This document shows, in pieces, positions 1 to 64,000 of a DNA stretch of 64,000 nt. Below the pieces are notes generated by a model. That model did not search any database, had not been told where the DNA came from, and saw only the letters and a program-made list of their open reading frames with translations. Position 1 is the first letter of the stretch, and each line of letters begins with the position of its first letter. The stretch lies in assembly GCF_029222705.1 (NCBI RefSeq), contig NZ_JARGZF010000002.1, positions 496,001-560,000 of the forward strand, in the 5' to 3' direction. This DNA comes from Knoellia sp. p5-6-4 (GTDB lineage Bacteria > Actinomycetota > Actinomycetes > Actinomycetales > Dermatophilaceae). The position numbers were made by a program, and so were the translations under genes.

Positions 1-2
1 CC

Positions 3-842
3 AAGCCGGCCGTGCACACCCTTCCCGGCAGCTTCGCCAACGCGATGCCCGCCGCCTGGCCGGAACGAGGGCTGCTGGGCTGCAAGTGGATCAGCATCTT
101 CCCCGACAACCCGGCCCGCGGGCTGCCGACGGCGTCCGGCGTCATGGTCGTCAACGACGGCGAGACCGGCCTGCCCGTGTGCGTCATGCCGGCCGCCGAG
201 CTGACCGCTGCCCGCACCGCCGCCGTCAGCGGGGCCTGCGTGCGCCACCTGGCGCCGCCACGGCCCGGCCACGTGGCCATCACCGGCGCCGGGGTGCAGG
301 CCCGCTCGCACCTGCGCGTGCTCGAGGCCCTCGGGTGGCACGACGTGGTGGTGTGGGCCCGACGGACGGAGGCCCTCGACGCCCTGGCGGCGTGGGCGGC
401 CGAGGAGACACCCTCCGTGCGGCTGCGGAGGGCGCCCGAGCCGGCCGGGGCCGTGCGGGGAGCCGCCGTCGTCGTGACCGCCCTGTCGATCGGGCTCACC
501 GGCGCCGAGCTGGACCCGGAGTGGGTGCGCGACGACGCCCTGCTGCTGCCGCTCGACTACGCCAGCTCGGTTGGCCCGGCCCTCGCGGCGACCGCCCTGC
601 TCGCGGCCGACGACGTCGTGCAGTTCGAGGCCGTGCGGAGCCAGCGGAAGCTGGGCGACTACCCGTCGCCCACGACGTGGACCGGTGCGCTGCTCGCAGC
701 GGACACGCGGGACAGGCCCACCGGCCGCGTCGTGTGCCAAAACCTCGGCAACGGCGTGAGCGACCTCGTCGTGGCCGACGCCGTCTGGCGCGCCGCCTGC
801 GACGCGGGAGCCGGGCAGGTGGTTGACGGCGCCTCCACGTAA
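3..842 (+). CDS. Ornithine cyclodeaminase/mu-crystallin family protein (5' end outside window)
   Basis: The frame is open from base 3, so the N-terminus lies before the window. About 279 residues are visible against the family's usual 310-330, so some 40-50 are missing. The NAD(P)-binding Rossmann turn is ITGAGVQARSHL near visible residue 92, and the C-terminal family block NLGNGVSDLVVADAVW is intact. Members convert ornithine to proline, or reduce or oxidise other amino and imino acids; the sequence does not tell which substrate this one uses. It is followed after 9 bases by a phosphatase gene on the same strand, whose putative -10 hexamer overlaps this stop codon. Confidence 0.85.
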   Translation, partial: KPAVHTLPGSFANAMPAAWPERGLLGCKWISIFPDNPARGLPTASGVMVVNDGETGLPVCVMPAAELTAARTAAVSGACVRHLAPPRPGHVAITGAGVQARSHLRVLEALGWHDVVVWARRTEALDALAAWAAEETPSVRLRRAPEPAGAVRGAAVVVTALSIGLTGAELDPEWVRDDALLLPLDYASSVGPALAATALLAADDVVQFEAVRSQRKLGDYPSPTTWTGALLAADTRDRPTGRVVCQNLGNGVSDLVVADAVWRAACDAGAGQVVDGAST

Positions 843-851
843 GGTCTGGAC

Positions 852-1637
852 GTGAGCATCGGCTGGGTGGACCTCGACGGCGTCGTGAACATGCGAGATG
901 TCGGGGGTCTGCCCACCACCGACGGGCGCACCGTGCGCACCGGCCGCCTGCTTCGCTCCGACAACCTCCAGGACCTGACCGAGCGCGACGTGCGGCGGCT
1001 GATCGACGACTTCGGGGTCACCGACATCGTCGACCTGCGCAGCAACGTGGAGTACCACACCGAGGGACCCGGACCGCTGACCCGCACGCCCCTGACCCAC
1101 CACCGCCACTCGCTCTTCCGCGACGACGAGGTCGAGGTCACCGTCGAGGACGCGCTCGTGCTGCCTTGGCAGAAGGACGGGGTGCGTGAGCGCCTGGCCA
1201 GCCACGACGACGACTACTGGGCGAGCCACTACCTGGGCTACCTCGCCGACCGCCCGGACTCCGTGGCTGCGGCCCTCGCGGTCGTCGCGACGGCCCACGG
1301 GGCAACGGTCGTCCACTGCGCGGCCGGGAAGGACCGCACCGGCACGGTCGTGGGCCTGGCGCTCGCGGTGGCCGGCGTCCCAGACGAGGAGATCGTCGCC
1401 GACTACGTCGCCACCGCCGAGCGCATCGAGCGCATCATCGAGCGCCTGAGCGCCCGGCCCGCCTACGCCGACAACCTCCGCGACCGACCGCTCGAGGACC
1501 ACCTGCCCAGGCCCGAGACGATGGCGCGCATCCTCACGGTGCTCGACGAGCGGCACGGCGGCGCCGCCGGCTGGCTGGTCGAGCAGGGCTGGACCGAGGA
1601 GCAGGTGGCCGGGTTGCGTTCCAGCCTGGTGGGCTAG
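852..1637 (+). CDS. Tyrosine-protein phosphatase (MptpB/LipA-like family)
   Basis: A 261-residue protein with the cysteine phosphatase P-loop HCAAGKDRTG at residues 155-164; Cys156 is the expected nucleophile and Arg162 the phosphate ligand. The N-terminal NMRDVGGLPT...GRLLRSDNL block is typical of the Y_phosphatase3 family, which includes mycobacterial PtpB, a phosphotyrosine/lipid phosphatase. There is no signal peptide, so it is probably cytoplasmic. The GTG start is supported by TAAGGT at 840-845, six bases upstream, which fits a leaderless transcript. It converges on the next gene and both stop codons lie in one CTAG (1634-1637). The natural substrate is not evident. Confidence 0.85.
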   Translation: MSIGWVDLDGVVNMRDVGGLPTTDGRTVRTGRLLRSDNLQDLTERDVRRLIDDFGVTDIVDLRSNVEYHTEGPGPLTRTPLTHHRHSLFRDDEVEVTVEDALVLPWQKDGVRERLASHDDDYWASHYLGYLADRPDSVAAALAVVATAHGATVVHCAAGKDRTGTVVGLALAVAGVPDEEIVADYVATAERIERIIERLSARPAYADNLRDRPLEDHLPRPETMARILTVLDERHGGAAGWLVEQGWTEEQVAGLRSSLVG

Positions 1638-2101
1638 CTCGCCGGCCGGTCCGAGATGTGCAGCCGGATCACGCCCTGCACCACCGCAGTCCCGTCCTCC
1701 CGCACCCCGCGCACCCGCACGGGCACCTCCGTGCGGTCGTCGGCCCAGTCCTGCGGGTCGGTCTCGGCGACGCAGCGGATGTCGCTGGTGGCCTTGGCGG
1801 TGTAGTCGACGCTCATGCCCTTGGGGATCCACCGCCGCCCCGGCGGGATGGTCGCCTCGGCCAGGGCTCCCATCGCGGCCTCGAGGCCGTTGCAGATGGC
1901 GATGACGTGCACGGTGCCGATGTGGTTCTGCACCCGGCGCCGCTTGGCGACCGTCAGCTCGGCGTAGTTCGGTCGCAGCTCCACGAAGCGGGGCCGCGAC
2001 GTGCGGAAGTAGGGCGCGGCCTGCTCGAAGACCAGGGAGAAGAGCCGCTTGCCCTGGGGGTATGCCGTGAGGCGCCGGTAGAGGGCGTAGGTGTCCACCA
2101 T
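1634..2101 (-). CDS. Hot-dog fold thioesterase-like protein (DUF4442/PaaI-like)
   Basis: A 155-residue protein resembling DUF4442 hot-dog proteins: the stretch GTVHVIAICNGLEAAMGAL matches the helix that packs in the sheet of PaaI-type acyl-CoA thioesterases. It is a single hot-dog domain of normal length. The start at ATG 2101 is preceded seven bases upstream by TAATCT (complement of 2109-2114), so the message is probably leaderless. Hydrolysis of an acyl-CoA is the family expectation, but no substrate can be named. Near its N-terminus (LTAYPQG) it carries one copy of the abundant octamer, at 2060-2067. Confidence 0.7.
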   Translation of the reverse strand: MVDTYALYRRLTAYPQGKRLFSLVFEQAAPYFRTSRPRFVELRPNYAELTVAKRRRVQNHIGTVHVIAICNGLEAAMGALAEATIPPGRRWIPKGMSVDYTAKATSDIRCVAETDPQDWADDRTEVPVRVRGVREDGTAVVQGVIRLHISDRPAS

Positions 2102-2170
2102 GGCGACGAGATTACCCGCCAGTAACCCCGACTTTGCATGCCGGGGTTGGGGGGGTCGACGGGTGGGTCG

Positions 2171-4015
<1,845 letters not shown>

Positions 4016-4105
4016 GGGTGACACGGGTTCTTCAGACCTCTTCGGCGATTGGGGGGCGGATCGACCCATCCTCCCATGCGCAGCCGTATGCCGGTGACGC
4101 ACCGC

Positions 4106-4161
4106 TCGCGGTTCGGGGTATCGGTGCGCGCCATGGCACGCGTCGATACCCCGAACCGCGA
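4106..4161. terminator. Large palindrome, probable transcription terminator
   Basis: Perfect 18-bp inverted repeat TCGCGGTTCGGGGTATCG (4106-4123) against 4144-4161, with a 20-base centre that is itself mostly pairable around GCCATGGC. In RNA nearly the whole 56 bases can form one stem. It starts four bases after the stop of the minus-strand phosphatase gene and lies upstream of lepA, where a terminator is expected. There is no U-tract, as is common in GC-rich actinobacteria. Confidence 0.65.
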
Positions 4162-4165
4162 CAGC

Positions 4166-5443
4166 TCAGAGGCGCGAGGTGCCGTCGTAGCCGCCGGACG
4201 GGGCGGGCAGCCCGAAGAGCTCCCCGACCGTCGGCGCGACATCGAGGGTGTGCGCCACGTCGGTGCGCACCTCGCCGAACGCCACCCGGCGCGAGCCACC
4301 GGCGAGGAAGAACGGGATCGGCTCGGTGGCGGGGTGCCCGTGGTTGCCCGGGATCGGGTTGGACCAGACCGCGGGGTCACTGAACCGCCAGCCCGCCTTG
4401 CAGTAGGCGACGACGTCACCGGCCTCGGGGCCGAGCCGCAGGTCGGACGGCACATGGGTCGACAGCACGCCGGCCACTCCCCCGGCGACCTCGCGCATCC
4501 GGGTCACCGCCGCGGCGCGGTCGGCGTCGGCGCCGGTCCAGTAGAGGAGGTCGGCGCCGCCGTTCTGCGCGACCTCCACGCGGCCGGTGAGCAGGGGGTC
4601 GGCCTCGAGCGCCGGGGCGAGCGACACGACGCGGGTGGGCACCGACCAGTCCATCGAGTGGTCCGCGAGCACGACGAGCACCGAGCTCTCCCACCGGCCG
4701 GTGTCCTTCAGGTGCTGGACGAACCGGCCCACCTGCTGGTCGGTGGAGGCCAGCGCGGCGGTCCGGGCCGCGGCCAGCGTCGTCGAGCCCGTGAGGTCGG
4801 AGTGCCCGACCCGGTCGATGTCACCGAGGTTGGTGAACACGAGGTCGGGGTCGACGCTGTCGACCATGGAGATGAGGGCGTCCGTGGTGAAGGCGTCCGG
4901 CGCGTGGTTGGTGACGGGCACCAGCGGCGAGGGCTCCCAGCGGTAGGTCGCGCGGGTCCCGAAGATCCCGTAGAGGTACGTCTTCGACAGCACGGTGCCG
5001 GTGCGGTGGCCGGCGGCGTTCAGCCGCTCGAGGAGCGTCGGGAACCGCAGGTCGCTGGGCCGGTCCAGGTTGCGCTCGGCGCCCTCGCTGCGGTCGAAGA
5101 CCGCGTTGGCCGGCACGCCGCTGCGGTCGGGACGCACGCCCGTCATCATCATCACGTGGTTGGGGATGGTCTCCATCACCGGCAGCGAACGGGCGTTCGG
5201 GTACCACGTGCCGGCCTGGCGCAACGCATGCAGGTTCGGCGTCAGGTCGGCCGTCACCTCGTCGGGACGGCAGCCGTCCGTGACGAGCACGTAGACACGG
5301 GTGCGGGCGTCCGCCGCCGCGGCGGCGAGGGGCGCGCCGGCGGCCGCCGAGAGCACCACGACGCCGCCGAGGGCACCGGCGGCGCGCAGGAAGGTGCGGC
5401 GCGACGTGGCGCCACCGTGCGGCACACCGGCCTGCGGGGTCAT
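4166..5443 (-). CDS. Tat-exported alkaline phosphatase superfamily hydrolase
   Basis: A 425-residue protein from ATG 5443, chosen because it forms an ATGA overlap with the upstream gene. A twin-arginine signal, [10 protein letters not shown] (residues 14-23), precedes a hydrophobic segment, so the protein should be exported folded. The body resembles the type I phosphodiesterase/nucleotide pyrophosphatase branch: [11 protein letters not shown] has the first metal-binding Asp, [12 protein letters not shown] supplies the Thr nucleophile region, and LADHSMDW and NHGHPA give later metal ligands. It is translationally coupled to the PhoD-like gene, so both probably release phosphate outside the membrane. 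No PHO box was recognised. The exact ester hydrolysed is unknown. Confidence 0.8.
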
Positions 5444-7140
5444 CGCGCCTCCCCCGTCGCCGCGGTGAGCTTGTTGCTGCCGACGGCCACCTTCCAGCCC
5501 GTCGACCACGTCGAGGTGGCCGCCTGGTCCGTGCGGTCGCTGGTGACGTACCAGTCCATCTGGGCCTCCTGGGGGGTGATCGTGAGCACGGAGTAGCCGT
5601 GGCTGTCGAAGTCGAGGTACTTCACGTGGCGGTTGCCGGCCTTGATCGCGTCCTCGACGGCGAGCGAACTGGTGCGCGGCGGTGACCCGGTGAGGTCGTC
5701 GAGGTTGTTGGACGTCACCGAGGTGGCGACCAGCTCGACGCCGACCGTGCGGCTGAGCGGGTAGGTGCCCGGGTCGACCGGCAGCTCGCAGGCCCAGGCC
5801 GAGTGGATGTCACCGGTGAGGAAGAGGGTGTTGGCGATGCCTCGGTCGGCGAGGAAGTCGACGAGCTCGCGGCGGTCGGCCGTGTAGCCGTCCCACTGGT
5901 CGACGTTGTAGGCCACGCCGTCGGGGGGAAGGATGCCGGTCATGTCGGCGATGGGGCCGGCGACGTGCTGGTCGAGCGGCGGGAAGAGGACGGGGCTGAC
6001 CATCACCGGGTTGCCGACGAGCTTCCAGGTGGCGTCGTTGTCAGCGAGGCGGTCCCTGAGGAACTGCATCTGCGCGTCGCCGGTGATGGTCCGGGACGGG
6101 TCGCCGGTGGAGCCCGGGTCGGTGGTGGCGGCCTGCTGGCTGCGGTAGCTGCGCAGGTCGAGCATGGTCAGGTCGGCGAGCCGGCCGAACTGCAGGTGGC
6201 GGTAGACCTGCACGCCGTCGCCGGCCACAGCCGTGCCGGAGAGCCGGACCGGCATCCACTCGTCGTATGCCGTGCGCGCCACGGCTTTGCGGGTGGCCCA
6301 GCCGCCCTCGTCGGGCTGGTGGTTCTCGGCGCCACCGGACCAGGCGTCGTTGGCGGTCTCGTGGTCGTCCCAGGTGGTGACCCACGGCACGGCCGCGTGG
6401 AGGGCCTGCAGGTCGGGGTCGGTCTTGTACTGCGCATGGCGCCGGCGGTAGTCGGCCAGCGACACCATCTCGTGGGTCGGCTCGTGGGCGCGGACGACGC
6501 GGTTGGACTGGCCGTTGGCGTACTCGCCCGTGCCGTACTCGTAGAGGTAGTCACCCATGTGCAGCACCGCGTCGAGGTCGCCGCGGGCCGCGAGGTGGCG
6601 GTAGGCCGAGAAGTAGCCCGCCTCCCAGTTGGAGCACGAGACCAGGGCGAGGCGGAGCCGGGCGGGCGCGGCGGTGGGCGCCGGTGCGGTGCGGGTGCGG
6701 CCGACCGGTGAGGTCGCACGGTCGAGCGTGAAGCGGTACCAGTGGTCGGTCGCGGGGGCCAGCCCCTTGGCGTCGACCTTGACGGTGTGGTCGCGCTCCG
6801 GGCCGGTCGCCGTCGAGCCCTGCGCGACGACCCGGCGGAACTCGGGGTCGGTGGCCACCTGCCAGCCGACGGCGACCCGCGGGCCGGTGCCCGAGCCCGG
6901 CAGGGCGTCGGAGGTGGGGGTCACGCGGGTCCACAACACCACGGCGTCGGGAAGCGGGTCACCGGACGCAACTCCGTGGCGGAAGACGTGGGTGGCGTCA
7001 GCGCCGGTTGAGCTGCCGGCGGTCGTGCTGCGGGTGGTCGGGGCGGCTGTCGCAGCCTGGGCGAGCACGCCGCCGGCACCGAGGGTGCCCGCGGCCGCCG
7101 CCGAGCCGGCGAGGAAGGTCCGTCGTTCGATCATGGTCAC
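5440..7140 (-). CDS. phoD: PhoD-family alkaline phosphatase (Tat-exported)
   Basis: A 566-residue protein with a Tat signal ([15 protein letters not shown] at the N-terminus) and the PhoD order: an N-terminal beta domain ([21 protein letters not shown]), then the metallophosphatase core with [42 protein letters not shown] and LTGDIHSAW. These contain the Fe/Ca-binding residues of PhoD phosphodiesterase/phosphomonoesterases. GTG 7140 and ATG 7134 are both possible starts; a GAGG lies just upstream. Its stop overlaps the start of the next phosphatase (ATGA, 5440-5443). The pair is likely to scavenge organic phosphate; regulation is not visible. Confidence 0.9.
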
Positions 7141-7202
7141 GCAGCCTCAACGAGGCGGGTTGCGTGCGGGTGACGGGATCGGCGGGAGGGTTCACGCGGT
7201 GT

Positions 7203-8414
7203 TCACCCGCCGGCCACGGAGGCCAGCGCGCCGGGCGCGTCCGCGGTTGCCGCCCGGGTCTCGCGGCGCTGGGCCAGCCCCGAGACGACCGCCAGGCCGA
7301 CTCCGAGCACGGCGAGGGCTGCGCCCACCCGGGAGGGCCACTCGTAGCCGAGCCCGGCGGCGAGCACGACCGAGCCGAGCCAGGCTCCGAGGGCGTTGGC
7401 GATGTTGAGGCTCGAGTGGTTGAGTGCGGCGGCCAGCGACTGGCCCTCGTGGGCGACGTCCATGAGCCGGGTCTGCAACATCGGCACGAGGATGCTCGGC
7501 AGCAGGCCGAGCAGGAACACCATGGTGACCGCGAGCACCGGCTGGCGGGTCGCGAAGCCGAACACGCTCAGCATCACCGCGATGAGGCCGAGCGTGACGA
7601 CGATGCCCCGCATGAGCCCGCGACGCGCGACCCGGCCCGAGAGCGTGGTTCCGACCGTCATGCCCACGCCGTAGACCGCCAGCACCACCGGGATGGCCGC
7701 GGTCGGCAGCCCGGCGAGCTCGGTCATGGTCGGCGAGATGTAGGCGTACGTGGCGAACATGCCGCCGAAGCCGACGGTGCCGATGCCGAGCGCGAGCCAG
7801 ACCTGCGGCTTGTGGAGGGCGCGCAGCTCTGCCCGCACCGACTCCTCGCCGGTGACCGCCGTGAAGGGCACCCAGCGCCACACCGCGAGAACGGTGAGCA
7901 GCGCGATGACGCCCACCGCGGCATACGGCCACTGCCAGCCGAGGTCCTGCCCGAGCTTGGTGGTCAGCGGGACGCCCACGATGTTGGCCACCGTCAGGCC
8001 GGTCAGCACCATCGCCACCGCCCAGGTGCGCTTGTGCAGGGGCACCAACGACGCCGCGACGAGGGAGGCGATGCCGAAGTAGGCGCCGTGCGGCAGCCCG
8101 GCGGTGAAGCGGGCAGCCATGAGGGTCGGGTAGGTCGGCGCGAGGGCCGAGGCGACGTGGGCCACCGCGAAGGCCGCCATGAGCCAGAGCAGCAGGTGCT
8201 TGCGGGGCAGCTTCGCACCCAGTGCCGCCAGCAGCGGTGCCCCGACGACCACGCCCGCGGCGTAGGCGGACACGACGTGCCCGGCGGTCGGGATGTCGAT
8301 GCCCACGCCCGCGGCCACCTCGGGCAGCAGACCCATGGTGACGAACTCGGTGGTGCCGATGGCGAAGCCACCGGTGGCCAGCGCGAGCAGGGCCAGTCGG
8401 GGGTGCGCGCTCAC
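7203..8414 (-). CDS. MFS transporter, DHA1 (AraJ/chloramphenicol-resistance-like) family
   Basis: A 403-residue membrane protein with about 12 predicted segments. FAIGTTEFVTMGLLPEVA is the characteristic first-helix signature of the AraJ/YdeA/Cml branch of drug:H+ antiporters, and the loop between helices 2 and 3 reads LGAKLPRKHLL. It overlaps the ATPase gene upstream by GTGA (8411-8414), so it is the last gene of the iron-transport transcription unit. That position would place it under iron control and suggests export of a small molecule related to iron supply, but this is inference from position only. No substrate is evident. Confidence 0.82.
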   Translation of the reverse strand: MSAHPRLALLALATGGFAIGTTEFVTMGLLPEVAAGVGIDIPTAGHVVSAYAAGVVVGAPLLAALGAKLPRKHLLLWLMAAFAVAHVASALAPTYPTLMAARFTAGLPHGAYFGIASLVAASLVPLHKRTWAVAMVLTGLTVANIVGVPLTTKLGQDLGWQWPYAAVGVIALLTVLAVWRWVPFTAVTGEESVRAELRALHKPQVWLALGIGTVGFGGMFATYAYISPTMTELAGLPTAAIPVVLAVYGVGMTVGTTLSGRVARRGLMRGIVVTLGLIAVMLSVFGFATRQPVLAVTMVFLLGLLPSILVPMLQTRLMDVAHEGQSLAAALNHSSLNIANALGAWLGSVVLAAGLGYEWPSRVGAALAVLGVGLAVVSGLAQRRETRAATADAPGALASVAGG

Positions 8415-9466
8415 GCGCGGTCCGCGAAGAACAGCCCGGGGCCCTCGACGGTGACGCGGACCCGGTCACCGACCGTGGCCGTGGGCCCGGTGGTGCGGAC
8501 CAGCAGCCGCACCCCCGCCGACTCCTCGAGCAGCACGGCGACGGTGGCGTCGTGCCCGTGGAACGAGACCGTCTCGACCTGCGCGGGCACGCCCGCACCG
8601 GTGTCGCCGCGGTGCAGCCGCAGCTGCTCGGGGCGCAGCGCCAGCACTCCGGACGACCCGGTGGCTGCCGTATGCCGTTCGGCCGGCACCGCGACGACGT
8701 CACCGAGCACCGTGTGCGCCGCCGTGCCCTCGAGCCGCGCGGGCAGCTCGACGAGCTGGCCGACGAACCGGGCGACCCCGAGGTCGACCGGGCCGGTGTA
8801 GACCTGCTCGGGCGAGGCGTGCATGCGCACCACGCCGTCGTCCATCACGGCGACGGTGTCGGCCATCGAGAGCGCCTCGTCCTGGTCGTGGGTCACCAGC
8901 ACGGCCGTGGCGTCGGTCGCCGACAGCGCGGTGCGCACGTCCGCACGGATGGACCCGCGCAGCCCGGCGTCGAGCGCGGAGAACGGCTCGTCGAGCAGGA
9001 CCAGCCGCGGGTTCGGGGCGAGGGCCCGGGCCAGGGCGACGCGCTGCTGCTGGCCGCCGGACAGCTCGTCGGGCCGGCGCTTGGCGTAGCCGGCCAGGCC
9101 GACGAGCTCGAGCACCTCGGCGACACGCCTGCTGCCGCGGCGCTGGTCGCGCGGCAGGCCGAAGGCGACGTTGCCGGCGACGTCGAGGTGCGGGAAGAGG
9201 GAGCCCTCCTGGGGCACGAGCGAGACGCCTCGGCGCTCGGGCGGCACGTCGGTGCCCGGGCCGAAGAGCACCTGGTTGTCGACCATCACGGTGCCGGAGT
9301 CGGGGCGAACGAAGCCGGCCACGGCCCGCAGCAGGGTCGTCTTGCCGCAGCCGGAGGGGCCGAGCACCGCCGTCAGGGTGCCCTGCGGCACGTCGAGGTC
9401 GACTCCCCGCAGGACGGTCGTGTCGCCGAACGAGGCGTGCAGGTCACGGATGGTCAGCGCGCTCAC
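8411..9466 (-). CDS. fbpC: Ferric iron ABC transporter, ATP-binding subunit
   Basis: 351 residues. The chosen start is GTG 9466, which overlaps the permease stop as GTGA (9463-9466). Walker A GPSGCGKTT is at residues 36-44, followed by the signature LSGGQQQRVALARAL, Walker B LVLLDEPFSALDAG and the switch His in LVTHDQDEALS. The C-terminal TOBE-like regulatory part (VLALRPEQLRLHRG) is typical of FbpC/PotA-type importers. It energises uptake through the adjacent permease. One octamer copy (8670-8677) falls here in an unusual phase and makes a rare CAT His codon. Confidence 0.9.
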   Translation of the reverse strand: MSALTIRDLHASFGDTTVLRGVDLDVPQGTLTAVLGPSGCGKTTLLRAVAGFVRPDSGTVMVDNQVLFGPGTDVPPERRGVSLVPQEGSLFPHLDVAGNVAFGLPRDQRRGSRRVAEVLELVGLAGYAKRRPDELSGGQQQRVALARALAPNPRLVLLDEPFSALDAGLRGSIRADVRTALSATDATAVLVTHDQDEALSMADTVAVMDDGVVRMHASPEQVYTGPVDLGVARFVGQLVELPARLEGTAAHTVLGDVVAVPAERHTAATGSSGVLALRPEQLRLHRGDTGAGVPAQVETVSFHGHDATVAVLLEESAGVRLLVRTTGPTATVGDRVRVTVEGPGLFFADRA

Positions 9467-10995
9467 GACAGGTCCGCCTCGCCGACACGCTGCGATCTCA
9501 TGAGGGCAAGCGTAGGCAGCACCGCGAGCACCACGAGGGCCAGCCCATAGGGTGCCGCCGCGCCGTAGGCGGCCACGCCGGTCTCGGTCCAGAGGCTGGT
9601 CGCCAGGGTGTCGGCGCCGGTGGGTCGCAGCAGCAGCGTGGCCGGCAGCTCCTTCATGCAGGTGAGCAGCACGAGGGCGGCGCCCGCGCCGATGCCCGGT
9701 GCCGCCAGCGGCAGGGTCACCCGCCGCAGGACCTGCCACGGGGTGCTGCCCAGGCTGCGGGCCGCCTCCTCGGTGCGCACCGGGCTCATCGTCACTGCCG
9801 ACCGCACGGCCCCGATCGCCGCGGGGACGAACAGCACGGCATACGCGAGCACGAGCAGCGGGGTGCGCTGGTAGATGGGCTGGGCCACCCGCGCCCCGAA
9901 GAACACGAGGGCGAGCGCGACCACGATGCCCGGCAGCGCGTGGCCGGCGAAGGAGGCGTGCTCGATGAGGGCCGTGCTGCGGCCGCGGTGGCGCGCAGCC
10001 AGGACGCCGACGGGGATCGCCAGGGCGGTGCAGAACACCGCGCCGAGCAGGGCGAACCAGAAGGTGTTGAGCGCGCTCGCCAGCAGGTCGGGCACGTCGA
10101 CGCCGGCCGACAGGCCGGTGGCGAACCAGTAGAGGAGCGACGCGATGGGGAAGACGAGCGCGACCGCGACGACCACCCCGGCGAGGGTGGCGGCCGGCCA
10201 GCGCAGGCGACCCAGCCCGACGAGGTGCGGGCGGCGCGACACGCCCCCGCCGACCCGCGCGTGCTCGGTGCCGCGCCGGGTGCGCGCCTCCGCCACGGTG
10301 ATGGCGACGGTGATGACGACCAGGAGCAGGGACAGCACGGCGGCCGGAGTGCGGTCGAAGCTCGAGCGGTAGGACGCGTGGATGACGCGGGTGAACGCGT
10401 CGAAGCGCAGCAGCGACGGGGCCCCGAAGTCGCTGAGCGCGTACAGCGCGACGAGCAGCGCGCCGGAGGCCGCGGCGGGGCGCAGCTGCCGCGCCGTCAC
10501 CGACCAGAAGGTGTTCCACGGCGACCGGCCGAGCGAGCGGGCCACCTCCTCCACGGACGGGTCGATGCGGCGCATCGCGGCCGCGACGGGCAGGTAGACG
10601 TAGGGGTAGCAGCACGCGGTCAGCACCAGCACCGTGCCGCCGAAGCCGCTGACCGAGGGGAAGGCAGAGATCCAGGCGAAGGCCGCGACGTAGCTGGGGA
10701 TCGCCAGTGGCAGGGCGGCCGTCACGGCCAGGAGGCGGCGTCCCGGCAGGTTGGTGCGGGTGGCCAGGATCGCCAGGCCGACCCCGACGGCGAGGCTGAG
10801 CGCGGTGACCGTGCCGGCCAGGGCGAGGCTGCGCAGCACCAGGGTCAGGGTCCGCTCGCGCACCACGATGTCCCAGACCCGCTCGGGACCGGCCTCACCG
10901 GCACGCACCAGCAGGTAGCCGATCGGCAGCAGCGCCACCAGCGCGGTGACGAGGCCCGGGGCCAGCAGCATCCACGGCGCCCGCCGCCCGCGCAC
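9463..10995 (-). CDS. fbpB: Ferric iron ABC transporter, permease subunit (fused double permease)
   Basis: About 510 residues with two tandem BPD-type permease halves, as in FbpB/SfuB. The first EAA loop is EEVARSLGRSPWNTFWSV and the second is EEAARSLGSTPWQVLRRV, each of which contacts the ATPase. Roughly 12 membrane segments are visible. The start is uncertain: GTG 10995 is the first conventional codon in a good context, while a CTG at 11061 would give a CTGA overlap with the binding-protein gene. Gene order (binding protein, permease, ATPase, GTGA overlap) shows one transcription unit starting at the iron box. Confidence 0.88.
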   Translation of the reverse strand: MRGRRAPWMLLAPGLVTALVALLPIGYLLVRAGEAGPERVWDIVVRERTLTLVLRSLALAGTVTALSLAVGVGLAILATRTNLPGRRLLAVTAALPLAIPSYVAAFAWISAFPSVSGFGGTVLVLTACCYPYVYLPVAAAMRRIDPSVEEVARSLGRSPWNTFWSVTARQLRPAAASGALLVALYALSDFGAPSLLRFDAFTRVIHASYRSSFDRTPAAVLSLLLVVITVAITVAEARTRRGTEHARVGGGVSRRPHLVGLGRLRWPAATLAGVVVAVALVFPIASLLYWFATGLSAGVDVPDLLASALNTFWFALLGAVFCTALAIPVGVLAARHRGRSTALIEHASFAGHALPGIVVALALVFFGARVAQPIYQRTPLLVLAYAVLFVPAAIGAVRSAVTMSPVRTEEAARSLGSTPWQVLRRVTLPLAAPGIGAGAALVLLTCMKELPATLLLRPTGADTLATSLWTETGVAAYGAAAPYGLALVVLAVLPTLALMRSQRVGEADLS

Positions 10996-11057
10996 GCCCG
11001 AGCGGACCCCCGTCCGCGTCAGCGGGTCGGGGGCCCGTTCGGTCAGCAGGTCGGCGC

Positions 11058-12113
11058 TCAGGTGAGCCCCACCTCGTCGAGCAGGGCGAGGGTCTGCTCG
11101 AGGGAGTCGAGCGAGTTCAGGTCGACGCTGCTGCGCTTGAGCTCCGACAGCGGCGGGATGTCGTGCTTCGTGGACTCGACACCGGCCACCACCGGGTACT
11201 CGGCCGTCTCGTCGGCGAAGTACTGCTGGCCGTCCTTGGAGAGCAGGTAGTCGACGGCCTTGGTGGCGGCAGCCTTCTGGTTGGTGCCCTTGAGGATCCC
11301 GACGCCGGCGACGTTGACGAGCGCACCGGGGTCGTCCGAGTTCAGGAAGTGGATCCTGGCCTTCACGGCGTCGGGGCCCTTCTCTGCCACCCGCTCGTAC
11401 CAGTAGTAGTGGTTGATCAGGCCGAGCCCGACCTGTCCGGAGTCGACGGCGTCGAGCACGAGGATGTTGTTGTCGTAGGCCTTGGGCTCGTTGGCCTTGA
11501 AGTCCTCCAGCCACTTCTTCGCGCCGTCCTCGCCCTTGGCGACCCGCAGCGCCGTGACGAAGGACTGGAAGGAGGCGTTGGTGGGTGCGTAGCCGATCTT
11601 GCCCTTGTACTTCGGGTCGAGCACCGCGTCGACGGTCGTCATGTCGGTGACCTCCGGAGCCTGCGCCGGGTTGTAGGCGATGACCCGGGCCCGCGCAGAG
11701 GTGGCGACCCAGTGGTTGTCCGGGTCGGCGAAGCCGTCGAACACCTTGCCCGTCGTGGCGGCGTCGAGCGTCTCGAGCCGGTCGTTCTTGCCGAGCGCGC
11801 CGAGGGCGCCGGCGTCCTGCGAGAAGAACAGGTCGGCCTTGGTGTTCTCGCCCTCCTCGAGGAGCTGCGCGGCGAGCTCGCTGGAGCTGCCGTAGCGCAC
11901 CTGCACGTCGGCGCCGGTGGCGTCCTTGAGCTTCTCCAGCACCGGGGCGACGAGGTTCTCGTTGCGGCCGGAGTAGATCACCAGCGCGTCGTCGGACAGC
12001 GGCTCCTCGCCGTCCTGGCCACAGGCGGTCAGGCCGAGGGCCAGGAGGGCGGCGCTGGCGACCGCAGTGGCACGACGGCCGGTCGCGCGGGAGAAGGAGA
12101 AGGGGGAAGGCAT
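11058..12113 (-). CDS. fbpA: Ferric iron ABC transporter, substrate-binding lipoprotein
   Basis: A 351-residue protein with a lipoprotein signal; the lipobox LTAC places the modified Cys near residue 31. YSGRNENLVAPVLEKL is the family N-terminal block of periplasmic Fe(III)-binding proteins, and the double tyrosine in GLINHYYWYERV is the known Fe(III)/anion site of FbpA-like proteins. It captures ferric iron outside the membrane for the FbpBC importer. TAATAT lies nine bases before the ATG and is covered by the iron box at 12126-12144, so expression should be repressed by an iron-loaded DtxR/IdeR protein. Confidence 0.92.
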   Translation of the reverse strand: MPSPFSFSRATGRRATAVASAALLALGLTACGQDGEEPLSDDALVIYSGRNENLVAPVLEKLKDATGADVQVRYGSSSELAAQLLEEGENTKADLFFSQDAGALGALGKNDRLETLDAATTGKVFDGFADPDNHWVATSARARVIAYNPAQAPEVTDMTTVDAVLDPKYKGKIGYAPTNASFQSFVTALRVAKGEDGAKKWLEDFKANEPKAYDNNILVLDAVDSGQVGLGLINHYYWYERVAEKGPDAVKARIHFLNSDDPGALVNVAGVGILKGTNQKAAATKAVDYLLSKDGQQYFADETAEYPVVAGVESTKHDIPPLSELKRSSVDLNSLDSLEQTLALLDEVGLT

Positions 12114-12125
12114 GGCGTCACGATA

Positions 12126-12144
12126 TTAGGCAAGGCTTACCTTC
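12126..12144 (-). promoter_or_regulatory. DtxR/IdeR-type iron box in the fbpA promoter
   Basis: TTAGGCAAGGCTTACCTTC agrees with the actinobacterial iron-box consensus (TTAGGTTAGSCTAACCTAA) at about 14 of 19 positions, including the TTAGG, AGGCT and ACCT blocks. It overlaps TAATAT, the likely -10 element of fbpA read on the minus strand. Binding there should block RNA polymerase when iron is plentiful. Confidence 0.85.
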
Positions 12145-12192
12145 TCAAAATCGCCGTTCCCGGCGGGCGCCGATGGCCCAGAATGACCCACC

Positions 12193-12906
12193 GTGCCCAC
12201 CCCGCACCGCACCCCGCCATCGGAGCTCGACTACCGCCGCACGGCGGCCCGGCCTGCCCACTGCGACCTGCCGCACGCCGTGCGCGAGCGTCTCGCCGCG
12301 CTCGCCGGCGGCATCGTGGCGGTGGCCGATCCGCCGGTGACGAGCGGCTTCACCGGCGCGTATGCCGGCCGGCTCGTCCTGAAGGACGGCCGGGCGGTGT
12401 TCGCGCCGACGATCTCGGCTCCGACCCCACCGCACTGCTGGCCCTCCAGGGCCTCGCCGACGGCACCGACCCGTGGCCGGGCTGGCTGGCGCCGGCACAC
12501 CGGGCCGACCTGGCTCTGCTCGCAGGGGACGCCGCCGCTGCCCTGGTGGGCGACCGGGTCGTGCACGGCGACCTCCGGCCCGACAACCTGCTGCTCGACC
12601 GTGGCGGCAGGGTGCGCATGGTCGACTGGAACTGGGTCTCCGCGGGCCGGCCTGGGTCGACTTCGTCGGGTTGTGGCCCCTGATGTCCCACCACGGCCTC
12701 GACGTCGAGCCGTGGCTGGGATCGCCACTGCTGGAGGGCGTGGACGCCGACGACGTCGATGCCTTCCTGGCCGCCATCACCGGCCTCATGTGGCCAAGTC
12801 GCGAGGTGACGACTCCACCGCCGCCCTCGCAGTCCTGCGCCCCCACCAGCGCTTCACCGCGCACACGTTCCTGACGCTGCTGCTCAGGCGGCGCGGCTGG
12901 GCCTGA
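12193..12906 (+). pseudogene. Aminoglycoside phosphotransferase-like kinase, broken by three frameshifts
   Basis: Translation must change frame three times to give a coherent kinase-like protein. The first frame runs to about 12412 (LDYRRTAARPAHCDLPHAV...). The second, to about 12650, carries the Brenner motif VHGDLRPDNLLLD and the metal motif VDWNW. The third, to about 12805, gives VDFVGLWPLM. The first frame then returns and ends at 12906 (HQRFTAHTFLTLLLRR). Every change is equivalent to the loss of one base. The intact ancestor would have been a small APH-fold kinase of unknown substrate. It may be a true pseudogene or a gene with sequencing errors. CAGAAT eight bases before the GTG is a weak leaderless -10. 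Confidence 0.75.
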
Positions 12907-12964
12907 GCACCTCCGCGGCTGGGCCCGAGCGCCCCGCGGCCGGCGGGCAGGTAGCGTGCCCGCC

Positions 12965-13489
12965 ATGGCGCGATCACGTCTGGGACAACAGCTCGCCCGC
13001 CTGCTCGGCAGGGCCGCCCACGACGGCGCGCGCGGGTGGCTGCGCACGCGCACGACGGCCCCCGCCGGTCGAGCTGCGACGCCCGGCGCCTACCCCGGAG
13101 ACTTCGAGGGCGTGCCCGACATGACCTACGCCCCCGCCCACGACGGCGACCCCGACCCCGGCGAGGTCGTCTGGACCTGGGTGCCGTTCGAGGAGGACCA
13201 CAGCAGGGGCAAGGACCGGCCCGTGCTGGTCATCGGCCACGACGGCGACTGGCTGCTCGCCCTCATGCTGACCAGCCGGGACCACGACCGCGACGCGGCT
13301 CAGGAGGCCCGCTGGGGTCGCCACTGGGTCGACATCGGCTCCGGGCCGTGGGACCGGCAGGGCCGGCCGAGCGAGGCCCGCGTCGACCGCGTCCTGCGCG
13401 TCGACCCGGCGCGAGTACGGCGCGAGGGCGCGGTGCTGTCGAGCCGGCGGTTCGCCGAGGTCGCTGCGGCGGTGCGTGGCCGCCACTGA
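12965..13489 (+). CDS. PemK/MazF-like protein, copy 1 of a tandem pair
   Basis: A 174-residue protein. After a basic N-terminal stretch of about 40 residues comes a PemK/MazF-like region: PDPGEVVWTWVPFEEDH, then RGKDRPVLVIG, the strand-loop that in MazF-fold toxins carries the substrate-contacting Arg. It is longer than typical MazF (about 110 residues). ATG 12965 is supported by TAGCGT exactly seven bases upstream (leaderless). No small antitoxin gene precedes it. About 60% identical by eye over about 130 residues to the next gene, so the two arose by tandem duplication. Ribonuclease activity is not established. Confidence 0.7.
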   Translation: MARSRLGQQLARLLGRAAHDGARGWLRTRTTAPAGRAATPGAYPGDFEGVPDMTYAPAHDGDPDPGEVVWTWVPFEEDHSRGKDRPVLVIGHDGDWLLALMLTSRDHDRDAAQEARWGRHWVDIGSGPWDRQGRPSEARVDRVLRVDPARVRREGAVLSSRRFAEVAAAVRGRH

Positions 13490-13548
13490 CACGGACACGG
13501 CCCCGGGCCTGCCCCGATCCGGTCAGCCTCGCGAATAGGGTTCCGCGC

Positions 13549-14049
13549 ATGGCTGAGAAGAGGTTGGGTGGCCGACTTGCCGTCCTCGTGCTGGATGGCC
13601 TGCGACGGGCCCTGGGTCTACCGCCCTCCTACCCGGGGGACTTCACGGACACGCCGGAGGTGGCCTACACGCCGCGGTCTGACGGGCGACCCGACCCGGG
13701 CGAGGTCGTGTGGGCACATGTGCCCTTCGAGGAGGACCACCGTCGTGGCAAGGACCGGCCCGTGCTGCTCATCGGGCGCGACGGCAGGTGGCTGCTCGGC
13801 TTGATGCTCACGAGCCAGAACCGTCGACCAGACCCCAGCCGCAAGGCGCATGGCGCTCCACGGTGGGTGGAGATCGGGACGGGTCCTTGGGACCGGTCGC
13901 AGCGACCGAGCACGGTGCGCGTCGACCGCATCATCCGCGTCCACCCACGCACCGTGCGCCGCGAGGGGGCGATCCTCGACCGGGCCCGCTTCGAGCAGGT
14001 GGCTGCGGCGGTGCGGGCCGCCCACCGAACCCCCGCTTCCAGGAGGTAG
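13549..14049 (+). CDS. PemK/MazF-like protein, copy 2 of a tandem pair
   Basis: 166 residues, paralogous to the preceding gene, with the same blocks in order: YPGDF, RPDPGEVVW, VPFEEDHRRGKDRPVLLIG, LMLTS, GPWDR and VRREGAIL. It has its own TAGGGT seven bases before ATG 13549, so the two copies appear to be transcribed separately as leaderless messages rather than as a toxin-antitoxin operon. The variable zone between LMLTS and the W-[DE]-I-G block differs most between copies, which could mean a different partner or target. It is followed by a strong hairpin shared with rpsT. Confidence 0.7.
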   Translation: MAEKRLGGRLAVLVLDGLRRALGLPPSYPGDFTDTPEVAYTPRSDGRPDPGEVVWAHVPFEEDHRRGKDRPVLLIGRDGRWLLGLMLTSQNRRPDPSRKAHGAPRWVEIGTGPWDRSQRPSTVRVDRIIRVHPRTVRREGAILDRARFEQVAAAVRAAHRTPASRR

Positions 14050-14055
14050 GCATGC

Positions 14056-14094
14056 GACAGGGCCCGTCACCGCGATGCGGTGACGGGCCCTGTC
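14056..14094. terminator. Bidirectional terminator between PemK-like gene and rpsT
   Basis: Perfect 18-bp stem, GACAGGGCCCGTCACCGC (14056-14073) against 14077-14094, with a GAT loop. It sits between two convergent genes (stops at 14049 and 14118), so it can terminate both. There is no clear U-run on either side. Confidence 0.85.
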
Positions 14095-14117
14095 GATGGT
14101 TCAGGTGGCGCCTCTCG

Positions 14118-14378
14118 TCAGAGGGAGGCGGCCTTCTTCGCCATGGCCGACTTCTTGTTGGCGGCCTGGTTCTTGTGGATGACGCCCTTGCTCACGGCCT
14201 TGTCGAGCTTGGTCGAGGCGACCTTGAGCGCGTCCTTCGCCTTGTCAGCGTCGCCCGCCGCGGCGGCCTCGCGGAACTTGCGGATCCAGGTCTTGAGCTC
14301 GCTCTTGACGGCCTTGTTGCGCTCGGTCGCCACGCGGTTGGTCTTGATCCGCTTCAGCTGGGACTTGATGTTTGCCAC
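14118..14378 (-). CDS. rpsT: 30S ribosomal protein S20
   Basis: 86 residues starting at GTG 14378 ([14 protein letters not shown]), the usual S20 N-terminus, rich in Lys and Arg, with the helical core [20 protein letters not shown] and the [17 protein letters not shown] tail. S20 binds 16S rRNA early in 30S assembly. AGAAAG lies about eight bases upstream as a ribosome-binding site. A promoter is visible at 14519-14548, giving a leader of roughly 130 bases that could hold translational feedback control; no specific structure was proven. Expression ends at the 14056-14094 hairpin. Confidence 0.97.
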
Positions 14379-14518
14379 AGTGTGTCTTTCTGGTTGGTCG
14401 GTTGGTTGCCGTTAGAGGGCGGCAGACGCGGCTCGGGACCGGGCGTGGGGCACCCGTGGTTGAACCGCGCTGGGTGGTGCTGCATGCGCGCACGACCTAG
14501 GCGCGCACGCGAGGGCCA

Positions 14519-14548
14519 AATCTACCAGCGGCGCAGGCCAGGGCACAA
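14519..14548 (-). promoter_or_regulatory. Probable housekeeping promoter of rpsT
   Basis: On the minus strand, TTGTGC (complement of 14543-14548) and TAGATT (complement of 14519-14524) are separated by 18 bases, which fits a sigma-70-type promoter. It lies in the 191-base gap between holA and rpsT. The leader downstream holds two direct copies of GCGCGCACG, whose role is unclear. Confidence 0.55.
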
Positions 14549-14569
14549 AACGCGGGTGCCGCGTGACCC

Positions 14570-15553
14570 TCACCGTCGGGGGCCGCCCTGCCGCTCCCGC
14601 GTGATGGTCAGGATCGCGCGCTCCACGGCATACACGGGGTCACGCCCACCGCCCTTGACCTCGAAGTCGGCGGCGGCGACCGCCTGGATCGACCGCCCGA
14701 GTGCCTCGGCGTCCCAGCCGCTGAGGGCGCGCCGTGCCTTGTCGACCTGCCAGGGGGCCATGCCGAGGTCACGGGCGACGTCGGCCGAGCGGCCCCGGCC
14801 CGCCTGCCCGACCCGGACCAGCTGGCGCAGCTGCTGGGCGAGCACGGCCACGATCGGCACCGGGTCGACGCCGGTGGCGATGGCGTGTCGCAGCAGGCGC
14901 AGTGCCTCCCCCGTGTTGCCGGCGACCGCGGCGTCGGCGACCCGGAAGCCGGTGGCCTCGACCTTGCCCCCGTGGTACTTCTCCACGAGCGCCTCGTCGA
15001 TGACGCCGGTGGTGTCGGAGATCAGCTGCTGGCAGGCGGCGGACAGCTCGCGCAGGTCCTTGCCGACCGCCTCGATGAGGGCTCGCACCGCGTCCGGCGT
15101 CGCGCGCCGGCGGGCCGCACGGAACTCGTTGGCGGCGAAGTCGCTCTTGTCGCGGTCGGACTTGACGGCGGGGCAGTCGATGACCCGGGCCCCACCCTTC
15201 TTCAGGGTGTCGAGCACCTTCTTGCCGCGCTGGCCGGACTTGTGGGTGACCACGAGGGTGATGTCGGGCTCGGGGGCTGCGAGGAAGGCCAGCAGGTCGG
15301 ACTGCAGCTCGTCGGGCGCCTCGTCGAGGTCCTGCACGACGACCGCCTTCTCGCCGCCGAACAACGACGGGCTGGTGTGCACGACCAGGGACCCCGGCTC
15401 GTAGCCGGCCGCCTCGAGGCGGACCACCTCGATGTCGGGGACGGTGACCCTCACCTCGGTGAGGATCGAGCTCAGCGCACGCTCGGCGAGGATGCCCTCT
15501 GGCCCGGTGATCAGGACCAGCGGCGGGACGGTGCGCTGGGGGGTGGTGGTCAC
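14570..15553 (-). CDS. holA: DNA polymerase III, delta subunit
   Basis: About 327 residues from GTG 15553; a longer frame exists upstream but would overlap the helicase gene. The N-terminal PPLVLITGPEGILAERAL matches the delta-subunit nucleotide-binding-like fold, VVQDLDEAPDELQSDLLAFL the middle, and VYAVERAIL the C-terminal end. Delta opens the sliding clamp within the clamp loader. CAGGCT seven bases before the GTG suggests a leaderless message. In many actinobacteria comEA-comEC lie just upstream of holA; here a DinG-type helicase takes that place. Confidence 0.93.
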   Translation of the reverse strand: MTTTPQRTVPPLVLITGPEGILAERALSSILTEVRVTVPDIEVVRLEAAGYEPGSLVVHTSPSLFGGEKAVVVQDLDEAPDELQSDLLAFLAAPEPDITLVVTHKSGQRGKKVLDTLKKGGARVIDCPAVKSDRDKSDFAANEFRAARRRATPDAVRALIEAVGKDLRELSAACQQLISDTTGVIDEALVEKYHGGKVEATGFRVADAAVAGNTGEALRLLRHAIATGVDPVPIVAVLAQQLRQLVRVGQAGRGRSADVARDLGMAPWQVDKARRALSGWDAEALGRSIQAVAAADFEVKGGGRDPVYAVERAILTITRERQGGPRR

Positions 15554-15602
15554 GGCGCACAGCCTGCCACGCCGTGGTGACAGGCCGATGCCGAGGGCGG
15601 AG

Positions 15603-17867
15603 TCAGTCGAAGGACATCCGCGCGGCGCTGGAAGCCTCCAGGCCCAGGCCACGCAGGCGGGCCGCGACCACGTCCTCGGGCAGCTCGAGGCTCTCGGCGA
15701 GCTCCTCGAGCGTCAGGCCCAGCTCCACGCCGTCGCGCAGCTCCTCGTCGGCGTCCGCCGTCCACGAGTGGCCCTGGGTGACCGCGGTGCGGGAGGAGGC
15801 AGCCGGCGGCGGTGCCGACGCCACGGGCCTCGGGTCCGCCTCCGGTCGCGGGTGCTCGGCCCCGTCGCCCATCGTCGTGCCGGCCACCGCGCCGGTCACC
15901 CCGCGCAGGGCGGGCTCGTGCACCGTGACCGGTTCGGGAGCGGTCTCGTCGAGGCGGCGCAGCGCGCCGAGCACCCGCTCGCGGTCGGTGGTGGGCCAGA
16001 AGGGAGGCAGCGAGCGCTGGAGGAACCCGGCATACCGTGCCGTCATCATGCGGGAGTCGAGGAAGGCGACGACGCCACGGTCGTCGGCCCGGCGGATCAG
16101 CCGTCCGGCGCCCTGGGCGAGCCGCAGCGCGGCGTGGGTCGCCGAGACGGCCATGAAGCCGTTGCCCCCCATGCGCGCGATCGCCTGCGAGCGCGCCGAC
16201 GCCAGGGGGTCGTCGGGCCGCGGGAACGGGATGCGGTCGATGATGACGAGCTGGCAGGCCGAGCCGGGCACGTCGACGCCCTGCCACAGGGTGAGCGTGC
16301 CGAACAGGCAGGTCTTCGGGTCGCGCGCGAACTGGCGCACCAGCGTGGTGATCTGGTCCTCGCCCTGGCACAGGAAGCCGATGTCGCCGTCGAAGCGCTC
16401 GCGCATCGCCTCGGTGGCGTCGCGAGCGGCGCGCATCGAGGAGAACAGCCCCAGCGCCCGGCCCCCGGCGGCGCGGACGAGCGCCTCGATCTCGTCGAGG
16501 GTCTGCTCGCTGATGCCGTCGCGTCCCGGTGGCGGCAGGTGCTGGGCGACGTAGGCGATGGCCTGCTTGGGGTAGTCGAACGGGCTGCCGACGTCGAGGC
16601 CGCGCCAGTCGGGAGCGCCGTCACCGCGCAGGCCGAGCGTGCCCGCGACGGCGTCGAAGGTGCCGCCGAGCTCGAGGGTGGCAGAGGTCATCACGACGGT
16701 GCGGTCGCCGAACACCTTGTCGCGCAACAGCATCGCCACGCTCATGGGCGCCACCCGCAGCACCGTCCCGCGTCGCGGGTCGCGGTTCACCCACACGACG
16801 TCGAGCTCGCGCCGCTCCAGGATGCGGGCGCTGTTCTCGAACACCTCGTCGATGGCCGCCCGCGCGACCTGACGGGTGCCGTCGGACTCCTCCCCCGGCT
16901 TGGGCTTCAGCTCGCTCTGCACCTGGCGCGCCGTGTCGCGCACTCGGGAGAGCGCCAGCTCGAGGGCGTCGGGCACTGCAGTCAGCCGGCCCTCCGGCAG
17001 CTCGTCGAGCACGCCCTGGAGGAACACTGCGGCGTCGTCGACGGCCTCGGTCGACTCCGCGAGCCGGGAGGCGCGCTTGGCGGCGCTCATCACCAGGCTC
17101 GCGGTGATCTCGTCGGTCACCGTCGAGGTCACCCGGTCGACCAGCTCGTGGGCCTCGTCGACGACGAGCACCTTGTGCTCGGGCAGCATCTGGCGGCCCT
17201 CGAAGGAGTCGATCGCCATGAACGAGTGGTTGGTGACGACGACGTCGACCTCCTTGGCGGCCTCGCGCGAGCGCTCGACGAAGCACTCGGCCACCATGGG
17301 GCACTTGCCGCCCAGGCACTCGTGGGCGCTCACCGACACCTGCCGCCAGGCCCGCTCGCTGACACCGGGCACGAGCTCGTCGCGGTCGCCGGACTCGGTG
17401 ACCTCCGCCCACTCGCGCAGCCGCACCACCTCGGCGCCGAGCCGACTGGCCTGCTGGTCGACCTGGCCGACGTCGAACAGACCGGACTCGTCGTCGGGAA
17501 AGCCGCCCTCGAGCTTGTGGGCACACAGGTAGTTGCGCCGGCCCTTGACCAGGCCGTAGGTCGGGCGCTGGCCGAGCAGCGGCGCCAGCGCGTCGGCCAG
17601 CCGGGGCATGTCGCGGTCGACGATCTGGGCCTGCAGGGCGAGGGTCGCCGTCGCCACCACGGCGGGCTTCCCGGCCTGCATGGCGTGCTGCACGGCGGGG
17701 ATGAGGTAGGCCAGCGACTTGCCGGTGCCCGTGCCGGCCTGCACGAGCAGGTGCTCGTCCTTGGCGATCGCGTCGGCGACCGCGTGCGCCATCTGCACCT
17801 GGCCGGGGCGCTCCACTCCCCCGACGCCCTGGACGGCAGCGTGCAGCAGGTCGTCGAGGGAAGGCAT
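15603..17867 (-). CDS. dinG: DinG/XPD-type ATP-dependent DNA helicase
   Basis: A 754-residue superfamily 2 helicase. Walker A is QAGTGTGKSLAY near residue 43, the DEAH box is VVDEAHELVD, and the C-terminal motif VI is GAGRLIRRADD. The cysteines of NYLCAHKLEGG and AHECLGGKCPMVAEC are the four expected ligands of an XPD/DinG 4Fe-4S cluster. Such enzymes unwind 5' to 3' and clear forks, R-loops or G-quadruplexes. The start ATG 17867 has TACCCT six bases upstream; that -10 overlaps an octamer copy (17877-17884). No LexA box was seen. Confidence 0.9.
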   Translation of the reverse strand: MPSLDDLLHAAVQGVGGVERPGQVQMAHAVADAIAKDEHLLVQAGTGTGKSLAYLIPAVQHAMQAGKPAVVATATLALQAQIVDRDMPRLADALAPLLGQRPTYGLVKGRRNYLCAHKLEGGFPDDESGLFDVGQVDQQASRLGAEVVRLREWAEVTESGDRDELVPGVSERAWRQVSVSAHECLGGKCPMVAECFVERSREAAKEVDVVVTNHSFMAIDSFEGRQMLPEHKVLVVDEAHELVDRVTSTVTDEITASLVMSAAKRASRLAESTEAVDDAAVFLQGVLDELPEGRLTAVPDALELALSRVRDTARQVQSELKPKPGEESDGTRQVARAAIDEVFENSARILERRELDVVWVNRDPRRGTVLRVAPMSVAMLLRDKVFGDRTVVMTSATLELGGTFDAVAGTLGLRGDGAPDWRGLDVGSPFDYPKQAIAYVAQHLPPPGRDGISEQTLDEIEALVRAAGGRALGLFSSMRAARDATEAMRERFDGDIGFLCQGEDQITTLVRQFARDPKTCLFGTLTLWQGVDVPGSACQLVIIDRIPFPRPDDPLASARSQAIARMGGNGFMAVSATHAALRLAQGAGRLIRRADDRGVVAFLDSRMMTARYAGFLQRSLPPFWPTTDRERVLGALRRLDETAPEPVTVHEPALRGVTGAVAGTTMGDGAEHPRPEADPRPVASAPPPAASSRTAVTQGHSWTADADEELRDGVELGLTLEELAESLELPEDVVAARLRGLGLEASSAARMSFD

Positions 17868-17901
17868 GGGGCAAGGGTATGCCGTGGCGCCGGCCGCGCG
17901 G

Positions 17902-18966
17902 TCAGGTGCCGCCGTGCGGCTGCAGCGGCGTGCCGTCGAGACGGCGCGTCATGATGACGTCGTCACGGTCGTCACCCGGCGCAACCCTGATGGCGCAGGG
18001 GATCCGGCCGACCTCGGTGTAGCCGCAGCGGGCGTAGAAGCCGCCCACGCCGGTGCCGCTGCGGTAGTCGAGGGTGACCATCTCGATGCCCTCGGTCTCG
18101 CGGGCCACCCGGTGCAGGCCGGCCATGAGCAGCCGGCCGAGGTTGCGGCCGTGCAGGTCCGGGTCGACCATCACGCGGTAGAGCCACAGCGCGTGCGCGA
18201 GCAGTGGCGTCGCGGAGGCCACCCACCACCCGAGCCCGACGAGACGGCCCGCCGGGTCACGCAGCTGGGCCAGCACCGCCTGGCCGTCGGCCAGCTGCGC
18301 CTCGTGGCGGGCCAGCGCGTCGTCGACCTCGTCGCGCGTCGCACCGGGGCGGAAGCCGACAGCCCCACCGGCGTCGTTGACGCGGCACCACAGGCCGAGC
18401 ACCTCGTCACGGTCGGGCACCTCCGGCACGTGGGACACCCGGTGCATCCGAGGCGCCTCGAGCACGACGGACGGTTCCTCGTCCGGCAGGTCGTCCGGGT
18501 GCCGCATGGTGCCGGCGCGGAACAGCCCGGCCCGCTCGGCGGTGCGCAGTGACGCCTGGTGACCGGGACGCACGACGGCCCGCACCGGCACACCCGGGAG
18601 CCACTCGGTGGCGAGGGTCACCGCCTCGCGGGCGACCTCCCGGGCGTAGCCGCGGCCCTGCGCCTCGTGCCTGAAGCGGTAGTAGAGGTTGAGGTACCCC
18701 TCCGCGTGCCGGAGCCCGGCCATGCCGACCGGGTCACCGGTGGCCAGGTCCTCGACCACCCAGTAGCCGAAGCCGTGCTCGTCCCAGTGGCGCACGAAGC
18801 GCTCGAAGACGTCGCGGTTCTCGGCCTCGCCGTGCATCGCCTGCGGCGCATGGGTGTAGAGCCGCGCGTCGGTGTGCAGCGCCACGTGGAAGGGCAGGTC
18901 GGCCGGCCCCGGGCGGCGCAGCCTCAGGCGGGGCGTGGTGGTCTCGAAGAGGTGCGGGGTCAGCAC
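17902..18966 (-). CDS. Tandem two-domain GNAT N-acetyltransferase
   Basis: About 354 residues from GTG 18966, which has TAGCGT exactly seven bases upstream. The N-terminal half is a RimJ-like GNAT domain (TPRLRLRRPGPADLPFHVAL ... EAQGRGYAREVAREAV, acetyl-CoA loop QGRGYA). The C-terminal half is a second GNAT domain (VMVDPDLHGRNLGRLLMAGL ... GFYARCGYTEVGRIP, acetyl-CoA loop HGRNLG). Both loops look functional. The substrates (amine, peptide or antibiotic) cannot be inferred. The gene stands alone between dinG and the cassette at 19 kb. Confidence 0.8.
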   Translation of the reverse strand: MLTPHLFETTTPRLRLRRPGPADLPFHVALHTDARLYTHAPQAMHGEAENRDVFERFVRHWDEHGFGYWVVEDLATGDPVGMAGLRHAEGYLNLYYRFRHEAQGRGYAREVAREAVTLATEWLPGVPVRAVVRPGHQASLRTAERAGLFRAGTMRHPDDLPDEEPSVVLEAPRMHRVSHVPEVPDRDEVLGLWCRVNDAGGAVGFRPGATRDEVDDALARHEAQLADGQAVLAQLRDPAGRLVGLGWWVASATPLLAHALWLYRVMVDPDLHGRNLGRLLMAGLHRVARETEGIEMVTLDYRSGTGVGGFYARCGYTEVGRIPCAIRVAPGDDRDDVIMTRRLDGTPLQPHGGT

Positions 18967-19092
18967 GGCGGCAACGCTAGTGGCCGGCGGCGACAGCGTG
19001 TGGACGCACCAGGGGACTCGCCCGTGGTCGCGGTTCTTCAAGTCGCCGTCTGCGCGGGCCCGTGCGACGGTGGAGTGCATCAGGGAACGGCG

Positions 19093-19178
19093 CCTCTCGT
19101 GCCAGTGACCTTGCGCTCAAGCAGTCGGGCGTGCTCGCAACGACTGGCACAGCAGCGCGTTCCGGACCACACGAGAGG
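19093..19178 (+). promoter_or_regulatory. Leader structure that can sequester the ribosome-binding site
   Basis: Upstream of the ATG at 19189, CCTCTCGTG (19093-19101) is complementary to CACGAGAGG (19170-19178), which contains the gene's GAGAGGAA ribosome-binding site. Nested inside, GTGCCAGT (19099-19106) is complementary to ACTGGCAC (19143-19150). The helices share GTG at 19099-19101, so they may form one long structure or compete. Translational control of the cassette is a reasonable inference. Confidence 0.4.
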
Positions 19179-19188
19179 AACGAACGGC

Positions 19189-19989
19189 ATGACCGACCGA
19201 CCGTATGGCACCAGCACGGCGACCGGGCCCCAGGCCCAGGTCCCTGCCACTCCCCCGTCCCAGGCCACGACCCAGCCCGAGGGTTCCACCACCGAGGTGG
19301 CCAAGGACCAGGCCCAGAGCGTGGTCAGCGACGCCAAGCAGGGCGGACAGCAGGTGGCCCAGACCGCCAAGGAGCAGACCCAGGAGGTCGCCTCCGAGGC
19401 CAAGTACCAGGCGCAGCACCTCTACGAGCAGGTTCGCGGCGAGTTCGGCGACCAGGCGGCCAGCCAGCACCAGCGGGCCGCCAGCGGCCTGCGCAGCCTG
19501 GGCGACGAGCTCGGGGCGATGGCCCGTGGGCAGTCCACGCAGCAGGGCGTCGCCAGTGACCTCGCCCAACAGGCATCCGAGCGCGTGAGCGCCCTGGCCG
19601 GCTGGCTGGAGTCGCGCGAGCCCGGCGACGTCCTCAACGAGGTCACCAGTTTCGCCCGCCGCAAGCCCGGCACCTTCCTCGCCGCCGCCGCGGCCGTCGG
19701 CTTCCTCGGAGGCCGGCTGACCCGCGGCCTCGCCGCCGAGGCCACCGACAACGAGCCGCCTGCCACGACCATGGGGAGCACACCGACGCCGCGTGCGTCG
19801 GCGACGGACTTCAGCACCGGCAGGACCGGCTACAACCCGGGCCCGGCCACAGCAGCCCCGCGGGCGACCACGCAGGCGACAGCGCTTCCTGACGAGCCGG
19901 CCTGGCCCGCCCCGGGCAGCCCGGTGTCGCCCACGGGGGTCGACGCCACCACAGGCCTGGCCCCGGGGACGGGTCAGGAGCGCATATGA
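19189..19989 (+). CDS. Alanine-rich, repeat-containing protein with one hydrophobic segment (hypothetical)
   Basis: 266 residues, start ATG 19189 with GAGAGGAA about eight bases upstream. Residues 35-110 are rich in Ala, Gln, Lys and Glu, with LEA-like amphipathic character (VAKDQAQSVVSDAKQGGQQV and QTAKEQTQEVASEAKYQAQH). A hydrophobic stretch, GTFLAAAAAVGFLGGRLTRG, follows near residue 160, then a disordered Pro/Thr/Ala tail. First gene of a cassette in which each stop overlaps the next ATG (ATGA). Similar membrane-linked coiled proteins occur beside holin-X and DUF3618 genes in actinobacteria and are suspected envelope or stress factors; no function is established. Confidence 0.75.
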   Translation: MTDRPYGTSTATGPQAQVPATPPSQATTQPEGSTTEVAKDQAQSVVSDAKQGGQQVAQTAKEQTQEVASEAKYQAQHLYEQVRGEFGDQAASQHQRAASGLRSLGDELGAMARGQSTQQGVASDLAQQASERVSALAGWLESREPGDVLNEVTSFARRKPGTFLAAAAAVGFLGGRLTRGLAAEATDNEPPATTMGSTPTPRASATDFSTGRTGYNPGPATAAPRATTQATALPDEPAWPAPGSPVSPTGVDATTGLAPGTGQERI

Positions 19990-20456
19990 GCACTGCCGCA
20001 ACCGGCGGCCCTGGCATGGGCAACCTGGACGAGGACCAGATCCAGGGGTCGCACGACACCTACGTCAAGGGCGAGGTCTCCTCGATCGGCGCGCTGATCA
20101 GCGACGTCGCCACCGACCTGTCGACCCTGATGCGGCAGGAGGTCGCCCTGGCGAAGGCCGAGGCGCGCGAGTCCGCCACGCGGGCCGGCAAGGGAGCCGG
20201 GCTGCTCGGTGGCGCAGGAGCGGCGGCGTTCTACGCCGTCCTGTTCCTGTCCATCGCGCTGTGGTGGGCGCTCGGCAGCCTGATCGACAGCCTGGGGTGG
20301 TCCGCGGTCATCGTGGCCGTCCTGTGGGCGATCGTCGCCGCGGTCCTGGCCAGCATGGGCCGCAAGAAGCTGAAGGAAGTCCAAGGAATGTCGCGCACCG
20401 TGGAGACCGCCAAGCAGGTCCCCGATGCACTGAAGGGAAACGAGGACCGGGTATGA
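19986..20456 (+). CDS. Holin-X family-like (PF07332) small membrane protein
   Basis: 156 residues. An amphipathic N-terminal helix (SDVATDLSTLMRQEVALAKA) is followed by two membrane segments (AAFYAVLFLSIALWWALGSL and VIVAVLWAIVAAVLASMG) and a charged C-terminal helix. This matches the family annotated as phage holin family or DUF1469, a common chromosomal family of actinobacteria and proteobacteria. There are no phage genes nearby, so a lytic role is unlikely. Coupled by ATGA to both neighbours (19986-19989 and 20453-20456), so the three proteins are probably made in fixed ratio. Confidence 0.8.
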   Translation: MSTAATGGPGMGNLDEDQIQGSHDTYVKGEVSSIGALISDVATDLSTLMRQEVALAKAEARESATRAGKGAGLLGGAGAAAFYAVLFLSIALWWALGSLIDSLGWSAVIVAVLWAIVAAVLASMGRKKLKEVQGMSRTVETAKQVPDALKGNEDRV

Positions 20457-21094
20457 GCGAGCAGACGAGCAACGACCCCGAAGAGATCCGGGCCGAGATC
20501 GAGCGGACCCGGGGCGACCTGAGCCGTGATGTCAACGCTCTCGGCGAGGCGGTGTCCCCCGGGAACGTCGCCAAACGCCAGGCGAGCAAGGTGGGCGAGG
20601 GCATCGCCGGAGCGGCAACGAGCGTGAAGGAGCGGGTCATGGGAACCGCAGAGGACATGGGCAGCTCGACCAGCAGTGCGGCGTCGGGGCTCACCGACCG
20701 CGCGTCCGACATGGCGTCCGGAGTGGGCGACCGCGCGTCGGACGCCACCTACACTGCCAAGCGGAAGACGCGCGGCAACCCCCTGGCCGCCGGCGTGATC
20801 GCCCTCGGCGCCGGCTGGCTGCTGGGTTCGCTGATACCGGCGAGCGAGAAGGAGCGCGCCGCGGCGGCGACCGTCAAGGAGAAGGCCCAGCCCGTCATGG
20901 AGGAGGCCCAGTCCGTGGCGAAGGAGGCGGCCGAGCACCTCAAGGAGCCGGCCAAGGAGTCCATGGAGTCCGTCAAGGGCACGGCCCAGGACGCCGTCGA
21001 GACGGTGAGGTCCGAGGGCCAGTCCGCCGCCCAGGACGTCAAGGGCAGCGCACAGGACGCCCGCGACACCGTCCAGCAGCAGCACAGCAGCTGA
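20453..21094 (+). CDS. DUF3618 domain protein with a long helical tail
   Basis: 213 residues. The N-terminal IRAEIERTRGDLSRDVNALG is the DUF3618 signature. A short membrane segment, AAGVIALGAGWLLGSLIPAS, follows near residue 110, and the rest is Ala/Lys/Glu/Gln-rich helix with 11-residue-like spacing reminiscent of LEA proteins (KEKAQPVMEEAQSVAKEAAE). Last gene of the 19-21 kb cassette, followed 17 bases later by a hairpin. An envelope or desiccation-stress role is plausible from composition only. Confidence 0.8.
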   Translation: MSEQTSNDPEEIRAEIERTRGDLSRDVNALGEAVSPGNVAKRQASKVGEGIAGAATSVKERVMGTAEDMGSSTSSAASGLTDRASDMASGVGDRASDATYTAKRKTRGNPLAAGVIALGAGWLLGSLIPASEKERAAAATVKEKAQPVMEEAQSVAKEAAEHLKEPAKESMESVKGTAQDAVETVRSEGQSAAQDVKGSAQDARDTVQQQHSS

Positions 21095-21111
21095 TCCCTC
21101 CCGCAGACGGC

Positions 21112-21143
21112 GGAGCCCGTCGCCCTCAGGGGCGACGGGCTCC
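21112..21143. terminator. Bidirectional terminator between the DUF3618 cassette and hflX
   Basis: Perfect 14-bp stem GGAGCCCGTCGCCC (21112-21125) against 21130-21143 with a TCAG loop, located between convergent stops at 21094 and 21152. No U-run is seen. Confidence 0.85.
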
Positions 21144-21151
21144 CTCGTCGT

Positions 21152-22606
21152 TCAGGCGGGGTATGCCGTGAGCTCGGCGGCGAGGTCGGGGTGCACCCGG
21201 GCCTGCACGCGGGTGCCGTCGGTGGTGTGCTCGGCGCCGAGGACCTCGCCCTCGTCGTGGAGCCGGCTGACGAGGTCGCCGCGCTCGTAGGGCAGCAGCA
21301 CGTCGACGTCGATGGTCGGGCGCGGGAGCTCGCCGGCGATGAGGTCGCGCAGCTCCGCGATGCCCTGGCCGGTGCGCGCCGAGACCACGATGCAGTGCTT
21401 CTCGTGGCGGCGGAGCCGGTCGAGCACCTCGGGGTCGGCCGCGTCGGCCTTGTTGACGACGATGACCTCCTTGACGTCGGCGGCGTCGACGTCGGCGAGC
21501 ACCGCCCGGACCGCGGTGATCTGGCCCTCGGGGTCGGGGTGCGACCCGTCGACGACGTGCAGCAGCAGGTCGGCGTCGGCGACCTCCTCGAGCGTCGAGC
21601 GGAACGCCTCGACGAGCTGGGTCGGCAGCTGGCGGACGAAGCCCACCGTGTCGGCGAGGGTGTACAGCCGTCCGTCCGGCGTCTCGGCACGGCGGACGGT
21701 GGGGTCGAGGGTGGCGAAGAGCTGGTTCTCGACGAGGACGCCTGCGCCGGTGAGCCGGTTGAGGAGCGAGGACTTGCCGGCGTTGGTGTAGCCGGCGATC
21801 GCCACGCTGGGCACGCCGTTGGCCTTGCGGCCGGACCGCTTGGTGTCGCGGCCGGTCTTCATCTCCTTGATCTCCCGGCGCAGCTTGGCCATCCGCTGGT
21901 TGATGCGCCGCCGGTCGAGCTCGATCTTCGTCTCACCGGGGCCGCGGGATCCCATGCCCTGGCCGCCGGCCGCCTGGCCACCGGCCTGGCGCGACATCGA
22001 CTCACCCCAGCCGCGCAGGCGCGGGAGGAGGTACTGGAGCTGGGCGAGCTCGACCTGCGCCTTGCCCTCCTTGGACTTCGCGTGCTGGGCGAAGATGTCG
22101 AGGATCAGGGCGGTGCGGTCGATCACCTTGACCTTGACGACGTCCTCGAGCGCCCGTCGCTGGCTGGGGGTCAGTTCTGTGTCGCAGATGACCGTGTCCG
22201 CACCCTCGGCGATGACGATGTCGCGCAGCTCCTCGGCCTTACCGGCGCCGAGGTAGGTGCCGGTGTCGGGCTTCGAGCGGCGCTGAACCAGGCCTGCGAG
22301 GACGGTCGAGCCGGCCGTCTCGGCAAGCGCCGCGAGCTCGCGCATCGAGTTGTCGGCGTCCTCTGCGGTCCCATCGGTCCAGACGGCCGCGAGCACGACG
22401 CGCTCGAGGCGGAGCTGGCGGTACTCGACCTCGGTGATGTCCTCGAGCTCGGTCGACAGACCGGCGACGCGGCGCAGGGCCGCGCGCTCCTCACGGTCGA
22501 ACTGGTCGCCGTCGTATCCGTTGTCGCCGTCGAGCTCGGTGTCGAACAGGGCCTCGTCGGCCAGGGCCTCGGCCCGCTGGTTGAAGAGTTCAGTGCGTGA
22601 AGTCAT
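21152..22606 (-). CDS. hflX: Ribosome-splitting GTPase HflX
   Basis: 484 residues. The N-terminal nucleotide-binding domain ends in GSRGPGETKIELDRRRI, the HflX hallmark, followed by the GTPase domain: G1 GYTNAGKSS, G3 DTVGFVRQLP and G4 NKAD. The C-terminal part is DVLLPYERGDLVSRLH. HflX splits stalled ribosomes during stress such as heat shock or macrolide exposure. AGAGGGGAT just before the ATG gives a good ribosome-binding site. The last codons (LTAYPA) include an octamer copy (21161-21168). Confidence 0.95.
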   Translation of the reverse strand: MTSRTELFNQRAEALADEALFDTELDGDNGYDGDQFDREERAALRRVAGLSTELEDITEVEYRQLRLERVVLAAVWTDGTAEDADNSMRELAALAETAGSTVLAGLVQRRSKPDTGTYLGAGKAEELRDIVIAEGADTVICDTELTPSQRRALEDVVKVKVIDRTALILDIFAQHAKSKEGKAQVELAQLQYLLPRLRGWGESMSRQAGGQAAGGQGMGSRGPGETKIELDRRRINQRMAKLRREIKEMKTGRDTKRSGRKANGVPSVAIAGYTNAGKSSLLNRLTGAGVLVENQLFATLDPTVRRAETPDGRLYTLADTVGFVRQLPTQLVEAFRSTLEEVADADLLLHVVDGSHPDPEGQITAVRAVLADVDAADVKEVIVVNKADAADPEVLDRLRRHEKHCIVVSARTGQGIAELRDLIAGELPRPTIDVDVLLPYERGDLVSRLHDEGEVLGAEHTTDGTRVQARVHPDLAAELTAYPA

Positions 22607-22680
22607 ATCCCCTCTAGGTTCTCACCTGATGAACGGGTCGGGCGACTCGTTTATGCCCCCGCTCGCTAGCGTGTGCGCTG

Positions 22681-23298
22681 ATGAGCCAGAGCGACCACTA
22701 CTTCACCGCGCAGCCCGCGAGCCCGGGCGAGCAGCGGGCCCTGACCGTGCGTCTCGCCGGCCGTGAGGTCACCGTCCGCACGGCCCCGGGCATCTTCAGC
22801 CCGGACGGGCTCGACAAGGGCACCGCGGTGCTGCTGCGCGAGGTGCCGGAGCCCCCCGCCACGGGGGACCTGCTCGACCTCGGCTGCGGTTGGGGACCGG
22901 TGGCGCTCACCCTGGCGCTGCGCTCCCCCGCCGCCCGGGTCTGGGCGGTCGACGTCAACGAGCGCTCCGTCGCGCTGACCGCGGCGAACGCACGCTCGCT
23001 AGGTGCGGACGGCGTTCGAGCCGCGCGTCCGCAGGACGTGCCCGACGACGTGCGGTTCGCGGTCATCTGGTCCAACCCGCCGATCCGGGTGGGCAAGGCG
23101 ATTCTGCACGACATGCTGCTGCACTGGCTGCCGCGGCTGGAAGCCGGCGGCACGGCATACCTCGTGGTGCAGAAGAACCTCGGGTCGGACTCCCTGCAGC
23201 GCTGGCTCGCCGAGCACCTGCCGGCGGACGAGTTCAGCGTCTCCCGCCACGCCTCGGACAAGGGCTTCCGGGTCCTGGCGGTCACACGAGGTTCGTGA
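22681..23298 (+). CDS. Class I SAM-dependent methyltransferase (RsmC-like MTS domain)
   Basis: 205 residues. LLDLGCGWGPVALTLAL is the SAM-binding motif I, AVDVNERSVALTAANA carries the acidic ribose ligand, and SNPPIRVG is the N-P-P-[YFI] catalytic motif of amino-methyltransferases. Size and motifs match the single C-terminal domain of RsmC/RlmG-type rRNA guanine-N2 methyltransferases. TAGCGT lies eight bases before ATG 22681. Transcribed divergently from hflX. The 3' end overlaps dapF by 17 bases on the other strand. The target nucleotide is unknown. Confidence 0.85.
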   Translation: MSQSDHYFTAQPASPGEQRALTVRLAGREVTVRTAPGIFSPDGLDKGTAVLLREVPEPPATGDLLDLGCGWGPVALTLALRSPAARVWAVDVNERSVALTAANARSLGADGVRAARPQDVPDDVRFAVIWSNPPIRVGKAILHDMLLHWLPRLEAGGTAYLVVQKNLGSDSLQRWLAEHLPADEFSVSRHASDKGFRVLAVTRGS

Positions 23299-24157
23299 CG
23301 CCGTCGGCGACGAGCGTCGCCGGCCCGGCCAGCTCGACCTCCTGGCCCGGCAGCGCCGAGACGCGCAGGCGGCCGCCGGGAACGTCGACGGTCCACACGT
23401 CGGGCGCGCCCTCCCCGGCCCAGAACCTCGTCGCCAGCGCCGCCGCGCAGGCGCCGGTGCCGCAGGAGCGGGTCTCGCCCACACCTCGCTCGTGCACGCG
23501 CATGCTGATGTGGCCCAACCCGTGCGGGCGGACGAACTCGACGTTGGTGCCCTGGGGTGGGGCGGGGTTCACCACCGGCGCCCGGGTGAGGTCGAGGCTG
23601 TCGAGGTCGATGCTCTCGGGCAGCGCGACGACCGTGTGGGGGTTGCCGAGGTCGAGGCTGACGGCCGAGAAGGGCTCGCGGCCGTCGAGGTGCACCAGGG
23701 CGTCGACGCCGTCGTCGCCGGCGTCGACCGGGTCGGCGAAACGCCACGGGCCGAGGTTCACGGCGATGAGGCCGTCGGGCTCGAAGCGCACGCGCTTGAC
23801 GCCGGCCCGCGTCGCGATGGAGAACTCCGTGGCGGTCTCGAGGCCTTCACGCCGCAGGTAGGCCGCGAAGACCCGCGACCCGTTGCCGCACATCTCGGCG
23901 GCGCTGCCGTCGGCGTTTCGGTAGTCCATGAACCAGGTCGCCTCACCCGCCTGCGCCAGCACCGCGTCCTCCGCCGCCATCGCCGTGGGCACGACGCGGA
24001 TCACGCCGTCGCCACCGATGCCCGCACGGCGGTCTGCCAGCAGGGCGACCTGGCTGGGCATGAGGTCATGGGTGCCGTCGAGGTCGGGCACGATGACGAA
24101 GTCGTTCTCGGTGCCGTGCCCCTTGGTGAAGGCCAGTGCGTCAGCCATGCCGGTCAT
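23282..24157 (-). CDS. dapF: Diaminopimelate epimerase
   Basis: 291 residues. The two catalytic cysteines are in EMCGNGSRVFA and ETRSCGTGACA. The N-terminus KGHGTENDFVIVPD is family-typical. It converts LL- to meso-diaminopimelate for lysine and peptidoglycan synthesis. It overlaps miaA by 17 bases (24141-24157) and is the distal gene of def-miaA-dapF. Confidence 0.96.
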   Translation of the reverse strand: MTGMADALAFTKGHGTENDFVIVPDLDGTHDLMPSQVALLADRRAGIGGDGVIRVVPTAMAAEDAVLAQAGEATWFMDYRNADGSAAEMCGNGSRVFAAYLRREGLETATEFSIATRAGVKRVRFEPDGLIAVNLGPWRFADPVDAGDDGVDALVHLDGREPFSAVSLDLGNPHTVVALPESIDLDSLDLTRAPVVNPAPPQGTNVEFVRPHGLGHISMRVHERGVGETRSCGTGACAAALATRFWAGEGAPDVWTVDVPGGRLRVSALPGQEVELAGPATLVADGVTNLV

Positions 24158-25085
24158 TGTCCCTGATCGCCTGACGCACGAGGTGCACGGCTCGCGCGAC
24201 GGCGTCGTCGTCGCGCGGATCGAGCCACGTCACGCGCGGGTCGGGCCGGAACCACGACTCCTGCCGCCGGGCCAGCCGGCGGGTCAGCGCGGCGGTCTGC
24301 TGCTGTGCCTCGGCCTCGGTCAGGTCGCCGTCCAGCTGCGCCAGCACCTGCGCGTAGCCGATGGCCCTCGAAGCCGTGCGTCCCTCGCGCAGGCCGCACC
24401 CCTCCAGCCCGCGGACCTCCTCGACCAGGCCCCCCTGCCACATGCGCCGGACCCGTGCCTCGATCCGCTCGTCGAGCACCGGCCGCGGCACGTCCAGCCC
24501 CAGGGTCACCGTGGGCCGCAGGTACTCGCGGCTCGGCATGGTCGCCGAGAAGGGGCGTCCCGTCAGCTCGATGACCTCCAGGGCCCGCACGATCCGGCGG
24601 GTGTTGTTCGCCTCGATCGACACCGCCGCGGTGGGGTCCGCCTCGCGCAGGCGCCCCAGCATCGCGGGAGTGCCGAGCTCGGCTGCCTCCTGCTCCAGCC
24701 GGCGCCGCACGTCCGGGTCGGTGGGAGGGATCTCGAGACGGTCCAGCGCGGCGCGCACGTAGAGCCCGGAGCCCCCCACGACGAGGGGGTGCAGTCCCCG
24801 GTCGGTGATGTCGGCCAGGTCGGCGCGCGCGGCCTGCTGGTAGGCCGCGACGCTCGCCTCCTCGGTCACCTCCAGCACGTCGAGCTGGTGGTGCGGTATG
24901 CCGCGCCGCTGACTCACGGGGAGCTTGGCGGTGCCGATGTCCATGCCGCGGTAGAGCTGCGCGGCGTCCGCGTTCACGACCTCGCCGCCGAGCTCCTCCG
25001 CGAGGTGGAGCGCGAGGTCGGACTTGCCGGTGGCGGTGGGGCCGACGACGGCGACGACGACGGACTGCTCCGAAGGCTCGGCCAT
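24141..25085 (-). CDS. miaA: tRNA dimethylallyltransferase
   Basis: 314 residues. P-loop VVGPTATGKSDLALHL is near residue 13 and NADAAQLYRGMDIGTAKLP is the DSxQ-like substrate block (here DAAQ). It prenylates A37 of tRNAs reading UNN codons, the substrate later thiolated by MiaB encoded about 1 kb upstream. An octamer copy at 24896-24903 is read here as GGC ATA CC (Gly-Ile-Pro), using the rare ATA codon. Three bases separate it from def. Confidence 0.95.
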   Translation of the reverse strand: MAEPSEQSVVVAVVGPTATGKSDLALHLAEELGGEVVNADAAQLYRGMDIGTAKLPVSQRRGIPHHQLDVLEVTEEASVAAYQQAARADLADITDRGLHPLVVGGSGLYVRAALDRLEIPPTDPDVRRRLEQEAAELGTPAMLGRLREADPTAAVSIEANNTRRIVRALEVIELTGRPFSATMPSREYLRPTVTLGLDVPRPVLDERIEARVRRMWQGGLVEEVRGLEGCGLREGRTASRAIGYAQVLAQLDGDLTEAEAQQQTAALTRRLARRQESWFRPDPRVTWLDPRDDDAVARAVHLVRQAIRDNDRHG

Positions 25086-25088
25086 CCC

Positions 25089-25685
25089 TTACAGGTCGTG
25101 CTCGTCGGGGGCGTCGTGCCCGAAGGGGTCGGGGTCGACACCCGGCATCCAGCTGTGACCGGGCTTGCCCCAGCCGTTGCGCTTGACCGCCTTCTTCGCC
25201 TTCCTGCCCCACTTCTCGCCCAGGCGGTCGACGTAGAGGAAGCCGTTGAGGTGGTCGTACTCGTGCTGCATGCAGCGGGCGAACCAGCCGGTGGCCTCGA
25301 AGGCGACCTCGTTGCCGTCGACGTCGTAGCCGCTGACGCTGGCGCGGTCGCCGCGCTTGAGCGGGAAGCTCTCCCCCGGCACCGAGAGGCAGCCCTCAGC
25401 CTCCTCGTGCGGGTCGGGCTCCTCCTGTGCCGGCTTCGACGAGCTCACGTATGGGTTGATGATGACGCCGCGCACGGGAACGTCGTCGGAGTTCTCCATC
25501 TGCCAGGTGAAGATGCGCAGTCCCACGCCGATCTGCGGCGCAGCCAGTCCGACCCCGTGGGCGGCGTCCATCGTCTCGAACATGTCCGCCACCAGGGCCT
25601 TGAGCTCGTCGTCGAAGGACTCCACCGGCAGGGCGCGCCGGTGCAGGACGGGCTCTCCGGTGATCACGATGGGGCGAACGGTCAT
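25089..25685 (-). CDS. def: Peptide deformylase
   Basis: 198 residues from ATG 25685. All three family motifs are present: GVGLAAPQIG, EGCLSVPG (metal-binding Cys) and QHEYDHLNG (HExxH-type, metal-binding His and catalytic Glu). It removes the N-formyl group from new proteins. A longer frame reaches 25943 but would include no conserved sequence and would run antisense through the small gene at 25798. A C-terminal extension with basic residues (KWGRKAKKAVKRNGWGKP) follows the catalytic core. Confidence 0.95.
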   Translation of the reverse strand: MTVRPIVITGEPVLHRRALPVESFDDELKALVADMFETMDAAHGVGLAAPQIGVGLRIFTWQMENSDDVPVRGVIINPYVSSSKPAQEEPDPHEEAEGCLSVPGESFPLKRGDRASVSGYDVDGNEVAFEATGWFARCMQHEYDHLNGFLYVDRLGEKWGRKAKKAVKRNGWGKPGHSWMPGVDPDPFGHDAPDEHDL

Positions 25686-25797
25686 GGCGGGCAGTCTCCC
25701 AGACTCTCCGGTCGCGGACTCCAGCAGGCTGCGGCAGGGTGGAGAAGTCCGCGGAACACCTGCGGTCGACACATCCCACCAGCGAAGGAGATCCGCC

Positions 25798-26016
25798 ATG
25801 GGCATGTTCGACGAGATCAAGGACAAGGTGGCCGACCTCGCCGGCCAGCACGGGGACAAGGTCGAGGAGCACAGCGACACCGGTCTCGACCGCGCCGAGG
25901 AGATGGCCGGTGAGCGGTTCGGCGAGCAGCACGCCGAGCACATCGGTCAAGGCCGCGACATCCTCGACGAGCGCATCGGTGAAGGTGGCGGCGACGAGGG
26001 GCAGCAGCCCGTCTGA
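25798..26016 (+). CDS. Small Rv0909/MT0933-like antitoxin family protein
   Basis: 72 residues with a textbook ribosome-binding site, AAGGAGAT, seven bases before ATG 25798. The start MGMFDEIKDKVADLAGQHGD and the Lys/Glu/Asp-rich amphipathic helix resemble actinobacterial MT0933-like proteins, annotated as putative antitoxins, and more loosely CsbD-like stress proteins. No toxin gene is adjacent: the next gene on either side is def or miaB on the opposite strand. The antitoxin label is therefore inherited from the family name only. Confidence 0.65.
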   Translation: MGMFDEIKDKVADLAGQHGDKVEEHSDTGLDRAEEMAGERFGEQHAEHIGQGRDILDERIGEGGGDEGQQPV

Positions 26017-26026
26017 CCCACCCATC

Positions 26027-26066
26027 GACAGGAGCGCCGGACCCGATCGGGTCCGGCGCTCCTGTC
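26027..26066. terminator. Bidirectional terminator between the small gene and miaB
   Basis: A 40-base perfect palindrome (GACAGGAGCGCCGGACCC at 26027-26044, GATC centre, then its complement to 26066). It lies between convergent stops at 26016 and 26084. Confidence 0.85.
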
Positions 26067-26083
26067 GTCAGGCAGTGCCTCGC

Positions 26084-27613
26084 TCAGCTGCTGGCGCAGG
26101 CCGGGACCGAGGCGGGCGACGTGGCGGGGCGCCCCACACCCGGCATGCCGAGGGAGACGGCCGGCTTGCCCGGCACGGGCGCGTCCTGCAGGGCCTGCCA
26201 GGCGTCGCCACCGGCGGTGCGGCGCACGGCATACGGTCCGCCGCTCAGGGCGGCGTCGGCGACGAGGTGGTGGGGGGCGCCGTAGGTGACGCCGACGGTG
26301 ACCAGGTCGCCCGGTCGAGGGCGCTCCGCGCCCTCGGGGACGGCGAGGTGCACGAGCCGGTTGTCGCGCGCCCGACCGGAGAGGCGCTGGGTCTCGGTGT
26401 CCTTGCGGCCCTCGCCGGTGGCGACCAGCACCTCGATCTCGCGGCCCTCGATCGTGCGGTTCTCGGCCCAGGAGATCTCCTCCTGCACCTCGATGAGGCG
26501 GTCGTAGCGCTCCTGGACGACGGCCTTGGGCACCTGGTGGTCCATCGTCGCCGCCGGAGTGCCGGGACGGATGGAGTACTGGAAGGTGAAGGCGCTGGAG
26601 AAGCGGGACTGGCGCACCACCTTGAGGGTCTGCTCGAAGTCCTCGTCGGTCTCGCCGGGGAAGCCGACGATGATGTCGGTGGTGATGGCGGCGTCAGGGA
26701 TCTGCTCGCGGACCCGGTCGATGATGCCGAGGAACTTGGCGCTGCGGTAGGACCGGCGCATCTCCTTCAGCACCCGGTCTGAGCCGGACTGCAGCGGCAT
26801 GTGCAGGCTCGGCATGACGTTGGGGGTCTCGGCCATCGCGGTGATGACGTCGTCGGTGAACGCGGCCGGGTGCGGGCTGGTGAAGCGCACGCGCTCGAGG
26901 CCCTCGATCTCGCCGCAGGCGCGCAGCAGCTTGCCGAACGCGAGCCGGTCGCCGAACTCGACCCCGTAGGTGTTGACGTTCTGGCCCAGCAGGGTGACCT
27001 CGACGACGCCCTGGTCGACCAGCGCCTGCACCTCGGCGAGGATGTCGCCGGGTCGCCGGTCGGCCTCCTTGCCGCGCAGGCTGGGGACGATGCAGAACGT
27101 GCAGGTGTTGTTGCAGCCCACCGAGATCGAGACCCAGCCGCTGTAGGCGGAGTCGCGACGGGTCGGCAGCGTGCTCGGGAAGACCTCGAGGCTCTCGAGG
27201 ATCTCGACCTGGGCCTCGCGGTTGTGGCGGGCACGGTCGAGCAGCGCGGGAAGGCTGCCGATGTTGTGCGTGCCGAAGACGACGTCGACCCACGGCGCGC
27301 GCTTCACGATCGTGTCGCGGTCCTTCTGGGCCATGCAGCCCCCCACGGCGATCTGCATGTCGGGGTTGCGGGTCTTGGCCGGACGGAGCTGGCCGAGGTT
27401 GCCGTAGAGCTTGTTGTCGGCGTTCTCGCGCACCGCGCAGGTGTTGAAGACCACGACGTCGGCAGCCGCGGGCCGCTCCCCCGCCGGCACGCTGTTGAGG
27501 TCGACGTAGCCGGCCGTCTCGAGGAGCCCTGCGAGTCGCTCGGAGTCGTGCACGTTCATCTGGCACCCTTGGGTGCGCACGTCGTAGGTCTTCTGCGTCG
27601 TCTGTGTGGTCAT
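26084..27613 (-). CDS. miaB: tRNA-2-methylthio-N6-dimethylallyladenosine synthase
   Basis: 509 residues from ATG 27613. The N-terminal auxiliary cluster cysteines are in [18 protein letters not shown] and AVGGCMAQ. The radical-SAM triad is [11 protein letters not shown], and a TRAM-like domain ([19 protein letters not shown]) follows. It adds methylthio to MiaA-modified A37. The C-terminal 50-60 residues beyond TRAM are Pro/Ala-rich and not conserved. TACCCT lies ten bases upstream of the ATG and an octamer copy sits at 27648-27655. Confidence 0.95.
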
Positions 27614-27731
27614 CGCACGGACAAGGGTACGTGCTGCGCACGACCGGGTATGCCGCGCGGGCACCGTGACGGTCAGCGCCTGCCGTGGCGCTGGCCGCCG
27701 CGTCGGTGTCAGCGGGTGGTACGCGTCGGCG

Positions 27732-28463
27732 TCAGCAGGGCATCTTGCCCATCAGGGTGGTGCGGGCATAGGCGCCCGAGGTGACACCGGCGCACGTGAT
27801 GTACCCGTAGAACTGGTCCGTCCACGTGGTCGTCGACCCCTTGCCGCCGACGAGGAAGGGTCGCCCCTGGGTGAGGCGGATGGTCCCCGGCGAGACGTAC
27901 GAGGTGGTGACGTAGCCGTCGACCGCGATGCTGATCGAGCCTGCCTGGCGGCTGCAGACGACCTCGTGCCAGGCCCCGTTGGCCAGACCGGTTCGCGTGG
28001 ACTTCACCATGAGGTAGCCGCCGGTGCCCATGAGCACGCAGATCGCTGTGCCGCCGTTGACCGGCTGGAGCGCGATCTTGTACTGACCGGCGTCGTTGCC
28101 CATGCCGCCCTGGATGACGTTGGGGTTGGACCCGGCCGCCACCTTGGAGGTGGCGAACACCGCGCCGAAGGCGAACTCGAGGTCGCCCGGGCTGAAGGTC
28201 GAGCCGCTGACCGTGCCGTAGGCCGGGGCGGAGTTGAAGCTCACGTAGCCGCTGCCCCGACCCCAGCCGCCCTTCATCGTGAGGTTCTGTGCGTCACCGT
28301 CGAGGTCGTCGACCTTGCTGCTGCCGGTGGGGACGCTGAACCCCCACAGTGCCGACGGGCTGGTGGCTGCTTGCGCCTGTGGAGCCGCCACCACCGCCGC
28401 GGGCACCAGTGCCGCCACGATCGTCGCCGCGGCAGCGGTCAACTTCTTCACCTTCGTGCTCAT
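27732..28463 (-). CDS. Secreted LamG/concanavalin-like domain protein (hypothetical)
   Basis: 243 residues. A Sec signal of about 32 residues ([20 protein letters not shown], cleavage near AQA-AT) precedes a LamG-like beta-sandwich: [54 protein letters not shown] and RPFLVGGKG are typical alternating strands, with a pair of Cys in the middle and two near the C-terminus. Such domains bind carbohydrates or proteins outside the cell. GAGGGGAA precedes the ATG. No catalytic partner gene is nearby, and codon use is slightly less GC-extreme than its neighbours. Confidence 0.7.
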
Positions 28464-28639
28464 TGCTGTTCCCCTCGTGTGTCCGGGATGGCAAAGGGCC
28501 CTCGTCCGTCCACGCTTCCGCGGCGTCCCCGTCGCCGCAGGCCCCTCTGACCCAAGCCACGATAGGTAGGACCGCGACGGTGCACGTCCCCCTTTCTGCG
28601 TAGGGGCTCTGGGCCAGATGGCGGGCGCCCGCGAGACGG

Positions 28640-28672
28640 CGGGCGGGCACTGCGCCCGTCAGCACCCGCCCG
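28640..28672 (-). terminator. Weak hairpin downstream of recX
   Basis: CGGGCGGG (28640-28647) can pair with CCCGCCCG (28665-28672) across a 17-base loop, ten bases beyond the recX stop. It could end the recA-recX message. The rest of the 218-base gap up to the LamG-like gene shows nothing else recognisable. Confidence 0.35.
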
Positions 28673-28681
28673 AGGGTGTCG

Positions 28682-29332
28682 TCAGTCGCGCTGGTGCTCG
28701 GGGGCGTCAGCGATGGCCTCGCGGATCACGGCAAAGGCCATCGACGACGGGTAGCCCTTGCGAGCGAGCATGCCTGCGAGCCGCCGGGTCTGGACGGCGG
28801 CGTCGAGGCCGTGCATCGTCCTGAGCTTCTTCTCGACCAGGGCACGCGCTCGCTCCCGCTCCTCCTCCGGGTCGATCTCGGCGAGAGTGGCCTGCGCCGT
28901 CTGCGGGTCGACTCCCTTCGTGCGCAGCTCGCGGGCGAGGGCTCGCGCAGCCAGCCCCCGGCCAGCCTGCTGCGACCGCACGAGCATCGCCGCGAAGGCC
29001 CCGTCGTCGACGAGGCCGACCTCGGTCATCCGGTCGAGCACGGCCTCGGCCACGTCGTCGGGGCAGTTGCGCTGGCGGAGCTTGTCCCTCAGCTGCTGGC
29101 GGCTCCTCGGCGCCATGGCGAGCTGGCGGAGCACGATCTGCCGTGCCACGTCGTACGGGTCCGGTTCGCCGTCTCGCCCCTGGAGGTCCTGCTCGGGATC
29201 CGGTGGCGTGGCGCGGCGACGGCGGCGCCTGGCCGGCCCGGCCGACCCCGGCGAGGCGTCTTCGGGAGGGCCGGACGTCGCGGCCAGGGCTGCCTCGAGG
29301 GCAGCCCTGGCCGCGTCCTGTCGCTCGCTCAT
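28682..29332 (-). CDS. recX: RecA regulatory protein RecX
   Basis: 216 residues with the helical repeats of RecX (VARQIVLRQLAMAPRSRQQL, VLDRMTEVGLVDDGAFAAML, GLAARALARELRTKGVD). The first 50 or so residues are a low-complexity Ala/Arg/Pro region. RecX caps RecA filaments and restrains recombination. It starts 25 bases after the recA stop and should be read through from the recA promoters. Confidence 0.92.
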   Translation of the reverse strand: MSERQDAARAALEAALAATSGPPEDASPGSAGPARRRRRRATPPDPEQDLQGRDGEPDPYDVARQIVLRQLAMAPRSRQQLRDKLRQRNCPDDVAEAVLDRMTEVGLVDDGAFAAMLVRSQQAGRGLAARALARELRTKGVDPQTAQATLAEIDPEEERERARALVEKKLRTMHGLDAAVQTRRLAGMLARKGYPSSMAFAVIREAIADAPEHQRD

Positions 29333-29357
29333 GGAGGTGCTCCGTGGCGCGGGTGGA

Positions 29358-30437
29358 TCAGAAGTCGACCGGGACCTCGGCCACCGGCTCAGCCGGCTTG
29401 TCGACCTGCGGGCCGATGCCGAGCTTCTCCTTGATCTTCTTCTCGATCTCGTCGGCGAGGTCGGGGTTGTCCTTGAGGAACGTGCGGGCGTTCTCCTTGC
29501 CCTGCCCGAGCTGGTCTCCCTCGTAGGTGTACCAGGCGCCGGCCTTGCGGACGAAGCCGTGCTCCACGCCCATGTCGATCAGGCCACCCTCGCGGGAGAT
29601 GCCGTGCCCGTAGAGGATGTCGAACTCGGCCTGCTTGAAGGGCGGGGAGACCTTGTTCTTGACGACCTTGACGCGGGTGCGGTTGCCGACCGGCTCGCTG
29701 CCGTCCTTGAGGGTCTCGATGCGGCGCACGTCGAGGCGGACCGACGCGTAGAACTTCAGCGCCTTGCCACCCGTGGTGGTCTCGGGCGAGCCGAACATCA
29801 CGCCGATCTTCTCGCGCAGCTGGTTGATGAAGATCGCGGTCGTGCCGGTGGTGTTCAGCGCACCGGTGAGCTTGCGCAGGGCCTGGGACATCAGGCGGGC
29901 CTGCAGGCCGACGTGGCTGTCGCCCATCTCGCCCTCGATCTCGGCGCGCGGCACCAGGGCGGCGACGGAGTCGATGACGATGATGTCGAGGGCACCCGAG
30001 CGGATCAGCATGTCGGCGATCTCGAGGGCCTGCTCACCGGTGTCGGGCTGGCTCACCAGGAGCGAGTCGGTGTCGACGCCCAGCTTCTTGGCGTACTCGG
30101 GGTCGAGGGCATGCTCGGCGTCGATGAACGCGGCGATGCCGCCCTTGCGCTGGGCGTTGGCCACGGCGTGCAGCGCCACGGTCGTCTTGCCGGAGGACTC
30201 CGGGCCGTAGATCTCGACGACGCGGCCGCGCGGCAGGCCGCCGATGCCGAGGGCGACGTCGAGGGAGATCGACCCGGTGGGGATGACCTCGATGGGCGGG
30301 CGGACGTCGTCGCCGAGCCGCATCACGGCACCCTTGCCGTGGTTCTTCTCGATCTGGCCCATCGTGGTCTCGAGTGCCTTGAGCTTCATGTCCTGGCTGT
30401 TGCCTGCGTTGGAGGCGGCCTGGTTCGGGCGAGCCAT
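29358..30437 (-). CDS. recA: Recombinase RecA
   Basis: 359 residues from ATG 30437 ([13 protein letters not shown]), preferred over GTG 30443 because AGGTG is then correctly spaced. Walker A is GPESSGKTT, Walker B is [12 protein letters not shown], loop L2 is [20 protein letters not shown]. No intein is present. RecA forms filaments on single-stranded DNA, drives recombination and triggers LexA cleavage. Two promoters are visible upstream: a PafBC-type one at 30525-30547 and a LexA-controlled one near 30607-30628. Confidence 0.99.
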
Positions 30438-30524
30438 CGCCACACCTGCTTTCTGTTCGTCGAGTCGGGCGCGCCTGCCTTCGACCCGGCACCAGTTCGT
30501 GTCCTCGAGCTGCTGTCGGGTCAG

Positions 30525-30547
30525 ACGCTAGGAGTCAGCACCGACAG
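30525..30547 (-). promoter_or_regulatory. PafBC-type (RecA-NDp, LexA-independent) recA promoter
   Basis: On the minus strand the sequence reads CTGTCGGTG, eight bases, TAGCGT. This matches the mycobacterial LexA-independent DNA-damage promoter pattern (TTGTCRGTG-N8-TAnnnT) in both sequence and spacing. It would give a leader of about 80 bases before recA. Control by PafBC is inferred from the motif alone. Confidence 0.7.
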
Positions 30548-30606
30548 CCGAACCGGCGCCGACCAAAGCGGTGGACGGCGTGACTGCGGAAGTGCTCCTG
30601 TGGACG

Positions 30607-30628
30607 AATCTAGCCGAACACGTGTTCG
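30607..30628 (-). promoter_or_regulatory. LexA (SOS) box with adjacent -10 upstream of recA
   Basis: The palindrome CGAACACGTGTTCG (30615-30628) matches the Gram-positive SOS box CGAAC-N4-GTTCG. Two bases further toward recA on the minus strand is TAGATT (complement of 30607-30612), a good -10. LexA bound here should repress this distal promoter until RecA is activated. Confidence 0.88.
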
Positions 30629-30666
30629 AAGTCTGCAGGCGCGCCGCGACACGCCGCAGGAGTGCC

Positions 30667-31116
30667 TCAGCGCCCTGCTCGCCGCATCGGCGTGTGCGGG
30701 ATGCCGTCCTCGACGAAGCCCCGGCCGCTGGGTTCGAAGCCGAAGCGGAGGTACCAGTCGACGAGGTGGGACTGCGCGTCGAGCGCCACCTCGCGCTCCC
30801 CCGCGACCTGCAGCGCACGCTCCACCAGCGCGGCGGCCAGCCCCTCGCCCCGGTGCGCCTCCCGGGTGGCCACCCGGCCGATGCGCAGGCGGCTGCCGTC
30901 GTCGAGCAGCCTCAGCGTCGCCACCGGCTCGCCGCCCCGCTCGACCCACAGGTGCCGGGTGAGCGGCTCGGTGTCACGGCCGTCGAGGTCGAGGTAGGGG
31001 CAGTCCTGCTCCACCACGAAGACCTCCGAGCGCAGGGCCCACAGCCGGTATGCCGTGTCCGACGGCAGCTCGGCGAAGGTCGCCACCCGCACCTCGTGGG
31101 TCACGTCACCAGCCAT
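30667..31116 (-). CDS. ElaA-like GNAT acyltransferase
   Basis: 149 residues from ATG 31116. WALRSEVFVVEQDCPYLDLDG is the ElaA-type N-terminal signature (written here from residue 25) and REAHRGEGLAAALVERAL is the acetyl-CoA loop region (R-G-E-G-L-A). The C-terminal VDWYLRFGFEPSG...EDGIPHTPM matches ElaA. The substrate is unknown. It overlaps the DUF427 gene by 11 bases, so the two are co-transcribed and probably coupled. Confidence 0.85.
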   Translation of the reverse strand: MAGDVTHEVRVATFAELPSDTAYRLWALRSEVFVVEQDCPYLDLDGRDTEPLTRHLWVERGGEPVATLRLLDDGSRLRIGRVATREAHRGEGLAAALVERALQVAGEREVALDAQSHLVDWYLRFGFEPSGRGFVEDGIPHTPMRRAGR

Positions 31117-31603
31117 GCGTCCCGGGGCCTCCCTTGAAGGGGCCGACGACCTTCGAGGTGACCCAGCCGCCGTAGAACCCGCCCGGCTGGGGCACGACCC
31201 GCTCCTCGTCGACGAAGCAGGCGTCGACGAGCGCGGGCATGACCGCGAGGTAGCCGGCGATGGGCAGGAAGGGCGCGGTCGGCTGCGGGTACCACCAGAC
31301 CGCCCGTCGCGCCACGGCGTCGCCGCAGACCAGGTCGCCGTAGGCGGCCTCGCCCTTCCACTCGCACACCGTCGACCCGGGCACCGGGCGCACCGAGCCC
31401 GGCAGGAAGCCATGGGGCGGCAGGTAGTAGGTGGGCGGGTGGCTCGTCTCGAGCACCCGGTAACCCTCGGTGGTGTCGGCGACGACCCGCCCTGCGAGCA
31501 AGACCCGCAGGCGAGCGGTGGTGCGCTCGAGCCGCGGGGGCCTCGGGTAGTCCCACACCGACTCCTGGCCCGGGCCGGGGACGAGGGGCTGGGGTCGGCT
31601 CAC
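31106..31603 (-). CDS. DUF427 domain protein
   Basis: 165 residues from GTG 31603. The core SHPPTYYLPP, CEWKGEAAYGDL and VWWYPQPTAPFLPIAGYLA is characteristic of DUF427, a small beta-rich family with no agreed function that may bind a small ligand. The gene is preceded six bases upstream by TAGGCT (complement of 31610-31615), giving a leaderless start. Followed by the GNAT gene in an 11-base overlap. Confidence 0.85.
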   Translation of the reverse strand: MSRPQPLVPGPGQESVWDYPRPPRLERTTARLRVLLAGRVVADTTEGYRVLETSHPPTYYLPPHGFLPGSVRPVPGSTVCEWKGEAAYGDLVCGDAVARRAVWWYPQPTAPFLPIAGYLAVMPALVDACFVDEERVVPQPGGFYGGWVTSKVVGPFKGGPGTHGW

Positions 31604-31691
31604 CCGGCCAGCCTAGGCGGCCCGCGAGGCGGCCACGCTGCCGGCCGTCACGGCATACCGCCTCCTTGCGCCCGTCGCCGCACGGCGACGG

Positions 31692-32522
31692 TCACGAGAG
31701 GAGCAGCTTCTCCAGCCGCCGCGCGGTGCCGACCACGCCGAGCCCACCGAGCGCCACGAGGTAGAGCACGTGCCACAGGACGCCGGGGTCGACCTCCCCG
31801 AGCATGAGCGCCCGCTCGAGCGCGACGCCGTGGTAGAGCGGCGTCGCCTGCACGAGCCACTGCAGCGAGGGCGGGTAGGTGGACAGCGGGAAGAAGGTGG
31901 CCGAGAAGAGGAACATCGGCTGGATCGCCAGCGTGATGTAGTCGAAGTCGACCCAGGAGCGCATGAACGTGGTGGCGAACATGCCCACGGCGGCGAAGGC
32001 GAATCCGATGAAGACCGCGGCCGGCAGGGCCAGCAGGGCCCACCACGACTGGACCGCCCCGGCCAGCAGGGCGACGAACAGGAACAGCGCCGAGTAGATG
32101 CCGCCGCGCATCAGCGACCAGGAGATCTCGCCGACGGCGATGTCGCGCGGCCCCATCGGCGTGGCCAGCACCGAGTCGTAGAGCCGGGCGTAGCGCAGCT
32201 TGAAGAAGACGTTGAACGTCGAGTCCATGACCGCGCCGTTCATCGCCGAGGCGGCCAGCAGGGCCGGTGCGACGAACTGGAGGTAGCCGACCTCGGCGCC
32301 GCTGTCGGTGACCACGGTCTGCACGAGCGCGCCGATGCCCACGCCGATGGAGAAGAGGTAGAACACCGGCTCGGCGAACCCCGTGACGAGCGCGATCCAC
32401 CCGTGCCGGAACGAGGTGATGTTGCGCTCGACGAGCATGCGGGCCAGGCCGGCGCCGGCCGGCATGGGCAGGAGCCGGGCCAGTCGGGAGGCCGCCCTCG
32501 GCGCGGTGGTGGTGGCGCTCAC
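31692..32522 (-). CDS. ABC-2 type export permease (second of two)
   Basis: 276 residues from GTG 32522 (GTGA overlap with the upstream permease). About six membrane segments, including FAEPVFYLFSIGVGIGALVQ, and the ABC-2 signature region GPRDIAVGEISWSL with FLFSATFFPLSTYP. It resembles NodJ/DrrB-type permeases and is similar to the neighbouring permease, so the two probably form a heterodimer. Export substrate unknown; drug, lipid or polysaccharide are all possible. Confidence 0.85.
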   Translation of the reverse strand: MSATTTAPRAASRLARLLPMPAGAGLARMLVERNITSFRHGWIALVTGFAEPVFYLFSIGVGIGALVQTVVTDSGAEVGYLQFVAPALLAASAMNGAVMDSTFNVFFKLRYARLYDSVLATPMGPRDIAVGEISWSLMRGGIYSALFLFVALLAGAVQSWWALLALPAAVFIGFAFAAVGMFATTFMRSWVDFDYITLAIQPMFLFSATFFPLSTYPPSLQWLVQATPLYHGVALERALMLGEVDPGVLWHVLYLVALGGLGVVGTARRLEKLLLS

Positions 32523-33370
32523 GTGACCAGCCTCCGGGTGAAGGAGCGGACGGCCAGCACCCAGCCGACCGCGACGAAGGTGGCGAGGACGAGCAGGTGC
32601 AGGGCGAGCCACAGCCAGTCGACCTCTCCGGTGGCGACCATGCGGCTGGACTCCACGCCGTGCCACAGCGGGGTGCACCAGGCGACGGGCTGCATCCAGA
32701 GCGGCAGCTGGTCAATCGGGAAGAACGTGCCGGAGAACAGCATCAGCGGCGTCATCACCCAGCGGAACAGGATGTTGAAACCGTTGTCGCCCTCCTGGCG
32801 GGCGGTGAAGGCGAAGATCGGCACGGTGAAGGCCATGCCGGTGAGCACCGCGATCGGCAGCGACAGCAGCGCCCACCACGACGAGAACCCGCCGAAGAGC
32901 GCCGCGACGCCCATGAAGATCGCCGTGGCGACGGTCAGGTGGCCCACGACCGACAGCAGGTGGCCGACGAGGATGTCGCGCACGCCCAGCGGCGTCGCCA
33001 GCATCGCGTGGTAGCCCATGTTCCACTTGATGTATCCGAGCACCTGGTAGGTGGACTCCCCCATCGCCACCCACATGGCCTGGGTCGCGACGATGGCGGG
33101 GACGACGAACTGCAGGTAGGGCGTGCCACCCACACCGCCGGCGCGGTCGTCGACGAGCGCGCCGAGGCCGAGGCCCATGGACAGCAGGAAGAACAGCGGC
33201 GACAGGAAGCGGCCGATGATGCTGCCGCGCCACGTGCGCCGGTAGACGGTCAGGAGGTACTCGAAGACCGCCCCCCAGCGCTCCGAGCTGCCCATCGGCT
33301 GCCGGGCACCGTGCTGGGCCCGGTCGCCGGGAAGCGGCGCGGGCTGCGCGGCCGTGGTTGCCGACGTCAT
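32519..33370 (-). CDS. ABC-2 type export permease (first of two)
   Basis: 283 residues with six predicted membrane segments (FLSPLFFLLSMGLGLGALVD, LVGHLLSVVGHLTVATAIFM and others) and the ABC-2 motif region TPLGVRDILVGHLL plus LMLFSGTFFPIDQLP. Its ATG shares one base with the ATPase stop (TGATG, 33368-33372) and its stop overlaps the next permease start as GTGA, so the three-gene exporter is tightly coupled. Confidence 0.87.
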   Translation of the reverse strand: MTSATTAAQPAPLPGDRAQHGARQPMGSSERWGAVFEYLLTVYRRTWRGSIIGRFLSPLFFLLSMGLGLGALVDDRAGGVGGTPYLQFVVPAIVATQAMWVAMGESTYQVLGYIKWNMGYHAMLATPLGVRDILVGHLLSVVGHLTVATAIFMGVAALFGGFSSWWALLSLPIAVLTGMAFTVPIFAFTARQEGDNGFNILFRWVMTPLMLFSGTFFPIDQLPLWMQPVAWCTPLWHGVESSRMVATGEVDWLWLALHLLVLATFVAVGWVLAVRSFTRRLVT

Positions 33371-34302
33371 CAGTCCACCAGCGTCCGGCCGGTCAGGTGG
33401 AGGAAGACGTCCTCGAGGGTCGAGCGCCGCACGAGCGACGACAGGGGCGCGATGCCGCGCGAGTGCACCACCGCGGCGGCCTCGTCGCCGTCGTCGGTGT
33501 AGACCAGCAGGCGGTCGGGCAGCACCTCGACCCGCTTGCCGACGCCCGTGACCTGCTCTGCGTGGTCCTTGTGGTCCTCGGCGTCGAAGCGCAGCTCGAG
33601 CACCTCACGAGTGGAGTACTCCTCGATGAGCTGCCGGGGCGAGCCCTCGGCGACGATCTTGCCGTGGTCCATGACGACCAGCCGGTCGCAGAGCTGCTCA
33701 GCCTCGTCCATGTAGTGGGTCGTCAGCACGAGCGTGACACCCGAGCGCTTGAGCCGGAACAGCCTGTCCCACAACACGTGTCGCGCCTGCGGGTCGAGGC
33801 CGGTGGTCGGCTCGTCGAGCAGCAGGATCTCGGGAGAGTTGATCAGCGACCGGGCGATCGTGAGGCGCCGCTTCATGCCACCGGAGAGCGGGTCCACCTT
33901 GTCCCGGGCCCGCTCGGTCAGCTGGGCGAAGTCGAGCAGCTCGGCAGCCCGCGACCGGACCTCCTTGCGCGACAGCCCGAAGTAGCGACCGTAGATCCAG
34001 AGGTTCTCCTCGACGGTGAGCTCCTCGTCGAGGGTGTCGCGCTGGGGCACCACGCCGAGGCGCGCGCGGATCGCCGGACCGTCGGTGGCCGGGTCGAGGC
34101 CGAAGAGCCGCAGCTCGCCGCCGGAGACCGGCGAGACGCATCCGACCATGCGCATCGTCGACGACTTGCCGGCACCGTTGGGGCCGAGGAAGCCGAAGGC
34201 CTCCCCCTTCCGCACCGCGAAGTCGATGCCGTCGACGGCGGTGAAGTCGCCGAACGTCTTGGTCAGTCCCCTGGCGCTCAGCAGGATGTCGTCCCCAGTC
34301 AC
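33370..34302 (-). CDS. ABC exporter ATP-binding protein (NodI/DrrA-like)
   Basis: About 310 residues. GTG 34302 is preferred over GTG 34311 because TAGCGT (complement of 34310-34315) lies exactly seven bases upstream of it, as in other leaderless genes here. Walker A GPNGAGKSS, signature LSGGMKRRLTIARSL, Walker B ILLLDEPTTGLDPQ, switch THYMDEAEQL. The C-terminal extension with LRRSTLEDVFLHLTGR is typical of DrrA/NodI-type exporters. Confidence 0.92.
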   Translation of the reverse strand: MTGDDILLSARGLTKTFGDFTAVDGIDFAVRKGEAFGFLGPNGAGKSSTMRMVGCVSPVSGGELRLFGLDPATDGPAIRARLGVVPQRDTLDEELTVEENLWIYGRYFGLSRKEVRSRAAELLDFAQLTERARDKVDPLSGGMKRRLTIARSLINSPEILLLDEPTTGLDPQARHVLWDRLFRLKRSGVTLVLTTHYMDEAEQLCDRLVVMDHGKIVAEGSPRQLIEEYSTREVLELRFDAEDHKDHAEQVTGVGKRVEVLPDRLLVYTDDGDEAAAVVHSRGIAPLSSLVRRSTLEDVFLHLTGRTLVD

Positions 34303-34346
34303 AGGCGCCACGCTAGCGAACCCCCGCGACAGTCCTCACCAGGGTT

Positions 34347-35384
34347 TCAGCCGCGGCGCGCCGCCTGCGACTGCTCCACCTCGCGCAGCAGGCTGCGGAC
34401 GAGCTCGCCGGCCGGCAGCCGCCGGAGGCGCTCGTGGCCGGTGCCGGCCCAGAGGTGCACGAGCTCCGCCTCCCCCGTGGCCTTGCCGTGGGCGCGCAGC
34501 GGCGCCGTCACGTGGTGGATGTGCGGGTATGCCGCGGGTGCGCCTGCGCCGTAGCCGTCCGTCCACGCGGTGCGCAGCGCGCGGGCGCTGCGGCCGGTGA
34601 ACGCCCGGGTGACCACGGTGCCCCTGCGGTGGGTGAGGGCGTGCACGTGCACCGGTGACGTGCCGGCCTCCGGGCAGGCGAGGAACGCCGTGCCGAACGC
34701 CGCCGCCGCGGCTCCCTCGGCCAGCACCTCGGCCGCCTCACGCCCGGTCATGAGGCCGCCTGCCCCCATGACGGGCAGGTCGGTGCGGGCTCGCACGGCC
34801 CGCACCAGCTCGCGCACCGGCAGCTGCTCCTCACCCGTGTCGACCGGTCCGCCACGGTGGCCGCCGGCCTCCCACCCCTGGGCCACGACGCCGTCCACCC
34901 CGAGGGCCTGCGCCCACTCGACCTCGGCGGGCTCGTTGAGGGTCACCCAGACCGCGACACCGGCCTCCTGGAGGCGTCCGACGACGTCGGCGGGTGGCCA
35001 CCCGAACGCGAAGCTCACGACGCTCGGTCGCGCCTCGACGAGCACGTCGACCTTGGCTGCGAAGTGGTCGTCGTCCCAGCGCGCCACGCCGAGCTCGACG
35101 CCTGCCGCAGCGGCCCACGGGGCCAGCCGCGCGGCATACGCCTCCGCGGCAGCGGTCATCGAGGGCTCGTCCGGCGATGGCGCGAACACGTTGACCCCGA
35201 AGGGTTTCGCCGTGCGCGAACCGAGCTCGTGCAGGTCGGACCGGAGGCGCTCAGGGGTCAGGTAGGCCGCGGCGAGGAAGGGGAAGCCGCCGGCCCCGGC
35301 GACCGCGGCAGCCAGCTCGACCGTGCTCGGGCCACCGGCCATGGGCGCCAGCACGACGGGCGCGTGGGGCCAGCCGGCAGTCAC
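34347..35384 (-). CDS. Nitronate monooxygenase family flavoprotein
   Basis: 345 residues of TIM-barrel NMO/2-nitropropane dioxygenase type: VVLAPMAGGPSTVELAAAVA at the N-terminus, QGWEAGGHRGGP (catalytic His region) and LPVMGAGGLMTGREAAEVLA with the FMN-phosphate glycine loop. It oxidises alkyl nitronates with FMN and oxygen, although several family members have other oxidase or reductase roles. Seven bases after the DUF3046 stop, so likely in one operon with it. It holds two octamer copies (34527 and 35132). Confidence 0.87.
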   Translation of the reverse strand: MTAGWPHAPVVLAPMAGGPSTVELAAAVAGAGGFPFLAAAYLTPERLRSDLHELGSRTAKPFGVNVFAPSPDEPSMTAAAEAYAARLAPWAAAAGVELGVARWDDDHFAAKVDVLVEARPSVVSFAFGWPPADVVGRLQEAGVAVWVTLNEPAEVEWAQALGVDGVVAQGWEAGGHRGGPVDTGEEQLPVRELVRAVRARTDLPVMGAGGLMTGREAAEVLAEGAAAAAFGTAFLACPEAGTSPVHVHALTHRRGTVVTRAFTGRSARALRTAWTDGYGAGAPAAYPHIHHVTAPLRAHGKATGEAELVHLWAGTGHERLRRLPAGELVRSLLREVEQSQAARRG

Positions 35385-35391
35385 GCCGCGA

Positions 35392-35613
35392 TCACTTCCT
35401 GGCGCGATGCTCGACGCCCAGGCGTCGCGACTCCGGCACGTCCATGTCGTCGCAGAGCGCCAGCCACACCGTGCGGGGCGACTCGCCCTGGTCGAGGGCC
35501 TGCAGCGCGGTCCTGTTCCCGAGGGCGCCGACGACGTGGTCGCGCGCCAGGGAGCCGGCGTAGGACTCGCCGAACTCGTCGTTCATCAGGGACCAGAACT
35601 TGCTCAGCCGCAC
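35392..35613 (-). CDS. DUF3046 protein
   Basis: 73 residues, MRLSKFWSLMNDEFGESYAG at the N-terminus and SPRTVWLALCDDMDVPESRR near the C-terminus, the full DUF3046 pattern. The family is actinobacterial and usually lies close to recA-recX; here it is about 5 kb upstream. GTG 35613 is preceded seven bases upstream by CAGACT. Function unknown. Confidence 0.88.
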   Translation of the reverse strand: MRLSKFWSLMNDEFGESYAGSLARDHVVGALGNRTALQALDQGESPRTVWLALCDDMDVPESRRLGVEHRARK

Positions 35614-35643
35614 AGCGGCGAGTCTGTCACAGGTGCGCGACCG

Positions 35644-37149
35644 TCAGTCGAGGTGGCGGAAGCGCGGCCACAGCTCGCGCCAAGGGGCTGCGGGGTGGGC
35701 GCAGACCATGACGGGTGCGCCCTGCTCTTCGTTGTCGACACCGACACCGTTGTCGAGGCGGTCCACCGTCCGGCAGGTGCCGAAGAGGCCTGTCAGGTGG
35801 GGCGCCTGCCAGCCGACCAGGACCACCGTGTCCGTTTCATCCGCAGGAGGGCCGGCGTCGTGCAGTGCGTTGTGCCCGCTGTGCGGGGCGGGGAGCCCGT
35901 GCGCCGGGCCGAAGCGTGCGAGGGCGCCGGCCTCCCCGTAGTTCGAGGTGATGACCGCCACCCGGTGCCCCTCCGGCACCCCGCGGACGGCGTCCGCGAC
36001 CTGCGCCACGTAGACGGGCCACCCGACCTGGTCGCCGGCGAGGGGCCCGATGTCCGGCACCGGCGTGTCCCCCAGGCGCTCCGCAGGGACGGCGGGAAGG
36101 GCCAGCACCACCGCGAAGGCCGCGTTCGCGGCGAGCCCGGCAAGGGCCAGCCGGCGCCACCCGGTGCGGGCGGACAGCCAGCGCGCCACCGGCACGCACC
36201 CCGCGGCATACATGGCGCTCAGGAGGTGCACCGGGTAGTGCGGCTGCGCGCCGGAGAGCAGGGTGAAGGCCACGAGGACACCGAAGGCGACGGCCAGGAA
36301 ACCGACCTCGCAGCGCTGCGGCCGGCGCAGGAGCCAGGCCACGCCCACGCCCCAGACGACCGCCAGCACCGGGCCGAGCATGACGAGCAGCAGCGGCAGG
36401 GCGAGGGCGCGCACCTCGCCGGCGTTGTTCTCCGCCAGCGCGGCGCCCATCGCCAGCTGGGGCCAGTCGTGGGTGGCCTGGTAGGCGAGGTTGGGCGCGG
36501 ACAGGAGTGCGGCGAGCGCCGCGCCGGCCCACAGCCAGGGGCTGCGCAGCACGCGACGGGGACCGAGCACCAGCACTCCCACCGCGAGGGCGACGCCGAG
36601 CACCGCGACGAGCAGGCGGCTGTAGGACGCGGCACCCGCGACGGCGCCGGCCGCCAGCCACCAGCGGGGGTCGCCGCGCACGGCCAGGACCGTCGCCAGG
36701 GTGGCGGCCAGCCAGAAGCTCTGGTCGAGCGTCGAGGTCAGCAGCAGGTGGCCCAGCATGAGGGGCATGGCCGCGAAGGCGTAGCCCCACGCCGCCAGCG
36801 CCTGGGCCCCGCGGCCGCCGCCGAGCGCACGGGCGATGAGGGCCACCAGCACCACCGACACCGCCGAGGCCAGCGTGGCGGGCACCCGCAGGGCCCAGGG
36901 CTCGTCGACGAGGCCGGCGACCGACCGGGCGAGGAACGGGACGAGCGGCGGCTGGTCGACGTGTCCCCAGGCAGACGGCAGCATCCGGAAGTACAGCTCG
37001 TCGCGGTGCCAGCCGTAGCCGCGGCTGCCGGCGGTGAGGACCACTGCCTGGGCCACGGCTGCCGGGAGCACCCAGCGCCAGGCCGTCGCAGGTCGAGTGC
37101 GGGTGAGGGCCACCCGGCTCGACGCCGGGGCACGGCTGCTGGTGGTCAC
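35644..37149 (-). CDS. Membrane glycosyltransferase of the PMT/GT39-like family
   Basis: About 501 residues from GTG 37149, supported by TAGGGT eight bases upstream. The luminal loop GYGWHRDELYFRMLP contains the conserved Asp-Glu pair, followed by HVDQPPLVPFLAR, the second family loop. About ten membrane segments and a C-terminal extracytoplasmic domain follow. Such enzymes move a sugar from a polyprenyl-phosphate donor to protein or glycolipid outside the membrane. Acceptor unknown. Transcribed divergently from lhr. Confidence 0.87.
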   Translation of the reverse strand: MTTSSRAPASSRVALTRTRPATAWRWVLPAAVAQAVVLTAGSRGYGWHRDELYFRMLPSAWGHVDQPPLVPFLARSVAGLVDEPWALRVPATLASAVSVVLVALIARALGGGRGAQALAAWGYAFAAMPLMLGHLLLTSTLDQSFWLAATLATVLAVRGDPRWWLAAGAVAGAASYSRLLVAVLGVALAVGVLVLGPRRVLRSPWLWAGAALAALLSAPNLAYQATHDWPQLAMGAALAENNAGEVRALALPLLLVMLGPVLAVVWGVGVAWLLRRPQRCEVGFLAVAFGVLVAFTLLSGAQPHYPVHLLSAMYAAGCVPVARWLSARTGWRRLALAGLAANAAFAVVLALPAVPAERLGDTPVPDIGPLAGDQVGWPVYVAQVADAVRGVPEGHRVAVITSNYGEAGALARFGPAHGLPAPHSGHNALHDAGPPADETDTVVLVGWQAPHLTGLFGTCRTVDRLDNGVGVDNEEQGAPVMVCAHPAAPWRELWPRFRHLD

Positions 37150-37240
37150 GGTCCGCGACCCTAGGGCCGAGCACCGCAGGAGGGAGCAGGTTCCGGGACA
37201 TGTCGCGCCGGTGTCGGTGCCCGGTGGCAGGCTTGTCGCG

Positions 37241-40200
37241 ATGGCCCGTTCCCCCGGCACCGACGTGCTCGCGCGCTTCTCCCCGGCCACCGCGGCGTGG
37301 TTCGAGGGTTCCTTCAGCGAGCCCACGCAGGCGCAGGCCGGCGCCTGGGAGGCCATCAGCTCCGGCAGGCACGCCCTGGTCGTCGCCCCGACCGGTTCGG
37401 GAAAGACGCTGTCGGCCTTCCTCTGGGCCCTCGACCGGCTGGCCAGCGAGCCGCCGCCCGAGGAGCGGCTGCGGCGCTGCCGCGTCCTCTACGTCTCGCC
37501 CATGAAGGCGCTCGCCGTCGACGTCGAGCGCAACCTGCGCTCACCGCTCGTGGGCATCGGCCACGCCGCCACCCGGCTCGGGCTGCCCGAACCCGACATC
37601 ACCGTGGCCGTGCGGTCCGGTGACACCCCCGCCAACGAGCGGCGCGCCTTCGCCCGCACGCCGAGCGACATCCTCATCACCACGCCGGAGTCGCTGTTCC
37701 TCCTGCTCACCTCCGCGGCCCGGGAGGCGCTCGCCGGCGTCGAGACGGTGATCCTGGACGAGGTGCACGCCGTCGCCGGCACCAAGCGCGGCGCCCACCT
37801 GGCCCTCAGCCTCGAGCGGCTCGACGCCCTCCTCGACCAGCCCGCGCAGCGCATCGGCCTCTCGGCGACGGTGGAGCCGGTCGACGAGGTGGCCCGCTAC
37901 CTCGCCGGCGGCCGACCGGTCGAGGTCGTGCGCCCGCCCTCGACCAAGGAGTGGGACCTCGACGTCGTCGTCCCGATCGCCGACATGTCCGCGCTCGGCG
38001 AGGTGGGGCTCGACGACCTGTCCGGGCCCGCCGCGGGCGCCGAGCGGCGCGCCTCGATCTGGCCGCACGTCGAGGAGCGCATCGTCGACCTCATCGCCGA
38101 GCACCGCTCGACCCTGGTCTTCGCGAACTCCCGCAGACTCGCCGAACGGCTGACCTCCCGCCTCAACGAGATCTGGCAGGAGCGCCTCGAGGAGGCCGCC
38201 GAGCAGCTCGGCGACACCGACGGCACGGCACCCGAGCCGGCTCCGAGGAGGACCGGCACCCGGACCCCGGCGGAGATGATGGCGCAGGCCGGCGCGAGCA
38301 GGGGCGCACCGGCTGTCCTGGCCAGGGCCCACCACGGCTCGGTGAGCAAGGAGCACCGCCAGGTCATCGAGGAGGACCTCAAGGCGGGACGCCTGCCGGC
38401 CGTCGTCGCCACCAGCTCGCTCGAGCTCGGTATCGACATGGGTGCCGTCGACCTCGTGGTCCAGGTCGAGTCACCGCCCAGCGTCGCCAGCGGGCTCCAG
38501 CGCGTGGGCCGGGCCGGGCACCAGGTCGGCGCCGTCTCCCACGGCGTGCTCTTCCCCAAGTTCCGCGGCGACCTCGTCCAGACCGCCGTCGTCGTCGAGC
38601 GGATGCGGTCCGGGGCGATCGAGTCGCTGCACGTGCCGGCCAACCCGGTCGACGTGCTGGCCCAGCAGGTGGTGGCCATGTGCGCGATGGACGAGTGGGC
38701 GGTCGACGACCTCGCGCAGCTGGTGCGGCGTGCCACCCCGTTCGCCTCGCTGCCGCGCTCGATCCTCGAGTCCGTCCTCGACATGCTCGCCGGCCGCTAC
38801 CCCAGCGACGAGTTCGCCGAGCTGCGGCCGCGCATCGTCTGGGACCGCGTCGCCGGTGTGCTCACCGGCCGGCGCGGCGCCCAGCGGCTCGCCGTCACCA
38901 GCGGCGGCACCATCCCCGACCGGGGCCTGTATGCCGTGTTCCTCGCCACCGGGGAGGGCACCGGCAGGCGGGTCGGCGAGCTCGACGAGGAGATGGTCTA
39001 CGAGTCGCGGGTCGGCGACGTCTTCACCCTCGGCACCTCCACCTGGCGGATCGAGGACATCACGCACGACCGGGTCCTGGTCACCCCGGCACCCGGGCTC
39101 CCGGGGAAGCTGCCGTTCTGGAAGGGCGACCAGCTCGGGCGTCCCGCAGAGCTGGGCCGGGCCGTCGGGGCCTTCGTCCGCGAGCTCGTCGGGCTGCCCC
39201 CGGCGAAGGCGCGGGCCCGCGTGGCCGCGGCCGGCCTCGACGAGTGGGCCACCGACAACCTCCTCGCCTACCTCGAGGAGCAGCGTGAGGCGACGGGCCA
39301 CGTCCCCGACGACCGCACCATCGTCATCGAGCGCTTCCGCGACGAGATCGGCGACTGGCGGGTGGCCCTCCACTCCCCCTTCGGTGGCCAGGTGCACGCC
39401 CCCTGGGCGCTGTGCGTCTCGGCCCGGATGCGTGAGCGCTTCGGCGTCGACGTCCAGGCCATGCACGGCGACGACGGCATCGTCTTCCGCCTTCCCGACC
39501 TCGAGTTCGAGGACGGCCGCGGTGCGGGCGCCGAGCTCCTCGAGCTGGTCCGCCTCGACCCTGACGAGGTCCACGACCTCGTGACCGGGGAGATCGGCGG
39601 GTCTGCCCTGTTCGCCGCGAGGTTCCGTGAGTGCGCCTCCCGCGCCCTGCTGCTGCCCCGCCGCCGCCCCGACCGGCGACAGCCCCTGTGGCAGCAGCGG
39701 CAGCGCGCTGCCCAGCTGCTCGAGGTGGCCAGCCAGTACGCCTCGTTCCCGATCATCCTGGAGACGGTGCGCGAGTGCGTGCAGGACGTCTTCGACGTGC
39801 CGGGCCTGACCGAGCTCATGCGCGACATCGAGGCGCGCACCGTCACGATGGTCGACGTCGAGAGCTCGCAGCCCTCGCCTTTCGCCCGGTCGCTGTTGTT
39901 CGGCTACGTCGCGCAGTTCCTCTACGAGGGCGACTCTCCGCTGGCAGAGAAGCGGGCCGCCGCGCTGTCCCTCGACCCGACCCTGCTGGCCGAGCTGCTC
40001 GGCCGCGGCGAGGGTCTGTCGCTGCGCGACCTCCTCGACCCGGCCGAGGTGACCCGCACCGAGCGCGAGCTGCAGCGCCTGGCGCCCGAGCGGGCCTGCC
40101 GCGACGCCGAGGACGTCGCCGACCTGCTGCGGAGCCTGGGCCCGCTCGCCCTGGGCGAGATCGAGCGCCGGTGCCGGGACGGCCTGTCCCGCAACGACAT

Positions 40201-41959
40201 CGGGAGCTGGCTCGTCGACCTCGAGGGTGCCCGGCGCCTGATCCGGGTGCGCATCGCCGGCGAGGAGCGCTGGGCCGCCATCGAGGACGCCGGACGACTG
40301 CGCGACGCCCTCGGCGCCTCCCTGCCCGTGGGTGTGCCGCAGGCGTTCCTCGAGTCAGTCCCCGACCCGCTCGGCGACCTCGTGGCCCGCTACGCGCGCA
40401 CGCACGGCCCGTTCTCCGCGGCCGATGTCGCCCACTGGTGGGGCATCGGTCCCGCCGTGGCCCTCGACGCCCTGCGCCGGCTCGTGTCGGCCGGCCGCGT
40501 CGTCGAGGGCGAGCTGCTGCCCACGGAGAACGGCGGCGGCGCCCACGGCCTCGACTACTGCGACGCGGAGGTGCTGCGCACCCTCCGTCGGCGCTCCCTG
40601 GCGGCCCTGCGCGCCGAGGTCGAGCCGGTTCCCGCCGTCGAGCTCGCCCGCTTCCTGCCGAGCTGGCAGGGGGTGGGTGGTGGCCTGCGCGGCCGCGAGG
40701 GCCTGGTCCGGGCGGTTGAGCAGCTGGCCGGCGCCGTGGTGCCGGCCAGTGCCCTCGAGACCCTGGTGCTGCCCTCCCGGGTGGCCGGCTACACCCCCGG
40801 GCTCCTCGACGAGCTGACCAGCACGGGCGAGGTGCTGTGGCGAGGGCACGGCTCGCTCCCCGGCGACGACGGATGGGTGTCGCTCCACCTCGGCGACACC
40901 GCCCACCTGACCCTGCCGCCGCACGACGACCTCGAGGTGGCCGACACCCAGCAGGCGGTGCTCGACGCACTCGCCGGCGGCGGGGCCTACTTCTTCCGCA
41001 CCCTCTCCGACGCCGTCGGCAGCACAGACGACGAGTCCCTCATCACCGACCTCTGGCAGCTCGTGTGGGCCGGCCTCGTCACCAACGACACGATGGCGCC
41101 CCTGCGGGCGCTCCTGTCCGGGGGCCGCACCACGCACCGCCGCACCCGGTCGGCGCCGCGTTCGACCCGGTATGCCGGTCGGCGGGGCTCCCTCGGCGCG
41201 CTGTCCGGCCAGCGCCCGGCCGGCAGGCCGGCGCTGCCCAGCCGCAGCGGACCGCCGACCGGCGCCGGCCGGTGGTCGCTGCTGCCGGCGCCCGAGGCCG
41301 AGGCCACGGTCCGGTCCTACGCCACCGCCGAGGTGCTCCTCGACCGCTACGGCGTGGTGACCCGCGGGTCGGTCGTCGCCGAGGGCGTCGTCGGCGGCTT
41401 CGCCGGCGTCTACCGGGTGCTGGCCGCTGCCGAGGAGTCGGGCAGGGTGCGTCGGGGTTACTTCGTCGAGTCGCTGGGGGCCGCCCAGTTCGCGGGCACC
41501 GGGGCGATCGACCGTCTCCGGGCCGGCGTGCGGCCGCTGGGCGGCGCCGAGGCGTCGGTCGAGCCCGCTTCGGCGGTGGTGCTGGCCGCGTCCGACCCGG
41601 CCAACGCCTACGGTGCCTCCCTGCCGTGGCCGGCCCGGCCCGCCACCGAGGAGGAGACCGGTCGCAAGGGCCACCAGCCGGGCCGCAAGGCGGGCGCCCT
41701 CGTCGTCCTCGTCGACGGGGCGCTCGTCCTCTACGTCGAGCGCGGGGGCAGGACGCTGCTGTCGTGGTCGGATGACCCCGCTCTGCTGCAGGCTGCCGCC
41801 GACGCGTTGGCGCTCGCGGTCCGCGAAGGGGCCCTGGGGCGCCTCACGGTGGAGAAGGCCGACGGCGGGTCCGTGCTCGGGTCGGACCACCCGCTCGCCC
41901 AGGCCCTCGCCTCCGCAGGCTTCCATGCGACACCACGTGGTCTGCGGCTGAGGCGATGA
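37241..41959 (+). CDS. lhr: Large Lhr-type ATP-dependent helicase
   Basis: 1572 residues from ATG 37241. Walker A VVAPTGSGKTLSAF (near residue 45), DEAH-like box VILDEVHAVAG (DEVH), motif III GLSATVEPVDEVARYL, motif VI LQRVGRAGHQVG, then a winged helix and the long C-terminal Lhr core and crown domains. Lhr is a 3'-5' DNA helicase induced by DNA damage in mycobacteria. CAGGCT sits seven bases before the ATG. The next gene, a DNA glycosylase, starts three bases after the stop; lhr-nei pairing recurs in actinobacteria and suggests joint base-damage repair. Confidence 0.96.
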   Translation: MARSPGTDVLARFSPATAAWFEGSFSEPTQAQAGAWEAISSGRHALVVAPTGSGKTLSAFLWALDRLASEPPPEERLRRCRVLYVSPMKALAVDVERNLRSPLVGIGHAATRLGLPEPDITVAVRSGDTPANERRAFARTPSDILITTPESLFLLLTSAAREALAGVETVILDEVHAVAGTKRGAHLALSLERLDALLDQPAQRIGLSATVEPVDEVARYLAGGRPVEVVRPPSTKEWDLDVVVPIADMSALGEVGLDDLSGPAAGAERRASIWPHVEERIVDLIAEHRSTLVFANSRRLAERLTSRLNEIWQERLEEAAEQLGDTDGTAPEPAPRRTGTRTPAEMMAQAGASRGAPAVLARAHHGSVSKEHRQVIEEDLKAGRLPAVVATSSLELGIDMGAVDLVVQVESPPSVASGLQRVGRAGHQVGAVSHGVLFPKFRGDLVQTAVVVERMRSGAIESLHVPANPVDVLAQQVVAMCAMDEWAVDDLAQLVRRATPFASLPRSILESVLDMLAGRYPSDEFAELRPRIVWDRVAGVLTGRRGAQRLAVTSGGTIPDRGLYAVFLATGEGTGRRVGELDEEMVYESRVGDVFTLGTSTWRIEDITHDRVLVTPAPGLPGKLPFWKGDQLGRPAELGRAVGAFVRELVGLPPAKARARVAAAGLDEWATDNLLAYLEEQREATGHVPDDRTIVIERFRDEIGDWRVALHSPFGGQVHAPWALCVSARMRERFGVDVQAMHGDDGIVFRLPDLEFEDGRGAGAELLELVRLDPDEVHDLVTGEIGGSALFAARFRECASRALLLPRRRPDRRQPLWQQRQRAAQLLEVASQYASFPIILETVRECVQDVFDVPGLTELMRDIEARTVTMVDVESSQPSPFARSLLFGYVAQFLYEGDSPLAEKRAAALSLDPTLLAELLGRGEGLSLRDLLDPAEVTRTERELQRLAPERACRDAEDVADLLRSLGPLALGEIERRCRDGLSRNDIGSWLVDLEGARRLIRVRIAGEERWAAIEDAGRLRDALGASLPVGVPQAFLESVPDPLGDLVARYARTHGPFSAADVAHWWGIGPAVALDALRRLVSAGRVVEGELLPTENGGGAHGLDYCDAEVLRTLRRRSLAALRAEVEPVPAVELARFLPSWQGVGGGLRGREGLVRAVEQLAGAVVPASALETLVLPSRVAGYTPGLLDELTSTGEVLWRGHGSLPGDDGWVSLHLGDTAHLTLPPHDDLEVADTQQAVLDALAGGGAYFFRTLSDAVGSTDDESLITDLWQLVWAGLVTNDTMAPLRALLSGGRTTHRRTRSAPRSTRYAGRRGSLGALSGQRPAGRPALPSRSGPPTGAGRWSLLPAPEAEATVRSYATAEVLLDRYGVVTRGSVVAEGVVGGFAGVYRVLAAAEESGRVRRGYFVESLGAAQFAGTGAIDRLRAGVRPLGGAEASVEPASAVVLAASDPANAYGASLPWPARPATEEETGRKGHQPGRKAGALVVLVDGALVLYVERGGRTLLSWSDDPALLQAAADALALAVREGALGRLTVEKADGGSVLGSDHPLAQALASAGFHATPRGLRLRR

Positions 41960-41962
41960 GCC

Positions 41963-42838
41963 GTGCCTGAGGGCGACACCGTCTGGCGGACGGCGACCCG
42001 CCTGCACCAGGCGCTGGCCGGCCGGCCGGTCACCCGGTGGGACCTGCGCTGGGGCGAGCTGGCCACGAGCGACCTGGTGGGGGCGTCCACCGTCGCGGTG
42101 GTCAGCCGCGGCAAGCACATCCTCCACCGGCTCGACGCGGGGGTGACCCTGCACTCGCACCTGCGGATGGAAGGTCAGTGGCGCATCGAGGACGCGACGC
42201 GAGTGTCCCCGCGACAGCTGGCCAACCCGCAGGTCCGCGCCCTGGTGGCCACCGAACGCTGGGCCGCCCTGGGCCTGAGGCTGGGGATGCTCGACCTCGT
42301 GCCGACGGCCGCGGAGGACACCCTCGTCGGCCACCTCGGGCCCGACGTGCTGGGCGAGGACTGGGACGCCCACGCGGCGGTCGCGAACCTGCGGTCCTGC
42401 GGGCAGATGCCCATCGGCGCCGCCCTGCTCGACCAGCGCAACCTGGCCGGCGTGGGCACCTTGTGGGCCAGCGAGTCCCTCTTCCTCCAACGCATCAACC
42501 CCTGGACCGGGGCGGCCAGTCTCGAGGAGCAGCAGCTGGCGGCCCTGGTCGAGCGGGCCCACCGGCTCATCGACGCGGCCCGGCACCACGCCGTGCAGAG
42601 CAGCACCGGCGTCCGCCGGCTCGGCGAGACCAGCTACGTGCACGGACGCTCGGGCCGCCCCTGCCGACGCTGCGGGCAGGGCGTGCGGGTGGCCATGATC
42701 GGCACGCCCCCGCAGGAACGCACGATGTTCTACTGCCCCAACTGCCAGGGCGGGCTCGGCCCCACCGACGACGGTCGCGCGCAGACGCCGCTGGGCTCGA
42801 GCTCGCGGGGGCGGGCCAAGCCTTACCGGCGCGCCTGA
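41963..42838 (+). CDS. nei: Formamidopyrimidine/endonuclease VIII-type DNA glycosylase
   Basis: 291 residues from GTG 41963; after Met removal the N-terminus is PEGDTVWRTA with the catalytic Pro and Glu. Later blocks are SRGKHILHRL (Lys of the lesion pocket), LLDQRNLAGVGTLWASE (H2TH helix) and a zinc finger CRRCGQ...YCPNCQ. It excises oxidised bases and cuts the strand by beta/delta elimination. Residue pattern and linkage to lhr fit actinobacterial Nei2. The C-terminal tail beyond the finger is about 30 residues, basic and poorly conserved. Confidence 0.92.
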   Translation: MPEGDTVWRTATRLHQALAGRPVTRWDLRWGELATSDLVGASTVAVVSRGKHILHRLDAGVTLHSHLRMEGQWRIEDATRVSPRQLANPQVRALVATERWAALGLRLGMLDLVPTAAEDTLVGHLGPDVLGEDWDAHAAVANLRSCGQMPIGAALLDQRNLAGVGTLWASESLFLQRINPWTGAASLEEQQLAALVERAHRLIDAARHHAVQSSTGVRRLGETSYVHGRSGRPCRRCGQGVRVAMIGTPPQERTMFYCPNCQGGLGPTDDGRAQTPLGSSSRGRAKPYRRA

Positions 42839-42841
42839 CGC

Positions 42842-43429
42842 CTACGGGGCCGAAGGTGCTCCGGCCCTCACGAGGATCGCCTCGACCACCTCCGACTTGG
42901 CGTCCGCGTAGTCCTGCACGCAGCGCCAGCGGCGCGACGGCAGCTCACGCTTGGTCGCGGCATACCGGTCGCGGTCCTCGCGGTGGGTGCACAGCCAGTC
43001 GCGGAACATCCGCATCCGCGCGACCTCCCGGTCCGCCACCCCGGGTGAGAACACGTGAAGGTTGACGTCATGGGAGTCCCCGTTGGCGAGGCGGCGGGCC
43101 ACCACGCGGTGCTCGAGCCAGTCGGGCTCGCGGACGCGCAGGTGGTAGCCGACGGCCAGCAACGCGGGCAGGTATGCCGGCTCGTCAGCGGAGTCGGGCA
43201 CGAGCAGGAGGACGTCGATGACCGGCTTCGCGGGCAGCCCTGGCACCGACGTGGACCCCACGTGCTCGACGGAGAGGGCAGTGGACCCGAGGGCACTGGT
43301 GATCGCAGCCCGCTCCTGAGCGAACAGCCCGGGCCAGGCCGGGTCGGGGCCGACGACGACCACCGGCACGGCATACGGATCGGTTGGGACGACCAGCCCT
43401 GTAGCCGGGAGTGGACCGGTGCCGCTCAC
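42842..43429 (-). CDS. GrpB/UPF0157 family nucleotidyltransferase-like protein
   Basis: 195 residues from GTG 43429. VEHVGSTSVPGLPAKPVIDV is the family hallmark: the G-S-[TS] and D-V pair of a nucleotidyltransferase fold. HRVVARRLANGDSHDVNLHV and FRDWLCTHREDRDRYAATK follow as in GrpB. It lies ten bases after clgR on the same strand. Two octamer copies (42958, 43172) and a third at 43369 fall in this short gene, the densest cluster in the window. Biochemical role unknown. Confidence 0.85.
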   Translation of the reverse strand: MSGTGPLPATGLVVPTDPYAVPVVVVGPDPAWPGLFAQERAAITSALGSTALSVEHVGSTSVPGLPAKPVIDVLLLVPDSADEPAYLPALLAVGYHLRVREPDWLEHRVVARRLANGDSHDVNLHVFSPGVADREVARMRMFRDWLCTHREDRDRYAATKRELPSRRWRCVQDYADAKSEVVEAILVRAGAPSAP

Positions 43430-43439
43430 GCGGGGAGGG

Positions 43440-43739
43440 TCAGGCAGCCGAGGCCGAGACGAGCGGCGTGGCGGGCACCGGGAGCGAGACGGGCGCGGTG
43501 AGCGCCTCGGACTCGGCGACCCGCTCGGAGACGTGCCCCAGCACCTCCGACAGCGGCAGGTGCAGCGCGCTGCAGATCGCGGCGAGCAGCTCGGAGGACG
43601 CCTCCTTCTCGCCGCGCTCGACCTCGCTGAGGTAGCCGAGCGAGACGGACGCCGCGGCCGAGACCTCACGCAGGGTGCGGCCCTGGGACTGGCGCTGCTC
43701 ACGGAGCACGTCGCCGAGTTCACGACGGAGCAAGATCAC
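43440..43739 (-). CDS. clgR: ClgR-like XRE-family transcriptional activator
   Basis: 99 residues from GTG 43739 with AAGGAGG four bases upstream. [20 protein letters not shown] begins the helix-turn-helix and [20 protein letters not shown] is the recognition region, nearly the standard ClgR sequence. ClgR activates clp protease genes and other stress genes in actinobacteria. The C-terminus ends in Ala residues (SASAA), similar to the degron by which ClgR is itself cleared by ClpP. Position next to cinA-pgsA-rimO is as in many relatives. Confidence 0.9.
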
Positions 43740-43879
43740 AGCGCCTCCTTCACAGCTTTCCGGCCCGGTTCTGGCACCCACGTTACCGCGCAGGACCGAC
43801 GGCGCGCGCGCAGGTTTGGCCAACCGACACCTCGGGAGCCGGTGGCCGCGTGGCCGGGCACCTCGGGACCACTCGCACC

Positions 43880-44392
43880 TCAACCGCCGGAGACCGGCGG
43901 TTCTTCCGCCCTCGCCAGGCCGGCGCGCAGCTCGTCGAGGGCCGCCCGAACCGCAGCCGCCCGGATCGCGGGACGGTCACCGTCGAAGTGGTGCTCCCGC
44001 ACCGTGGCGCCGTCCGGGCCGGCCACGGCGACGAAGACGGTGCCCACCGCAGCCTCGTCCTGCGGGTCGGGGCCGGCCACGCCGGTGGTGGCCACTCCCC
44101 AGTCGCTGCCCACCACCGTGCGCACGGCCCTGGCCATCTGGCTTGCCACCTCGGCGTCGACGGCGCCCACCTGCGACAGCAGCGCCCTGTCGACGCCCAA
44201 CAGCGAGGCCTTGACCTCGGTGGCGTAGCTGACCACGCCCCCGCGCAGCACCGCCGAGGCGCCGGGCACGTCGGTCACGGCCGCACAGACCAGCCCACCG
44301 GTGAGGGACTCCGCGCAGGCCAGGGTCTCGCCGCGACGCTTCAGGGCGGCGACGACGTCGGCGGCGTGGGGGCTCTCAGCGGGGGCGGTCAC
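43880..44392 (-). CDS. cinA: CinA-family PncC domain, nicotinamide-nucleotide amidohydrolase
   Basis: 170 residues if started at GTG 44392, or 179 if at GTG 44419 inside pgs[21 protein letters not shown] and [13 protein letters not shown]-like sequence (here [18 protein letters not shown]) are PncC signatures, with the catalytic Ser in the ESLTGG turn. Full CinA has an extra N-terminal domain, absent here, as usual in this gene context. It deamidates NMN to NaMN. Despite the historic name it does not by itself indicate competence. Confidence 0.9.
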
Positions 44393-44399
44393 CGCGGGG

Positions 44400-45047
44400 T
44401 CACCCGCGCTTGGCCGCACGGGCGCGCTTGAGCAGGGTGCGCTCGCTGGTGCGGCGCAGCCGGCGTGCCTTCACGACGTAGTCGATCCCGGTCACCAGGG
44501 TCACCCCGACGGCCAGCGCCATGGTCAGCCACGCCACCGCAGTCCAGGCCTCGGAGAGCGGGAACGTCCACAGGGGCAGGGTGAACAGGGTCAGGGTGAC
44601 GCTCTGGAGGACGGTCTTGAGCTTGCCGCCCCGCCCGGCCGGCATGACGCCGTGCCGGATGACGAAGAAGCGCATGAGGGTCACGCCCCACTCGCGAACG
44701 AGCACGAGGACGGTCACCCACCACCAGAGCTCATCGAGGATCGAGAGCCCGACGAAGGCCATCCCCATGAGCGCCTTGTCGGCGATGGGGTCTGCCACCT
44801 TGCCGAAGTCGGTGATCAGGCCCCGACTGCGGGCGATGTCACCGTCGACGCGGTCGGTCGCGATCGCGAGCAGGAACACCCCGGCCGCCCAGAACCGGAG
44901 GGTGGGGTTGTCCCCGCCGTCGGAGAGCAGCAGCCAGCCGTAGACGGGGACCATGAGGATCCGCAGCATCGTCAGGGCGTTGGCGATGTTCCACGGGCTC
45001 GGCGGTGGCTTCGGCGTGGGGTCGAGGAGGTGGTCGTGCTCGCTCAT
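44400..45047 (-). CDS. pgsA: CDP-diacylglycerol-glycerol-3-phosphate 3-phosphatidyltransferase
   Basis: 215 residues from ATG 45047 (ATGA overlap with rimO). The CDP-alcohol phosphotransferase signature is complete: [20 protein letters not shown] followed by IADK, matching DG-x2-AR-x8-G-x3-D-x3-D. Four or more membrane helices surround it. It makes phosphatidylglycerol phosphate in the membrane. Confidence 0.9.
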
Positions 45048-46534
45048 GCAGGCTCCGCGAGCAGGTCGATCCCCTCGGTGCCCACCACGGTGGCCGTGAC
45101 CGTGTCGCCGACACCGACACCCGGGCAGGCTGCGGCCTCGAGGACCGTGACGCCGTCGACGTCCGGGCCCTGGTGGAGGGCGCGGCCGACCACCCGGCCG
45201 TCCTCGTCGTCCACCTCCTCGACGAGCACCTCGACGAGCTCGCCGATTCGCTCCTCGGCCCGCTGCGCGTTCAGCTCCTCGATGAGCGCGGAGAAGCGGG
45301 CGACCCGCTCGGCCACGACGTGTTCCGGCAGCTTGTGGCCGTAGCCCTCGGCCTCGGTGCCGTCCTCGTCGGAGTAGCCGAATACCCCGACGACGTCGAG
45401 CCGGGCAGCGACGAGGAACGCCTCGAGCTCGGCGAGGTCCTCGTCGGTCTCGCCGGGGAACCCGACGATGACGTTGCTGCGGATCCCGGCCCGGGGCAGC
45501 CGGGCCCGCACGTCGTCGAGGAGCCCGAGGAACGCCTCGCGGCCGCCGAAGCGCCGCATCCGGCGCAGCAGAGGAGCGGAGGCGTGCTGGAAGGAGATGT
45601 CGAAGTACGGCACGACGCCCGGGGTGGCCGCCATGGCGTCGAGCAGGCCGGGACGGATCTCGGCGGGCTGGAGGTAGGACACCCGGACCCGCTCGATTCC
45701 CTCGACGGCCGACAGCTCCGGCAGCAGCTTCTCGAGCAGGGCGAGGTCGCCGAGGTCCTTGCCGTAGGAGGTGGAGTTCTCGCTGACGAGGAAGACCTCC
45801 CTGACCCCTCGCTCGGCCAACCACCGCGCCTCGGCGAGGATGTCGGTGGGCCGGCGCGAGACGAAGGCACCCCGGAACATCGGGATGGCACAGAAGGCGC
45901 ATCGTCGGTCGCATCCGCTGGCGATCTTCAGCGGCGCCCAGGGCCTGCCGTCGAGCCGGGCCCGGATGACGCGCGGACCGGAGGCGGGTGCCGGTCCCTC
46001 CACGGTGACGTCGGCCGGCTCCAGCGTCGCCGGCGCCTGCTCCGGCGAGGTCGGGTCGCCGTGGCCGGGCAGGGCCACGCCACTCGTCCCACCCTGGCGC
46101 TGCACCGGTGAGAGCGGCAGCAGCCGGCGCCGGTCCGAGGGCGTGTGCGAGGCCGGCCGCTCCCCGGCGAGGATCGCCTTGAGGTGGCTGGACATGTCGG
46201 CGTAGGTGTCGAACCCCAGCACCGCGTCGGCCTCCGGCAGCTCGGCCGCCAGCTGCTCGCCGTAGCGCTCGGCGAGGCATCCGACCGCGACGACGGCCTG
46301 GGTGCGGCCGTCGTCCTTGCCCGCGGACGCCTCGAGCAGCACGTCGATCGAGTCCTTCTTGGCCTGCTCGACGAAGCCACAGGTGTTGACCACCGCGACG
46401 TCGGCCTCGGCCGCATCGTCGACCAGCCGCCAGCCCTCGGCCGCGAGGCGGCCGGCCAGCTCCTCCGAGTCGACCTCGTTGCGGGTGCACCCCAGGGTGA
46501 CCAGGGCGACGCTGCGCGAGGCGGAGGAGCTCAT
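45044..46534 (-). CDS. rimO: Ribosomal protein S12 methylthiotransferase
   Basis: 496 residues. [19 protein letters not shown] and [15 protein letters not shown] carry the auxiliary cluster Cys residues with a third in [10 protein letters not shown]. The radical-SAM triad is [11 protein letters not shown] and a TRAM-like C-terminus follows. It adds methylthio to an Asp of S12. An insertion of about 60 residues (roughly 130-190) between the first domain and the radical-SAM barrel is longer than in E. coli RimO. TAGAGT six bases before the ATG fits a leaderless start, divergent from the dipeptidase. Confidence 0.95.
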
Positions 46535-46567
46535 GCGCCCACTCTAGAGGTGGATAGGGTCGCATCC

Positions 46568-47773
46568 ATGAGCGCCGCTCCCGTCGCACCCTCCGCCCGC
46601 ATCCGGTCGCTGCTCGAGCGCCAGCCGGTGCTCGACGGCCACAACGACCTCCTCTGGGAGGCGCGCGAGCAGGCGGGCTACGACTTCGACCGGCTCGACA
46701 TCGGCGCCGGCTCGCCGACCACCCACACCGACCTGCCACGGCTGCGCCGGGGCGGGGTCGGCGCCCAGTTCTGGTCGGTCTTCGTCCCCTCCTCCCTCAC
46801 AGGCGACGACGCGGTCAGCGCCACGCTCGAACAGGTGGACGCCGGCCACCAGATGGTGGCCCGGTATGCCGCCGACCTGGCCTTCGCCCGCACCGCGGAC
46901 GAGGTGGAGGCGGCCTGGGCGACGGGCCGTATCGCCTCGCTCCTCGGCGCCGAGGGCGGACACTCGATCAACTGCTCCCTGGCCACCTTGCGCATGCTGC
47001 ACGTCCTCGGGGTGCGCTACCTGACCCTCACCCACAACAGCAACGTCCCGTGGGCGGACTCGGCCACCGACGAGCCGGTGGTCGGCGGGCTGTCGCGCTT
47101 CGGGGTCGAGGTGGTCCGCGAGATGAACCGCATCGGCATGCTGGTCGACCTCAGCCACGTCTCGGCCGACACCATGCGCGACGCGTTGCGGGTCTCCGAG
47201 GTGCCGGTGCTCTTCTCGCACTCCTCGGCCCGTGCGGTCTGCGACAGCCCGCGCAACGTCCCTGACGACGTGCTCGGGTCGTTGCGCGACAACGGCGGGG
47301 TCTGCATGGTCACCTTCGTGCCGAAGTTCGTGAACCCCGACGCCGCGGCCTGGCACGCGCAGGCGGTCGCCGAGGCGCAGGCGCAGGGCATCAGCCAGGC
47401 CGACGCCGCGGCCTTCTCCCCCTTCTACAGCGACTACCGAGCCCGCAACCCCGAGCCCCCGGCCGCCCTCGAGGACGTCGTGCGGCACTGCGAGCACGTC
47501 CGCGAGGTGGCGGGCATCGACCACGTCGGGGTCGGCGGCGACTACGACGGCGTGGAGGTGCTCCCGCAGGGCATGGGCGACGTCACGGCATACCCGGCGC
47601 TGCTCGATGCGCTCGCCGAGCGGGGCTGGTCCGACGACGACCTGGCCAAGCTCACCAGCGGCAACGTCCTGCGCGTGATGCGCGACGCGGAGACGGGTGC
47701 CCGGGCGCTGCAGGAGCAGCGCGGGCCCAGCCTGGCGACGACCGCCCAGCTCGACGGACCCACGGCCCCCTAG
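46568..47773 (+). CDS. Membrane dipeptidase (peptidase M19, renal dipeptidase family)
   Basis: 401 residues from ATG 46568 with TAGGGT seven bases upstream. The zinc ligands are in VLDGHNDLLW (HxD), LLGAEGGHSI (bridging Glu), DLSHVSADTM and FSHSSARAVC, and HVGVGGDYDG is the family C-terminal block. Such enzymes cleave L- or D-containing dipeptides. No signal peptide is seen. Its stop shares the CTAG 47770-47773 with the convergent channel gene. Confidence 0.92.
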   Translation: MSAAPVAPSARIRSLLERQPVLDGHNDLLWEAREQAGYDFDRLDIGAGSPTTHTDLPRLRRGGVGAQFWSVFVPSSLTGDDAVSATLEQVDAGHQMVARYAADLAFARTADEVEAAWATGRIASLLGAEGGHSINCSLATLRMLHVLGVRYLTLTHNSNVPWADSATDEPVVGGLSRFGVEVVREMNRIGMLVDLSHVSADTMRDALRVSEVPVLFSHSSARAVCDSPRNVPDDVLGSLRDNGGVCMVTFVPKFVNPDAAAWHAQAVAEAQAQGISQADAAAFSPFYSDYRARNPEPPAALEDVVRHCEHVREVAGIDHVGVGGDYDGVEVLPQGMGDVTAYPALLDALAERGWSDDDLAKLTSGNVLRVMRDAETGARALQEQRGPSLATTAQLDGPTAP

Positions 47774-48429
47774 CGCCGCTTCAGCACGGTCAGGCTGACC
47801 ACCCGCGAGATGATCATCGCCACGTAGAGGACGCCCGCGACCTGCTCGACCATGGCGACCGACCTCGCGTGGGGCAGCACGGGGATGACGTCCGAGAGGC
47901 CCACGCTCGTCAGGGTCGCGAAGGACAGGAACAGCAGGTTCGGGAAGCCCTGGAACCCCTCCCCCTGGAACGACACGAACGAGTTGGGCCAGACCACCTG
48001 CACCGCCATGAAGGCGTAGGCGAAGCCCCAGGCCACGACGGTGAAGTTGGCGCCCACCGCGAACACCTCGTCGCGGGTGACGAAGGTGTCGTCGAAGAGG
48101 TACCGCACGAGGCCGTAGGCCGTGTAGCCGTAGAACAGGGCGTGGAGGATGGACGACCACAGGCGGATCACCTCACTGCCCGGGTACACCGCCTCGGCGA
48201 CAGTCAGGACCATCACTGGGATCCCGAGGGTGATGGCGATCCAGGTCAGCGCCGGGGTGGCCCGCACGGCCCAGACCGCGACGGCGAGGACGAACAGCCC
48301 GAACACGCCGAGCACGGCGCGCCCCACAGGGGTCTCCCCGGCGAACGGGTACGCCAGCACGGCGATCAGCTGGGCGGCAAGGAGCACACCCGAGGGATGC
48401 GCCTTCACGGTGGTCATCCAGTCGGACAT
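47770..48429 (-). CDS. Ion-channel family membrane protein with atypical selectivity filter
   Basis: 219 residues from ATG 48429, chosen because TAGGGT lies seven bases upstream. About six hydrophobic segments are visible; the last two flank a pore-like loop LSFATLTSVGLSDVIP, which aligns with the potassium-channel filter (TVGYGD) but reads T-S-V-G-L-S-D. No cytoplasmic ligand-binding domain follows. A cation channel is the likely role; potassium selectivity is doubtful because the filter Tyr-Gly is replaced. Confidence 0.7.
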   Translation of the reverse strand: MSDWMTTVKAHPSGVLLAAQLIAVLAYPFAGETPVGRAVLGVFGLFVLAVAVWAVRATPALTWIAITLGIPVMVLTVAEAVYPGSEVIRLWSSILHALFYGYTAYGLVRYLFDDTFVTRDEVFAVGANFTVVAWGFAYAFMAVQVVWPNSFVSFQGEGFQGFPNLLFLSFATLTSVGLSDVIPVLPHARSVAMVEQVAGVLYVAMIISRVVSLTVLKRR

Positions 48430-48474
48430 GGCGGACACCCTAGGGCGTGACCCGCCTCCCGGCTCGACGCGGCG

Positions 48475-49770
48475 TCAGTCCTCGAGCACCGACACCCGCA
48501 GGGTGAGGGCAGCCACGACGGCTGCGCCGGTGGCCGTGGTGGCCATGACCAGCGCCATGGGCACGGCTGAGCCCGACCCCAGGGCGCCGATGACCGGTGC
48601 GGCCGCGCCACCGATCACGAACTGCGAGGCGCCCAGCAGCGCCGCGGCGGTGCCGGCGGCCTCGCCGTGCCGGGTGAGCGCCAGCGCGGGGGTGTTGGGC
48701 AGCGTCAGGCCGCAGGCGAACAACAGGAACCACAACGGCCCGAGGACCAGCGGCAACCCGCCGACGCCGGTGACTGCGGCCGCGAGCAGCACGAGGGCGG
48801 AGACTGCGCCGATGCCGACCCCCGCCCGGACGATGTCGCGCGGGCCGAGACGGCGCAGCAGGAGGGGGTTGAGCTGGGACCCGGTGAGGAAGCCCAGCGA
48901 GTTGAGCCCGAAGGCGAGGCCGAACTGCGCGACGCTGAGGCCGTAGATCTCCTGGAGCACGAAGGACGAGCCACCGATGTAGGAGAAGAGGGTGGCGAAC
49001 ATCAGGCCCGAGATCAGGACCAGCCCGACGAACGTGCGGTCGCGCAGCAGCGACGCGTAGGTGCGCAGCACCGGCAGCGGCTCGAGACGACGGCGACGCT
49101 CGGGCGGCAGGGTCTCGCGCAGCAGCAGCGATGCCACCGTCACGAGCACCACCCCGGCGAGGGAGACCAGGCCGAAGACCCCGCGCCACGAGGTGTGCGC
49201 GAGGACGGCGCCTCCGATGGTCGGCGCCACGATGGGGGCGATGCCCATGACGAGCATCAGCCGCGAGAGCAGCGTGGCTGCCGCCGAGCCGGTGAACAGG
49301 TCGCGCACCGTGGCCATGGCCACCACCGAGACCGCGGCGTTGCCGAGCCCCTGCACGACACGAGCTGCGGTGAGCAGCTCGACGGTGGGGGCGAACGCGC
49401 AGGCCACCGACGCGACGATGTGCAGCACGAGGCCGGCGATGAGCGGCTTGCGGCGGCCGACGGCGTCGGCCAGCGGGCCGACGAGCAGCTGGCCGAGGCC
49501 GAGGCCGAGCAGGATCCCGGTGAGGGTGCCCTGCACCTGCGACTCCGTGGCCCCGAGCTCGTCGGCGATAGACGGCATCGCGGGGAGGTAGGTGTCGATG
49601 GTGAGCGGCCCGATCGCGATGAGGGCGCCGAGCACCAGCACGAACCTCACGTAGGAGCGGCCGCGCGGCGCCTCGAGCATCACCGGCCGCGGGCGGCGGA
49701 CGCCCCGGCGGCTGGGTCGCTGCGCCGGGTCGGTGGGTCCGGGAGTCAGCTCAGTGGTCGGCGCAGTCAC
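48475..49770 (-). CDS. Bcr/CflA family MFS drug exporter
   Basis: About 431 residues from GTG 49770; a TTG at 49782 is an alternative. The Bcr/CflA signature IGPLTIDTYLPAMPSIADEL is in helix 1, the GxLaDaxGRR loop is VGPLADAVGRRKPL, and 12 membrane segments follow. It should export drugs or dipeptides in exchange for protons. The N-terminal 35-40 residues are Pro/Thr/Arg-rich and cytoplasmic. It follows ftsK on the same strand with a hairpin between. Confidence 0.88.
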   Translation of the reverse strand: MTAPTTELTPGPTDPAQRPSRRGVRRPRPVMLEAPRGRSYVRFVLVLGALIAIGPLTIDTYLPAMPSIADELGATESQVQGTLTGILLGLGLGQLLVGPLADAVGRRKPLIAGLVLHIVASVACAFAPTVELLTAARVVQGLGNAAVSVVAMATVRDLFTGSAAATLLSRLMLVMGIAPIVAPTIGGAVLAHTSWRGVFGLVSLAGVVLVTVASLLLRETLPPERRRRLEPLPVLRTYASLLRDRTFVGLVLISGLMFATLFSYIGGSSFVLQEIYGLSVAQFGLAFGLNSLGFLTGSQLNPLLLRRLGPRDIVRAGVGIGAVSALVLLAAAVTGVGGLPLVLGPLWFLLFACGLTLPNTPALALTRHGEAAGTAAALLGASQFVIGGAAAPVIGALGSGSAVPMALVMATTATGAAVVAALTLRVSVLED

Positions 49771-49834
49771 GTCGGTGGCCAACGCAACCGAGTGGGCTCA
49801 CTATTCCGCGCCGTCTCATTCCACGGCGTATGCC

Positions 49835-49857
49835 GGTGGAGCACCGTTGGTGCCACC
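49835..49857 (-). terminator. Probable terminator of ftsK
   Basis: GGTGG-A-GCACC (49835-49845) pairs with GGTGCCACC (49849-49857) across a GTT loop with a small bulge, about 30 bases after the ftsK stop. An octamer copy (49828-49835) abuts it. Confidence 0.45.
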
Positions 49858-49886
49858 ACGGCGTACCGGGGTCGTGGGGCCGATGC

Positions 49887-52565
49887 TCAGCCGCGCTCGG
49901 TGAGCGACCAGGCGTCCTCATCGCTCTCGCCGTCCACCTGCTCGTAGGCGTCGAGGTCGGGGCCGAGGTCGCGGGCCGCGTAGGCGCCGACCGCGACCTC
50001 GTCGGTGCGGTCGACCGAGCCGTCGGTGACCGCCCCCGCGCCGTCGCCGTCGAAGACCGGGTCGGGGTCGGGGACGTCCTCGCCGCGCATGAGCGCCAGC
50101 GTGGTCGGCAGGTCGTCGGGCTTGACCAGCACGTCGCGGGCCTTCGAGCCCTCCGAGGGGCCCACCACGCCGCGGGACTCGAGCAGGTCCATGAGCCGCC
50201 CCGCCTTGGCGAAGCCCACCCGGAGCTTGCGCTGGAGCATCGACGTCGAGCCGAACTGCGTCGTGACCACGAGCTCGGCGGCCTGCAGCAGCAGGTCGAG
50301 GTCGTCGCCGATGTCGTCGTCGATCTGCTTCTTGGCCGCGACCACGGTGACGTCGTCGCGGTAGTTGGGCTTGAGCTGCTCGGTGACGTGCTTGACCACG
50401 GCGTGGATCTCGGACTCGGTGACCCAGGCGCCCTGCACGCGCATCGGCTTGCTGGCGCCCATGGGGAGGAAGAGCGCGTCACCCTGCCCGATGAGCTTCT
50501 CGGCGCCGGGCTGGTCGAGCACGACCCGGCTGTCGGCGAGCGAGGAGGTGGCGAACGCCATCCGCGACGGCACGTTGGCCTTGATGAGGCCGGTGACGAC
50601 GTCGACCGAGGGGCGCTGGGTGGCGAGCACCAGGTGGATGCCGGCGGCGCGCGCGAGCTGCGTGATGCGGACGATCGACTCCTCGACGTCGCGCGGCGCG
50701 ACCATCATCAGGTCGGCGAGCTCGTCGACGATGACGAGCAGGTACGGGTAGGGGTGGATCTGCCGCTCCGACCCCGGCAGCGGCTTGACCTTGCCCGCGC
50801 GGACCGCCTTGTTGAAGTCGTCGACGTGCTTGAACCCGAACATCGCGAGGTCGTCGTAGCGGGTGTCCATCTCCCGCACCACCCACTGCAGGGCCTCGGC
50901 GGCCTTCTTCGGGTTCGTGATGATCGGGGTGATGAGGTGCGGGATGCCCTCGTAGGCCGTGAGCTCGACGCGCTTGGGGTCGACCAGCACCATGCGCACC
51001 TCGTCCGGTGTCGAGCGCATGAGGATCGAGGTGATCATCGAGTTGACGAAGCTCGACTTGCCGGCGCCGGTGGCGCCCGCCACGAGCAGGTGGGGCATCT
51101 TCGCGAGGTTGGCGATGACGTAGCCGCCCTCGACGTCCTTGCCGACGCCCATGACCATCGGGTGCTCGTTGCCGCGGGCCGCCTGGCTGCGCAGCACGTC
51201 GCCGAGGCTGACCTTCTCGCGGTCGGCGTTGGGGATCTCGATGCCGATCGCGGACTTGCCCGGGATCGGGCTGAGGATGCGCACGTCGGCCGAGGCCACG
51301 GCATACGCGATGTTCTTCGACAGCGCGGTGACGCGCTCGACCTTGGTGCCCCGGCCGAGCTCGACCTCGTAGCGGGTGACGGTGGGGCCGCGGCTGAACC
51401 CGGTGACCTGCGCGTCGATGTCGAACTGCTCGAGGACCTGCGTCAGCGACTCGACCACGCGGTCGTTGGCGGCGCTGCGGGTCTTGTGCGGCGACCCGGG
51501 CTCGAGGATCGCGTTGTCGGGCAGGGTGTAGGTGATGTCGCCGGCGAGGGCGAGCTGCTCCACCCGCTGCGGCAGCGGCGTCGTGGGTGGGGCCTCGAGG
51601 GCGGCCTTGACCTCCACCGCCGGACTCTGGGCGGCGCCACCGGGCTCCTTGGTCGAGCTGGGGGCCAGGACGCCAGGCGTCGTGGGGCGCTTCTGGCCGG
51701 GGCGCAGCCGCTTGCCGTCCGGGGCGACGACGGCGGCCTGCTCGAACGGCATGTCGCCGTCGAGGTTGCCGTCGGCGTCGGGGCCGATCTTGCGTCGCTG
51801 CCGCTTGGGCTTCTCCTCCTCGGGCTCCTCGACGGGTGTGCCGCGGTGCAGCAGGTGGTCACGCAGCTCGGCGAGCCGCTCGGGGATCATGTGGACCGGC
51901 GTCGCGGTCAGCACGAGCAGCCCGAAGAAGCCGAGCATCAGGAGGATCGGCACCGTGCCGTAGACGCTGACCGCGGCCTCGAGGGGGCTCGAGGCGAGGA
52001 AACCGATGATGCCGCCCGCGTCACGCATGGGGTCGGCGCCGTCCGGCGGCTGCGGGATGCCCTTGGCGACGTGCACGAGGCCGGAGGCCGCGAAGGAGAG
52101 GGCCCCGAGGCCGATGCCGATCCGGGAGTTGGCGGTGGACTCGTCCGGCGCCCGGAGCAGGCGCAGGCCGAGGAAGAGCAGGGCGAGCGGCACGGCATAC
52201 GCGACCCGGCCGAACGTCCCGGCGACGACGGCGTGGACGACGTCACCGACGACGCCCTCGAACGCCCACCACTCGCGCGCGGCGACGACGATGGCCAGGC
52301 CGATGAGGGCGAACCCGAAGCCGTCGCGGCGGTGCTCGGGCTCGAGGTCACGGGCGCTGTGGCCGACGCGGCGCACCGCGCCGCCGGCGACGTGCGCCAT
52401 GCCCATCCACGTCCCCCGGATCGCGCGCAGCGGCAGCGGCAGGCCGCCGCCCTTGGCCTGCCCGCGCGGGGCCGCCTTCTTGGTGGCGGGCTTGCGGTTG
52501 GCCGGGCGCGTGGACGTGCTGCGACTCGTCGAAGAGCGCGCGGAGGTGGACGGACGTGTCGCCAT
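49887..52565 (-). CDS. ftsK: DNA translocase FtsK
   Basis: 892 residues from ATG 52565, supported by TACCGT seven bases upstream. A basic Ser/Thr/Pro N-terminus is followed by four or five membrane segments, a linker, then the motor: Walker A LVAGATGAGKSSFVN, Walker B YLLVIVDELADLMM, IHLVLATQRPSVDVVTGLIK. The C-terminal gamma domain (FGSTSMLQRKLRVGFAKAGR) binds polar KOPS sites. FtsK moves chromosomes through the septum and activates XerCD. Octamer copies at 51299 and 52193 lie inside. Confidence 0.96.
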   Translation of the reverse strand: MATRPSTSARSSTSRSTSTRPANRKPATKKAAPRGQAKGGGLPLPLRAIRGTWMGMAHVAGGAVRRVGHSARDLEPEHRRDGFGFALIGLAIVVAAREWWAFEGVVGDVVHAVVAGTFGRVAYAVPLALLFLGLRLLRAPDESTANSRIGIGLGALSFAASGLVHVAKGIPQPPDGADPMRDAGGIIGFLASSPLEAAVSVYGTVPILLMLGFFGLLVLTATPVHMIPERLAELRDHLLHRGTPVEEPEEEKPKRQRRKIGPDADGNLDGDMPFEQAAVVAPDGKRLRPGQKRPTTPGVLAPSSTKEPGGAAQSPAVEVKAALEAPPTTPLPQRVEQLALAGDITYTLPDNAILEPGSPHKTRSAANDRVVESLTQVLEQFDIDAQVTGFSRGPTVTRYEVELGRGTKVERVTALSKNIAYAVASADVRILSPIPGKSAIGIEIPNADREKVSLGDVLRSQAARGNEHPMVMGVGKDVEGGYVIANLAKMPHLLVAGATGAGKSSFVNSMITSILMRSTPDEVRMVLVDPKRVELTAYEGIPHLITPIITNPKKAAEALQWVVREMDTRYDDLAMFGFKHVDDFNKAVRAGKVKPLPGSERQIHPYPYLLVIVDELADLMMVAPRDVEESIVRITQLARAAGIHLVLATQRPSVDVVTGLIKANVPSRMAFATSSLADSRVVLDQPGAEKLIGQGDALFLPMGASKPMRVQGAWVTESEIHAVVKHVTEQLKPNYRDDVTVVAAKKQIDDDIGDDLDLLLQAAELVVTTQFGSTSMLQRKLRVGFAKAGRLMDLLESRGVVGPSEGSKARDVLVKPDDLPTTLALMRGEDVPDPDPVFDGDGAGAVTDGSVDRTDEVAVGAYAARDLGPDLDAYEQVDGESDEDAWSLTERG

Positions 52566-52747
52566 GCTCCGCACGGTACGCGATCGCCTCTGCGGAAACA
52601 CGCGTCACACGCGCCACAGCGAGCGGTTTCTTGCCCGCGACGGCATCCTCCGAACGGTGGACCCGCCTATCGGGATTCGGCCATTTCCGCAGGTCAGGGC
52701 ACCAGCGTCGGCGCGGACGTGCCACCCTGAGGGTGCGTCTGGCGGGG

Positions 52748-52783
52748 CCTGCGTCGACGCTCTGGCGGGAGCGTCGACGCAGG
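52748..52783. other. Isolated stem-loop in the divergent ftsK/aminotransferase gap
   Basis: CCTGCGTCGACGCTC (52748-52762) pairs perfectly with 52769-52783 across TGGCGG. The gap between the ftsK start (52565) and the riboswitch (52911) is 345 bases with no open frame of note; this hairpin is the only clear structure. It lies upstream of both genes, so it is not an ordinary terminator unless an unseen small transcript ends here. Confidence 0.6.
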
Positions 52784-52910
52784 CAGGCCTGGCCACCGCG
52801 CCCCTCGCCCCCGCCACGCCCGCTGTCCTTTGGGGCCGGGTCTCAGATGGCGGGAAACACCACCGACCTGGTGGCGCCGGGCGGACGTCGCTCGCTACCG
52901 TTCCCGCCAA

Positions 52911-52988
52911 GGTCATGAGTGCCAGCGCGCAGCCCCGGCTTGCTGGCCAGCAACCCTCCTCCGCGGTGGGGTGCTCCGGGTGACGACC
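52911..52988 (+). ncRNA. SAM-IV riboswitch (SAM-I/IV clan)
   Basis: GGTCATGAGTGCCAGCGCGC at the 5' end, then AGCCCCGGCTTGCTGGC, CAACCCTCC and GGTGGGGTGCTCCGGGTGA, ending in GACC, follow the actinobacterial SAM-IV consensus. P1 is GGTC (52911-52914) with GACC (52985-52988); P2 is GCCAGC (52921-52926) with GCTGGC (52942-52947); the CCCCGG loop can pair with the later CCGGG as the pseudoknot. TACCGT at 52896-52901 is a possible -10. It should lower expression of the gene at 53066 when S-adenosylmethionine is high. Confidence 0.88.
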
Positions 52989-53065
52989 GGGTCGCCTGCG
53001 CCCGCAGGTGGCAAGCGCGGACCCGCGGCCACTCCCCCGGGTCCACCGGACCCCAGGAGCACGCC

Positions 53066-54466
53066 GTGTCCATCGCCAGCACCAGCCGCAACCGAGCCCC
53101 CGAGACCCACACCGGGCAGGCCCACCACCGTCGCCACCTGCGGCCCGTGCCCGGCGAGCCCGCCGGCGCGGGCCCGGTGCCCCCGGTGGTATCGGCCGAC
53201 CTCGGCGTGCCGACCCTGCACCGCACCGTGGTCGACTACGCCAACCTCGACCACGCCGCCTCCACACCGGCTCTCGTCTCGGTCAAGCAGGCCGTCGACA
53301 CCGCCCTGCGCACCTACTCGTCGGTGCACCGGGGCAACGGGTATGCCTCGCGCGTGACGAGCCGGTGGTACGAGGCGGCCCGGGAGGAGGTCCGGCGCTT
53401 CGTCGGTGCGCGTGAGGGCGACGAGGTCGTCTTCACCCGCAACACCACCGACTCGTTCAACCTGCTCGCCCGCGCCCTCCCCCGGGGCACGGAGGTCTTC
53501 GTCTTCGAGGCCGAGCACCACGCCACGCTGCTGCCGTGGGCGGGCCGCACCACCCGCCTGCCGGTCCCCGGCAGCCTCGACGATGCGCGCGTGCTCCTGT
53601 CGAGCGCGCTCGAGCGCTCCACCGCCCGCCACCGCCTTGTGGTGATGTGCGGGGCCTCCAACGTCACCGGCGAGGTGTGGCCCGTGCGCGAGCTCGCCGA
53701 GGTCGCGCGCCAGCACTTCGCCCGGGTGGCCCTCGATGCCGCGCAGCTCGCCCCGCACCGCACCATCGACCTCGAGGCGCTCGGGGTGGACTACGTCGCC
53801 TTCTCCGGCCACAAGCTCTACGCGCCGTTCGGCGCCGGCGTGCTCGCGGGGCCGGGCGACTGGCTCGACCAAGCCGCCCCGTACCTCGCCGGCGGCGGCG
53901 CGACCGCCTCGGTCACCGAACGGGGCACGAGGTGGCACCGGGGGGCGGCGCGCCACGAGGCCGGCTCCCCCAACGTGATCGGCGCGGTCGCGCTGGCGGC
54001 GGCGTGCTCGACGCTGGCCGAGCACCGCGAGGCCGTCGAGGCGCACGAGATCGCCCTGGGCCGGCGGCTGACCGAGGGCCTGGCCGCCGTCGACGGCGTG
54101 CAGACCTACTCGATCTTCGGCCCCGACCACGAGCGGGTGCCCGTGGTGGCGTTCACGGTCGACGGCCTGGACTCCTCGCTCGTGTCGGCAGCCCTCTCCG
54201 CCGAGCACGGGATCGGCGTGCGGGACGGCAAGTTCTGCGCCCACCTCCTGGTGGACGCCCTGCTCGACGACCCGTATGCCGCCGGCCCGGCGACCGCGGT
54301 CCGCGCCAGCGTCGGGCTGGCCAACACCGCCGAGCACGTGGACCGGCTGCTGTCGGCCGTGGCGTCGCTGGCCGCCCGGGGGCCCGCCTTCGAGTACGAG
54401 CGCGGCCCTGAGGGCTGGACGCCGGTGTCCGACCCGCGCGACCTCAGCCTCCCCCGCCCCTGGTGA
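53066..54466 (+). CDS. Class V aminotransferase / cysteine desulfurase-like PLP enzyme
   Basis: 466 residues from GTG 53066 with AGGAG six bases upstream. After a nonconserved N-terminal stretch of about 50 residues come NLDHAASTPA, FTRNTTDSFNLLA, VALDAAQLAPHR (PLP-binding Asp and Gln) and FSGHKLYAPFGAGVLAG with the PLP Lys. KFCAHLLVDAL holds a Cys near the place of the desulfurase loop, but catalytic use is unproven. Control by the SAM-IV riboswitch ties it to sulfur or methionine metabolism, for example sulfur release from an amino acid. Confidence 0.87.
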   Translation: MSIASTSRNRAPETHTGQAHHRRHLRPVPGEPAGAGPVPPVVSADLGVPTLHRTVVDYANLDHAASTPALVSVKQAVDTALRTYSSVHRGNGYASRVTSRWYEAAREEVRRFVGAREGDEVVFTRNTTDSFNLLARALPRGTEVFVFEAEHHATLLPWAGRTTRLPVPGSLDDARVLLSSALERSTARHRLVVMCGASNVTGEVWPVRELAEVARQHFARVALDAAQLAPHRTIDLEALGVDYVAFSGHKLYAPFGAGVLAGPGDWLDQAAPYLAGGGATASVTERGTRWHRGAARHEAGSPNVIGAVALAAACSTLAEHREAVEAHEIALGRRLTEGLAAVDGVQTYSIFGPDHERVPVVAFTVDGLDSSLVSAALSAEHGIGVRDGKFCAHLLVDALLDDPYAAGPATAVRASVGLANTAEHVDRLLSAVASLAARGPAFEYERGPEGWTPVSDPRDLSLPRPW

Positions 54467-54494
54467 GGCGGGAGCAGGCCGAAGGGTCAGCCGG

Positions 54495-54672
54495 GTCAGG
54501 ACCAGCGCGGTTGCTGGTCGCGGGGCGTGCCTGGCGGCGCCTCACCGTGGTGCGAGGTCCCACCTCTCGCGCCAGGACAGCACTCTTCACGCGAGAGCTG
54601 GGACCTCACGCACGTGGGGCGCTTGGGCCAGGCGGCGGAAGAGGTCAGGACCAGCGCGGGTGCTGGTCGCGG
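54495..54672. repeat. Palindrome flanked by 29-bp direct repeats
   Basis: Two direct copies, 54495-54523 and 54644-54672, differ at one of 29 bases; each is a small hairpin (GACCAGC, six bases, GCTGGTC). Between them, 54550-54571 and 54590-54613 form a 22-24 base imperfect inverted repeat with an 18-base loop. Copy 2 is the 3' end of the 35-residue gene at 54645; copy 1 would encode a similar end (QQPRWS) on the minus strand. It could be terminators plus a partial gene duplication, or the remnant of a small element. Confidence 0.75.
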
Positions 54673-54752
54673 TCGAACCTGGTGTCGACCCCGTAGATCG
54701 GGGCGAGGATCGCGATGGTGACGAGAATGGCGAGAACGATGAAGAAACCCAT
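54645..54752 (-). CDS. Very small membrane protein (35 residues, unrecognised)
   Basis: ATG 54752 to TGA at 54645-54647. The product begins MGFFIVLAILVTIAILAPIY, a single hydrophobic helix, and ends in a polar tail, RFDRDQHPRWS, so it should be a one-helix membrane protein with the tail on the other face. No Shine-Dalgarno sequence is obvious. It is transcribed divergently from the GlxA-type regulator, whose putative operator lies within 50-80 bases of its start. Lower GC and balanced codons fit a real gene. Function unknown. Confidence 0.6.
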   Translation of the reverse strand: MGFFIVLAILVTIAILAPIYGVDTRFDRDQHPRWS

Positions 54753-54800
54753 GGCAGAAATCTTGCGCCCAACCTGATTACCGCCACGAGTGGCAGAAAT

Positions 54801-54830
54801 GCCATCTCCCATAGATTTTCCGCCATCTCC
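54801..54830 (+). promoter_or_regulatory. Two-turn direct repeat, candidate operator of the GlxA-type regulator
   Basis: GCCATCTCC occurs at 54801-54809 and again at 54822-54830, 21 bases apart, which is two helical turns and the usual layout of AraC-family sites. TGGCAGAAAT is also repeated (54752-54761 in ATGGCAGAAAT and 54791-54800), and GGCAGAAATGCC is a palindrome. All lie between the divergent small gene and the regulator gene. Confidence 0.5.
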
Positions 54831-54847
54831 TGTGTCACGCTGTCGGC

Positions 54848-55804
54848 ATGCTGCACAACGTGGCCGTGCCCCTGGTCAACACAGTCTCCCCGTTCGAGTT
54901 CTCCGTCGCCTGCGAGGTCTTCGGCCTCGACCGCACCGACCAGGGCGTGCCGCCCTTCGACTTCGCGGTCTGCAGCGAGCAGCCGGGGCAGCCGGTCCCG
55001 ACCGAGATGGGCTTCACCCTCACGGCCCAGCACGGCTTCGACAGGCTGGCCGAGGCCGACCTCATCGTGGTGCCGGCGTCGCGGCCGCGACAGGCCCCCG
55101 TCCCCGCGCCGCTCGTCGAGCAGCTGCGGGCTGCCGACGAGCGGGGCGCCTGGGTCATGTCGCTGTGCAGCGGCGCCTTCACCCTGGCCAAGGCCGGGCT
55201 GCTCGACGGCAGGCGCGCCACGACGCACTGGATGAACACCAACGAGCTGGCCGAGGAGTTCCCCGCCGTCGACGTGGTGCTGGACGTGCTCTTCGTCGAG
55301 GACGGCAACATCATCACCTCGGCCGGCACCGCCGCCGGCATCGACGCGACCCTCCACCTCGTGCGCAAGGAGCTGGGCGCGACCGTGGCCTCCGCGATCG
55401 CGCGCCGCATGGTCGTTCCCCCCCAGCGCGACGGCGGTCAGCGCCAGTACGTCGAGGCGCCACTTCCCGCGATCGAGGCCGACTCCCTCCAGCCGGTGCT
55501 CGAGTGGGCCACCGAGAACCTCGCCGAGGACCTCTCGGTCGAGACGCTGGCGCGGCGGGCCATGATGTCGGAGCGGACCTTCGCCCGCCGGTTCCGGGCC
55601 GAGACGGGCGCGACACCGCACGCCTGGGTGACCGCCCAGCGGGTACTGCTCGCCCGGCGCCTCCTCGAGGACACCGACGCCTCCGTGGAGCAGGTCGCCG
55701 GCCGCACCGGACTGGGCACGGCCGCCATCCTGCGCCACCACTTCACCCGTCAGGTCGGCACCACGCCCCAGGCCTACCGCCGCACGTTCCGTTGTACGGG
55801 CTGA
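54848..55804 (+). CDS. GlxA/FtrA-type transcriptional regulator (DJ-1/PfpI domain plus AraC HTH)
   Basis: 318 residues. Residues 1-170 form a DJ-1/PfpI class I amidotransferase-like domain with the nucleophile-elbow Cys in MSLCSGAFTLAKAG. The C-terminal 100 residues hold two AraC helix-turn-helices (ETLARRAMMSERTFARRFR and VEQVAGRTGLGTAAILRHHF). Such proteins sense small metabolites and usually activate neighbouring genes. The repeats at 54801-54830 suggest autoregulation and control of the small membrane protein. Confidence 0.9.
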   Translation: MLHNVAVPLVNTVSPFEFSVACEVFGLDRTDQGVPPFDFAVCSEQPGQPVPTEMGFTLTAQHGFDRLAEADLIVVPASRPRQAPVPAPLVEQLRAADERGAWVMSLCSGAFTLAKAGLLDGRRATTHWMNTNELAEEFPAVDVVLDVLFVEDGNIITSAGTAAGIDATLHLVRKELGATVASAIARRMVVPPQRDGGQRQYVEAPLPAIEADSLQPVLEWATENLAEDLSVETLARRAMMSERTFARRFRAETGATPHAWVTAQRVLLARRLLEDTDASVEQVAGRTGLGTAAILRHHFTRQVGTTPQAYRRTFRCTG

Positions 55805-55880
55805 CAGGCGCCACTGCTGAATCCACGTCAATGAAGTCATCAGCCTTCATTTGTCGCTATTAATGCCCTAGGCTTCATGC

Positions 55881-56504
55881 ATGTTCGTCCTGACTGCTGA
55901 CCAGAAGCGCAGCACCCGGCACGGCGACCGGGTGCCCCAGGCCCTGGCGACCCTCGAGGGCGCCCTGGGCCCGGGCCCGGACTCAGGCGTGGCGCTCCCC
56001 TTCGAGCGGACGGTGGGCGACGAGATCCAGGGCGCGCTCTCCTCCCCCGGTGCCGCGGTGCGGGCGGTCACCGAGCTCGTGCGGCTCGGCGACTGGCGGA
56101 TCGGGCTCGGGGTCGGCGCGGTCGACACGCCGCTGCCCGACTCCACCCGGGCCGCCTCGGGCCCCGCCTTCCTCGCTGCCCGCGAGGCCGTCGACAGGGC
56201 AACCTCCTCCCCCACCGACCTCCGGGTCGTCCACGCTGACGGCGCCGGCCACTACGGTGGGGCCGACCGGGCGCGACAGGCAGAGTCCGCCCTGTGGTTG
56301 CTCACGGTGCTGCTGCGACGCCGCACCCCCGAGGGATGGGAGATCGTCGACATGGCCGACACGGGCCTGACCGGCCGGGACATCGCCGACCGGCTCGACA
56401 TCTCCCCCTCGGCGGTCAGCCAGCGCCTGGCGCGGGCCGCCCTCCACGAGGGGCGCCGGGGTGCCGAGCTCGCCGAGGCTCTTCTCGCCGAGGCGGACGC
56501 GTGA
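55881..56504 (+). CDS. SatD-like protein with C-terminal helix-turn-helix
   Basis: 207 residues. MFVLTADQKRSTRHGDRVPQ starts like SatD-family proteins (TADQ-x-S motif with GD), and FERTVGDEIQGAL and VRLGDWRIGLGVGAV continue the fold. The C-terminal 60 residues contain a winged-helix-like region, GLTGRDIADRLDISPSAVSQ, so the protein probably binds DNA. TAGGCT six bases before ATG 55881 suggests a leaderless message. It overlaps the next gene by GTGA, so they work together; target unknown. Confidence 0.75.
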   Translation: MFVLTADQKRSTRHGDRVPQALATLEGALGPGPDSGVALPFERTVGDEIQGALSSPGAAVRAVTELVRLGDWRIGLGVGAVDTPLPDSTRAASGPAFLAAREAVDRATSSPTDLRVVHADGAGHYGGADRARQAESALWLLTVLLRRRTPEGWEIVDMADTGLTGRDIADRLDISPSAVSQRLARAALHEGRRGAELAEALLAEADA

Positions 56505-56893
56505 ACAGCACGCTCGCCACCGTGCTGGTCATCGGCGTCCTGGGCGTGGTCGCCCTCGCCGGCGGTGGCCTCCTGACCACCCTCGTCTTCCGGCAGGTCG
56601 ACCGCGGTGACCACGTCGCCCCCACCGACGAGGCCGACTCGGTGGAGGCCGCTCAGGAGATCCTGCGCGGCGGCGCCTGGATCGGCGTGCTCGAGCGGAC
56701 CGCGATCTACGCCTCCATCGTGGCCGGCTGGCCCGAGGGCATCGCGGTCGTCCTGGCCGTCAAGAGCCTCGCGCGCTACCCCGAGCTGCAGGCGGGCAAG
56801 AAGTCCGCCGCCGCCGAGCGGTTCATCATCGGCACCTTCGTCAGCACCCTGTTCGCCTGCGCGTGCGCGGGCGTCGCCATGTCGCTGCTCTGA
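56501..56893 (+). CDS. Small integral membrane protein paired with the SatD-like gene
   Basis: 130 residues from GTG 56501 (GTGA overlap). Three hydrophobic segments: an N-terminal VLVIGVLGVVALAGGGLLTT, a central IAVVLAVKSLARYP-containing helix preceded by GVLERTAIYASIVAGWPEG, and a C-terminal FVSTLFACACAGVAMSLL. GVLERTAIYASIVAGWPEG is the most distinctive part. The arrangement resembles SatD-SatE-like pairs; function unknown. Confidence 0.75.
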   Translation: MNSTLATVLVIGVLGVVALAGGGLLTTLVFRQVDRGDHVAPTDEADSVEAAQEILRGGAWIGVLERTAIYASIVAGWPEGIAVVLAVKSLARYPELQAGKKSAAAERFIIGTFVSTLFACACAGVAMSLL

Positions 56894-56925
56894 TCGTCGC
56901 TGCCCTGACCGCCACCTGACGCGGG

Positions 56926-58611
56926 TCAGGCCTCGATGACCACCGGGATGATCATCGGGCGCCGGCGGATCTTGCCGCCGACCCAGCCACCGACGGCGCG
57001 TCGCACGACCTTCTCGAGCTGCTGCGTGTCGGTCACGCCCTTGCCGGTGGCCTCGGCGAGGGCCTGCTCGATCTTGGGACGCACCTGCTTGAAGATCTCG
57101 TCGTCCTCGGCGAAACCACGCGCGTGGATCTCCGGGCCGGCGGCGATCTTCCCGGTGGCCGCGTCCATGACGACGATGACCGAGATGAAGCCCTCGTCGC
57201 GCAGGATGCGGCGGTCCTTCAGCAGCGCCTCGTCGAACTCGCCCACCGAGGAGCCGTCGACGTAGGTGTAGCCGCACGGCACGGCGCCGACGATGCGCGC
57301 CTTCCCGTCGACGAGGTCGACTACCACGCCGTCCTCGGCGAGCACGACGTTGTCGCGGTCGACGCCGGTCTGCACCGCCAGCTCGGCGTTGGCCACGAGG
57401 TGGCGCCACTCGCCGTGCACCGGCATGACGTTGCGGGGCTCGACGATGTTGTAGCAGTAGAGCAGCTCGCCGGCGCTGGCGTGGCCGGAGACGTGCACCC
57501 GGGCGTTGCCCTTGTGCACCACGTCGGCACCCAGCCGCATGAGGCCGTTGATGACCCGGTAGACGGCGTTCTCGTTGCCGGGGATGAGCGAGGAGGCCAT
57601 GAGCACCGTGTCGCCCTCGCCGACGTCGATGCGGTGGTCGCGGTTGGCCATCCGCGACAGGGCCGCCATGGGCTCGCCCTGAGACCCGGTGCAGATGAGC
57701 ACGACCTGGTTGTCGGGGAAGTCGTCGAGCCGCTTGACGTCGACCAGCACGCCGTCCGGCACGTGAAGGTAGCCCAGGTCGGCGGCGATGGTCATGTTGC
57801 GCACCATCGAGCGGCCGACCATGGCGACCTTGCGCCCGGCCTTCTCGGCGGCGTCGAGCACCTGCTGCACGCGGTGGATGTGGGAGGAGAAGCAGGCGAC
57901 GATGATGCGGCGGCGGGCGTGCCGGAACACCTTGTCGATGGCCGGGGCGATGTCCTTCTCCGGCGTGGTGAACCCGGGAACCTCGGCGTTGGTGGAGTCG
58001 GTCATGAACAGGTCGACGCCCTCCTCACCGAGCCGCGCGAAGGCGCGCAGGTCGGTGAGCCGGCCGTCGAGCGGCAGCTGGTCCATCTTGAAGTCGCCGG
58101 TGTGCAGGATCGTCCCGCCAGGAGTGCGGACGAAGACGGCGAGCGCGTCGGGGATGGAGTGGTTGACGGCCACGAACTCACAGTCGAAGACACCGAGCTG
58201 CTCGCGCATGCCCTCCTTCACCCCCAGGGTGTAGGGGGTGATCTTGTGCTCGCGCAGCTTCGCCTCCACCAGGGCGAGGGTGAGCATCGAGCCGACGAGC
58301 GGGATGTCGGGCTTCAGCCTGAGCAGGTACGGCACCGCGCCGATGTGGTCCTCGTGGCCGTGGGTGAGCACGATCGCCTGGACGTCGTCGAGGCGGTCCT
58401 CGATGTACTCGAAGTCCGGGAGGATCAGGTCGACGCCCGGGTGGTGGTCCTCGGGGAAGAGGACGCCGCAGTCGATGACGAGCAGCTGCCCGTCGTGCTC
58501 GATGACGGCCATGTTGCGGCCGACCTCGCCCAGGCCGCCGAGGGCGACGATGCGGACCCCGCCCTCGGGCAGCGCGGGGGGTGCGGGAAGCTCTGGGTGG
58601 GGATGGCTCAC
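56926..58611 (-). CDS. rnj: Ribonuclease J
   Basis: 561 residues from GTG 58611. Metallo-beta-lactamase motif LTHGHEDHIGAVP (residues about 80-92), HTGDFKMDQ, the beta-CASP domain with GSQGEPMAALSRMA and the C-terminal VSGHASAGEL. RNase J has 5'-3' exonuclease and endonuclease activity and matures rRNA and mRNA. Coupled to dapA by a GTGA overlap, an order conserved in actinobacteria. Confidence 0.96.
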   Translation of the reverse strand: MSHPHPELPAPPALPEGGVRIVALGGLGEVGRNMAVIEHDGQLLVIDCGVLFPEDHHPGVDLILPDFEYIEDRLDDVQAIVLTHGHEDHIGAVPYLLRLKPDIPLVGSMLTLALVEAKLREHKITPYTLGVKEGMREQLGVFDCEFVAVNHSIPDALAVFVRTPGGTILHTGDFKMDQLPLDGRLTDLRAFARLGEEGVDLFMTDSTNAEVPGFTTPEKDIAPAIDKVFRHARRRIIVACFSSHIHRVQQVLDAAEKAGRKVAMVGRSMVRNMTIAADLGYLHVPDGVLVDVKRLDDFPDNQVVLICTGSQGEPMAALSRMANRDHRIDVGEGDTVLMASSLIPGNENAVYRVINGLMRLGADVVHKGNARVHVSGHASAGELLYCYNIVEPRNVMPVHGEWRHLVANAELAVQTGVDRDNVVLAEDGVVVDLVDGKARIVGAVPCGYTYVDGSSVGEFDEALLKDRRILRDEGFISVIVVMDAATGKIAAGPEIHARGFAEDDEIFKQVRPKIEQALAEATGKGVTDTQQLEKVVRRAVGGWVGGKIRRRPMIIPVVIEA

Positions 58612-59498
58612 ATGAGTCCTGACGTTCTGAGGCCGTCACGCAGTGCGGCGGCCTGCTCGGAGGTGGCTTCGACCAGGGGAAGGCGCACGGCGGCGGAGTC
58701 GATGACCCCGAGCTCCTTGAGCGCAGCCTTGGCCATGATGGCTCCCTGGGTGATGTTCATGATGGCGTCGACCACCGGGATGAGCTGGTGGTGCAGCTCG
58801 CGCGCCCGCGCGAGGTCTCCCTTGTCCACGGCGGCGACCATCTCGGAATACACGTCACCGGCCACGTGCCCCACGACGCTCACCACGCCGGTCGCGCCCT
58901 GCGCCAGGTGGGCCAGCGAGAGCACGTCGTCGCCGGAGAACCACAGCAGGTCGGTCTCGGCCATGACCCTGGTGGCGCCCCACAGGTCACCCTTGGCGTC
59001 CTTGACGGCCTGGATGCGGGGGTGGCGGGCCAGCTCGAGCAGGGTCTCGGTGGTGAACGGTATGCCGGAGCGCCCGGGGATGTCGTAGAGCATCACCGGC
59101 AGCTCGGTCACGTCCGCGACGGCCGTGCAGTGGGCGCGCAGGCCCTCCTGCGGGGGCTTGTTGTAGTAGGGCGCCACCACCAGGAGCGCGTGGGCCCCGG
59201 CCGCCTCCGCAGCCCGCGCGAGCTCGAGGGAGTGCGCGGTGTCGTTGGTGCCCGCGCCCGCCGTGACCCGGGCCCGGTCGCCCACCGCCTCGACCACGGC
59301 GCGCACCAGGTCGACCTTCTCCCTGTCGGAGGTCGTGGGCGACTCACCCGTGGTGCCGTTGACGACGATGCCGTCGTGGCCGTGGTCGACCAGGTGCTGC
59401 GCCACCCGCTGTGCGGCGTCGAGGTCCAGGCTGCCGTCGGGCCGCATCGGGCTCACCATGGCCGTCACGACGCGGCCGAAAGGAGACGCAGAAGTCAT
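58608..59498 (-). CDS. dapA: 4-hydroxy-tetrahydrodipicolinate synthase
   Basis: 296 residues from ATG 59498, which has TAGCCT seven bases upstream. [10 protein letters not shown] is the phosphate/pyruvate loop, [13 protein letters not shown] carries the catalytic Tyr and [10 protein letters not shown] the Schiff-base Lys. It condenses pyruvate and aspartate semialdehyde for lysine and diaminopimelate, feeding DapF encoded at 23 kb. An octamer copy (59060-59067) forces a rare ATA Ile in GRSGIPF. Confidence 0.95.
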
Positions 59499-59607
59499 GG
59501 TGGTCAGGCTATCGCGCGTCGCGGCCACCCCCGGTATGCCGTGCCGCGGGCGGACTCGAGCGCCCGCCTCCCGTGGCTCGCCGCCCGAGCGGCGTAGCCT
59601 TGCCGTC

Positions 59608-60417
59608 GTGCGGCAATACCTCGACCTCCTCGACCACGTCATGACCCACGGGGTCGACAAGTCGGACCGGACGGGCACCGGCACCCGCAGCGTGTTCGGC
59701 TACCAGATGCGCTTCGACCTCTCCGAGGGCTTCCCGGTGCTGACCACCAAGAAGCTGCACCTGAAGTCGATCATCGGCGAGCTGCTCTGGTTCCTGCGCG
59801 GCGACACCAACGTGAAGTGGCTCCGGGACCGCGGCATCACCATCTGGGACGAGTGGGCCGACGAGAACGGCGACCTCGGGCCGGTCTACGGCTACCAGTG
59901 GCGCTCGTGGCCCACCCCCGACGGTGGGCACGTCGACCAGATCGCGAAGGTCATCGAGTCGATCAGGACCAACCCCGACTCCCGCCGGCACATCGTCAGC
60001 GCCTGGAACGTCGCCGACGTCGATTCCATGGCGCTGCCGCCGTGCCACACGATGTTCCAGTTCTACGTTGCCCCGGCCCGCGACGGAGGGCGCGCGAAGC
60101 TGTCGTGCCAGCTCTACCAGCGCTCCGCCGACATCTTCCTCGGTGTGCCGTTCAACATCGCCTCCTACGCGCTGCTGACGATGATGGTGGCCCAGGTCTG
60201 CGACCTCGAGCCCGGCGAGTTCATCCACACCCTCGGCGACGCCCACCTGTACTCCAACCACGTCGAGCAGGCACGTGAGCAGCTGACCCGCGAGCCCTTC
60301 CCGCTGCCGCAGATGAGGATCGCGCCCGGAAAGCAGATCGACGAGTTCGACCTCGAGGACTTCGAGCTGGTCGGCTACCGGGCCCACCCCTCGATCAAGG
60401 CGCCCATCGCGGTCTGA
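59608..60417 (+). CDS. thyA: Thymidylate synthase
   Basis: 269 residues from GTG 59608, seven bases after TAGCCT, so probably leaderless. Family blocks [32 protein letters not shown], the catalytic Cys in [11 protein letters not shown] and [16 protein letters not shown]. It makes dTMP from dUMP, turning methylene-THF into DHF, which the next gene product reduces. Confidence 0.97.
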
Positions 60418-60458
60418 GCGCAGGCGGCGCACGGTCGGCACGCGGCATACTGCGTGGC

Positions 60459-60926
60459 ATGACCCGCGTCACGCTCATCGCAGCCCTCGGCCGCAACCGC
60501 GTCATCGGCCGCGACGGCGAGATGCCCTGGCACCTGCCGGAGGACCTCAAGCACTTCAAGCACACCACAATGGGCCACCCGATGGTCATGGGGCGCAAGA
60601 CGTTCGAGTCGATCGGGCGCGTGCTGCCCGGGCGCCGGACCATCGTCATCACGCGGCAGCCCGCCTGGAGCCACGCCGGCGTCGAGGCCGCGCACTCGCT
60701 GCCGGAGGCCCTGTCGCTGGCCGGCCCGGCCAACGAGGTCTACGTCGTCGGGGGTGGCGAGGTCTACGCCGAGGCGCTGCCGTTCGCCCAGCGGCTGGTG
60801 CTGACCGAGGTCCACGACTCCCCCGAGGGTGACACGTGGTTCCCCGAGTGGTCGCCCGAGAAGTGGCGCGAGACCTCGCGCGAGCCCCACGAGGGCTTCG
60901 ACATCGTCACCTACGAGCGCGCCTGA
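60459..60926 (+). CDS. folA: Dihydrofolate reductase
   Basis: 155 residues. IAALGRNRVIGRDGEMPWHL and PEDLKHFKHTTMG carry the active-site Trp and Asp/Glu position; VMGRKTFESIG and YVVGGGEVYAEAL bind NADPH. It regenerates THF after ThyA. CATACT, seven bases before ATG 60459, may act as the -10 of a leaderless message and is part of an octamer copy (60443-60450), so folA may have its own promoter. Confidence 0.96.
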   Translation: MTRVTLIAALGRNRVIGRDGEMPWHLPEDLKHFKHTTMGHPMVMGRKTFESIGRVLPGRRTIVITRQPAWSHAGVEAAHSLPEALSLAGPANEVYVVGGGEVYAEALPFAQRLVLTEVHDSPEGDTWFPEWSPEKWRETSREPHEGFDIVTYERA

Positions 60927-60940
60927 GGCTCCGTCAGGCG
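60920..60940. terminator. Minimal bidirectional hairpin at the folA/paaE junction
   Basis: CGCCTGA (60920-60926) pairs with TCAGGCG (60934-60940) around a seven-base loop. Both stop codons (folA TGA and paaE TGA on the other strand) lie in the stem. Only seven bases separate the two convergent genes. Confidence 0.5.
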
Positions 60941-62049
60941 TCGTAGTCGAGCGAGACCTCGTCGGTGACGGGGTGGCTCTGGCAGGCGAGCACGATGCCG
61001 GCCGCCACCTCGTCGGGCTCGAGCGCGTAGTTGCGGTCCATCCGCACCTCCCCCGACACGAGCCGCGCGCGGCAGGTGCCGCAGACGCCGCCCGTGCAGG
61101 AGTACGGCGCGTCGGGGCGGGAGCGCAGCGTGGCGTCGAGGATGGTCTCCTCCCGGCTGGGCATCTCGATGCGGGTGGTGCGCCCGTCGAGGTTGACCGT
61201 GACGACGGCCTCCGGTGGGGCGCCCTCCTCGACGACGACCTCACGGCGCGGCAACTCCTGCTCCGTGACGTGGAAGACCTCGTGGTGCACGTGGTGGCTG
61301 TCGACGCCGGCCTCGGCGAGCAGCTCCTGGGCGCCGGTGACCATGCCGTAGGGACCGCAGAGGTACCACTCGTCGACCGTCTCGACGGGAGCGAGCGCCG
61401 CAAGGATGCGGCTGACGCGGTCGGGGTCGAGCCTGCCGGAGAACAGCTCGACGTCCTGCGGCTCGCGCGAGAGCACGTGCACGAGCTGGAGCCGCTCCGG
61501 GTAGCGGTTCTTCAGGTCGGCGAGCTCCTCGAGGAACATGACCGAGGAGGTGCGTCGGTTGCCGTAGAGCAGCGTCACCCGCGAGCCCGGCTCCTCCTCC
61601 AGGACCGCGGTGATGATCGACAGCACCGGCGTGATCCCGCTGCCCGCGGCGACGGCGACGTGGTGGCGGCTGGCGTCCGGCTGCGTCGGGCACGTGAACG
61701 AGCCCAGTGGCGTCATCACGTCGACGACGTCACCGGGGCGCACGACGTCGTTGAGCCAGTTGGACATCCGGCCACCGGCCACGCGGGCCGAGGCGACCCG
61801 CAGCGTGCCGGTGGCGCTGGCGGCGGACGGTGCGACGCAGATCGAGTACGACTGCCGCACGTCCTCGCCGTTGATGCTGGCGCGCAGGGTCAGGTGCTGG
61901 CCCGGTGCGTAGGCGTAGTCGTCGCGCAGCTCCTCCGGGACGGCGAAGGTCACGGCCACCGCGTCGTCGGTGAGCCGCTCGACGCCGGTCACGGTGAGTG
62001 CGTGGAACTGGGCCCGCCGCCGCGTGGGACGGGTCACGAGAGCAGCCAT
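60934..62049 (-). CDS. paaE: Phenylacetyl-CoA epoxidase reductase subunit
   Basis: 371 residues from ATG 62049. An FAD/NAD(P) ferredoxin-reductase module (GQHLTLRASINGEDVRQSYS for FAD, AAGSGITPVLSIITAVL for the nucleotide) is followed by a plant-type 2Fe-2S domain, SCTGGVCGTCRARL with the fourth Cys in LACQSHP. It passes electrons from NADPH to the PaaAC oxygenase. AAGGCGA precedes the start; an 11-base repeat GATCTGATGGC straddles the paaD-paaE junction. Confidence 0.93.
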   Translation of the reverse strand: MAALVTRPTRRRAQFHALTVTGVERLTDDAVAVTFAVPEELRDDYAYAPGQHLTLRASINGEDVRQSYSICVAPSAASATGTLRVASARVAGGRMSNWLNDVVRPGDVVDVMTPLGSFTCPTQPDASRHHVAVAAGSGITPVLSIITAVLEEEPGSRVTLLYGNRRTSSVMFLEELADLKNRYPERLQLVHVLSREPQDVELFSGRLDPDRVSRILAALAPVETVDEWYLCGPYGMVTGAQELLAEAGVDSHHVHHEVFHVTEQELPRREVVVEEGAPPEAVVTVNLDGRTTRIEMPSREETILDATLRSRPDAPYSCTGGVCGTCRARLVSGEVRMDRNYALEPDEVAAGIVLACQSHPVTDEVSLDYDA

Positions 62050-62065
62050 CAGATCGCCTTGGCCA

Positions 62066-62590
62066 TCAGATTTCCTTGAACTGGTCGAAGGGCTCGCGGC
62101 ACGCCAGGCACCGCCGGAGGGCCTTGCATGCGGTGGAGCCGAAGCGGGCCAGCTCCTCGGTGTCGGTGCTGCCGCACTGCGGGCACGCGACCTGCCGGAC
62201 CTGCAGCGAGACTGCCACGGGGCCCCCGTCGCGCGTGCCGACGCCCGGCTCCGGCGGTGCGATCCCGAACTCACGCAGCCGGGAGCGGCCGCGCTCGGAC
62301 ATCCAGTCCGTGGTCCACGCGGGACTCAGCCGGGTCTCCACGGAGCAGGCGTAGCCGTGCCGCTGCGCCTCGTGCACGATGCGGTGCTCGATCGCCTCCA
62401 TGGCCGGGCAACCGGAGTAGGTCGGCGTGATGGCCACCGAAACCCGATGGGCCGCCTCGTCGACCTCCAGGTGGCGCAGGATCCCGAGGTCATCGATCGT
62501 GACGACGGGCACCTCAGGGTCAGGGATGTCGGAGATCGCTTGGGCGACAGCGGATCTCAGCAGCGGCTCGGCCTCGGTCACGACGGTCAC
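62066..62590 (-). CDS. paaD: Phenylacetate pathway iron-sulfur assembly-type protein
   Basis: 174 residues from GTG 62590 (GTGA overlap with paaC). The N-terminal MIP18/DUF59 fold, SDIPDPEVPVVTIDDLGIL, contains the conserved DPE; TYSGCPAMEAIEHRI has the reactive Cys. A C-terminal zinc-ribbon-like CPQCGSTDTEE...CLACREPF follows. PaaD is needed for epoxidase activity, probably for cluster insertion into PaaE. Confidence 0.93.
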   Translation of the reverse strand: MTVVTEAEPLLRSAVAQAISDIPDPEVPVVTIDDLGILRHLEVDEAAHRVSVAITPTYSGCPAMEAIEHRIVHEAQRHGYACSVETRLSPAWTTDWMSERGRSRLREFGIAPPEPGVGTRDGGPVAVSLQVRQVACPQCGSTDTEELARFGSTACKALRRCLACREPFDQFKEI

Positions 62591-63363
62591 CAGCTGGCCC
62601 CGGGGTGCGACCGGGCGATGTGCTGCATCTCCGCGAGGAGGTAGCCCATGGGGCGCGAGTGGATGCCGTCGCGGCCTCCGCGGCTGCGCCACCTCGGCGT
62701 CTCGGGCAGCTCCAGCGTCGCCTGCGCCACCACAGCGGCGATCCGGGCGGTGCAGGCCTCGTGGAGGGTCGACGGCAGCACCCCGATACCGGTGTCGGCA
62801 GCAGCCCGCGCGGCCTCGTCGTCGTCGAACAGCTCGGTGACGTACGGCGCCACGGACTCCAGGCCCTCCTGCATCCTCCGGTGCGACTCGTCAGTGCCGT
62901 CGCCGAGCCGGAGCACCCACTGCGTGGCGTGGTCGCGGTGGTAGGTGACCTCCTTGAGCGCCTTCTCGGCGACGCCGGCGAGCACCGGGTCGCTCGAGCG
63001 GCGCAGGGCGGCGTAGAGCTCGCACTGCCAGGTCGAGAACGTGAGCAGCCGGGCCATCTCGAAGCCGAACCCGTCGCGCTCCTGCTCGACGAGGTGGACG
63101 TTTCGGAACTCCCGCTCGTCGCGGAAGTAGGCCAGGTCGTCCTCGGACCGGCCGGTGCCGTCGAGCTCGCCCACGCGGGTCAGCAGGGCACGGGCCTGCC
63201 CGAGCAGGTCGAGGCCGACGTTGCCGAGCGCCATGTCCTCCTCGATCTGCGGGGCGCGCGAGATCCACTCGCCGAGCCGCTGCGCGTAGACGAGGGCGTC
63301 GTCGGCCAGGCCCTGGATGTACTGCGCCGCAACAGGGTTCGCGGCCACCAGCGACTCACCCAT
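62587..63363 (-). CDS. paaC: Phenylacetyl-CoA epoxidase structural subunit
   Basis: 258 residues. Ferritin-like helices: YAQRLGEWISRAPQIEEDMA, LGNVGLDLLGQARALLTRVG, and KALKEVTYHRDHATQWVLRL. PaaC pairs with PaaA and stabilises it, lacking full catalytic metal binding itself. ATG 63363 shares one base with the paaB stop (TGATG), and its own stop overlaps paaD. Confidence 0.94.
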   Translation of the reverse strand: MGESLVAANPVAAQYIQGLADDALVYAQRLGEWISRAPQIEEDMALGNVGLDLLGQARALLTRVGELDGTGRSEDDLAYFRDEREFRNVHLVEQERDGFGFEMARLLTFSTWQCELYAALRRSSDPVLAGVAEKALKEVTYHRDHATQWVLRLGDGTDESHRRMQEGLESVAPYVTELFDDDEAARAAADTGIGVLPSTLHEACTARIAAVVAQATLELPETPRWRSRGGRDGIHSRPMGYLLAEMQHIARSHPGASW

Positions 63364-63671
63364 CAGAGGTACTCCACGTCCTCGGGCACGTCGTAGAACG
63401 TGGGGTGGCGGTAGACCTTGTCGGCCGCCGGGTCGAAGAAGGAGTCGCGCTCGTCCGGGCTCGACGCGGTGATGTCGGCCGCCTTGACCACCCAGAGCGA
63501 GACTCCCTCCTGGCGTCGGGTGTAGACGTCACGGGCGTTGCGCAGGGCCATCGTCGCGTCGGGCGCGTGCAGCGACCCGACGTGCACGTGCGACAGGCCA
63601 CGCTTGCCGCGGACGAAGACCTCCCACAGCGGCCACGACTTCTCGTCGCCCACACCGTTCTCCGTGCTCAC
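63363..63671 (-). CDS. paaB: Phenylacetyl-CoA epoxidase subunit PaaB
   Basis: 102 residues from GTG 63671 (GTGA overlap with paaA). [39 protein letters not shown] and [13 protein letters not shown] match PaaB, which links PaaAC heterotetramers. Normal length. Confidence 0.95.
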
Positions 63672-64000
63672 GCGGCACTCCCCTGACGCTCGCGCCCGGC
63701 CTGCTTGGCGGCATACGCGGTGGCAGCCTCGCGCACCCAGGCACCGTCCTCGTGGGCGGCGCGGCGGTGGGCGATGCGCTCGGCGTTGCACGGCCCGTCG
63801 CCCTTGAGCACGCGCCAGAACTCGTCCCAGTCGATGGGGCCGAAGTCGTAGTGGCCGCGCTCCTCGTTCCACCGCAGGTCGGGGTCGGGCAGCACGATGC
63901 CGAGCTTCTCCGCCTGCGGCACCATCATGTCGACGAACTTCTGGCGCAGGTCGTCGTTGGCGAACCGCTTGATGCCCCAAGCCATCGACTGCTCGGTGTG
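63668..64000 (-). CDS. paaA: Phenylacetyl-CoA epoxidase catalytic subunit (N-terminal part outside window)
   Basis: The last 110 residues are visible; the frame is open to base 64000, so about two thirds of the roughly 310-330-residue protein lie beyond the window. [40 protein letters not shown] and [16 protein letters not shown] are PaaA C-terminal blocks. PaaA holds the di-iron centre that epoxidises the aromatic ring of phenylacetyl-CoA. The operon promoter must lie beyond the window. One octamer copy (63709-63716) encodes Tyr-Ala. Confidence 0.95.

Follow-up and report, generated by a model that had tools for sequence, protein, structure and literature searches.

A frame of 35 codons in the window (the whole stretch of 64,000 nucleotides of Knoellia sp. 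p5-6-4 DNA analysed here) is very probably a gene. The explanation that accounts best for its surroundings, and one we consider quite likely, is that it truly encodes a single-pass membrane protein and serves as the dedicated local target of a divergently encoded FtrA-type regulator. The small gene belongs to a family, the region that it shares with the regulator carries an operator of fixed geometry sited almost exclusively at this locus, and the arrangement recurs across actinomycetes. The features of the locus, in window positions, are as follows.

54645..54752, minus strand: small gene, 35 codons plus stop, with the stop at 54645
54848..55804, plus strand: FtrA/GlxA-type regulator, 318 aa
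54791..54825, minus strand: operator O1, TGGCGGAAAATCTATGGGAGATGGCATTTCTGCCA, half-sites 29 nt start-to-start
54752..54786, minus strand: operator O2, TGGCGGTAATCAGGTTGGGCGCAAGATTTCTGCCA, 39 bp from O1, last half-site overlapping the ATG of the small gene
54759..54764, minus strand: AAGATT, a candidate −10 element of the form xAnnnT, with its end 7 nt from the ATG
54801..54830, no strand: two copies of GCCATCTCC, not conserved and judged fortuitous
54554..54607, no strand: hairpin between the small gene and a convergent cysteine desulfurase gene

The small gene and its divergent regulator

The sequence-only reading proposed that a 35-residue protein with one helix and a charged tail faces a DJ-1/AraC gene across a shared region of 95 bp, and all of this is confirmed in the sequence, with the stop of the small frame at 54645 and the regulator gene at 54848–55804 (plus strand). 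The product of the frame (54752–54645, minus strand), MGFFIVLAILVTIAILAPIYGVDTRFDRDQHPRWS, has one hydrophobic helix at about residues 2–20 (mean hydropathy 3.0 over 17 residues) followed by the charged tail GVDTRFDRDQHPRWS, and is a predicted single-pass membrane protein, presumably inserted in the membrane. A longer version of 55 aa, from an ATG at 54812, is also open but was rejected: its extra 20 codons are operator DNA, and relatives start at the position of 54752. Against Pfam and NCBIfam the small protein gave weak matches to OppC_N, DUF5652, mini_HHHH and Class_IIIsignal, all under the curated cut-off.

In G001, which alone represents the genus besides the window's genome, the small protein is 86% identical, in frame and within an unchanged gene order. 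Seven codons differ among residues 1–29, five of the seven synonymously, and three further codon differences fall in residues 30–32. A genome of another genus of the same family (G547) has a homologue at the same position, beside a regulator that is 73% identical. The window's protein and that of G547 belong to what is called here the GADSR type, a helix of about 20 residues followed by G[AV]D[ST], with GVDTRFDRD in the window and GADTH in G547. Conservation of the frame in relatives that keep the flanking genes, on which the sequence-only reading had staked its proposal, is found in both genomes; the frame is unbroken and the synteny kept, in support of a genuine gene. Because homologues exist, the frame is more than chance. 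It is very short, and a high-GC genome is rich in spurious frames, but an open frame that arose by chance and has no function is scarcely credible, being already contradicted by a frame, motif, start position and pairing that are conserved in many genomes.

Downstream, the small gene converges with a cysteine desulfurase-like gene (about 52919–54466). The hairpin between them has 18-nt arms that are 94% complementary (−56.7 kcal/mol, z −6.1), and is a possible shared bidirectional terminator for the convergent pair; a U-run was looked for at the hairpin and none was found, and sigma-70 and terminator scans gave no match. The small gene's 3′ terminus, stop included, lies in a 30-bp stretch that occurs twice (54643–54672 and 54494–54523, 97% identical, 149 bp apart), so that the copy at 54494–54523 carries a second end reading RDQQPRWS and stop, without the remainder of the gene.

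The regulator has a DJ-1/PfpI domain at residues 5–173 (PF01965, 60.6 bits) and an AraC-type HTH at about 222–313 (PF12833, 76.6 bits), both over the gathering threshold. Its best match, over the full length, is to NCBIfam FtrA at 367.8 bits. This is under the equivalog cut-off of 425, a point against an FtrA-controlled gene, and the protein is best described as FtrA-like, not as FtrA by the NCBIfam rule. C107, at the DJ-1 nucleophile position, is present in 98 of 98 homologues and aligns with a cysteine of isonitrile hydratase InhA; its invariance makes a reactive small molecule or oxidant plausible as the signal. The nearest solved DNA-binding domain is that of AdpA (3w6v, 116 bits). AdpA of Streptomyces is a DJ-1/AraC regulator with the site TGGCSNGWWY, beginning TGGC (PMC4021200), and contacts DNA by two arginines, R262 and R266 (PMC4847859). 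These are matched, through alignment to 3w6v and PMC4847859, by R243 and R247 of the regulator, which are invariant in 98 homologues. Since the domain is AdpA-like, the two arginines are invariant and AdpA sites start with TGGC, binding of the regulator to O1 and O2 can be soundly inferred, and this speaks for the small gene as its target.

Operator and promoter

The operator is a 35-bp inverted repeat, TGGCRG-N23-CTGCCA, in two tandem copies 39 bp apart. The repetition of TGGCAGAAAT, at 54752 and 54791, had been pointed out from the letters alone; it is real and beyond chance, and the two copies, 39 apart, are half-sites of the two operators. A near-repeat, TTxCCGCCA, with copies likewise 39 apart, also represents half-sites of O1 and O2. 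Two other proposed elements exist but do not form the operator. The exact repeat of GCCATCTCC is there, at 54801 and 54822 (21 apart), but is not conserved: G001 reads GCCATGACC and GCCAACGCT, and G547 differs at both. The palindrome GGCAGAAATGCC is also present and is kept in G001, but G547 has TGGCAGAAATGTCATG instead, and because of this loss the symmetry of the operator does not rest on it.

By pattern searches of genomes, on which the regulon counts rest, the window's genome has five matches to TGGCRG-N23-YTGCCA, with A/T-rich flanks only at two, both of them here. In this genome the operator thus hardly occurs outside the shared intergenic region, as would be expected of a dedicated local target, and its five places, two of them A/T-flanked, are not an AdpA-like global regulon. 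The regulator resembles AdpA in domain architecture, in its closest DNA-binding domain, in TGGC-headed half-sites and in the two invariant arginines. It differs in that AdpA controls hundreds of genes whereas the operator here is local, with essentially one site per genome; moreover, A and not G/C follows TGGC in most half-sites, and the inverted repeat has a fixed spacing of 29 nt.

The distance of the −10-like element from the ATG suggests a leaderless small-gene mRNA, the transcript probably starting at the ATG itself; mycobacteria have many leaderless mRNAs that begin at an ATG or GTG (PMC4633059). If the small gene is the target of the regulator, both tandem repeats would be bound by FtrA, which presumably dimerises through the DJ-1 domain. 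O1, some 10–40 nt before the FtrA start and upstream of the small-gene promoter, would probably serve autoregulation as well as control of the small gene, while O2 would cover the putative core promoter, from about −34 to +1 of a gene with a probably leaderless mRNA. A change in the ligand or redox signal of FtrA would then lead to the tiny protein being made and inserted in the membrane (this direction of control is presumed), where our best guess is that it would act by binding another, larger membrane protein.

Recurrence in the family and the class

The 30 best FtrA loci of the family, drawn from 86 genomes with FtrA at E ≤ 1e-50, all carry O1 upstream of the regulator, its TGGCRG and CTGCCA-like half-sites spaced by exactly 29 nt (30/30). 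Little or no variation is seen at bases that the search pattern did not specify (CTxGTGGC directly after O1, GxCA inside O1). The second copy, O2, lies 39 bp further on at many, not all, of the family loci, and its right half-site is often degenerate. Counting 72–73 nt from where O1 begins, 29 of the 30 loci have a start codon, which overlaps O2 at its end and begins a small protein with a helix at its N-terminus; T at −7 from this start, the last base of the xAnnnT element, is found in 27 of 29 aligned loci. All 28 scored family small ORFs have a KD17 of at least 1.75, as compared with 8% of control small ORFs reaching at least 1.6. In 29 relatives the more exact operator pattern generally has one site, beside the regulator; in G495 there is a second site, beside a second FtrA-like gene. 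The constant presence of O1, the position of the small ORF, its hydropathy, the invariant flanking bases and the mostly single operator all favour a membrane-protein gene under local control.

The peptides are unalignable between families and the DNA around the start is the most conserved element, as would fit a small frame that is a by-product, with an RNA or a leaderless cis-acting leader mattering and the peptide not. This is very unlikely, given a hydrophobic helix in 28/28 scored loci against 8% of controls, the strong GAD[ST]RD motif of the GADSR type, and the lack of a following operon gene at most loci.

A point against the membrane-protein gene as a dedicated FtrA target is that the window's own protein type is found in only 4 of 186 family genomes at the search threshold. 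Most of the remaining genomes have another small-protein type or no FtrA, and in most other genera of the family the small protein is of a 'LERxxRR...' type with an acidic tail. Homology between this and the GADSR type was rejected (profile comparison probability 2.4%), and the two are treated as positional analogues only. In one exceptional genome, G548, the FtrA locus (L195) has O1 and lacks a small gene. A small gene of the GADSR type elsewhere (L095) has no regulator and keeps O1, O2 and the 72-nt spacing intact; it lies between RNase J and cysteine desulfurase genes, as does the module in the window. Retention of O1 at both of the separated loci supports the link between regulator and small gene, and suggests that the small gene may be regulated in trans after loss of its local regulator.

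When the operator alone was searched for, as TGGCAG-NWW-N20-CTGCCACT, 128 of the 394 class genomes had it, and the reversed control gave 6 matches. Among 70 inspected sites (30 automatically given, 40 chosen by us across families), an FtrA homologue adjoins the operator at 68, and a one-helix tiny ORF starts 71–73 nt from it at 57. The core idea of the sequence-only reading, that a GlxA-type regulator may control a tiny membrane protein, is strongly supported by this co-occurrence of regulator, operator and ORF, with an almost constant spacing in many families. On the other side stand 11 of the 68 operator/FtrA loci, which have no qualifying tiny ORF (L220, with a 149-aa frame containing a helix; L241, L249, L250, L261–L263, L270–L272; and L273, at a contig end). 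The tiny proteins also form lineage-specific types, often unalignable between lineages, which leaves a shared function unproven. Among them are RDGYRRIPTD (f19), PPxSHxDWS..LPSxPY (f27, f38), HDLDAIRTRFE (f22) and RERRIDRQIR (f37). The f22 type we take, by gene order, to be that of Mycobacterium, and the f37 type looks like Streptomyces from its gene neighbours (in L246, nrdA-nrdB beside the regulator). A juxtamembrane RxDG motif shared across all types was considered and is not claimed (45/86, slightly above the shuffled-tail mean of 32.6).

Function of the small protein and related systems

The near-obligate pairing with FtrA of fast-diverging small sequences is as seen in co-evolving pairs, and 66 of 86 proteins of the FtrA-linked set carry a net positive charge behind the helix, consistent with a cytoplasmic tail. 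Both observations would suit a protein that tethers or inhibits its own regulator FtrA at the membrane in a negative feedback, as MgrB does for PhoQ. We consider such feedback unlikely: the GADSR-type protein persists alongside LysR and MocR regulators, which are unrelated, and regulator and small gene are apart in G548, although action in trans remains compatible with that. Because GADSR-type tails are mostly net negative, the topology of the window protein may be either way.

Profile searches show GADSR-type homologues to be widespread in the actinomycete class, with the helix followed by LAPxxGAD[ST]RDGxDW; presence counts from these searches are lower bounds, part of the candidates having been scored. 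A strong helix is present at all 66 GADSR-type loci fetched by one degenerate pattern, mainly from Streptosporangiaceae, Thermomonosporaceae and Frankiales. By our own reading, with one exemplar per type checked, the nearest head-to-head gene at these loci is LysR in 26, the F420 gene fbiC in 20, FtrA in 6, MocR in 6, and other or unassigned in 8. Since regulators of three unrelated families are paired with one small-protein family, the small protein probably has a partner other than the regulator.

At many Actinomadura loci fbiC lies just past LysR, and the fbiC-paired loci may be ones that lost LysR. LysR-type promoters share a motif of their own, GGACCTGAATGTTGGAC..GAGTCAAACT, often with a purine-rich ribosome-binding site. 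Streptosporangiaceae-type small genes divergent from fbiC (L135, L141, L149, L151, L155, L156) have the promoter motif GATAGACGTAAATGCTTGC, which resembles the Actinomadura LysR-type motif; there is no adjacent LysR gene at these fbiC loci. In L074, L079, L082 and L089 the FtrA operator and the GADSR-type gene are separated by an extra basic ORF of 58–71 aa, which has a strong ribosome-binding site and ends at or just before the small-gene start.

YczR-YczE is a pair of a MocR regulator and a membrane protein. In L126, L071 and L075 the GADSR-type protein is the in-frame N-terminal part of YczE (the fusion spans 4007–4780 in L126), divergent from a MocR-type gene which in L075 is YczR; the window locus, in contrast, has neither YczE nor MocR. 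In L079 and L082 an EamA-type transporter gene follows the GADSR-type gene on the same strand. These fusions next to YczR and this transporter gene, like the three unrelated regulator families, would be accounted for if the tiny protein assisted or regulated a transporter or some other integral membrane protein as one of its subunits, in the way that AcrZ serves AcrB, with FtrA, LysR or MocR only setting the timing. Most loci have no nearby transporter, however, the downstream genes are highly variable, and the YczE fusions are all from related genomes, so that we put this forward tentatively, as a possible specification of the effector part of a locally controlled membrane-protein gene.

To our knowledge AcrZ, MgrB and YohP have neither a fixed pairing with FtrA nor a leaderless-type start. 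Likened by features alone, they match the tiny protein in size, single helix and regulated production (PMC11539335, PMC2789325, PMC12719787). NrdS of Streptomyces coelicolor (SCO5224) is given, in the passages on the nrdABS operon in PMC4991794 and PMC3293853, as its AraC-like regulator. The FtrA homologue with operator in L246 (2400–5001) adjoins nrdA-nrdB, as nrdS does in those passages, and NrdS is probably, or at least may be, the Streptomyces representative of the module's regulator. The small gene in L246 would sit antisense between nrdB and nrdS. The cases differ in that a small protein beside nrdS is not mentioned in the same passages (PMC4991794, PMC3293853), and in that the window gene has no nrd neighbours.

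The module is not described in the open papers searched on FtrA, on small membrane proteins and on actinobacteria, and no description of the targets of FtrA/NrdS-type regulators was found in the literature searched. The comparisons made here point to an overlooked conserved two-gene module, the output of which would be a very small membrane protein. A broader reading, to which we give even chances, is that besides itself the FtrA/NrdS-type family has a one-helix tiny protein as its sole conserved output across actinobacteria, with a sequence that drifts until it is no longer recognisable while size, helix, start and operator stay fixed. If true, such regulated small membrane effectors would form a class not described so far, one that sequence searches miss and that the geometry of the operator reveals. 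Short length and fast divergence make small membrane proteins hard to detect; the conserved operator places such genes exactly, and in widely studied actinobacteria a single pattern predicts dozens of genes that have gone unrecognised. It also names the regulator and the start codon to perturb, and gives a testable target for FtrA/NrdS-type regulators.
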